DNA from: a virus
IMG/VR virus record: IMGVR_UViG_3300044993_000053
Location: 1-29,411 of that record
Strand: one strand, 5' to 3'
Length of the DNA stretch: 29,411 nt
The translations under genes and the position numbers were made by a program. Below are positions 1-29,411 of this stretch, piece by piece; position 1 is the first letter of the stretch, and each line of letters starts with the position of its first letter. The notes beneath the pieces were generated by a model that saw nothing but the letters and a program-made list of their open reading frames with translations, did no database searches and was not told the DNA's origin.

Positions 1-43
1 CCTTCCGTTTTCTCTCCCCAGCGACCACGAGCCTGACTTGACT

Positions 44-50
44 GAGGAAG
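44..50 (+). promoter_or_regulatory. Ribosome binding site of the first gene
   Basis: GAGGAAG lies five bases before the ATG at 56. This favours that ATG over the in-frame TTG at 38, which would place the site inside the gene. Bases 1-43 show no other feature. Confidence 0.6.
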
Positions 51-55
51 TGACC

Positions 56-523
56 ATGCCGAGAGCACCACGAGTGACACCGAGCTCGACCACGAGATCG
101 CCGCGCAAGGCTGCGAGCTCGACCAAGAAACCGGCGGCGCAGACCAATAAACCGGCGGCAAAGCGCGAGGCGCCGGCGAAAAGCGCGAGCTCGCGCAAGG
201 CGCCGGCGCGCAAGAGTTCGGGTTCACGCAAGCCGCCGGCACCGGTTCCGACGGTGGTGCTCGATGTAGTCGATCCGAGCGAGCTGGTCGCTGCGGTCGA
301 GGCGTTCCTTGAGTCGAGGCGAGAGGCGAGCGACTGGTCTCCGAGGCTCGCTGCGCTCGGTGCTCTGGCGGTCACGCTCGCTACCGAGCTCGCCGGGCGT
401 TCGGTGGAGGGTTCGGCCGGTATTGCTCGCGAGTTGCGCGCCACGCTCGACGAGCTCGCCCCGAGAGTTGCTCCCGACGACCAGCTCGGGTTCCTCGCCT
501 CGAGCTCGACGCCGGTCGAGTGA
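56..523 (+). CDS. Probable terminase small subunit with histone-like N-terminus
   Basis: The product is about 155 aa and lies directly before the large terminase, overlapping its GTG by four bases, which is the usual place for the DNA-recognition subunit of the packaging motor. The first 65 or so residues are almost only Lys, Arg, Ala, Ser and Pro, with repeats such as APAKSASSRKAPARKSS, like a histone H1 tail; this part is probably disordered and binds DNA. The second half is predicted helical (LVAAVEAFLESRREAS, then ALAVTLATELAG) with an acidic C-terminus, a pattern common in actinophage small terminases. The call rests on position and general character; no specific helix-turn-helix was recognised. 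It could instead be a nucleoid-like DNA-binding protein. Confidence 0.6.
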   Translation: MPRAPRVTPSSTTRSPRKAASSTKKPAAQTNKPAAKREAPAKSASSRKAPARKSSGSRKPPAPVPTVVLDVVDPSELVAAVEAFLESRREASDWSPRLAALGALAVTLATELAGRSVEGSAGIARELRATLDELAPRVAPDDQLGFLASSSTPVE

Positions 524-1929
524 CCTCGATGGTCCAGCGCCCGGCGCGCCCGCGGTGGGCGACTGCGCGCAACCCGAACCGGCCGACGCTCGGGCCGCGT
601 GTCGCCGAGCTCTCCGAGCGACTCGGGTTGCCGTTCATGCCGTGGCAGCACCAGGTCGCCGACGTGGCGCTCGAGGTTGATTCGACGACCGGAGCGCTGT
701 GGTACCGCGAAGTGGTGGTGACAGTGCCGCGACAGTCGGGCAAAACGACGTTGCTCAAGGCGGTGCAGGCTCACCGGTGCGTCGCGTGGCCGCGCCAGCG
801 CGTCACCTACACCGCGCAGACACGCAACGCTGCGCGCAAGAAGTGGGCCGATGACTTCGTGGTCGACCTCGAGGCGTCGCCGCTCGGTCAGCTATTCGAG
901 ACCAGGTTCGCGAACGGTCAGGAAGCGATGCGATGGCGCAACGGCTCGTCATGGGGGATCGAGGCGACGACAGAGAGCTCGGGACATGGTGACGTGCTCG
1001 ACCTCGGCGTGATCGACGAGGCGTTCAAACAGACCGACTACCGGCTCGAGCAGGCGATGCGACCGGCGATGATGACGAGACCTCAACCCCAACTGTGGGT
1101 CATCAGCACCGCCGGCAATGCAGACTCCGTGTATTTGTGGTCAAAGGTCGAGGCCGGCCGGCAGATCGTGGAGGTCGGCGACCCGAACGCTCGGGTCGCG
1201 TACTTCGAATGGTCGAGTGGCGATGACGACGACCCCGCAGACCCCGACACGTGGTGGCGTTGTATGCCGGCGCTCGGTATCACCGTGCCCGTCGAGGCGA
1301 TCGTCGCCGACTTTCAGAGCATGGTGCTCGCCGAGTTCGAGCGCGCCTACCTGAACAGGTGGTCGGCCGGCCGGCGCGAGCCGGTGTTCGCGTCGGCCGA
1401 CTGGTCGGCGATACTCGACCAGGAGTCGAGGCCGAACGAGGCCGAGCTCTGCTACTCGCTCGATGTCACACCCGATCGGGGCGCCGGCTCGATCGCCGCG
1501 TCCGACGGACGGCACCTCGAGGTCGTACAGAACGACCGCGGCACCGGGTGGCTCGTCGAGCGCGCGGCTGAGCTCGTCAGGCGCCGGCCGGGCGAGTTCG
1601 TGGTCGATCCCGCCGGGCCCGCCGGCTCGCTCATCCCGGAGCTCGAGACAGCAGGTGTGGTCGTTCGTTCGATCACCGGCCGCGAGTACGCTCAGGCGTG
1701 CGGCCAGCTATTTGATGCAGTGGTCGCGCACGAGGTTCGCCATATCGGGCAGAATGAGCTCGACGCAGCGCTACAAGCTGCAACGCGACGACGGCGAGGT
1801 GACGTGTGGACATGGGCGAGGAACGACACGACGACCGACCTCTCGCCTCTCGTCGCGGTCACGCTCGCACGATGGGGTGCAGCGAACCCGAGGTCGAGCT
1901 CTGGTTCGTCGCCGGTGTTCGCATGGTGA
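520..1929 (+). CDS. terL: Terminase large subunit
   Basis: This 469-aa protein is the ATPase and nuclease of the DNA packaging motor, which pumps DNA through the portal and cuts it. The Walker A motif is VPRQSGKTT (residues 69-77). Walker B is VIDEA (164-168, with D166 and catalytic E167). The coupling motif is STAGN (196-200). The C-terminal RNase H-like nuclease begins at CYSLDVTPD with D315 as a likely metal ligand, and D363 in FVVDPAG is another candidate. Length and motif order are typical of the actinophage TerL group. The GTG start overlaps the previous stop; an in-frame ATG at 529 is an alternative start. Confidence 0.95.
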   Translation: MTSMVQRPARPRWATARNPNRPTLGPRVAELSERLGLPFMPWQHQVADVALEVDSTTGALWYREVVVTVPRQSGKTTLLKAVQAHRCVAWPRQRVTYTAQTRNAARKKWADDFVVDLEASPLGQLFETRFANGQEAMRWRNGSSWGIEATTESSGHGDVLDLGVIDEAFKQTDYRLEQAMRPAMMTRPQPQLWVISTAGNADSVYLWSKVEAGRQIVEVGDPNARVAYFEWSSGDDDDPADPDTWWRCMPALGITVPVEAIVADFQSMVLAEFERAYLNRWSAGRREPVFASADWSAILDQESRPNEAELCYSLDVTPDRGAGSIAASDGRHLEVVQNDRGTGWLVERAAELVRRRPGEFVVDPAGPAGSLIPELETAGVVVRSITGREYAQACGQLFDAVVAHEVRHIGQNELDAALQAATRRRRGDVWTWARNDTTTDLSPLVAVTLARWGAANPRSSSGSSPVFAW

Positions 1930-1933
1930 TGCA

Positions 1934-2113
1934 GTGTTAACCACAGCGCTCGAGGTGATCGGACTCACACTGATCGCGGTCGCAATCGGGCTCGTGTTCG
2001 GGCTCGCTGCGTTCCTCGGCGCGACCGGCGTCGCTCTCGTGGTCGTCGGCATCGCGCTTGAGTCGCGTCCGGCGCCGCCGGCGACGAGCCCGAACGACAG
2101 GAGCTCGAGCTAA
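1934..2113 (+). CDS. Small two-helix membrane protein
   Basis: The GTG at 1934 gives 59 aa. Residues 8-26 (VIGLTLIAVAIGLVFGLAA) and 28-43 (LGATGVALVVVGIALE) form two hydrophobic stretches with a Gly-containing turn, followed by a short polar tail. It lies between terL and portal, and its stop overlaps the portal ATG as TAATG, so it is co-translated with head genes. Small membrane proteins at this position occur in some actinophages and their role is unknown. No close Shine-Dalgarno sequence is evident, so the start is uncertain, but the continuous hydrophobic reading in a compact operon supports a real gene. Confidence 0.6.
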   Translation: MLTTALEVIGLTLIAVAIGLVFGLAAFLGATGVALVVVGIALESRPAPPATSPNDRSSS

Positions 2114-3348
2114 TGGGTCTGTTTCGCCGGCCGAGCCCAAGCTCGGCCGAGGCGCGCTCGACGTTCTCACCGCTTTCGTTCGAGCAACTCGCAGCGATGG
2201 TGGTCGGCCACTCGAGCGGCACCGGGCCCATCAGCGAGGACCGCGCGTTGCACTCTGCTGCGGCGTGGTCGTGTATCGACGTGCTCGCGACCACAGTGTC
2301 AAGTCTGCCGATCGACGTGATCCGTACTGTCGGACGCACCAGGCAACCGGCCCGAGCTCCGGCAGTGATCGAACGACCGAGCCCGCTCGTGTCGCGTCGA
2401 GTGTGGCTCTACTCGCTCATGTTCTCGCTGTGCACCGACGGCAACGCGTTCGGGTGGATCGGCGAGAATCTCGACGAGCTCGGCAACCCGACGCGAATCG
2501 ATCTCATGCACCCCAGCGGCGTCACCGGCCGACGTGTCGGTGCCGACGGTGTGGCTGAGGTGACCATCAATGGCAAGGGAACGCACAAGCTGTGGCCGTA
2601 CGGGCCGGTCTGGCACGTACCAGGCAAGATGGTCGCGGCCGGCTCACCGTTCGCTCTGTCGCCTCTGAGCTACGCCGGCACCTCGATCACCGCCGGTATC
2701 GCTGCCGAGGGCTACGGCGCTCGGTTCTTCACCGACGGCGGGCACCCGTCAGCGATCCTGCACGCAGACCAGGAGCTCGACGAGGGCGCAGCGCGTCGCA
2801 TCAAAGCTGCGTTCGTGGCGGCGATCAGGCCGGGCTCTCGTGAACCGGCGGTGATGGGCAGCGGGCTCACGTACACGCCGGTTCAGAGCGACCCGAGCTC
2901 GACCCAGTTCATCGAGCTCATCAGGTTCTCGATCGAGCAGGCGTGCCGATACTGGCGGGTCCCGCCGGCGATGGTCTACTCGGCGGTGAGCGGTCAGAGT
3001 GTCACCTACGCGAACGTGTCGCAGGCCGATCTCCACTACCTGAAGCACTCGGTCGACGGCTACCTGACCTCGCTTGAGGAATCCCTCTCAGCTCTGCTCA
3101 CAGCACCACGCTCGGTGAAGGTCAACCGCGACGCGATGCTGCGCGCCGACCCGTTGGAGCGCTACAAGTTGCACGAGCTCGCACTCAAGAATCGGGTGCG
3201 CACGGTGAACGAGGTGCGCGTGCTCGAGGACGAGGCGCCGTTCAGCGACGAGTTCGACATGCCAGGCGTCCCACCGATACCAGGAGCGCCCGGCTCACCG
3301 ATCCCGTTTCAGCCGCCCGTGACATCCACCCAGGAGGGCGACACATGA
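2113..3348 (+). CDS. Portal protein (HK97 family)
   Basis: This 411-aa protein would form the dodecameric ring at the capsid vertex through which DNA is packaged. Family features are an early helical segment (AAWSCIDVLATTVSSLPIDV), a central stem region (WHVPGKMVAAGSPFALSPL) and the hallmark stretch IRFSIEQACRYWRVPPAMV before the C-terminal helices. The C-terminus is Pro-rich and probably flexible. CAGGAG at 2098-2103 lies nine bases before the ATG. The stop overlaps the protease ATG as ATGA. Confidence 0.92.
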   Translation: MGLFRRPSPSSAEARSTFSPLSFEQLAAMVVGHSSGTGPISEDRALHSAAAWSCIDVLATTVSSLPIDVIRTVGRTRQPARAPAVIERPSPLVSRRVWLYSLMFSLCTDGNAFGWIGENLDELGNPTRIDLMHPSGVTGRRVGADGVAEVTINGKGTHKLWPYGPVWHVPGKMVAAGSPFALSPLSYAGTSITAGIAAEGYGARFFTDGGHPSAILHADQELDEGAARRIKAAFVAAIRPGSREPAVMGSGLTYTPVQSDPSSTQFIELIRFSIEQACRYWRVPPAMVYSAVSGQSVTYANVSQADLHYLKHSVDGYLTSLEESLSALLTAPRSVKVNRDAMLRADPLERYKLHELALKNRVRTVNEVRVLEDEAPFSDEFDMPGVPPIPGAPGSPIPFQPPVTSTQEGDT

Positions 3349-4172
3349 ATGCACCGCGAGAGGGTCTGTACCGCGGCCTACCGCTCGAGAGCCGGCTGCT
3401 CAACCTCGGGCCCGAGCCGGTCGCGTTGCGCACCGGCGCCGAGTTCACTCGCGACGCCGGCGACACCGAGACCTCGACCACGATGGTCGGACACTTCGCT
3501 GTGTTCGGCGAGTGGACGAGGATCAGCTCGTGGTTCGAGGGCGAGTTCCTCGAGCGCATCGCTCCGGGCGCGTTCACGAAAACGATCGCCGAGCGACGCG
3601 ACATGATCCGCGTGCAGTTCGACCACGGGTTCGACTCGTTCGTCGGCGACGCTCCGCTCGGGCCGATCGCTGTGCTCCGCGAGGACGACATCGGGGTGTG
3701 GTACGAGGTGCCGCTACTCGACACCGACTACAACCGGAACCGCGTGCTGCCGATGCTGGAGGGTCGCACCATGTCCGGCGAGCAGTTCGGGTCGCTGCTC
3801 GGTGCCTCGTTCCGGTTCTCGGTCGTGCGCGAGGAATGGAACGACGAACCCGAGCGATCCGACTACAACCGCGACGGTCTACCGGAACGCACGATCACCG
3901 AGCTCAAGCTCGCCGAGTTCGGGCCGGTCGTGTTCCCCGCCTACCATGCCGCTACTGCAGGAGTGCGGTCGCTCACCGATCACTACCTCGAGCGAACGCG
4001 CGAGCTACGCTCGCGACAGTCCGACGTGCCCGCCGGTTCGACCACCGGCACCGACGACACCGACGCGCCGAGCTCAGCTCACCCGCCGGTCGAAAGTGAT
4101 GGCAACCGATCCCGCCGCGTGGCCGTGACATCGGCACGCGCGCAACTAGAACGAACGAGGTCGAACCGATGA
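3345..4172 (+). CDS. Prohead protease (HK97 family, U35-like)
   Basis: This 275-aa serine protease would trim the capsid delta domain during maturation. MVGHFAVFGEWTRI (47-60) and FLERIAPGAFTKTI (68-81) are typical of the family. The likely catalytic His is H94 in QFDHG, and the Ser is S155 in LLGASFRFSV. ELKLAEFGPVVFPAY (186-200) carries the conserved acidic residues. The C-terminal 60 residues are Thr/Ser/Arg-rich and probably self-cleaved. AGGAGG at 3332-3337 supports the ATG. The gene lies between portal and capsid with 4-base overlaps at both ends. Confidence 0.92.
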   Translation: MNAPREGLYRGLPLESRLLNLGPEPVALRTGAEFTRDAGDTETSTTMVGHFAVFGEWTRISSWFEGEFLERIAPGAFTKTIAERRDMIRVQFDHGFDSFVGDAPLGPIAVLREDDIGVWYEVPLLDTDYNRNRVLPMLEGRTMSGEQFGSLLGASFRFSVVREEWNDEPERSDYNRDGLPERTITELKLAEFGPVVFPAYHAATAGVRSLTDHYLERTRELRSRQSDVPAGSTTGTDDTDAPSSAHPPVESDGNRSRRVAVTSARAQLERTRSNR

Positions 4173-5608
4173 AATTCCTGCAGATGCTCCGCAGCAAGCG
4201 AGCAGAGCTCGAGGCGCAGCGCTCCGAGGCCGTCGCCGCGATGGAGGCCGTGACCGAGCAGGCCGAGCTCGAGTCGCGCACCGAGCTCACCGACACCGAG
4301 TCGGACGAGTTCACCGAGGCTCGGGCCCGCGTCGCCGAGATCGACGAGGCGCTCGCTGGCATCGACGCGCGGATCGCCGAGCTCGAGGTGCTCGAGGACC
4401 AGCGAGCGAGCTCCGACGCTCCGCAGATCATGCGTCGCGTCGAGGTCTCGGCGCCGGCCGAGGTCCGCTCCCTGTCCCGCACCGAGGCTCGCGACCAGGC
4501 GCTCGCTCTGCTCGAGGAGCGCGCCGGCGAGGTCTCGACCTCGGCCGGTGACCGTGTCGACGAGCTGGTGCGCACCGGCCGGTCGACGAACGTCGACGGC
4601 GACCAGATCGCCCGGCGCCTGCTGCTCACCGAGCACGACGACTACCGCAGCGCGTGGCAGAAGCTCGTCACCTCGCCGACGCCGGTGCTCACCGAGGCCG
4701 AGGGGCGAGCAGTTAACGACTTCGCCGAGTTCCGCGCCATGTCGATCGGCACACCGTCGGCCGGCGGCTACGGCGTGCCGGTGCTCATCGATCCGACGAT
4801 CGTTCTCACCGCGCAGGGCTCGCTCAACCCGATCGAGCAGATCGCTCGCCGCGAGACCATCACCACCGACAAGTGGAAGGGTGTCAGCTCGGCCGGCACC
4901 TCGTGGTCGTTCGACGCCGAGGGCTCCGCGGTGAGCGACGACTCGCCGACGCTCGCTCAGCCCGAGGTCCAGGCGCACATGGCTCGAGGGTTCATTCCAT
5001 ACTCGATCGAGGTCGGGCAGGACTACCCAGGGTTCGCGGCCGAGATGGCGACACTGCTCGCCGAGGGCTACGCCGAGCTCAAGGCGCAGAAGTTCGCCAT
5101 CGGTACCGGCACCGGCGAGCCGTGGGGTATCTTCACCGCACTCGACGCGAACACGAACGTCGAGGTCGCAGTGACCACCTCCGGACAGTTCTCGGGCACC
5201 GACATCAGCAAGGTCTACAACGCTCTGCCAGACCGGTACGTCGAGAACGCTACGTGGCTGATGTCGCGGTCGGTCGGTTCTGCCATCGCGGCGTTCGGCA
5301 ACGGCGAGAACCTCTCGTTCGTCACCGTGGACCTCACCGGCGTGGTGCAGACTCTCCGGCAGGCGCCGGTCGTCTACGCCGGCTACGCGCCGGCGATGAC
5401 CACCGGCACCGCCGCAGCGAACCGGCTGGTCATCGGAGACTTCCGCAACTACCTGATCGCCGAGCGAGCAGGCATGGAGGTCGAACTGGTGCCGCACCTG
5501 TTCGACGTGACGAACAACCGACCCACCGGTCAGCGCGGATGGTTCGCGCACGCTCGAGTCGGTGCCGACTCGATCAACGACCTCGGGTTCAGGTTGCTGC
5601 AGAACTAG
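4169..5608 (+). CDS. Major capsid protein (HK97 fold) with delta domain
   Basis: The product is 479 aa. Residues 1 to about 85 form a long charged coiled coil (FLQMLRSKRAELEAQRSEAV and onward), which is the scaffold-like delta domain expected to be removed by the upstream protease. The fold proper begins near GGYGVPVLIDPTIV, with the E-loop region (WSFDAEGSAVSDDSPTLAQP), the spine and A-domain (DYPGFAAEMATLLAEGYAEL, then FAIGTGTGEPWGIF) and a C-terminal P-domain (LVIGDFRNYLIAERAGMEVE). No separate scaffold gene is visible, which agrees with a fused delta domain. The ATG overlaps the protease stop. Confidence 0.95.
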   Translation: MKFLQMLRSKRAELEAQRSEAVAAMEAVTEQAELESRTELTDTESDEFTEARARVAEIDEALAGIDARIAELEVLEDQRASSDAPQIMRRVEVSAPAEVRSLSRTEARDQALALLEERAGEVSTSAGDRVDELVRTGRSTNVDGDQIARRLLLTEHDDYRSAWQKLVTSPTPVLTEAEGRAVNDFAEFRAMSIGTPSAGGYGVPVLIDPTIVLTAQGSLNPIEQIARRETITTDKWKGVSSAGTSWSFDAEGSAVSDDSPTLAQPEVQAHMARGFIPYSIEVGQDYPGFAAEMATLLAEGYAELKAQKFAIGTGTGEPWGIFTALDANTNVEVAVTTSGQFSGTDISKVYNALPDRYVENATWLMSRSVGSAIAAFGNGENLSFVTVDLTGVVQTLRQAPVVYAGYAPAMTTGTAAANRLVIGDFRNYLIAERAGMEVELVPHLFDVTNNRPTGQRGWFAHARVGADSINDLGFRLLQN

Positions 5609-5620
5609 CGGCACGAGTGT

Positions 5621-5658
5621 CGAGAGTCGGGTCTATCGGGCGGTGGGCCCGGCTCTCG
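5621..5658 (+). terminator. Stem-loop after the major capsid gene
   Basis: CGAGAGTCGGG (5621-5631) pairs with CCCGGCTCTCG (5648-5658) over 11 bp with one G-U pair and a 16-base loop. It starts 12 bases after the capsid stop. No U-tract follows, so it may be a partial terminator or an mRNA-stabilising or processing hairpin instead of a strong intrinsic terminator. Confidence 0.5.
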
Positions 5659-5672
5659 GCGACACACACCGC

Positions 5673-5710
5673 CCGCACACCGCCCACCAGGAGACCACCA
5701 CCATGACCAC
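5673..5710 (+). repeat. 38-base start-associated repeat, copy 1
   Basis: These 38 bases, covering the ribosome binding site, the ATG at 5703 and the first codons, are identical to 18159-18196. The core is CCACCAGGAGACCACCACC followed by ATGACCAC. The two downstream genes are unrelated, so selection or duplication acted on the leader, not on the protein. Confidence 0.9.
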
Positions 5711-5957
5711 TACCACCGAGTACGTGTTCGCATCGGCGACTGCGCAGCTATCACTCGGCGACGAGCTGGTGCCGGTGCGCGCCGGCGAGGTGTGGCCGGC
5801 CGATGATCCGGTCGTAACGGCGAACCCGAGCATGTTCTCCTCGACACCGCCGGTCGTGCGCCGGTACCGCGGCGGGATCGTCGAACGTGTCAGACCCGAG
5901 GTGATCGAGTCGGCGACGGCCCGGCCGGGCGAGCGACGCAACACGCGCCGGCGATGA
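5703..5957 (+). CDS. Small head/neck-region protein of unknown function
   Basis: The product is 84 aa, starting at the ATG after the start-associated leader. The sequence has a beta-rich core (YVFASATAQLSLGDELVPVR) followed by AGEVWPADDPVV and a basic tail ending RRNTRRR. Phages often carry a small protein of this kind directly after the major capsid gene, for example a decoration or neck-associated protein, but I do not recognise a specific family. The stop overlaps the glycosyltransferase ATG as ATGA. Confidence 0.75.
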   Translation: MTTTTEYVFASATAQLSLGDELVPVRAGEVWPADDPVVTANPSMFSSTPPVVRRYRGGIVERVRPEVIESATARPGERRNTRRR

Positions 5958-6808
5958 CCAACTCCTCGAGGTCGGGTGACGTTGTGCTCGCTTACGTGCA
6001 CTCGAACGAGGTCGCCTACTCGTGGCACGCATCGCTCGTCGACCTCGTGATGCACGACGTGTCACACGACCGGAGGCTCTCGCATCGCATCGCGGTGAAG
6101 TGCTCCAGCGGCGGGCTCGTCGAGGCGCGCAATCAATGCGCCGCCGAGTTCCTCGCCGGGCCGGGCGACTGGCTATTCATCCTCGATACCGACATGGGGT
6201 TCGCTCCCGACACGCTCGACCGGTTGCTGCAGGTCGCCGACCCGACCTCGAGGCCGGTCGTCGGCGCGCTCTGTTTCGCGTGGCTCGAGGCCGAGCCCGA
6301 CGGTCTCGGCGGCTACCGGTGCGGCACCCGACCGACAGTGTTCCAGTTCCACCAGGACGAGACCGGCCGGCGGGTGTTCGCCGCGGTGAGCGAGTATCCG
6401 GCCGACGCAGTGGTGCCGGTCGCGGCGACTGGCTCGGCGTGCATCGTGTGGCACCGCTCGGTGCTCGAGGCGATCGCGGCCGAGTACGGGCCGACATGGT
6501 ATGACCGGATACCGGCGCCGGCTGAGAGCTCGGACGGCCGAGCTCTACTCTCCGAGGACATCAGCGCGTGCGCTCGCGCCGGCGCTGTAGGCGCGCCGGT
6601 ACACGTTCACACAGGCGTCGCGACGAATCATCAGAAAACGACATGGATCGGGCCGGCCGATCACCCGCCTAGCCTCAACCTCGACCAGAGGTCGAGGGTG
6701 AACCTCGAGTCGAGGTCGAGGGTTGACAGTTCCGACCCGATCGCCGACCTCGAGGGCGAGCTCGCCCGGCCGGCGAACCGGGCCGAGCGGCGTCGGCGCC
6801 GGCAGTGA
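5954..6808 (+). CDS. GT-A-like glycosyltransferase (family 2 type)
   Basis: This 284-aa protein would transfer a sugar from a nucleotide sugar. SGGLVEARNQCAAEFL (52-67) resembles the nucleotide-sugar part of the family. LFILDTDMGF (74-83) contains the metal-binding DxD motif (D78, D80). SEDISACARAGAVGAP further on matches the ED segment that supplies a catalytic acid, and HVHTG follows it. It is embedded in the head operon, which is typical of actinophages that glycosylate their capsid or tail; the acceptor is an inference. The last 45 codons (PPSLNLDQRSRVNLESRSRV) are encoded by two dyad repeats, so the C-terminal tail is probably a by-product of repeat insertion. Confidence 0.8.
   Translation: MTNSSRSGDVVLAYVHSNEVAYSWHASLVDLVMHDVSHDRRLSHRIAVKCSSGGLVEARNQCAAEFLAGPGDWLFILDTDMGFAPDTLDRLLQVADPTSRPVVGALCFAWLEAEPDGLGGYRCGTRPTVFQFHQDETGRRVFAAVSEYPADAVVPVAATGSACIVWHRSVLEAIAAEYGPTWYDRIPAPAESSDGRALLSEDISACARAGAVGAPVHVHTGVATNHQKTTWIGPADHPPSLNLDQRSRVNLESRSRVDSSDPIADLEGELARPANRAERRRRRQ
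6676..6736. repeat. Dyad repeat pair R1/R2 in the 3' part of the glycosyltransferase gene
   Basis: R1 pairs CAACCTCGACC (6676-6686) with GGTCGAGGGTG (6690-6700), with one mismatch. R2 starts at 6700 with GAACCTCGAG, continues with GAGGTCGAGGGTTGAC and ends in TTCCGAC (6730-6736). They belong to a family also found at 10700-10765 and 21836-21951. Confidence 0.75.
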
Positions 6809-7641
6809 TCGACTGGCCGCAAGTCCGGCTCGGGCCCGACTCGGCGCGCTACCTGCTCGCCGGCCGAGGCGAACAGGTAGCACGTCCGTTCCACCTCCGG
6901 TGGCTCCTCCCGAAAGTCTGCCGCGACGTGCCGGCGCGGTGGTGGCTCGTGTGGCTCGCCTCGTGGCCGGTCACTGCGTCGGCGATGTTCGTGTGGTCAC
7001 GTGGCGCCGGGCTCGAGCTCGGGCCCGCTCTCGGCGCTGTGGGTCTCCTCGTGGCGCTACCAGGTCTCACCGGACCAGTAGTGGTGCGACCGGTAGGTGT
7101 CGATCTACCGGCGCTCGCTCTGTCGCTCTGGTCGGTCGCTCTGCTCGAGCTCGGGTTTTGGCCGGCCGCAGTAGTGCTCGCGCTCGCCGCCGGCGCGGTG
7201 AAGGAGACCTCGCCGGTGTTCGCAGCGCTCTGGTCGTGGAACCCGCTACTACTCGTCGGGCTCATTGCGCCGGCGGTGCGAGCTCTGGTCGCGCGCCCGG
7301 CGCTCGACGAGGTCACGATGACCCCGTCGCTACTTCACGTTCACGAGCACCCGTTCAGATCGGCGCTCGAGGCGCACCGAGCTCGAGCTCGTGATGGGTG
7401 GCTCTGGCTCGCGCCGTGGGGCGCGACGCTCGCAGCTCTGACGCGCCCGAGCTGGTGGCTCGTCGCGACGCTGGTCGCAGCGCACGCGCAGTTGGTCGTC
7501 GCGACCGACCACGTTCGACTCGTGCACACCGCGGCGGGCCCGGTGCTCGCGCTCGTCGCCGCGCAAGCGCTACCAGGTCACCTACTCGTGCTCGCGGTCG
7601 CGGGTAGTTTCTTTTGGTGGCGCCGACCCGAGCTCATCTAG
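6805..7641 (+). CDS. Polytopic membrane protein, possibly GT-C-like
   Basis: This 278-aa protein has about seven or eight hydrophobic segments, for example WWLVWLASWPVTASAMFVW, LGAVGLLVALPGLTGPVVV, LALSLWSVALLELGFW and LVAAQALPGHLLVLAVAGS. The segment LALAAGAVKETSP, where a KE pair follows a hydrophobic helix, is reminiscent of GT-C glycosyltransferases that use lipid-linked sugars, but no catalytic Asp in a first external loop can be assigned with certainty. It overlaps the upstream glycosyltransferase (GTGA), so the two probably act together, for example in moving or attaching a sugar at the membrane. It could also be an unrelated membrane protein such as an exclusion factor. Confidence 0.65.
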   Translation: MIDWPQVRLGPDSARYLLAGRGEQVARPFHLRWLLPKVCRDVPARWWLVWLASWPVTASAMFVWSRGAGLELGPALGAVGLLVALPGLTGPVVVRPVGVDLPALALSLWSVALLELGFWPAAVVLALAAGAVKETSPVFAALWSWNPLLLVGLIAPAVRALVARPALDEVTMTPSLLHVHEHPFRSALEAHRARARDGWLWLAPWGATLAALTRPSWWLVATLVAAHAQLVVATDHVRLVHTAAGPVLALVAAQALPGHLLVLAVAGSFFWWRRPELI

Positions 7642-7648
7642 GACACCG

Positions 7649-8488
7649 ATGCGAGTAGCGCGAGGCTCAACCGCGACGATCGTCACCGACCCATTCGACG
7701 GTCCCCCGAGCTCGGTCGCTGCTGTGTGCACCGACGCGCTCGGCAACGTGCTCACACCGGCACCGGCCGCGACAGTGGTGGGTAACGCGGTCTCGGTCCA
7801 GCTCACCGCCGCGGTGCACACCGCCGAGCTCGACCGGCTCGAGCTCCAGGTGACCGCGACAGTCGCGTCGGCGCCGGCGGTGCTCAGTGTCGAGGTCGAG
7901 GTGATCGGGTCGCAGTGGCTCACGCTCGCAGCGTTGCGCTCTGAGCCCGACCTCGCCGACTCGACCAGGTTCAGTGACCGGCTGCTCACCCAAGTGCGCG
8001 ACGAGTGGTGCTCACATATCGAGGCACTTTGCAATCTGCGCATGACACCGGGCTACGACGTGGAGCACCACTTCGGCCGAGGGCTCCCCTACCTCGTGGT
8101 CGCAGCGAACGAGCCAACTGCGCTGAGAGCTGTGTATCTCGACGGCGAGCTCGTCGATCCTGCCCGACTCGAGCTCGACCGGGCGACCGGGTTCCTCGAG
8201 CTCACCTCAGGCACGTTCACTCGCGGCGCACCGGTCGAGGTGCACCTCGAGAACGGGCTCATTCACCCGCCGCCGCGGCTCGTGCGCGAGCTCAAGAAGG
8301 TGGTGCGCGCCGAGGTGCTGCAGCGAGGCGCAAAGGCGCCGACGAACGCTATTGCCGAGAGCTCGCCCGATGGCGGCGTGATGATCCGCTACTCCACTCC
8401 CGACCCGAGCGCAGGCCGGTGGACCGGCTACCTGTCGCTCGATCCTGTCATCACCGAATATCGCCGGCCGGCTATGGGGATCGCGTAG
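7649..8488 (+). CDS. Head-tail adaptor (connector) protein with extra N-terminal beta domain
   Basis: The product is 279 aa. Residues 1 to about 90 are beta-rich and Ala/Val/Thr-rich (ATIVTDPFDGPPSSVAAVCT), like an Ig-type or BppU-like sandwich. From WLTLAALRSEPDLADSTRFS the protein resembles gp6-like adaptors, which are mostly helical, bind under the portal and continue the DNA channel. LIHPPPRLVRELKKVVRAEV is a typical helix near the C-terminus. Position before the tail terminator and major tail genes agrees. The stop overlaps the next GTG (TAGTG). The N-terminal extension makes it longer than most connectors. Confidence 0.65.
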   Translation: MRVARGSTATIVTDPFDGPPSSVAAVCTDALGNVLTPAPAATVVGNAVSVQLTAAVHTAELDRLELQVTATVASAPAVLSVEVEVIGSQWLTLAALRSEPDLADSTRFSDRLLTQVRDEWCSHIEALCNLRMTPGYDVEHHFGRGLPYLVVAANEPTALRAVYLDGELVDPARLELDRATGFLELTSGTFTRGAPVEVHLENGLIHPPPRLVRELKKVVRAEVLQRGAKAPTNAIAESSPDGGVMIRYSTPDPSAGRWTGYLSLDPVITEYRRPAMGIA

Positions 8489-8991
8489 TGGCAACCGCGA
8501 CCAGGTTCACCCGCACCGCGGTGATCGCTCGACTTCTCGAGCTCGTGGCCGACGCTCGAGCGGCGGACCCGAGCGCGATACCGGCCGACACGATCGCTCG
8601 GCGAGGTCTGCCACGCGACCCGCTCTCGGGCGCAGTGATCGGGTTCGGTGACCTTGAGTTCGTCGAGACCTCGGTGCCGACGCTTAAAACAGGCCGGCGC
8701 CACTATGACGACCGGTACCGGCTCGAGGTGCTGTGCATCGCGTGGCAGGCCGGCGCCGACACGTTCTCTGAGGTCGACGAGATTGCCGAGGACTGCGCCG
8801 AGCTGGTGCGCTCAGTGCTCGCCGATCACCCGCAACTCGACCGGCTCGGCACCGGGCTCGCCGGTGTGGTTTCGGCGACGATCGTGCAGGTCGACGGTCC
8901 TAACCCTTGGTACACAGCCGACGGCGTAGGGTCTGCGGTACGGATGTTCGTCGAGATCGATTCCCGTATCACTGGAGGCTCCACACCATGA
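8488..8991 (+). CDS. Probable tail terminator / tail completion protein
   Basis: The product is 167 aa from the GTG overlapping the adaptor stop. It has an N-terminal helix (TAVIARLLELVADARAADPS), a strand-rich centre (YRLEVLCIAWQAG), a helix (DEIAEDCAELVRSVLADHPQ) and a final strand (MFVEIDSRI). This alpha/beta order and length fit lambda gpU-like or HK97-like tail terminators, which cap the tail tube and join it to the head. Position between adaptor and major tail protein agrees. No diagnostic residue motif exists for this family, so the call leans on position. Confidence 0.55.
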   Translation: MATATRFTRTAVIARLLELVADARAADPSAIPADTIARRGLPRDPLSGAVIGFGDLEFVETSVPTLKTGRRHYDDRYRLEVLCIAWQAGADTFSEVDEIAEDCAELVRSVLADHPQLDRLGTGLAGVVSATIVQVDGPNPWYTADGVGSAVRMFVEIDSRITGGSTP

Positions 8992-9248
8992 GATCGGTTC
9001 GGTACATCGGCAGGTATCGCGCGGTGGTCGTCGAGGTCGCGCCGCAGCGGTGGCAGACTGTGCACAAGCGAGAGGTGATCGAGGTCGCTGATCGCATCGC
9101 CGACGGGTTGCTCGATCAGAGCGACTCGTGGGCCGAGGTCAAGAGCACCAGCAAGAGCACCCGCTCGAGCTCGAGCTCGACTAGCAAGAGCAAGGCACCG
9201 CCCGCCGACACCGCGACCGAACCGGCCGCAGAACACCAGGAGGGCTAG
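8988..9248 (+). CDS. Small head-tail region protein, Ser/Lys-rich C-terminus
   Basis: The product is 86 aa. The start is the ATG overlapping the previous stop, with GGAGG about nine bases upstream. The first half is a short beta unit (RSVRYIGRYRAVVVEV) followed by EVIEVADRIADGLLDQSDSW. The second half is low complexity (STSKSTRSSSSSTSKSK) and likely disordered. It sits directly before the major tail protein. Small proteins of this type are common at this place in actinophages, with no assigned role. Confidence 0.7.
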   Translation: MRSVRYIGRYRAVVVEVAPQRWQTVHKREVIEVADRIADGLLDQSDSWAEVKSTSKSTRSSSSSTSKSKAPPADTATEPAAEHQEG

Positions 9249-9253
9249 CACCG

Positions 9254-10246
9254 ATGGTCGATCATCAGATCGGGCTCAAGAACGAGACCACGTACGGCCA
9301 GGCCGTCACGGTCGATCGGTTTTTCGAGTTCCTGCCAGGCGACCCGATCGCGCTCGAGACCGGCCGAGTCGAGTCGGGCTCGCTGCGCGCCGGTCAGGTC
9401 GTGATGAACGCAGACCGCTTCCTGCCGTACCGGCTCGGCGCCGCCGGCTCGCGTCAGATCGAGGTGCTCACGCTCGGGTTCGACTGGTGGTTGCTGCACA
9501 TGCTCGGCGACGTGCAGGTCAGCACCGACACGCCGGTCACTGGTGCCGACACTCACGTCGCGACGATCGGCAACCTCTGCGGGACATCCTTCACCTACCA
9601 GGAGAACGTGCCGCTCGGGCCGTGTCAGGACACGAATCAGGCGTTCACGTTCTCCGGTGGCAAGATCGCGTCATGGACGCTTTCGTGCGAGACCGAGGGC
9701 GTGCTCACGTTCGAGGCCGACATGGTGTTCGCCGACATGACCACCGGCACTGCGCTCGCAACGGCGAGCTACCCTGCAGGCGCCGAACTGTTCTCGTGGG
9801 CTGCAGGCAAGGTCGAGATCAATGACGTGGCCGTGCCGGTCACCTCGTGGACGGTCTCGTGTGACAACATGCTCAAGACGGACCGGCACTACATCGCCGG
9901 CGCCGGCTCCGCACCGAGCTACGGTCGGCGCGAACCGGTGTCGGACGGGTACCGCGAGATCACCGTCGAGTTCGAGTGCGACCGCACCGACCTCGCTCTG
10001 TGGAACCGGTTTGCTGCGACGTTGCGAGCGAACACGCTGTGCAAGTTCGAGGCAATCACCGAGGGCCCACAGCCCATCACCGGCTCCACCTACCCGAAGC
10101 TCGCAATCACCGTCCCGGCGCTGCGCGTCGACGACGTGTCGCTCGGCGGTCTCGGGCTGGAAATGCCGATGCAGTCGCTCTCGGGTGTGGTCCGGCACTC
10201 GGGCACGAACGAGCCCATCACCATCGACTACGTGACCGAGAGCTGA
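9254..10246 (+). CDS. Major tail protein (tail tube subunit)
   Basis: The product is 330 aa. It begins with the family-typical MVDHQIGLKNETTYGQAV and continues with RFFEFLPGDPIALETGRVES and SWTLSCETEGVLTFEADMVF, a beta-sandwich pattern seen in siphovirus tube proteins. It would polymerise around the tape measure into the tail tube. The near repeat of SWTLSCE and SWTVSCD suggests two similar beta units. AGGAGG at 9238-9243 lies ten bases before the ATG. Abundant structural proteins usually carry a strong site like this. Confidence 0.88.
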   Translation: MVDHQIGLKNETTYGQAVTVDRFFEFLPGDPIALETGRVESGSLRAGQVVMNADRFLPYRLGAAGSRQIEVLTLGFDWWLLHMLGDVQVSTDTPVTGADTHVATIGNLCGTSFTYQENVPLGPCQDTNQAFTFSGGKIASWTLSCETEGVLTFEADMVFADMTTGTALATASYPAGAELFSWAAGKVEINDVAVPVTSWTVSCDNMLKTDRHYIAGAGSAPSYGRREPVSDGYREITVEFECDRTDLALWNRFAATLRANTLCKFEAITEGPQPITGSTYPKLAITVPALRVDDVSLGGLGLEMPMQSLSGVVRHSGTNEPITIDYVTES

Positions 10247-10257
10247 GGTCCGAGTTC

Positions 10258-10698
10258 GTGGCAATCGAGCCGGCGTTCGTCACCGAGGGGGTGCCGGAGC
10301 TGCGCGCCAGGCTCAAGGCTGTGGCGGGCACCGACAAAGACCTCAGGAACGCTCACCGGCGCGTGAGCAAGGTCGTCGAGTCGAGCTCGAGGTCGAGGGC
10401 GAGCGCAGGCACGCGCCAGCAAGCGAGAGCGGCGAGCTCTTTGCTCGGCAAGGGCGACGCTCGGGGTGCGGCTCTAGCGATGCGGAACACGACCCGTGTC
10501 CCGTTCGGACTCGGTGCGTTCCTCGGCGGCAAGCGACCGCAGTTCCCGCCGTGGGTCGGCGCTCGGTGGGACGTGCTCGCCGGCGGCGGCCCCTACGTGA
10601 TCGGCGAAGCCATCCGCGCCGACCGAGCCCAGATCGAGCAATCGTTCGTCGACGAGATACTGGCAGTGATCGCTCAGGCCGGGCTCGACACCGAATAG
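10258..10698 (+). CDS. Tail-region protein of unknown function
   Basis: The product is 146 aa from the GTG at 10258, 12 bases after the major tail stop. An N-terminal helix (VPELRARLKAVAGTDKDLRN) is followed by a basic Ser/Arg stretch, then VPFGLGAFLGGKRPQFPPWV and a C-terminal helix (IGEAIRADRAQIEQSFVDEI). The helix-basic-helix layout resembles HK97 gp10-like or lambda gpZ-like neck proteins, but its place after the major tail gene is unusual for those, so I leave the function open. Confidence 0.7.
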   Translation: MAIEPAFVTEGVPELRARLKAVAGTDKDLRNAHRRVSKVVESSSRSRASAGTRQQARAASSLLGKGDARGAALAMRNTTRVPFGLGAFLGGKRPQFPPWVGARWDVLAGGGPYVIGEAIRADRAQIEQSFVDEILAVIAQAGLDTE

Positions 10699-10699
10699 G

Positions 10700-10765
10700 C
10701 TCAATGTCGAGTCGAGCTAGAGGGTTCCGACTCGAACGTGAACCTCGACATGAGGTCGAGGGTCC
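10700..10765. repeat. Dyad repeat pair R3/R4 between tail genes
   Basis: R3 (about 10700-10732) contains GTCGAGTCGAG and AGAGGGTTCCGAC. R4 (10740-10765) contains GAACCTCGACAT and GAGGTCGAGGGTCC, with ACCTC pairing with GAGGT around a short loop. The pair fills the gap between the tail-region gene and the chaperone leader, the only intergenic copy of this family. Confidence 0.75.
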
Positions 10766-10791
10766 AGCACCTACCACCAGGAGACCGCCCG

Positions 10792-11169
10792 ATGCCACCT
10801 CGTGCCGCACGCCGAACACAGAAACGGACTAATGCAAACCGAGTTCGTATCGACCTCAAGATCGACGGTGTGGCGTACCGGTTCGACTCGAGCGAGATCA
10901 CGCATCGGCACGAGCTCGCTCTCTGGCAACAGTCCCGGCTCACGATGGCCGAGGTGTTTCAAGCTCTCGGGTCCGACAAGCCGGCACTGTTCATGCTCGC
11001 TGCGATCGTGTTCCTCGCGCGGCACAGCGAGGGCGACACTCTGGTCACGTTCGACCAGGTCGCCGAGGCGATCACCTACGAATCGACGATCGAGGTCGAC
11101 ATCGTCGACGACGACGATGTCGACGCGATCGATGCGGCCGCGGCCCCAAAAGCCCCCGCCGACGACTGA
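10792..11169 (+). CDS. Tail assembly chaperone, short form (gpG-like)
   Basis: The product is 125 aa. The ATG at 10792 is preceded by the start-associated leader (CCACCAGGAGACCGCCCG); an upstream in-frame GTG at 10738 would run through the repeat R4 and is less likely. The protein has a basic N-terminus, VRIDLKIDGVAYRFD, a helical core (SRLTMAEVFQALGSDKPALF) and an acidic end. It would bind the tape measure before tail tube assembly. The zero frame ends 18 bases after a slippery site. Confidence 0.85.
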   Translation: MPPRAARRTQKRTNANRVRIDLKIDGVAYRFDSSEITHRHELALWQQSRLTMAEVFQALGSDKPALFMLAAIVFLARHSEGDTLVTFDQVAEAITYESTIEVDIVDDDDVDAIDAAAAPKAPADD

Positions 11170-11327
11170 CGAAACACCTTCCGGCGCTCTCGCACTGGTT
11201 CGGGTTGAGGCCGAGAGACCTCGACGACATGACGCTCGACGAGCTCGAGGTCTACGCGAACGCGCTGCGCAAGCTGCCGCCGGTCGGGTGGGTGTTCATG
11301 GGGCAACCGAAGAAGGGCGCGAGGTGA
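10792..11327 (+). CDS. Tail assembly chaperone, long form made by -1 frameshift (gpGT-like)
   Basis: At C CCA AAA (11145-11151) the ribosome can slip back one base. The first 120 codons are read in the zero frame and then reading continues from base 11151 to the TGA at 11325-11327, giving about 178 aa. The new segment reads HLPALSHWFGLRPRDLDDMT and DELEVYANALRKLPPVGW, the typical aromatic, Leu-Pro-rich extension of actinophage G/T chaperones, and it has no good start of its own. Two chaperone forms in a fixed ratio are standard for siphoviruses and lie just before the tape measure, as here. Confidence 0.88.
11145..11151 (+). promoter_or_regulatory. -1 ribosomal slippery sequence
   Basis: CCCAAAA fits X XXY YYZ in the zero frame (C CCA AAA). 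The frame after the slip stays open through the conserved chaperone extension. Zero-frame translation stops at 11167-11169. Confidence 0.88.
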
Positions 11328-11331
11328 TCCG

Positions 11332-13881
11332 GTGAGCCGCGGTGATGTCAAGATCACGATCACTGGCGACAAGAGCAAGCTGCAGAGCGCGCTCAAGGGT
11401 GCCGAGGGCGACCTCGGCGGGTTCGAGAGCAAAGTAGGCTCGTGGAGCACCAAGCTCGCTGCGATCGCTGCGGCTGCCGCGCTCGCGTTCGGCGCGGCGT
11501 TCGTAGGTGTCGGTGCCGGACTGTTTCAACTCGGCAGCGAGTTCGACGCGGCCTATGACACGATCCGCGTCGGCACCGGCGCGACTGGCGACACGCTCGC
11601 TGGTCTCAAGGACGACCTCAAGGCAGTGGTCTCCGACGTGCCGACCGACTTCGAGACTGCTGGCACGGCGATCGCCGATCTGAACACTCGCCTCGGGCTC
11701 TCGGGCGAACCGCTGCAGGAGCTCGCAACGCAGTTCCTCAATCTCTCCAGGATCACCGGAACCGACCTCAAGGCGAACGTCGACGGCATCACCCGCGTGT
11801 TCGGCGACTGGGGTGTCGAGACCGACCGGCAATCGGCCACGCTCGACAAGTTGTTCAGAGCATCACAAGCGAGCGGTATCGGGCTCGACGTGCTGCAAAG
11901 CTCGCTCGTGCAGTTCGGAGCGCCGCTACGCAATCTCGGGTTCGGGCTCGACGAGTCAATGGCGCTGCTCGCTCAGTTCAACAAGACCGGCGTCAACACC
12001 GAGACTGTGTTCGCCGGGCTCAAGGCCGGCGTCGGCAAGCTCGCGAAAGCTGGCGAGGACGTGCCTACGACGTTCCGGCGGGTTGTAAACGAGATCGAGG
12101 CGCTCGGGCCCGGCAGCGAGGCGACCGGCAAGGCGATCGAGCTGTTCGGGCAGCGGGCCGGGCCCGACCTCGCCGACGCGATCGCCGGCGGCAAGTTCGA
12201 GGTCGACGCGATGCTGAGCGCGATCGCCGGCGGCACCGACACGATCGCCAAGGCGAGCGAGGACACCGCCTCGTTCGGCGAAAAGTTCCAGATCCTCAAG
12301 AACAAGGTGCTCGTCGGGCTCGAACCGATCGCAACAAAGGTGTTCACAGCGATCGGCGACGCGGTTGCGCGCATCACACCGCACGTCGAGCGACTTGTCG
12401 CCGAGTGGCTCCCTAGGCTGGAGTCCGGTTTCGCTGCGGCGAGCTCGACGATCGGCAACGTCGCATCGGTTGTGCTCCCAGCTCTGGTGAGCGGGGCGAC
12501 CGCCGCGGTCGACGTGTTCCGCAAGGTGGCCGACTTCGCGAGTCGCAACGCCGAAGTGCTCAAGGTGGTGGGCGCTGCGATCGCCGGCGCAGCAGTCGCG
12601 TTCGGCGCGCTGCTCATCGGATACAAGCTGGTCAAGATGTTCCAGGCTGCGAAAGCCGCGGTGATCGCCTTTAACATCGCTCTCGCGGCGAACCCGATCG
12701 TTCTCATCGCTCTCGCGATCGGCGCTCTCGTCGGGCTCATCGCTGCGCTCTACTTCAAGTTCGAGGGCGTTCGGAACGTGGTCGACGCGGTGGGGCGATT
12801 CTTCCGCGACAACTTGCTCCCGGTACTCACGACCGTGGGCAAGTTCATCGCCGAGTCGTTCGTTGCTGGTCTGCAGACTCTCGCTGACGTGTGGAGCTCG
12901 GTGCTGTGGCCGGCGCTGCAGGCCGTCGGCGGGTGGATCGCGTCGACGCTGTGGCCGATCATCAAGCGCATCGCGGGTTTCATCGGCGACGTGTTCATGC
13001 TGCACGTGCGCACGCTCGCAACGATCTGGTCGACTGTGCTGTGGCCGGCGCTGCAGGCCGTCGGCGGGTGGATCGCGTCGACGCTGTGGCCGATCATCCA
13101 GCGGATCGCGGGTTTCATCGGTGGAGTGTTTGTCTCTCACGTGCAGAACCTCGTTCGTATCTGGTCGACCGTGCTGTGGCCGGCGCTGCAGAGAGTCGGC
13201 GCGTTCATCAGCGGCACACTCGTGCCAATCATTCAGCGCATCGCGTCGATATTCGCCTCGGTGGCGAGCTCGGTAGCGCAACGTGTCGGGTCGATCGTGG
13301 GTGCTGTGCTCAGCATCGGTGGCCGCATCGGCGGGTACGTGTCAGGAATGTGGAACGGCATCACCGGCGGCATCCGCACAGCGAGCTCGGTCGTGTCCAA
13401 CATGGTCGGTTCGATCGTGAACGCGATCCGCAGTATCGGTGGCCGTATCGGCGACGTGGCTGCGATGATCCGCTCGCCGTTCGACGCAGCGTTCGGAGCG
13501 ATCAAACGGGTCTGGAATAGCACTGTCGGCGGGTTCGGGTTCACTGTGCCGAGTTGGATTCCGGGCGTCGGTGGCAAGGGGTTCAGAATCCCGAACATGC
13601 ACGTCGGCGGCGTGGTTCCCGGCATGGCAGGCGACGAGCAGTTGACACTCCTCGAGGCCGGCGAGACTGTGCGCACGCGCCAGCAAGAAGCGCGACTACA
13701 GAGCATCATCAGTGGGCTCGCTCACGGCGCTGTGGCCGCTTCTCAACCGTCGCCGACCGTGGTCGTCAACATCACCGGGCCCGTCGCACGCGACTCACGT
13801 AGGTGGATCATGGACGAGCTCGAGGCCGCAGTCGCAGCAGGTATGCGAGCTCCGCGGCTCAAGGCCGCGCTCTCGACATGA
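11332..13881 (+). CDS. Tail tape measure protein
   Basis: The product is 849 aa. Its length sets tail length, and it is later ejected with the DNA. The N-terminal third carries the TP901/PhageMin family segment (LAGLKDDLKAVVSDVPTDFE, then FDAAYDTIRVGTGATGDTL). The middle has strong hydrophobic helices (VGAAIAGAAVAFGALLIGYK, ANPIVLIALAIGALVGLIAA). Then come three 45-aa repeats around WSTVLWPALQAVGGWI. The C-terminus contains FTVPSWIPGVGGKGF and GGVVPGMAGDEQLTLLEAGE, a common tape-measure ending. The GTG lies five bases after the chaperone long-form stop, with GAGG upstream. I see no lytic domain. Confidence 0.93.
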   Translation: MSRGDVKITITGDKSKLQSALKGAEGDLGGFESKVGSWSTKLAAIAAAAALAFGAAFVGVGAGLFQLGSEFDAAYDTIRVGTGATGDTLAGLKDDLKAVVSDVPTDFETAGTAIADLNTRLGLSGEPLQELATQFLNLSRITGTDLKANVDGITRVFGDWGVETDRQSATLDKLFRASQASGIGLDVLQSSLVQFGAPLRNLGFGLDESMALLAQFNKTGVNTETVFAGLKAGVGKLAKAGEDVPTTFRRVVNEIEALGPGSEATGKAIELFGQRAGPDLADAIAGGKFEVDAMLSAIAGGTDTIAKASEDTASFGEKFQILKNKVLVGLEPIATKVFTAIGDAVARITPHVERLVAEWLPRLESGFAAASSTIGNVASVVLPALVSGATAAVDVFRKVADFASRNAEVLKVVGAAIAGAAVAFGALLIGYKLVKMFQAAKAAVIAFNIALAANPIVLIALAIGALVGLIAALYFKFEGVRNVVDAVGRFFRDNLLPVLTTVGKFIAESFVAGLQTLADVWSSVLWPALQAVGGWIASTLWPIIKRIAGFIGDVFMLHVRTLATIWSTVLWPALQAVGGWIASTLWPIIQRIAGFIGGVFVSHVQNLVRIWSTVLWPALQRVGAFISGTLVPIIQRIASIFASVASSVAQRVGSIVGAVLSIGGRIGGYVSGMWNGITGGIRTASSVVSNMVGSIVNAIRSIGGRIGDVAAMIRSPFDAAFGAIKRVWNSTVGGFGFTVPSWIPGVGGKGFRIPNMHVGGVVPGMAGDEQLTLLEAGETVRTRQQEARLQSIISGLAHGAVAASQPSPTVVVNITGPVARDSRRWIMDELEAAVAAGMRAPRLKAALST
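12892..13296 (+). repeat. Three tandem 135-base repeats in the tape measure gene
   Basis: Copies start at 12892, 13027 and 13162. The first two share more than 60 identical bases beginning GTGCTGTGGCCGGCGCTGCA; the third is diverged in its second half. Each encodes a 45-aa helical unit around VLWPALQ and PIIQRIA. Gain or loss of one unit would change tail length slightly. Confidence 0.85.
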
Positions 13882-15950
13882 GCTCGCCGGCCGAGGTCGA
13901 CATCACAGTCGAGTTCGCGTTCGGTTCGGGCCCGCTCGACGATCTCACCTCGGCGACGTGGACCGATGTCACCGACTACGTGGTCACACCTACCTCGGGT
14001 CCGGCGGTCACGTGCCGCACCGGGCGCGAAGCGACCAGGCGCGAGCTCGAGCCGGGCGAGGCGACGTTCTCGCTCGACAACTCCGACCGCCGGTTCGATC
14101 CGAACAACTCGGCAGGCCCGTACTTCGGCAACCTCGTGAACGGGGTGCCGGTGCGGATCACGACCACCTACTCGGCGACGAGCCGCACCAGGTGGCTCGG
14201 GTTCCTCTCAAGCGGATGGCCGCAGCAACTCACGCGACGCATCCCGCAGGTCGACGTGACGTGTCACGATCTGCTCGGGCTCGCAGCGGCCGGTTCGGCG
14301 CCGCCGACCGCTTTCGAGCTCGAGGTCGACCAGGTCGGCGCGCCCGATCACTGGTGGACACCAGAACCGACCGGATGGATCGACCGCGTCACCGGCTCGA
14401 CGGGTATTCACACCACCGGGCTCGTCGAGCTCGATCCCGTCATCAACGGTGACGCTCAGTCGTTCGGCAACGAAGGGATCGGCGGGTTCGCTCAGATCAC
14501 CGACGCTGCAGCGAGGATCAACTTCGGGTCAACGGTCCGCGTGCTCTCGGTCTGGTTCAGGCTACCGAACGATCGACCGGTCGACACGTTCGAGGTGCCG
14601 ACTGTGCTCGTGTCGCAGCAGGCTCGAGTGACGGGCCCGAGGACACATCAAACAGTGTTCGACCTCACGATCGAGGCCGACGGAATCCGGGTCGTGATCG
14701 ACGACGGCGGCAACGTCGGCGTGCCAGGCCGGCTCTCTTACCCGTTCGGGTCAGAGAACGCAGTGAGGAACCTGCACGACGGGCGCATACACAACATCGT
14801 CGTCGCGTTCCGAAACTCGGGCGGGTTCTTCGCCGGGCCCGACACGGTGGGCCTCTACCTCGACGGCGTTCTACTGACCAACTTCGGGTACGACTCGATC
14901 AGCATCGGCGCAGCGACCGTGGTGCCGGGCGAGCTCAGGATCGGCAACGGGCCGGCGACCTCAGTGTTCAACGGCACGCCGTACTCGGGTGTCATCGATC
15001 ACGTGATGCTGTGGCGCGATTCGCCTTACAACTGGCTACCGGTGTTCGGGTCGCCGCCGGTGCCGGATGGCGACACCAGTCTCGGGTACTTCCTCGTGCG
15101 ACCTTTGTGGGAGGCCGGCCGGGCGGCGTTCGCCGGGCAGCGGCTTAACGAGCGGCTCGAGCAGATCGCTCGAGGTCTCGGTGCAAGCGAGCGCGTCGGC
15201 GCGTTCGACGAGAGCGGGATCGTCACGCTGCAGAGCTACCGGCAGGCCGAACCGCTCGAGCTCATGCAACGCATCGAGGACACTGAGCAAGGTCGGGTGT
15301 GGGTCGACCGCCAGGGCGACCTGCGGTTCTCGTCGAGGTCGTGGGCGTGGACCGATCCGGCGTCGACCTCGGTTCAGGTGCTACTCACCGACGATCCGGC
15401 CGACCAGGATTCGGGCGTCGGGTTCGCGTACCTCGAGGCTGGCACCGTGATCGACACCGATCCGCTCGGTCAGGTCAATGTCGCCGAGGTCAACTCCACA
15501 TTCGGCCGGCAACAGACTGCGACGAACCCGACCTCGATCGCTGCGGCCGGCCGACGCAACGTTGTCCAGCTATCGAACCTGCTGCACCCGTCCGACGCGC
15601 AGTCGCGCGCCATCGCCGAGTGGATCATCGAGACCGAGAGTGATCCAAACCCGCGACCGCGAAGGGTGCGAGTCCATGTCGACCCCGATGCACCGCAACT
15701 GGCTCCGATCATGCAGGAGCTCGACATCGGCGCGCTCGTCGAGCTCAAGTGGTCGGCCGGTGTCGACTGTGACGGCAACCCGCTCGGCGACGATCTCGAG
15801 CTCAAGGCTCACGTGATCGGGCTCGAGCACGAGTTCGGGTTCGAGGGATGGTTCGTCACACTGCACCTCGACTCGAGCCGCGCCGGGCTCGACTGGTTCA
15901 CATGGGGAGTCTCAGAGTGGGACGACGGGCCCGGCGGGTGGGCGTTCTAG
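13878..15950 (+). CDS. Minor tail protein with LamG-like domain (distal tail/hub type)
   Basis: The product is 690 aa, starting at the ATG overlapping the tape-measure stop. The N-terminal 130 residues (DLTSATWTDVTDYVV, then GEATFSLDNSDRRFDPNNSA) match actinophage minor tail proteins that form the tail tip. Residues about 195-385 look like an inserted concanavalin/LamG sandwich (VLSVWFRLPNDRPVDTF, VRNLHDGRIHNIVVAFRNS, TVGLYLDGVLLTNFG, GVIDHVMLWRDSPYN), probably binding a surface glycan. The C-terminal part (VGFAYLEAGTVIDTDPLGQV, ending ELKAHVIGLEHEFGFEGW) resembles tail-hub domains and closes the protein. Adsorption is the likely role. Confidence 0.8.
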   Translation: MSSPAEVDITVEFAFGSGPLDDLTSATWTDVTDYVVTPTSGPAVTCRTGREATRRELEPGEATFSLDNSDRRFDPNNSAGPYFGNLVNGVPVRITTTYSATSRTRWLGFLSSGWPQQLTRRIPQVDVTCHDLLGLAAAGSAPPTAFELEVDQVGAPDHWWTPEPTGWIDRVTGSTGIHTTGLVELDPVINGDAQSFGNEGIGGFAQITDAAARINFGSTVRVLSVWFRLPNDRPVDTFEVPTVLVSQQARVTGPRTHQTVFDLTIEADGIRVVIDDGGNVGVPGRLSYPFGSENAVRNLHDGRIHNIVVAFRNSGGFFAGPDTVGLYLDGVLLTNFGYDSISIGAATVVPGELRIGNGPATSVFNGTPYSGVIDHVMLWRDSPYNWLPVFGSPPVPDGDTSLGYFLVRPLWEAGRAAFAGQRLNERLEQIARGLGASERVGAFDESGIVTLQSYRQAEPLELMQRIEDTEQGRVWVDRQGDLRFSSRSWAWTDPASTSVQVLLTDDPADQDSGVGFAYLEAGTVIDTDPLGQVNVAEVNSTFGRQQTATNPTSIAAAGRRNVVQLSNLLHPSDAQSRAIAEWIIETESDPNPRPRRVRVHVDPDAPQLAPIMQELDIGALVELKWSAGVDCDGNPLGDDLELKAHVIGLEHEFGFEGWFVTLHLDSSRAGLDWFTWGVSEWDDGPGGWAF

Positions 15951-15959
15951 GATGGGCAC

Positions 15960-16487
15960 GTGACCACGCCGTACGTCGACCCGCAGACAATCCATAATCC
16001 GGCGCCGAGCACTGTCCCGCCGGCCGCGTGGGGTGACGCTGTGCGCGACGGGCTCGAGTTCGCGGTGCGGATGCCGGGTTGCATCGTGTCGCGCACTGCG
16101 AATCAGTCGATCCCGAACGACACCGGCACGAATGTGCTGTTCACCGCGGCCGACACGCGCGACACCGACGCGTATCACGACAACGTGACGAACGCCGATC
16201 AGATCGTCATTCCGACCGGGCTCGGCGGGCTCTACCATGTGCACGCACAAATTGACTTCGCGTCGGGCTCGACCGGTCGGCGCCAGGCGTCGATCACGGT
16301 GAACAACGTCGGCCGAATCGTCGGCCGGTACGCGCCGCACACGAACGCTGTGGCGACGAACGTGCATATCGGCGGGCAGCTCATCGTCGCGGCCGGCGAC
16401 GTGATCCGGCTCAACATCGCTCACACTCAAGGTTCTGCTCTGAACTGCACAGCGACGATGTGGGTGCAGTTCGTGGCGCTCTCGTGA
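15960..16487 (+). CDS. Minor tail protein with C1q/TNF-like domain, candidate receptor-binding protein
   Basis: The product is 175 aa. A short N-terminal anchor (MTTPYVDPQTIHNPAPSTVP) is followed by a jelly-roll pattern typical of C1q-like trimers: MPGCIVSRTANQSIPND, ADQIVIPTGLGGLYHVHAQI, RRQASITVNNVGRIVGR, QLIVAAGDVIRLNIAHTQGS and a final strand MWVQFVALS. Proteins of this kind trimerise at the tail tip and bind host receptors. The GTG lies nine bases after the previous stop, with AGGATGG overlapping that stop as a possible ribosome binding site. Confidence 0.75.
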   Translation: MTTPYVDPQTIHNPAPSTVPPAAWGDAVRDGLEFAVRMPGCIVSRTANQSIPNDTGTNVLFTAADTRDTDAYHDNVTNADQIVIPTGLGGLYHVHAQIDFASGSTGRRQASITVNNVGRIVGRYAPHTNAVATNVHIGGQLIVAAGDVIRLNIAHTQGSALNCTATMWVQFVALS

Positions 16488-16786
16488 TGCCAGCGTTCGG
16501 CGCGATCGATTCCGGTATCGCCGAGGTGCTCGTCGCTCTCGTGAGCGGCATGGCGCTCATCGGCGTTGCTCTGGTGCAGACCATGCGTCGGGCGACGACT
16601 ACTGCGAACCGGATCGGCGAACCGAACGGCGAGGGCAATGTGGTGCAGATGCTCGAGCGGATACTGCACGGCCAGACCGGACAGGACGTTCGCCTTGCGC
16701 GCCTCGAGCATCGGGCGAACGAAACAGTCGAGCTCGTCGCCGGACTCGAGGATCGACTCGCCGAGCTCGAAAAACGGCTCAACTAG
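16487..16786 (+). CDS. Small protein with one TM segment and coiled coil (DUF2746-like, lysis-associated)
   Basis: The product is 99 aa. The ATG overlaps the previous stop (TGATG). Residues 9-31 form one transmembrane helix (SGIAEVLVALVSGMALIGVA), then a basic turn (TMRRATT) and a charged coiled coil (LARLEHRANETVELVAGLED). Actinophages often carry such a protein beside the endolysin, annotated as DUF2746 or as a holin-like factor. It may help the two-TM holin candidate downstream of the amidase or act as a spanin-like linker. The family name is from memory of the pattern. Confidence 0.7.
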   Translation: MPAFGAIDSGIAEVLVALVSGMALIGVALVQTMRRATTTANRIGEPNGEGNVVQMLERILHGQTGQDVRLARLEHRANETVELVAGLEDRLAELEKRLN

Positions 16787-16836
16787 CGGGACACGACCTC
16801 GAGCTCGACCGCACCTACCTCCAGGAGACCACCATT

Positions 16837-17358
16837 ATGAGCACTCATCAGGCACCAGTCATCGTGCAGCGCGATCAATGGGGCGCGCGACACTCGGCCG
16901 GGCGTTCGCCGATGCCGCGTCGGGTGTCCACGATCTACCTGCACCACACTGTGACGAGAGCGACGAACGACCCGTGTCGCGACATGCGACACGTCGAGAA
17001 CGTGCTCGCCTCCCGAGGGCTCGCGCCGGGCTACTCGTTCGTGTTCCACCCGTCAGGCGTCGTGCTCGTCGGCGCCGGCCCGATGAAAGGCGCGCACACC
17101 GCAGGGCAGAACGGCTCGAGCTACGGGTTCGCGTTCCTCGGCAACTACGACGAGACCGAGCCGGGCTGGCCGATGTTCGCCTCGGCCGGTTTCATGCTCA
17201 ATCTGCTGCGGTGGCTCGGCGCTGTGCCGGCCGACCTCAGCGCCACTCGACTGTTGGGGCACAAGAACGCGCCGGGCGCGGCGACTGCGTGTCCAGGGCG
17301 TCACCTCGCGCCGCGCGTCGAGGCCGTACGGTGGTGGGCAGGCGTGCTCGGTTCGTGA
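16837..17358 (+). CDS. Endolysin, N-acetylmuramoyl-L-alanine amidase (Amidase_2/PGRP type)
   Basis: The product is 173 aa and would cut the bond between N-acetylmuramic acid and L-alanine in peptidoglycan. Zinc ligands are H36 in TIYLHHTVT, H142 in LLGHKNAPG and C152 in ACPG. Further family features are YSFVFHPSG and GSSYGFAFLGNYDE. The protein is a single catalytic domain with no visible cell-wall binding domain or signal peptide, so it depends on a holin. The leader CCAGGAGACCACCATT before the ATG is a variant of the recurring start-associated element. Confidence 0.92.
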   Translation: MSTHQAPVIVQRDQWGARHSAGRSPMPRRVSTIYLHHTVTRATNDPCRDMRHVENVLASRGLAPGYSFVFHPSGVVLVGAGPMKGAHTAGQNGSSYGFAFLGNYDETEPGWPMFASAGFMLNLLRWLGAVPADLSATRLLGHKNAPGAATACPGRHLAPRVEAVRWWAGVLGS

Positions 17359-17387
17359 GCTCGCCCCGACACGAGGAGGATCAGATC

Positions 17388-17630
17388 GTGACGAGCTACG
17401 CGACCGAACCCGACCCGAACGCCGAGCACCAGGCGCCGACACCGACTCGTCGAGTCGTGCGAACGGTGTTGCAAACCATCATCGCGGTCTGTGCAGCGGT
17501 TCCGGCTGCGGTCGCTCTGCTACCACTCGATCCGGCCGAGGCCGCGTGGCCGGTCGGTATCGCCGGAGCTGCGGTGATCGTGGTCTCGGCGATTCAGAAC
17601 GGGCTCGAGGACGTGCGAGGCCGACCGTAG
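17388..17630 (+). CDS. Probable holin (two transmembrane helices)
   Basis: The product is 80 aa. GAGGAGGA (17373-17380) lies seven bases before the GTG, which decides the start. A polar N-terminus with a basic pair (TPTRRVVRTV) is followed by TM1 (LQTIIAVCAAVPAAVALLP), a short linker and TM2 (WPVGIAGAAVIVVSAI), ending in a charged tail. Size, topology and its place directly after the endolysin fit a class II holin that permeabilises the membrane for the amidase. Confidence 0.75.
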   Translation: MTSYATEPDPNAEHQAPTPTRRVVRTVLQTIIAVCAAVPAAVALLPLDPAEAAWPVGIAGAAVIVVSAIQNGLEDVRGRP

Positions 17631-17640
17631 GCGCCTTGAC

Positions 17641-17696
17641 GAGCTCGAGCTCGGGCCCGGTGCCTGTCTCCCCTCCGGTCGCCCGAGCTCGAGCTC
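17641..17696 (+). terminator. Long GC-rich stem-loop at the end of the late operon
   Basis: GAGCTCGAGCTCGGGC (17641-17656) pairs perfectly over 16 bp with GCCCGAGCTCGAGCTC (17681-17696) around a 24-base loop. It begins ten bases after the holin stop and precedes the early control region, where a terminator is expected. No U-tract follows. GAGCTC-rich sequence is common here, so part of the pairing could be chance. Confidence 0.5.
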
Positions 17697-17838
17697 AGCC
17701 GCGCGTAGAGCTCCTGAGAGCTGGTGGAGAGCGTTCGGGGGTGTCCGGCGCCTGCCGAGCGCTAGCTCGTGCGAGAGGTGTGCTCACGTGCGAGCTGGAG
17801 CTCGTGAGCCGGCACCGGCCGGTACCGAGCCGCACCGG

Positions 17839-17869
17839 TCGCCACAACTTGTGCCACAACTTGTGGCGA
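17839..17869. promoter_or_regulatory. Double-palindrome operator upstream of the HTH gene
   Basis: Two copies of the palindrome CACAACTTGTG (17843-17853 and 17855-17865) lie 12 bp apart. Together they form a larger dyad with outer arms TCGCCACAA and TTGTGGCGA, symmetric about base 17854 except for the two central bases of the single palindromes. It overlaps the expected -35 region of the promoter below, so a bound dimer pair would repress it. Bases 17697-17838 show no gene or other clear structure. Confidence 0.75.
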
Positions 17870-17886
17870 GTGTCAGGGTGTGCCGG

Positions 17887-17892
17887 TACAGT
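17887..17892 (+). promoter_or_regulatory. Probable -10 element of a near-leaderless promoter
   Basis: TACAGT within GGTACAGT ends nine bases before the ATG at 17901, so the transcript would start at or within a few bases of the start codon. No good Shine-Dalgarno is present. The -35 region is weak or covered by the operator (TTGTGG at 17861-17866 is 20 bases away). Confidence 0.5.
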
Positions 17893-17900
17893 CGCCAGGT

Positions 17901-18101
17901 ATGGCCGATCAGACACTCGCTCAACTCCTCGCCGACCGGTTGCTCGAGGGCGAGCTCGAGGCGCGCATCACGACCAGGCGCGGTGCCGGCGTCAGCTATG
18001 ACACGATCGCCCGCGAGCTCAGCACCGAGCTCGGGCTCGAGGGCGCCACGCTCTCGGGCGAGACCGTGCGCCGATGGTATCGAGCTCGACTCGACGCCTA
18101 G
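17901..18101 (+). CDS. Small helix-turn-helix DNA-binding protein
   Basis: The product is 66 aa. It has an acidic helical N-terminus (MADQTLAQLLADRLLEGEL) and then a classic HTH: SYDTIARELSTELG, the turn, and the recognition helix SGETVRRWYRARL near the C-terminus. It is the first gene after the late operon and sits directly downstream of a double-palindrome operator, so it is likely a regulator that binds that operator or an early activator. The start is the ATG predicted to be near-leaderless. Autoregulation is an inference from position. Confidence 0.75.
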   Translation: MADQTLAQLLADRLLEGELEARITTRRGAGVSYDTIARELSTELGLEGATLSGETVRRWYRARLDA

Positions 18102-18158
18102 GCGCGCCACCAGGCGCGCTGCAGCGCGAACGTTAGCTCCACGACGATCGCGCTGTAG

Positions 18159-18196
18159 CCGCACACCGCCCACCAGGAGACCACCACCATGACCAC
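18159..18196 (+). repeat. 38-base start-associated repeat, copy 2
   Basis: This is identical to 5673-5710 and includes the ribosome binding site and ATG of the next gene. The bases between 18102 and 18158 hold a short GC-rich partial inverted repeat (GGCGCGCC, GGCGCGC) and nothing else that I can call. Confidence 0.9.
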
Positions 18197-18407
18197 CGAA
18201 CCGACCGACCTCGCCGAACTACTCGCTCACGTCCCCGATGACGCACCGACCGACCGCTGCGCACCTGACGTGATCGAGGTCGCGAGCTCACCGCTATCAA
18301 TCGGCGAGGTGCTCGCTCGGCACCTCGCCGATCTCGCGCCGGCCGAGCTCGAGCGATCGATGCAACTCACTATCGCCGAGGCGCTCGCCGAGGCGCTCCA
18401 GCGATGA
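18189..18407 (+). CDS. Small acidic protein of unknown function
   Basis: The product is 72 aa. The start is fixed by the strong leader with AGGAGA. The sequence is acidic and helical, ending in SMQLTIAEALAEALQR, with no motif that I recognise. Its stop overlaps the exonuclease ATG (ATGA), so it is co-translated with the recombination genes and may assist the YqaJ nuclease, as small proteins next to such genes sometimes do. That role is speculation. Confidence 0.75.
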   Translation: MTTEPTDLAELLAHVPDDAPTDRCAPDVIEVASSPLSIGEVLARHLADLAPAELERSMQLTIAEALAEALQR

Positions 18408-19402
18408 TCGACCAGGGCTACACCGAGGGCGCGCTCACACGCGACGAGTGGCTCCAATGGCGACGCTCTGGCATCACTGCGACCGAGGTCGCCGACGCAG
18501 CGAACGACACCTACGGCGGCGCGTACGCCGTCATAGCGAACAAGCTCGGGCTCACAGCGACCGAGGTCACCGAGCCAATGCGGCGCGGTGAGAGGTGGCA
18601 GGCACCGATCGCCGACGCCGTGCACGCTCTCACCGGGTGGCACGTGCTCGCCGAGGAGGCGTGCGTCACGTGCGAGACCGACGAGCGATGGCTCGCGACC
18701 GTCGACGGCTTCCTCGCCGAACACAGCGAGGCGACGTTTGACGTAGTGGCCGGCGTCGTCGAGATCAAGACTCGCGGCGCCGACGTGCGCCCGCCTCGGC
18801 GCCGGTGGCGCGACCAGGTGCAGTGGCAGCTCCTCGTCACCGGGCTACCCGCCGGACTCATCGCCGAGGCGACAATCGACGACACGACCGACACGTGCCG
18901 CTCTCTTGTGTTCGAGCTGGTCGAGGCCGACCCCTACCGGCAGGCCGAGCTCGTCGAGGTGGCTGAGGCGCTGTGGGCTCACTACACCGCCGGCTCACTC
19001 CCTGAACCGACGAGCTCGAGTCTCGACACAGTGAAGCTCCTCACCGGCGCCGGCGACCTCGAGGGCTCGGCCGACCTCCAGGCGCTCGAGCTCGAGGTCG
19101 AACGTCTACAGGAGCTCCGTGCTGCAGTGAAAGAGCTCGAGACTGAACGCGATCGCGTCGAGGGGATCGTGCGCGCTGGGGTGGGCGACTTCACTGAGGG
19201 CACGACGAGGAACTACCGGGTCAGGGTGTCGCCGCCCGCCCGCAAGGTGCCGGCGGACACGCTCGCGCAGCTCGCAGTCGAGTTCCCCGAGCTCTGTCGG
19301 CCGGTGCTCGACATCGAACGGCTCAAGGCCGAACGACCCGACGTGTACGAGGCGAGTCGCAAGCCCGCCGGCGGGCGCCGGCTCACGATCACACCGCTCT
19401 GA
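18404..19402 (+). CDS. YqaJ-type (lambda Exo-like) recombination exonuclease
   Basis: The product is 332 aa and would resect double-stranded DNA ends 5' to 3' for annealing by the downstream RecT. The N-terminal family motif is WRRSGITATEVADAAN (19-34). The PD-(D/E)xK site is D101 in TVDGFLAE, then E120 and K122 in VVEIKTRG, followed by the Q-rich helix WRDQVQWQLLVTG. A coiled coil (ELEVERLQELRAAVKELETE) and a C-terminal domain make it longer than lambda Exo (226 aa), as in other YqaJ phage proteins. The ATG overlaps the previous stop. Confidence 0.88.
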   Translation: MIDQGYTEGALTRDEWLQWRRSGITATEVADAANDTYGGAYAVIANKLGLTATEVTEPMRRGERWQAPIADAVHALTGWHVLAEEACVTCETDERWLATVDGFLAEHSEATFDVVAGVVEIKTRGADVRPPRRRWRDQVQWQLLVTGLPAGLIAEATIDDTTDTCRSLVFELVEADPYRQAELVEVAEALWAHYTAGSLPEPTSSSLDTVKLLTGAGDLEGSADLQALELEVERLQELRAAVKELETERDRVEGIVRAGVGDFTEGTTRNYRVRVSPPARKVPADTLAQLAVEFPELCRPVLDIERLKAERPDVYEASRKPAGGRRLTITPL

Positions 19403-19424
19403 CCACCACGAGGAGACTCACAAC

Positions 19425-20450
19425 ATGGCAGAACATCACCTACTGAGGTCGCGCAACGCGGCCGCGACCCGCTCGGCGCCGGCGCCGGTCGTCGCCGAGA
19501 GCTCGAGTAACGACCTCGCGCTCTCACTCGAGTACGCGAACGCGATCGCGAACGCCGGCTCGGCGGTTCTTCCCGCGGCGTACCGTGGCAAACCGGGCGC
19601 CGTGCTACTCGCTCGAGAATGGGCGCTCGCCCGCGGCGTCGACATGCTGACCGCACTACAGACCGTTGCGTTCGTCGAAGGCAAGCCGGTGATCGATGCG
19701 ACCATGCAGCGAGCTCTCGCGGTCAGGGCCGGCTACACCGTCAAGGTGGAGAGCTCGACCGATGGAGAGGTCGAGTCGTGGTCGGGCACCGTGACGATCG
19801 GCCGACCAGGCGGCGAGGTGCTGGGCTCAGCTACGTACTCGTGGTCTGACGCGAAACGAGCCGGTCTCGCCGACCGAGCGAACTGGCGAAAGAACCCCGA
19901 GGACATGCTCGTCGCTCGCGCGACCTCGAGGGCGATGCGCCGGCACGCTCCAGAGGTGATGGTCGGCGTGTTCGCCGAGGACGAGCTCGAGCCCGAACCG
20001 ACACCTGCTGAGCTCGCCGAGTCGCTCACCTCGGCGCACGAGGTGCCGGCCGAGGTCGAGCCCGAGGTCGAGGTCGTCGACCAGGCCGACGAGCCCGAGG
20101 TCCACACCGAGACCGGGCCCGCATCGGCATCGCGCAAGGCTGCGGCGCGCAAGCGGGCCCGTAAGGCGCCAGCGCGCAAGAACACAGCACCCGAGCCTGA
20201 GACCGAGCTCGCGACCGTGGCAGGCAACGATCAGGTACACAGCGAGCACCGCACCGACGCCGAGCTCGACCTCGAGGTCACGCGCTGCACCGACGCAACG
20301 TGGCAGGCCGTAGTCGCGCTCGGCCAGCAACTCGACGACGAGGACACCCAGGCGCTCAAGTCGTGGGTCACGAGTCGAGGATGGCAACTACGACAGGACC
20401 GGCTCAGCGAGGCTCAAGCGCGAGCGATCGTCGAGTGGTCGCCGAGGTGA
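19425..20450 (+). CDS. RecT-like single-strand annealing protein
   Basis: The product is 341 aa. GAGGAGA lies upstream of the ATG. Residues about 30-190 match the phage RecT pattern: VLLAREWALARGVDMLTALQ, VEGKPVIDATMQRALAVRAG, AKRAGLADRANWRKNPEDML and ARATSRAMRRHAPEVMVGVF. It would coat and anneal the single strands made by the exonuclease. After that comes an acidic linker, a histone-like patch (SRKAAARKRARKAPARKN) and a second small helical domain (WQAVVALGQQLDDEDTQAL). The extra C-terminal third is unusual for RecT and may add DNA or partner binding. Confidence 0.85.
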   Translation: MAEHHLLRSRNAAATRSAPAPVVAESSSNDLALSLEYANAIANAGSAVLPAAYRGKPGAVLLAREWALARGVDMLTALQTVAFVEGKPVIDATMQRALAVRAGYTVKVESSTDGEVESWSGTVTIGRPGGEVLGSATYSWSDAKRAGLADRANWRKNPEDMLVARATSRAMRRHAPEVMVGVFAEDELEPEPTPAELAESLTSAHEVPAEVEPEVEVVDQADEPEVHTETGPASASRKAAARKRARKAPARKNTAPEPETELATVAGNDQVHSEHRTDAELDLEVTRCTDATWQAVVALGQQLDDEDTQALKSWVTSRGWQLRQDRLSEAQARAIVEWSPR

Positions 20451-20770
20451 AGCGAACCGGTATCAGCCGCCGGCCGTCGCCTCGAGCTCGAGCTCGGCGA
20501 GCGGCGATGGCCGAGCTCCGGGTGCTCGTCGCTCGCCGCTCGGCCGGCAGGTGCGAGGCGTGCTCACGACACCAGCTCGCCGGCTGCAACGGACGCGCCG
20601 AGCACGCTCACCACGTTCGCCCGACCGGTACCGGCGGGCCCGACACGCTCGAGAATCTGCTCGCGGTGAGCGCCACTCATCACCGATGGATACACGAGCA
20701 TATCGCCGAGGCCCGTGCGCTTGGTCTGCTAGCACCACCACCACCACCACCAGGAACACCACCACCATGA
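20447..20770 (+). CDS. HNH endonuclease
   Basis: The product is 107 aa, starting at the GTG overlapping the RecT stop. CEAC (36-39) and later Cys/His residues form the zinc-binding part. The HNH core is HAHHV (53-57), N70 in GGPDTLENLLAVSA and HHRWIHEH (78-85). Phage HNH proteins nick or cut DNA during packaging or recombination. This one follows the recombination genes and is not next to the terminase. The last 12 residues, nearly all proline, are encoded by the start-associated leader of the next gene, which it overlaps by four bases. Confidence 0.82.
   Translation: MKRTGISRRPSPRARARRAAMAELRVLVARRSAGRCEACSRHQLAGCNGRAEHAHHVRPTGTGGPDTLENLLAVSATHHRWIHEHIAEARALGLLAPPPPPPGTPPP
20733..20766 (+). 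promoter_or_regulatory. Start-associated leader with CAC microsatellite
   Basis: A CAC triplet tract runs from 20733 to about 20751, followed by CAGGAACACCACCACC and the ATG at 20767. It is the most repetitive form of the leader family and lies fully inside the HNH coding region. Confidence 0.7.
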
Positions 20771-21969
20771 CCACCGCCCACTACCTCGTCGGCGACGTGT
20801 TCGACGTGCTACCGATACTCGATGCCGGTTCAGTCGACCTCGTGTGCACCTCGCCGCCGTTCCTCGCTCTGCGTCGATACCTCGACGACGAGCACCCGAT
20901 GCGTGATAGAGAGATCGGCACCGAGAGCTCGCCGGCCGAGTTCCTCGACACACTGCTCGAGCTCACTGCTGAGCTCGGCCGCGTGCTCGCGAGGACCGGC
21001 TCGCTCGTGGTCGAGCTCGGCGACACCTACGCCGGCTCGGGAGGTGCCGGCGGCGACTACTCGCCCGGCGGGTTGCGCGACGGTCAGGGCAAGAGCTCGG
21101 GCTCTGCTCGCCGTTCGGGCGAATGGCCGCTAGACAAGAGTCTCGCTGGCATCCCGACGCTCTACGCGTGGTCGCTCGCCTACGGGCGCAACTTGCTCAC
21201 CGGTGCCGACTCGCCGGCCGGTCGGTGGATCGTGCGCAACGTGGTCGCGTGGACCAGATCGAACCCTCCGGTCGGCGCGACGTTCGACAAGTTCCGACCC
21301 GCGACGAGCTACATCACAGTCGCGACCCGAGCTCGCGACCGATGGTTCGACTCGTTCGCTGTGCAGACCGAGAGCGGCGCCGCGCCGCTCGACTGGTGGA
21401 CTGTCTCACCCGAGAGCTACACCGGCTCGCACTACGCGACATGGCCGAGGCGACTGCTCGAGGTGCCGATCCGCGCAATGTGTCCGCTCGAGGTCTGCAC
21501 CGTGTGCGCCGAGCCGCGCCGGCGCGTGGTGGCGAACGTGCGCACGTTCACCGACGTGCGACCGAGCGCCGGCCGCGCCCGGATGCGCACCTCGGGTGCG
21601 GGGCCGATGGGGGCGAAATACCAGGTGCGCCGAGAGTCGCTCGGGTTCACCGACTGCGGGCACTCGAGCTACCGGCGAGGGGTCGTGCTCGACCCGTTCG
21701 CCGGGTCCGGCACTACCGGCGCAGTAGCGACCGGGCTAGGCCTCGACGCGGTACTGATCGACATTGACGAGCGGAACGTCGAGCTCGCCCGAGAGCGTAT
21801 CGGCATGTTCCTCGATGTTGAGCTCGATCCGCTGACGAACCCTCTACCAGTGGTCGAGGGTTCGTCGCCACACCTACCGATCGCCGATGCAGACACTCAA
21901 CCTGCAGTGAAGGTGGAACCTGAACCTCTACTTGAGGTTGAGGGTTCCGACGTTGGGAGGCTCGCGTGA
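20767..21969 (+). CDS. DNA methyltransferase, N4-cytosine/N6-adenine type (beta class)
   Basis: The product is 400 aa. The catalytic motif IV comes first (VDLVCTSPPF, residues 23-32) and the SAM-binding motif I comes near the end (VVLDPFAGSGTTGAVATGLG, about 307-326), which is the beta-class order. SPPF is most often seen in N4-cytosine enzymes, but N6-adenine is possible. Between them is a target-recognition region and a possible zinc site (MCPLEVCTVC, then FTDCGH). No restriction enzyme lies beside it, so it probably protects phage DNA from host restriction. The final 45 codons are built of dyad repeats R5-R7. Confidence 0.88.
   Translation: MTTAHYLVGDVFDVLPILDAGSVDLVCTSPPFLALRRYLDDEHPMRDREIGTESSPAEFLDTLLELTAELGRVLARTGSLVVELGDTYAGSGGAGGDYSPGGLRDGQGKSSGSARRSGEWPLDKSLAGIPTLYAWSLAYGRNLLTGADSPAGRWIVRNVVAWTRSNPPVGATFDKFRPATSYITVATRARDRWFDSFAVQTESGAAPLDWWTVSPESYTGSHYATWPRRLLEVPIRAMCPLEVCTVCAEPRRRVVANVRTFTDVRPSAGRARMRTSGAGPMGAKYQVRRESLGFTDCGHSSYRRGVVLDPFAGSGTTGAVATGLGLDAVLIDIDERNVELARERIGMFLDVELDPLTNPLPVVEGSSPHLPIADADTQPAVKVEPEPLLEVEGSDVGRLA
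21836..21951. repeat. Dyad repeats R5-R7 at the 3' end of the methyltransferase gene
   Basis: R5 pairs 21836-21849 with 21851-21864 (14-bp arms, one mismatch; CGAACCCTC with GAGGGTTCG). R6 (21897-21920) is weak. R7 (21922-21951) contains GAACCTCTACTT and GAGGTTGAGGGTTCCGAC. They share the family consensus with 6676-6736 and 10700-10765. Confidence 0.75.
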
Positions 21970-22004
21970 ACGATCACCTCAAGTTGCTCGCAGTGCCGGT
22001 GTGA
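21966..22004 (+). CDS. 12-codon mini-ORF linking two genes
   Basis: A GTG overlaps the methyltransferase stop (GTGA), 12 codons follow (MNDHLKLLAVPV), and the TGA overlaps the GTG of the zinc-ribbon gene. It has exact 4-base overlaps at both ends, so it would let ribosomes pass from one gene to the next without a fresh ribosome binding site. It may be only a coupling device and not a functional peptide. Confidence 0.4.
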   Translation: MNDHLKLLAVPV

Positions 22005-22363
22005 GCGCGCGAGTGCCAGCGAGCTCACCGGTTGGTGCCGGGTGCCAGTCGTGCGAAGTGCGCGGGCCCGACCGGTTTCTCTGCAGCTACCACGAGGGCG
22101 TTTCCGACACGCTCGCCGAGCTCGAGGCGCGTCCGGCTCCCGACGCGCTCGCTCTCTGGTTCGACCTCACTTGTCCACGTTGCGCTGGTCGGGTCGAGGT
22201 GATCGCCCGATCGGGTGTGCACGACGGCGGGCGACGCGCGACATCGATCGTCAAGTGCATGAGCTCGGCCGGCCGTCGGTGCGGCCGGTCGTGGCAGATC
22301 GTACTCGAGGTGCAGGCGTGCCACTACACGCCGAGCGCTAGCGAGCGCGTGCTCCAGCTCTGA
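22001..22363 (+). CDS. Zinc-ribbon protein
   Basis: The product is 120 aa from the GTG overlapping the mini-ORF stop. It has CQSC followed by FLCSYH in the first half, and TCPRCAGRVEV, VKCMSS and RCGRSW in the second half, which suggests two zinc-binding units. Such proteins in phages bind DNA or RNA, or serve as subunits of replication or transcription factors. The gene lies between a DNA methyltransferase and the replication initiator. I recognise no named family. Confidence 0.68.
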   Translation: MSARVPASSPVGAGCQSCEVRGPDRFLCSYHEGVSDTLAELEARPAPDALALWFDLTCPRCAGRVEVIARSGVHDGGRRATSIVKCMSSAGRRCGRSWQIVLEVQACHYTPSASERVLQL

Positions 22364-22396
22364 AATAGTCACCACCACCACCAGGAGATTCACGAC

Positions 22397-23101
22397 ATGG
22401 CACGTATCCGATCCATTCACCCGAGCGCACTCTCGAGTGAGCGACTCGCCGAGCTCACGAGCGACGCCGAGCGACTGTTCTGGCGACTGCTCCCACACTG
22501 TGACGACCAGGGGCGCGCCGACGACTCGCCGAAGCTCATCGCGGCGTTCGTCGCGCCGCTCATCGACGCGTTCGACGCCGAGCTCGTCGACCGGTTGCTC
22601 GACGAGCTCGCCTGCGCGGGTCTGATCGAGAGATACCAGGTCGGCGGGTCGCGCTACCTCGCTGTGATGCAGTGGCGCCGTTTCCAGCGACCGCGCAAGC
22701 CGCAGGCGCCGACTCGGCCGGCGTCACCGACGCAACGGGCCGAGCTCGAGCTCGAGCTCGAGGCGAACGCGGAACGTGAGCGCGTCGACGCCGAGCGAGA
22801 GCGCGACACGAGTGCAACACCAGGTCGGAACGAATGCAGTGATAGTGCGGCTGTGGATAACTCTGTGGGCAGCACCGGTGCGGACGAGTGCGGAACCGGT
22901 GCGGAACTGGTACGCGAGGGAATAGGAAAAGGAGTAGGAGAAGGAATAGGAGTGGGAACTGGAGTAGGAGGGGGAGAGAGCACGAGAGAGGGGGAGGGCG
23001 CGAAAGCACCTCGACCTCGCAGACCGAGGCTCGCCCGGTGGAACGGCGACGCACCTGCAACGCAGGGTGCACGCTCGGTGGCCGATCGCCCACTTTGGTG
23101 A
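22397..23101 (+). CDS. Replication initiator / helicase loader with winged-helix N-terminus
   Basis: The product is 234 aa. The leader CCAGGAGATTCACGAC fixes the ATG. Residues 1-95 follow a common phage pattern: MARIRSIHPSALSSERLAEL, ERLFWRLLPHCDDQGRADD, LLDELACAGLIERYQV and YLAVMQWRRFQRPRKP, a winged helix found in DnaD-like or lambda O-like replication proteins. The rest is low complexity: a Glu/Leu/Arg coil (AELELELEANAERERVDAER), then Gly-rich repeats (GKGVGEGIGVGTGVGGGE) and a basic tail. No helicase or DnaD C-terminal domain is visible. The low-complexity part coincides with a likely replication origin in the DNA, as in lambda O. Confidence 0.72.
   Translation: MARIRSIHPSALSSERLAELTSDAERLFWRLLPHCDDQGRADDSPKLIAAFVAPLIDAFDAELVDRLLDELACAGLIERYQVGGSRYLAVMQWRRFQRPRKPQAPTRPASPTQRAELELELEANAERERVDAERERDTSATPGRNECSDSAAVDNSVGSTGADECGTGAELVREGIGKGVGEGIGVGTGVGGGESTREGEGAKAPRPRRPRLARWNGDAPATQGARSVADRPLW
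22845..22997. other. Candidate replication origin inside the initiator gene
   Basis: From left to right: a GTGCGG repeat at 22845; a consensus DnaA box TGTGGATAA (22852-22860, the complement of TTATCCACA); three more GTGCGG repeats at 22878, 22888 and 22899 (spaced 33, 10 and 11 bases, near whole helical turns); then a long purine tract (about 22917-22997), less GC-rich in its first half than the surroundings. The layout of iterons plus an unwinding tract inside an initiator gene mirrors lambda O. Function is inferred. Confidence 0.55.
22967..22997. repeat. Polypurine mirror repeat (possible triplex H-DNA)
   Basis: The arm GGAGGGGGAGAGAG (22967-22980) and its exact mirror GAGAGAGGGGGAGG (22984-22997) flank CAC. 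Homopurine mirror repeats can fold into intramolecular triplex under supercoiling. Confidence 0.8.
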
Positions 23102-23106
23102 CACCG

Positions 23107-23394
23107 ATGAGTGAACTGTCCGACAGGCTGCGCGAGTGGTGCGAACTGCGTCGGGTCGACATCGCCGACGGCATCGGTGACGACCTCTGTGCCGCCGCTG
23201 ACCGCATCGAGGAGTTGGAGGCTGCCATGACCGACGCTGCACGGGAGCTTCACAGCACCCACTACCAGGCCCCGCTGGACCGTCACCTGTGCGTCGTGTG
23301 CGGCGCAGAGGACGGCAACTACCCGTGCACCGCCCACATGGTCGCCGACGAACTGCGCCGCATCGCTGCTGCTGTGGAGAACACCGATGAATGA
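23107..23394 (+). CDS. Island gene A: small Cys-containing coiled-coil protein
   Basis: The product is 95 aa from the ATG at 23107; the GTG at 23098, overlapping the previous stop, is an alternative that adds three residues. Features are a short helix (MSELSDRLREWCELRRVD), the motif CAAADRIEELEA, a zinc-type pair (HLCVVCGAEDGNYPC) and the ending DELRRIAAAVENTDE. The middle and end motifs recur in gene B, so the two are paralogous modules. Leucine is encoded mostly by CTG, unlike the rest of the window, which points to recent transfer. Function unknown. Confidence 0.72.
   Translation: MSELSDRLREWCELRRVDIADGIGDDLCAAADRIEELEAAMTDAARELHSTHYQAPLDRHLCVVCGAEDGNYPCTAHMVADELRRIAAAVENTDE
23191..23222 (+). 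repeat. Island direct repeat, copy 1
   Basis: These 32 bases, starting GCCGCCGCTGACCGCATCGA, match 23621-23652 with one mismatch. A second shared block of 22 bases lies at 23353-23374 and 23750-23771. The repeats encode ADRIEELEA and LRRIAAA in genes A and B. Confidence 0.85.
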
Positions 23395-23797
23395 CTTGCT
23401 GCCGTCCAAGTGTCCAACGTGCGGGAGCGAACAGTTCGACACCTACTACGGGTCGTGCTTCGACAACCAGCACCCAGCCGTGTTTGACGCCCGGCTTCCG
23501 GCCGACCCGTGGCACAACTACACCCGGTCCATTGCGTGGTTAGAGAGGGCGGTCGACTCGTTGGAGTTGCAGCTCAAGGTGGCGACACGACTGACGGCTG
23601 AGCGTGACGAGAGGCTGGCTGCCGCCGCTGACCGCATCGAGGAGCTGGAGGCCCGCCACCAGCGCCTCCTCGACGCCATCGGCGACCCACAGAAGTTGCG
23701 GGACGTGGCCGACGGCTTGATCGTCGACGGCTGGGACGACGGCCCCTACCTGCGCCGCATCGCTGCTGCTGCGGATGACACGCGGGAGGAACAGTGA
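23387..23797 (+). CDS. Island gene B: zinc-finger coiled-coil protein, paralogous to gene A
   Basis: The product is 136 aa; its ATG lies eight bases inside the end of gene A. The N-terminus has a zinc ribbon (KCPTCGSEQFDTYYGSCF), then ARLPADPWHNYTRSIAWLER, a coiled coil (LAAAADRIEELEARHQRLLD) and the ending YLRRIAAAADDTREEQ. The coiled coil and the end are nearly identical at DNA level to gene A. Small zinc plus coil proteins of this type are common accessory genes in environmental phages with no known role. Confidence 0.72.
   Translation: MNDLLPSKCPTCGSEQFDTYYGSCFDNQHPAVFDARLPADPWHNYTRSIAWLERAVDSLELQLKVATRLTAERDERLAAAADRIEELEARHQRLLDAIGDPQKLRDVADGLIVDGWDDGPYLRRIAAAADDTREEQ
23621..23652 (+). 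repeat. Island direct repeat, copy 2
   Basis: This is the partner of 23191-23222, with one C/T difference. The near identity indicates recent duplication of a gene module. Confidence 0.85.
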
Positions 23798-23991
23798 CCG
23801 CCGTCGAACGCGCCCGACGCCTGCTGAACGATGACGCGGCATGGGACGACGACGAGATCGCCGATGTCCTCGCACTGCTCATCCACGAGATCGCAAAGCT
23901 CACCACGCTCGGTAACGCCGTCGTGGACGCCTGCCCGGTGCCGTGCAGCGACGATCTCGCCGAAGCCATCGACGCGTGGGAGGGACGATGA
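23794..23991 (+). CDS. Island gene C: small acidic helical protein
   Basis: The product is 65 aa from the GTG overlapping the gene B stop. It is acidic and helical (RARRLLNDDAAWDDDEIADV, then IHEIAKLTTLGNAVVDACPV), with Cys pairs in CPVPCSDD. I do not recognise a family. The stop overlaps the ATG of a 20-codon fragment. Confidence 0.68.
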   Translation: MTAVERARRLLNDDAAWDDDEIADVLALLIHEIAKLTTLGNAVVDACPVPCSDDLAEAIDAWEGR

Positions 23992-24050
23992 GTGAGCTGG
24001 AGGCGGCGATCTCGGCGCACCGGGACTCCGGCGACGCGCCCGAGCTCTAG
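23988..24050 (+). pseudogene. Island gene D: 20-codon truncated remnant
   Basis: The ATG overlaps the gene C stop, and 20 codons (MSELEAAISAHRDSGDAPEL) run to a TAG. It opens with MSEL like island gene A and looks like the start of a related gene cut off where the local codon style (GAGCTC) resumes at 24041. It is probably the right-hand edge of the acquired segment. Confidence 0.45.
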
Positions 24051-24116
24051 ACCGGCTCGGGCGTTCGCTCGGTGAAAGTGCTCAAGGTGCCGCCGGTACC
24101 GGCCGAGAAACAGAAC

Positions 24117-24305
24117 ATGGACATCACCACCTTCACCACCACCACCACCGGGCACGTTATGACGCTGCACCGCGACACCGGCCGGGACATGCGGTGCACG
24201 TTCTCGGGCCGGTGCTCGTGCGGCGCAGAGTCGGGTCGGGTCACCACCGCCGGCATGGTCCACGGATGGCACGCAGCACACCTCGACGCCGAGGGCGACC
24301 GGTGA
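24117..24305 (+). CDS. Small Cys/His-containing protein of unknown function
   Basis: The ATG at 24117 gives 62 aa; an in-frame GTG at 24072 would add 15. The N-terminus is Thr-rich (MDITTFTTTTTGHVM) because of CACC triplet repeats like those in the leader family. RCTFSGRCSCGAESGRVT and MVHGWHAAHLDAEGD follow, with Cys and His that could bind one zinc. This short CxC plus HxxxH layout is seen in small actinophage proteins. The stop overlaps the next GTG. Confidence 0.6.
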   Translation: MDITTFTTTTTGHVMTLHRDTGRDMRCTFSGRCSCGAESGRVTTAGMVHGWHAAHLDAEGDR

Positions 24306-24526
24306 GCCCGAGAGAGAGGGGTGCCGGTGCCGCGCTCGGTATGACCACCACGAGCGCGGACACCGGCGCCACCACCGAGGCGAGAGACTACTCGCCCGGC
24401 CGAGGGCGTGTAGTTGACACTCTTGAGGTCGAGGCGCCGGTGCTCGCTGTGCGCGGCGAGCGAGTTGTGCAGGGTGTGCACCTCGCCGACACCGACCGGC
24501 TCGAGGTGCAGCGCGCTCTGGTGTGA
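24302..24526 (+). CDS. Small protein of unknown function
   Basis: The product is 74 aa from the GTG overlapping the previous stop. An internal ATG at 24341 is an alternative start and begins with the same ATGACCACCAC codons as many genes here. The second half is a beta-like run (GRVVDTLEVEAPVLAVRGER) ending EVQRALV. No motif recognised. Confidence 0.55.
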   Translation: MSPRERGAGAALGMTTTSADTGATTEARDYSPGRGRVVDTLEVEAPVLAVRGERVVQGVHLADTDRLEVQRALV

Positions 24527-24532
24527 GTTCGG

Positions 24533-24538
24533 TACGCT
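24533..24538 (+). promoter_or_regulatory. Possible -10 element before a GTG start
   Basis: GGTACGCT ends eight bases before the GTG at 24546, which has no Shine-Dalgarno. The spacing matches the sites at 17887 and 24856. No convincing -35 is seen. Confidence 0.35.
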
Positions 24539-24545
24539 CGCCGGC

Positions 24546-24848
24546 GTGATCGATCGCTCCGAGCTCGAGGCTCTGCTCGCCACGACTCGTGGCCGACTGT
24601 GCGGCGAGCTCGACCTCGGGCCCGACCAGGAGCTCGACGACTTGCTCGACCTTGCTGACCTTGCCGAGCTTGTGCTCGACGCTCACGGGTGGCTTCAGCT
24701 GGGGCAGGCTTTCGGGCACGTGGGCCCGACGTGGTGCGCCGTGCACGACACGCCGGACGAGGTGATCGCCGAGCTCGACTCCGGTCTCGAGCGGTGCAGG
24801 CCGGCGGTGCTACTCGTGCTCGAATCTCGGGGTTGCACGACTACGTGA
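24546..24848 (+). CDS. Acidic helical protein of unknown function
   Basis: The product is 100 aa from GTG. It is Leu/Asp/Glu-rich and helical (QELDDLLDLADLAELVLDAH), then HGWLQLGQAFGHVGPTWCAV and LERCRPAVLLVLESRGC. No catalytic motif. It is separated from the previous gene by 19 bases, and the strong -35 of the next promoter lies inside its last codons. Confidence 0.62.
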   Translation: MIDRSELEALLATTRGRLCGELDLGPDQELDDLLDLADLAELVLDAHGWLQLGQAFGHVGPTWCAVHDTPDEVIAELDSGLERCRPAVLLVLESRGCTTT

Positions 24849-24861
24849 TCGTAGGTACACT
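24833..24861 (+). promoter_or_regulatory. Leaderless SigA-type promoter
   Basis: TTGCAC (24833-24838) and TACACT (24856-24861) are separated by exactly 17 bases. The ATG at 24868 begins seven bases after the -10, so transcription should start at or next to the A of the start codon. No ribosome binding site at proper spacing is present, which agrees with a leaderless mRNA. Confidence 0.72.
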
Positions 24862-24867
24862 AGGGAC

Positions 24868-25098
24868 ATGACCACCACCACCGACCAGACCATCACCGTG
24901 ACCGTCACCGACCGAGGCGCCGACCGATTCCTCGTCGAGTTCGACACGCCGGCACCGCACACAGTGAGCGTGATCGCCGGCGACCGGTGGGCTGCTGCTG
25001 AGCTCGCCGAGCTGGACATTGCCTGCCGCGACGCCGAGTTCGCTCGCACCATGAGCTCGAGCTCGAGCCGGCTCGTGTTCGTCCCGTTCGCGCGATGA
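24868..25098 (+). CDS. Small early protein of unknown function, leaderless
   Basis: The product is 76 aa. It has a beta-like N-terminal half (TDQTITVTVTDRGADRFLVE) and a helix (RWAAAELAELDIACRDAEFA), then a Ser-rich segment and LVFVPFAR. It is the first gene behind the best promoter in the window, so it should be expressed early and strongly. It overlaps the next gene (ATGA). No family recognised; anti-host early proteins are often of this size. Confidence 0.72.
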   Translation: MTTTTDQTITVTVTDRGADRFLVEFDTPAPHTVSVIAGDRWAAAELAELDIACRDAEFARTMSSSSSRLVFVPFAR

Positions 25099-25301
25099 GC
25101 TCGGCCGAGTGCGTCACCGGTCGTGCTCGGGCTGTGATCGGCGCTCGAGTCATTTTCACCAAGACCGGCTCGATCGGCACCGTCACGGACACGTTCACTA
25201 TGACCGGTGCCGGCGACCTCGACGGCGACTGGTTCACAGTGCGCGCCGACGATCTGTTCACCTACTCGGCGCCGGCGACTTCGTTCGAGGTGCAATCGTG
25301 A
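25095..25301 (+). CDS. Small SH3-like protein of unknown function
   Basis: The product is 68 aa. The sequence is all-beta with a KOW/SH3-like rhythm: ARAVIGARVIFTKTGSIGTV, then GDWFTVRADDLFTYSA. This fold often binds nucleic acid or protein tails. The gene overlaps its neighbours on both sides by four bases, in an operon with the C5 methyltransferase. The fold is a guess from pattern only. Confidence 0.62.
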   Translation: MSSAECVTGRARAVIGARVIFTKTGSIGTVTDTFTMTGAGDLDGDWFTVRADDLFTYSAPATSFEVQS

Positions 25302-25963
25302 GTCCACCTCGCGCTCTCGACCTTTACTGCGCGGGCGGTGGCGCCGGCCGCGGACTCGAGCTCGCCGGGTTCGAGGTCGTCGGGTGGGATATCGACGACA
25401 TGAGCCGTTACTACCCAGGGGAGTTTCATCGCGGCGACGTGCTCGAGCTCGAGCCTGCCTACGTGGCCGAGTTCGACCTCGTGTGGTCGTCGCCGCCATG
25501 TCAGGCTCACTCGATCGCGACGCGCAAGTGGCCGGGCCGGGCCGACGAGCACCTTGACCTCATCCCGCAGACCCGAGAGCTGCTCGACGCTGCTGGCGTG
25601 CCGTACGTGATCGAGAACGTGCCGGGCGCACCGCTACGCGTCGATCTCATGCTGTGCGGGCTTATGGTGGGGTTGCCGCTACTTCGTCGGCACCGCGTGT
25701 TTGAGCTCGTCGGGTTCCAGGTCCAGCAACCCGAGCACCCGCGCCACGAGCCCAACGTTCGCTACATCACTGTCGCCGGACATCCAGGCGGAAGCTCGGC
25801 GCGTGATGGTGTCAACGGGTTCGGTTCCACCGCCGAGTGGCGCGCAGCTATGGAAATCGACTGGCTACCCGCGCGACTCATCGCTCAAGCGATCCCGCCT
25901 GCGTACTCGAGGCTCATCGGCGCCGCGGCGATCGCCGAGCTCGGGCTCGGGGTGACCTCGTGA
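25298..25963 (+). CDS. C5-cytosine DNA methyltransferase
   Basis: The product is 221 aa from the GTG overlapping the previous stop. Motif I is ALDLYCAGGGAGRGLELAGF (6-25), and DIDD (31-34) binds SAM. Motif IV is SSPPCQ with catalytic C68, motif VI is VIENVPG (E106), and IPPAYSRLIG near the end is motif X. It is short for the family (often 300 or more), with a very small target-recognition region, as in other phage enzymes. No restriction partner is visible, so self-protection is likely. Confidence 0.88.
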   Translation: MSPPRALDLYCAGGGAGRGLELAGFEVVGWDIDDMSRYYPGEFHRGDVLELEPAYVAEFDLVWSSPPCQAHSIATRKWPGRADEHLDLIPQTRELLDAAGVPYVIENVPGAPLRVDLMLCGLMVGLPLLRRHRVFELVGFQVQQPEHPRHEPNVRYITVAGHPGGSSARDGVNGFGSTAEWRAAMEIDWLPARLIAQAIPPAYSRLIGAAAIAELGLGVTS

Positions 25964-26175
25964 GCTCGGCCGAGTATCAGCGCGAGTGGCGCGCCCGGCA
26001 CGGTGCTCGCACCGGGCAGATCGGCCGGCCGGCAACCGAACCGTGTGGCACAACAGCGGCCTACGTCCGGCACCTACGGCGAGGCGAGCCAACATGCCAG
26101 TCGTGCCGCGACGCCTACGCAGCGGCACGCCGGGCCCGGAGGCAAGCTCGTCGATCGGACCGGACGAGCTCGTGA
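25960..26175 (+). CDS. Small basic Cys-containing protein (actinophage zinc-ribbon type)
   Basis: The product is 71 aa from the GTG overlapping the methyltransferase stop. The core PCGTTAAYVRHLRRGEPTC followed by QSCRDAYAAARRARRQARR is a pattern that I know from many small actinophage proteins, with Cys residues placed for one zinc and an Arg-rich tail for nucleic acid binding. The role is not known. The stop overlaps the next GTG. Confidence 0.68.
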   Translation: MSSAEYQREWRARHGARTGQIGRPATEPCGTTAAYVRHLRRGEPTCQSCRDAYAAARRARRQARRSDRTSS

Positions 26176-26447
26176 GAGCTAAAGGCCCGTTCGGGCGACG
26201 ACTGCTCACCGGTCCACACCGCGGCCACCTCGAGTCGTGCGCAGTGACCTACGGTCGCCGGTGCGACCTCAAGTGCCTCGAGCTCGAGCACTTGCTCGAC
26301 GATCTCGAGCACCAGGCACCCGACCCCATCAGGCCCGAGCGGTCGTCGGTTCCGATGAGCTCGTGGCTCATGTTCGCTGGAATAGCTCTCGGTCTGGTCG
26401 CGTTCTGGTCGACGGTCGCGTGGCTACTCTGGTCGGTAGTCCGATGA
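26172..26447 (+). CDS. C-terminally anchored membrane protein
   Basis: The product is 91 aa from GTG. The N-terminal half has His/Cys residues (LLTGPHRGHLESCAVTYG, then RRCDLKCLELEH). The C-terminal 28 residues are a single transmembrane helix (WLMFAGIALGLVAFWSTVAW), so the soluble part would stay in the cytoplasm. Possible roles include lysis timing or exclusion; nothing specific is shown. Confidence 0.62.
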   Translation: MRAKGPFGRRLLTGPHRGHLESCAVTYGRRCDLKCLELEHLLDDLEHQAPDPIRPERSSVPMSSWLMFAGIALGLVAFWSTVAWLLWSVVR

Positions 26448-26464
26448 TCGAGAGGTTCGTGTGA
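26444..26464 (+). CDS. 6-codon mini-ORF linking two genes
   Basis: The ATG overlaps the previous stop (ATGA), six codons follow (MIERFV), and the TGA overlaps the next ATG (TGATG). This is the same arrangement as at 21966-22004 and would pass ribosomes on to the tail-like gene. Confidence 0.35.
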   Translation: MIERFV

Positions 26465-26811
26465 TGGCAGGTTCGCACCAAGTGCCGGGCGAGTGGCCGG
26501 TGCTCGCGTCGCGCGGCGACACACTCGAGGTCGTCACGTGGACGCTCACACGCAACGCGACGCCGTGGACACCGACCGGAGCGACCGCAGTCGTCCGACA
26601 GAACGAGTCTCGCAACAGCGGCACCGTCGTCGAGCTCACCGCGGCACCGACCACCGGCGGTGTCGAGGCGTTCGGCGACCGGCTCGACGTGCCGGCCGGG
26701 CGGTACTGGTGGGAGCTCACCGTCACCGACACGAACATCGCTGCGGACTACCGGCGCACACTGCTCGCCGGCGAGTTCGTGGTCGCCGACGACGACTCAC
26801 CGATCCCGTGA
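26464..26811 (+). CDS. Tail/baseplate beta-sandwich protein (BppU N-terminal-like)
   Basis: The product is 115 aa. GAGAGG lies before the ATG; an in-frame GTG at 26461 is an alternative. The pattern ASRGDTLEVVTWTLTRNATP, VVELTAAPTTGGVEAF and GRYWWELTVTDTN resembles the immunoglobulin-like N-terminal domain of phage baseplate upper proteins, which holds receptor-binding proteins on the tail tip. It starts a second structural module far from the main tail operon. Confidence 0.62.
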   Translation: MAGSHQVPGEWPVLASRGDTLEVVTWTLTRNATPWTPTGATAVVRQNESRNSGTVVELTAAPTTGGVEAFGDRLDVPAGRYWWELTVTDTNIAADYRRTLLAGEFVVADDDSPIP

Positions 26812-27473
26812 GCGACATCACCGTCACCGGATCGGGCCCGACGCTCGAGGTCGCCGGTGCACCTCCCGCGATCACAGTGTCGGGCTCGGGTCCGAGTCTC
26901 GAGGTCGAGGTGCTCCTCGGTGGGATGACGCAGGCGCAGACCGACGCGCGTATCGAACAACTGCTCGCTACCGAGGGCCCGGCGTGGACCCAAACCGATA
27001 TCCCGCTCGTCGACATTTTCGCCGGTGACCTGCTCGATCTCGGTACTGGCGGGTTCTCCGTGTGCCGGTACCGGTTCATCCAGCGTTCTCGCACACTCAT
27101 CGCGACGCTGTACGCGCTCGTCGCACCCGACGCCGCTGCCGCCGCGGGACCGCTGGTGGTGATGTCAGTGGCCGGCGCCGGGCTACCAGAGCCGGTGATG
27201 CCGCCAGTCGTGGCAGCAGTGCCAGGCGGGTTCGGGTACTTCTCGTCGCCGGTGAGCGACGGGGCTTTCACTGTCACAGCCGCGCCAGCGATCACCGATC
27301 TCACTGGCAACAACAACCCGGCGAACGCGGCGATCATTTTCCTCGGCGCCGGAGCGACGACCGGACAGACCACTGGACTCGAGGCGCTCGTCGGGCCCGG
27401 CAACCCCGAGTCGTGGACCGGCAGGGCAGTCACCTACCAGGGGCGACTCGTGTACGAAACGGCAGCGACGTGA
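26808..27473 (+). CDS. Probable minor tail protein / tail fibre component
   Basis: The product is 221 aa from the GTG overlapping the previous stop. It opens with two similar units (ITVTGSGPTLEVAG and ITVSGSGPSLEVEV), then a helix (MTQAQTDARIEQLLATEG) that could form a short trimeric stalk, and a beta-rich globular domain (VCRYRFIQRSRTLIATLYAL, then TWTGRAVTYQGRLVYE-type ending). Stalk plus beta head is the usual layout of receptor-binding tail proteins. Assignment is by pattern and by the BppU-like neighbour. Confidence 0.58.
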   Translation: MSDITVTGSGPTLEVAGAPPAITVSGSGPSLEVEVLLGGMTQAQTDARIEQLLATEGPAWTQTDIPLVDIFAGDLLDLGTGGFSVCRYRFIQRSRTLIATLYALVAPDAAAAAGPLVVMSVAGAGLPEPVMPPVVAAVPGGFGYFSSPVSDGAFTVTAAPAITDLTGNNNPANAAIIFLGAGATTGQTTGLEALVGPGNPESWTGRAVTYQGRLVYETAAT

Positions 27474-27817
27474 TACCGGCAGGTATGACCGAGCTCGTCG
27501 AGGTGATGCGCCGCAGGTTCCCAGAGGGCCCGCCGGCACCTCGCCGACCCGTAGTCGACGTGCTGGCCGAACGTGTCACGCGTGTCGAAACTCCGGCCGA
27601 CCCGACGAGCGCAGCTCGCGCGCAGAAAGCTCTCACCAGACTCGACGCAATCGCCAGCCACGCTCGAGAGTTGGCCGACGCGTATCGGTCGGCACCGACC
27701 AACTCGGAACGACAAGCGGCGGCTCTCGACCAGTTCGATGAAGTGCTCGCCGCCCTCGCCGACCTCGCCGAAGTTCTCGCTAGCACGGTACGCGCAGTAG
27801 TGCGACACACCGACTAG
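27470..27817 (+). CDS. Helical protein of the second tail module
   Basis: The product is 115 aa from the GTG overlapping the previous stop; an ATG at 27485 is the alternative. It is almost all helical (TELVEVMRRRFPEG, ALTRLDAIASHARELADAYR, QFDEVLAALADLAEVLASTV), with a Pro-rich linker. It may be a fibre-assembly or chaperone protein for the upstream genes, judged only by context. Confidence 0.6.
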   Translation: MIPAGMTELVEVMRRRFPEGPPAPRRPVVDVLAERVTRVETPADPTSAARAQKALTRLDAIASHARELADAYRSAPTNSERQAAALDQFDEVLAALADLAEVLASTVRAVVRHTD

Positions 27818-27834
27818 CGGTCCACCACCACCAC

Positions 27835-27852
27835 AACGAGGAGACCACCACC
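27835..27852 (+). promoter_or_regulatory. Start-associated leader with strong ribosome binding site
   Basis: GAGGAGACCACCACC precedes the ATG at 27853 and follows a CCACCACCACC tract; ATGACCACCGAA follows, as at 18189. This starts a new translational unit after the tail-like genes. Confidence 0.75.
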
Positions 27853-28305
27853 ATGACCACCGAAACACGCAGCAACCTCGTCGCTATCACTGTCGCAGTA
27901 GCGATCGTCGCGACTGTGCTCACCGCGTCGTTCGTGTTCGCCGACCCCTACGCCGGCGCCGACTCGCGCCTCGGCGCGTGCGACGGTTCGACCGACGTGT
28001 GCGGCTACATCACCGACTGCGACACCGGGCCCGACATCGGAACCGACGAGCACCAACAGGCACCGAGCACCACGTGCGCACCGACCTCGATCACGTCCAG
28101 CACCTCGAGCTCAACGACCTCGAGCACAGTGCCGGCACCGGTCGAGCTCATCCCGCCGCTCTGCGTCGAGCGCGACGCGCAAGGAGCACCGGTAGAGGTC
28201 GACTGCGGCAAACCGGATGTCCGGCTCGACGACCTCGCCAGGCCCGACCTCGAGCTCGACCGGCGCGCCGACCGAGCTCCGGACATGATCGCGTTCACCG
28301 GGTGA
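27853..28305 (+). CDS. Secreted or N-terminally anchored Cys-rich protein
   Basis: The product is 150 aa. A polar start (MTTETRSN) is followed by a hydrophobic helix (LVAITVAVAIVATVLTASFV) that is a signal peptide or signal anchor; a cleavage after VFA is possible. The external part has paired Cys (GACDGSTDVCGYITDCDTG), a Ser/Thr linker (SITSSTSSSTTSSTVPAP) of the kind that is O-glycosylated in actinobacteria, and an acidic end. A surface role such as superinfection exclusion is possible but unproven. Confidence 0.66.
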   Translation: MTTETRSNLVAITVAVAIVATVLTASFVFADPYAGADSRLGACDGSTDVCGYITDCDTGPDIGTDEHQQAPSTTCAPTSITSSTSSSTTSSTVPAPVELIPPLCVERDAQGAPVEVDCGKPDVRLDDLARPDLELDRRADRAPDMIAFTG

Positions 28306-28838
28306 CCGAGCTCCAGCTAGACCCGTCGGGCAGCTACCGGCACCATGCCGACCCAGGCGAGCCCAGCACCGGCTCACCGAGGCTTTCGATCACCGACACC
28401 GAGGCCGAGCTCATCGCCGAGCTCGTCGCCGGCCGGCGCGTACTCGAGCTCGGCACCGGGCTCGGCGTGTCGACCAGGGCACTCGCCTCCACAGCGGTCC
28501 AGGTAGTCACCGTCGACCCCGACGAGTGGGTACACCGCGAGGTGTGGCCGACGCTCCCCGCGAACGTGACGACCGCTACGCCGGCCGAGCTCGACTCGGC
28601 GTGGCGCCGGGCCGAGAGGTTCGACACAGTGTTCGTCGACGCCGATCACCACACCGCCGCGGTGATCGCCGACCTCGAGCTCGCTATCACAGTGCTCGTG
28701 CCGGCCGGTCTACTCGTGGCGCATGACGCTCGATACCCGTCGGTTCGCGCCGGTCTCGATCGTGTGATCGGCGCCGACGTGTGGCGCTATCACGACACCG
28801 AGCACGGGATCGCAACATGGCGGCACGGCGACTCGTGA
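28302..28838 (+). CDS. Class I SAM-dependent methyltransferase
   Basis: The product is 178 aa from the GTG overlapping the previous stop. The SAM-binding motif is RRVLELGTGLGVSTRALA (45-62), with the acidic residue of motif II in TVDPDEW (70-76), motif IV in VFVDADHHTAA (110-120) and GLLVAHDARYP further on. It resembles Methyltransf_24, O-methyltransferase-like enzymes, not DNA methyltransferases. The substrate is unknown; a sugar or small molecule is more likely than DNA. Confidence 0.75.
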   Translation: MTELQLDPSGSYRHHADPGEPSTGSPRLSITDTEAELIAELVAGRRVLELGTGLGVSTRALASTAVQVVTVDPDEWVHREVWPTLPANVTTATPAELDSAWRRAERFDTVFVDADHHTAAVIADLELAITVLVPAGLLVAHDARYPSVRAGLDRVIGADVWRYHDTEHGIATWRHGDS

Positions 28839-29125
28839 ACGACACCGAGGGCGTGCACGTGGTGCTCGCAGGCACGATGGTCGCCGGCGCCGAGACCGCG
28901 GCCGAGCTCGGGCTCCCGAGACCAGGCACTCGCCAGCTCGACGCCGGCACCGGCCGAGAATGGCGCACAGTGATCGTCACACCGAATCGCACCGAACGTC
29001 ACAGCGAGCTCGGCGACGTTCGGATGCGCCTGCACCGGGCGCACGGTTGGCAAGAGCTCCCGCTGCACGTGATCCGCAAGCTCGAGGAACTGGCGAGACA
29101 GTCGGGCGAGGTGACTCCACCATGA
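28835..29125 (+). CDS. Small protein of unknown function
   Basis: The product is 96 aa from the GTG overlapping the previous stop. It has a mixed alpha/beta sequence: VHVVLAGTMVAGAETAAELG at the start, WRTVIVTPNRTE in the middle and ELPLHVIRKLEELARQSGEV at the end. No catalytic motif recognised. It lies in a tight 4-base-overlap chain with both neighbours. Confidence 0.65.
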   Translation: MNDTEGVHVVLAGTMVAGAETAAELGLPRPGTRQLDAGTGREWRTVIVTPNRTERHSELGDVRMRLHRAHGWQELPLHVIRKLEELARQSGEVTPP

Positions 29126-29373
29126 CCACTACCCGACACCGGCCGATGGGCGCGCAGCACGCGTGCCGGCTACCGAGAGCGCACGACTACCGGCCCGGCG
29201 ACCGATGGTCGTGCTACATATGCTCGAGCTCATGGTCGCTCGTGCGCTACTCGGCCGACCTGTCGCGTCGCCGGCCGGGCGTGCACCGCCTCGGGCCCGA
29301 CGCGGCGCTCTGGCGCCGCCGGCTCGTCGCCTCGACACTCGCCCGGCTCACCGACCAGGTGCTCGGCCGATGA
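29122..29373 (+). CDS. Small basic Cys-containing protein
   Basis: The product is 83 aa. The ATG overlaps the previous stop and is followed by ACCACTACC, the recurring downstream part of the leader family. QHACRLPRAHDYRPGDRWSC followed by YICSSSW places Cys and His for a zinc site, then an Arg-rich helical tail (LWRRRLVASTLARLTDQVLG). Small proteins of this style are common in actinophage early regions; function unknown. Confidence 0.65.
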   Translation: MTTTRHRPMGAQHACRLPRAHDYRPGDRWSCYICSSSWSLVRYSADLSRRRPGVHRLGPDAALWRRRLVASTLARLTDQVLGR

Positions 29374-29411
29374 CACACCGCGGGCACCACCGGGCCCGGC
29401 GCCGCGGTCGA
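29370..29411 (+). CDS. Start of a gene cut by the right edge
   Basis: An ATG overlaps the previous stop (ATGA), and 14 codons (MTHRGHHRARRRGR) are open to the end of the window. The product is very basic so far. Nothing more can be said from this fragment. Confidence 0.5.
   Translation, partial: MTHRGHHRARRRGR

Follow-up and report, generated by a model that had tools for sequence, protein, structure and literature searches.

The replication origin of phage lambda lies within the gene of its own initiator, O. Four annotated iterons are found in the linker-coding middle of the gene and are followed by an A+T-rich unwinding tract, in which nearly all purines are on one strand (PMC5043065). Inspection of the lambda sequence places these purines on the coding strand. 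In the RepA_N plasmids of Firmicutes the arrangement is similar, and in pSK41 the ori is central in rep and is bound by the N-terminal winged helix-turn-helix (wHTH) domain, with the protein segment encoded by the linker being dispensable (PMC5703833). Bacterial oriC of the DnaA-trio type combines DnaA boxes with AG-rich triplets.

A 29,411-bp IMG/VR virus record with a GC content of ~67%, referred to here as the window, has a segment at 22845-23006 that is, with a probability of roughly 0.87, the replication origin of the phage. It would lie inside the phage's own initiator gene and be opened by way of a winged helix, iterons and a purine array. Found directly are the homology of the initiator, a constraint on the DNA beyond its coding function, the conserved order and strand of the elements, and a duplex that is weakest at the array. 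That an origin lies within the initiator gene, arranged as in lambda O, is the central claim, and these sequence comparisons support it well. As judged from them, the design is that of lambda O and of the staphylococcal RepA_N plasmids, built from different sequences.

As in lambda-type origins, the repeats are in the linker after a DNA-binding domain (binding is predicted), with a weak and purine-asymmetric tract adjacent to them. There are also clear differences. Lambda O matches the N-terminal domain Phage_rep_O (PF04492), whereas the window protein and nine relatives do not. The lambda iterons are dyads of 18-20 bp and not direct repeats of ~11 bp, and the lambda tract is A+T-rich instead of G/A. 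The O-like C-terminal domain is missing from the window protein. With respect to RepA_N plasmids, sequence similarity is undetectable, the hosts are other ones and the known C-terminal partner domains differ.

The initiator gene and its relatives

The window has a terminase match at position 520 and a capsid match at 4169. A glycosyltransferase-like gene (5954-6808; PHROG 34859, E 2.3e-12) is inside the structural block, directly after the major capsid gene. The contig has no terminal repeats and may be incomplete. A recombination block with a RecE-like exonuclease, a RecT-like protein and a DNA methyltransferase is directly upstream of the initiator gene. Besides the methyltransferase ORF at 20551-21969, a second DNA methyltransferase-like ORF is at 25109-25963 (PHROG 363, E 5.8e-38). 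At 23108-23797 are two consecutive small genes with common direct repeats of 33 bp and 32 bp (97% and 91% identical) in matching places; these are a duplicated gene pair. A nucleotide search of phages with 21.9-25.9 kb of the window gave distant methyltransferase matches only, thus no close relative with the same iterons was found. The features of the locus are as follows (window coordinates).

22397..23101, + strand: replication initiator gene, 234 aa, with winged-helix domain, putative origin-coding linker and short C-terminus (PHROG profile matches)
22397..22711, + strand: DNA-binding winged helix, residues 1-105, presumed to read the iterons (AlphaFold model and fold matches)
22845..22850, + strand: outlying GTGCGG, possible extra half-iteron, 33 bp (3 x 11) ahead of the iterons and in 11-bp phase
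22852..22860, - strand: exact consensus DnaA box TTATCCACA, a putative optional accessory, between wHTH and iterons
22877..22919, + strand: four direct iterons of 10-11 bp, GGTGCGGACG, AGTGCGGAACC, GGTGCGGAACT and GGTACGCGAGG (lag-11 self-match)
22919..22980, + strand: array of ~10 G/A hexamers of the GGARNR type, presumed DNA unwinding element (stability, asymmetry and recoding tests)
22981..23006, + strand: further purine run of higher GC content, GAGAGAGGGGGAGGG, forming the tail of the array inside the maximal purine segment
23007..23101, + strand: short C-terminus, 30 aa after the array, replacing the usual ~140-aa partner domain (family length comparison)

The ORF at 22397-23101 matches PHROG 1408 (E 1e-24, residues 1-163) and PHROG 2149 (E 9.5e-22), both annotated as 'replication initiation protein'. 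It matches no Pfam family, RepA_N (PF06970) included, and searches of Pfam and PDB sequences with the N-domain gave no matches. The AlphaFold model of the winged helix is confident (pLDDT 90.4, pTM 0.83). Its top PDB fold match is the initiator 4pt7 (prob 1.00, E 3.6e-3, TM 0.46, with other winged helices scoring near), an initiator of the RepA_N plasmid group. Many phage 'replisome organizer' models are among its best viral fold matches in BFVD.

Homologues were collected from IMG/VR, GenBank phages and GTDB genomes: 247 distinct genes, which a cut-off of 70% winged-helix identity groups into 88 clusters. The initiators of Pclasvirinae, F10, HK639 and Austintatious (RepA-like; PHROG 1408/2149) are direct homologues over residues 1-110. 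The gene directly after the homologue encodes a P-like loader in HK639, a DnaC-like loader in F10 and the DnaB helicase in JBD44. Thus these homologues, adjoining helicase or helicase loader genes, have the gene position of lambda O. Some family members also have the lambda O C-terminal domain: in Streptomyces phage Austintatious the initiator ends in a C-terminus homologous to the lambda O one (39% over 69 aa, E 1e-11), which stands behind a winged helix different from that of O. The examined records of the Pclasvirinae, F10, HK639 and Austintatious homologues carry no annotation of an embedded origin, and no reports of origins embedded in PHROG 1408/2149-type genes were found in the open-access literature. 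In mycobacteriophages with a different RepA group, an origin in or beside repA has been suggested, with no repeats found (PMC7157519).

Most PHROG 1408/2149 initiators share the iteron-array layout of the window gene, but most have a ~140-aa C-terminal domain that is missing in the window. A median of 138.5 aa follows the array in 70 clusters, compared with 30 in the window protein; short forms are also found in four other homologues (L245, L003, L026 and L042). A frameshift was considered as the source of the short C-terminus and rejected, as an other-frame ORF at 22888-23394 is, by eye, unlike the C-domains. The ORF list of the window, with PHROG/Pfam profiles on part of the ORFs, yielded no recognisable gene for a helicase or a loader, whereas loaders are present beside the HK639 and F10 homologues. 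Both the absence of the usual C-terminal domain and the lack of a recognised loader count against the origin reading.

Iterons, purine array and DnaA box

A preliminary description of this DNA, which placed an origin within the initiator gene, listed four GTGCGG repeats. These are present at 22845, 22878, 22888 and 22899, with spacings of 33, 10 and 11. Over the window as a whole GTGCGG shows no enrichment (37 seen, 46 expected), but four same-strand copies within 60 bp appeared in 0/400 Markov simulations. The repeat unit is better read as ~11 bp than as the hexamer: the last three copies are parts of a longer repeat, spaced 10-11 bp, that runs into the purine array. The lag-11 self-match in the window exceeds the synonymous null, with a modest signal (p = 0.03).

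Across the family, 38% of clusters and 0% of 232 controls are more self-similar upstream of the array, at lags 9-13, than the synonymous null allows (p<=.01). Where this periodicity test gave p<=.05, the lag is 11 in 32/38 clusters. Exact GTGCGG is not conserved across the family. The ~11-bp iteron differs from one phage group to the next, as is expected if iteron and DNA-binding domain co-vary. By direct reading, TCGCGAGAC repeats precede GGAACAGGGGAACAGG in mycobacteriophages; elsewhere among the homologues, TTCGCCGAACG repeats precede GGAAGGGAAGGG and TCGACGA repeats precede GGAGAGGAGAGG. A single family-wide iteron motif, sought by EM, was discarded for its poor phase, with spacings near 11, 22 and 33 and all three frames.

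The purine tract of the preliminary description is real and larger than had been claimed, extending over 22916-23006 by run score with a core at 22919-22980. Duplex stability over 40, 50 and 60 bp reaches its contig minimum in the array, at 22920, and the array is also the most purine-asymmetric 80-mer of the 29.4 kb. Synonymous recoding of the window gene gave an equally long purine run in 0/300 cases (z = 7.1). Of the Gly codons in the array, 12/13 are GGA or GGG, versus 3/11 in the rest of the gene; family-wide the values are 94% inside arrays and 39% elsewhere in the same genes.

The longest purine segment is directly after the winged helix in 236/247 genes (37% expected). Iterons come before purines throughout the family, and in 88/88 clusters it is the coding strand that carries the purines. 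Array periods of 5, 7 and 8 nt are the most frequent. With synonymous recoding by the locus's own codon usage as null model and ORFs from the same loci as controls, the purine run exceeds expectation at p<=.01 in 59% of the 88 clusters versus 0% of 255 control ORFs; ~40% of clusters are above that threshold. Lambda O, the positive control, has its purine segment at the right place, without significance (9.8% of null), and a scan for lambda O relatives to broaden the test yielded near-identical copies only. The rep gene of TP901-1 has no comparable purine array, so not every phage initiator gene carries a G/A array. One group of homologues (L180) is without the purine array and has TCGCGAG iterons followed by CTAGTACC repeats in the array's place, which may be an unwinding element of another kind.

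An exact DnaA box, TGTGGATAA (reverse complement of TTATCCACA), is found at 22852-22860 as previously described, with no other exact TTWTNCACA in the window. Its rarity by chance is borne out: under a first-order Markov model, 0.08 exact boxes would be expected over the whole window and 0.0004 over 153 bp. One-mismatch sites are at chance level (5 seen, 4.2 expected). A further near match reported upstream, TTGTCCACG, is present at 22171-22179 but falls outside of the conserved element. As part of a conserved design the box does not hold up. Consensus boxes are in the linkers of only 3/247 genes (the window, L195 and L231), each time between winged helix and iterons. The density of TTATCCACA is 0.105 per kb in linkers versus 0.007 elsewhere (~15x), from five sites in three genes. 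Thus DnaA would be at most a lineage-specific accessory. The L195 gene has two exact inverted boxes, TGTGGATAA...TTATCCACA, before its iterons, ~62-92 bp past the end of the winged helix.

Constraint and exchange within the family

Among 53 mycobacteriophage-type genes, the iterons and the array diverge synonymously by 0.06-0.18, versus 0.20-0.58 in the wHTH and ~0.5 directly after the array. A second patch of low synonymous divergence, 0.20-0.23, is found in winged-helix codons 50-70 of the L086-type genes in this set.

C-terminal domains were compared by direct pairs, as single-linkage clustering merged types. Where two genes have winged helices of 80% identity or more, their C-terminal domains show no detectable similarity in 226/403 pairs, and unrelated domains occur up to 99% winged-helix identity (Ksquared and Purky, at 98%, are an example). 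In the L086 and L089 loci (3.0-3.9 kb in both) the winged helix, iterons and array are near-identical and the C-terminal domains are unrelated. The switch point is directly after the array, thus winged helix and origin appear to travel together. What is new here, going by these pair comparisons, is that winged helix and putative origin form a cassette, with the C-terminal partner domain exchanged directly after the array. Also new is a preference of the array for an RNA:DNA hybrid, which suggests opening with the help of transcription. Likewise in RepA_N plasmids, N-domain and ori are a swappable module, and a hybrid of like logic was noted experimentally for the initiator of plasmid pPR9 (PMC5703833).

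Readings of the element and their meaning for phage replication

The earlier proposal of an origin inside the initiator gene stands in its main part at the level of architecture, with the layout kept in very diverged relatives and a constraint at the DNA level beyond that on the protein; the DnaA box and the exact GTGCGG drop out of it. GC skew, suggested there as a check, shows no informative switch at the 22845-23006 segment of the window. In the proposed mechanism, the N-terminal winged helix would bind the helically phased ~11-bp iterons, and the initiator-iteron complex would distort the DNA and open the adjacent G/A array, a stretch of observed duplex weakness. The host replicative helicase could be loaded onto the exposed strand through the C-terminal part of the initiator or through another protein. 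The amino acid linker would be mainly a by-product of the DNA element, in keeping with the DNA-level constraint. Host DnaA may be brought in through the box in the window lineage, outside of the core design.

Other readings of the segment should also be considered. The linker of the window protein is Gly/Glu/Arg/Lys rich and probably disordered, and could be a flexible, charged low-complexity segment whose DNA repeats are tolerated slippage products without origin function. Low-complexity DNA is prone to slippage, which can likewise beat a synonymous-codon null. However the iteron lag of 11 and the array periods of 5, 7 and 8 are not multiples of 3, so slippage of single units would break the frame. 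Order and strand are also fixed, copy number is narrow (4-5 GGAACAG in 45/53 mycobacteriophage-type genes), and the synonymous divergence of 0.06 in this group is the opposite of fast evolution; the slippage reading is therefore very improbable. Only slightly less improbable is that the iterons are operators for self-repression of the initiator and the purine tract a pause or terminator-like element, with the origin elsewhere. A wHTH protein could regulate its own gene through cognate repeats close by, and strand-fixed purines could matter in RNA, but operators ~450 bp into a coding region would be unusual, and the adjacent weakest duplex, together with the lambda and pSK41 precedents, better fits an origin. 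The least probable reading is a chromosomal-type origin at which the tract is opened by host DnaA bound to the box, in the manner of oriC or a DnaA-trio. It draws on the exactness of the box, very unlikely by chance, on the enrichment of TTATCCACA in linkers, few as the sites are, and on the occurrence in the array of triplets like TAG and AAG. Against it, the single box is 58 bp from the array, a wrong spacing for a trio, and is rarely conserved, and relatives have the array without any box.

A variant of the embedded origin, in which transcription assists the opening, is given more weight than these three and is still unlikely. The initiator mRNA would keep an RNA:DNA hybrid on the array, and this R-loop and the iteron-bound initiator would together open the origin. 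With hybrid energies after published tables, the array ranks first among the 40-mers of its locus for favouring a hybrid in 45/88 clusters and falls within the top 1% in 70/88, a preference sharper than that for duplex weakness (top 5% in 54/88 clusters). The window array is likewise the extreme of the window for a hybrid with the coding-strand transcript. The invariable coding-strand position of the purines agrees with an R-loop, as does the need of lambda for transcription across or near ori (PMC5043065). However any purine-rich coding strand gives such energies, so they are not independent of the purine bias, and the orientation is equally explained by strand capture by the initiator or by helicase polarity.

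The preferred reading remains an origin embedded in the initiator gene. Its fullest form can be put forward only tentatively: a portable cassette of winged helix, 11-bp iterons and coding-strand G/A array, which would be opened by transcription of its own gene via an RNA:DNA hybrid, and whose C-terminal helicase-contact domain would be swapped by recombination after the array, in a large family without a Pfam entry.

With the embedded design, origins could be predicted to nearly the base pair in hundreds of phages that infect Actinobacteria and Proteobacteria, by a simple search rule: after the winged helix of a PHROG 1408-type gene, 11-bp repeats and then a coding-strand G/A array. The family would also be a natural series of origins for two questions from lambda, the purine asymmetry of the unwinding tract and the role of transcription in opening (PMC5043065). 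The cassettes could serve as plasmid replicons for actinobacteria. Swapping of C-terminal domains at the array may be a way for phages to change their helicase contacts while initiator and origin stay matched.
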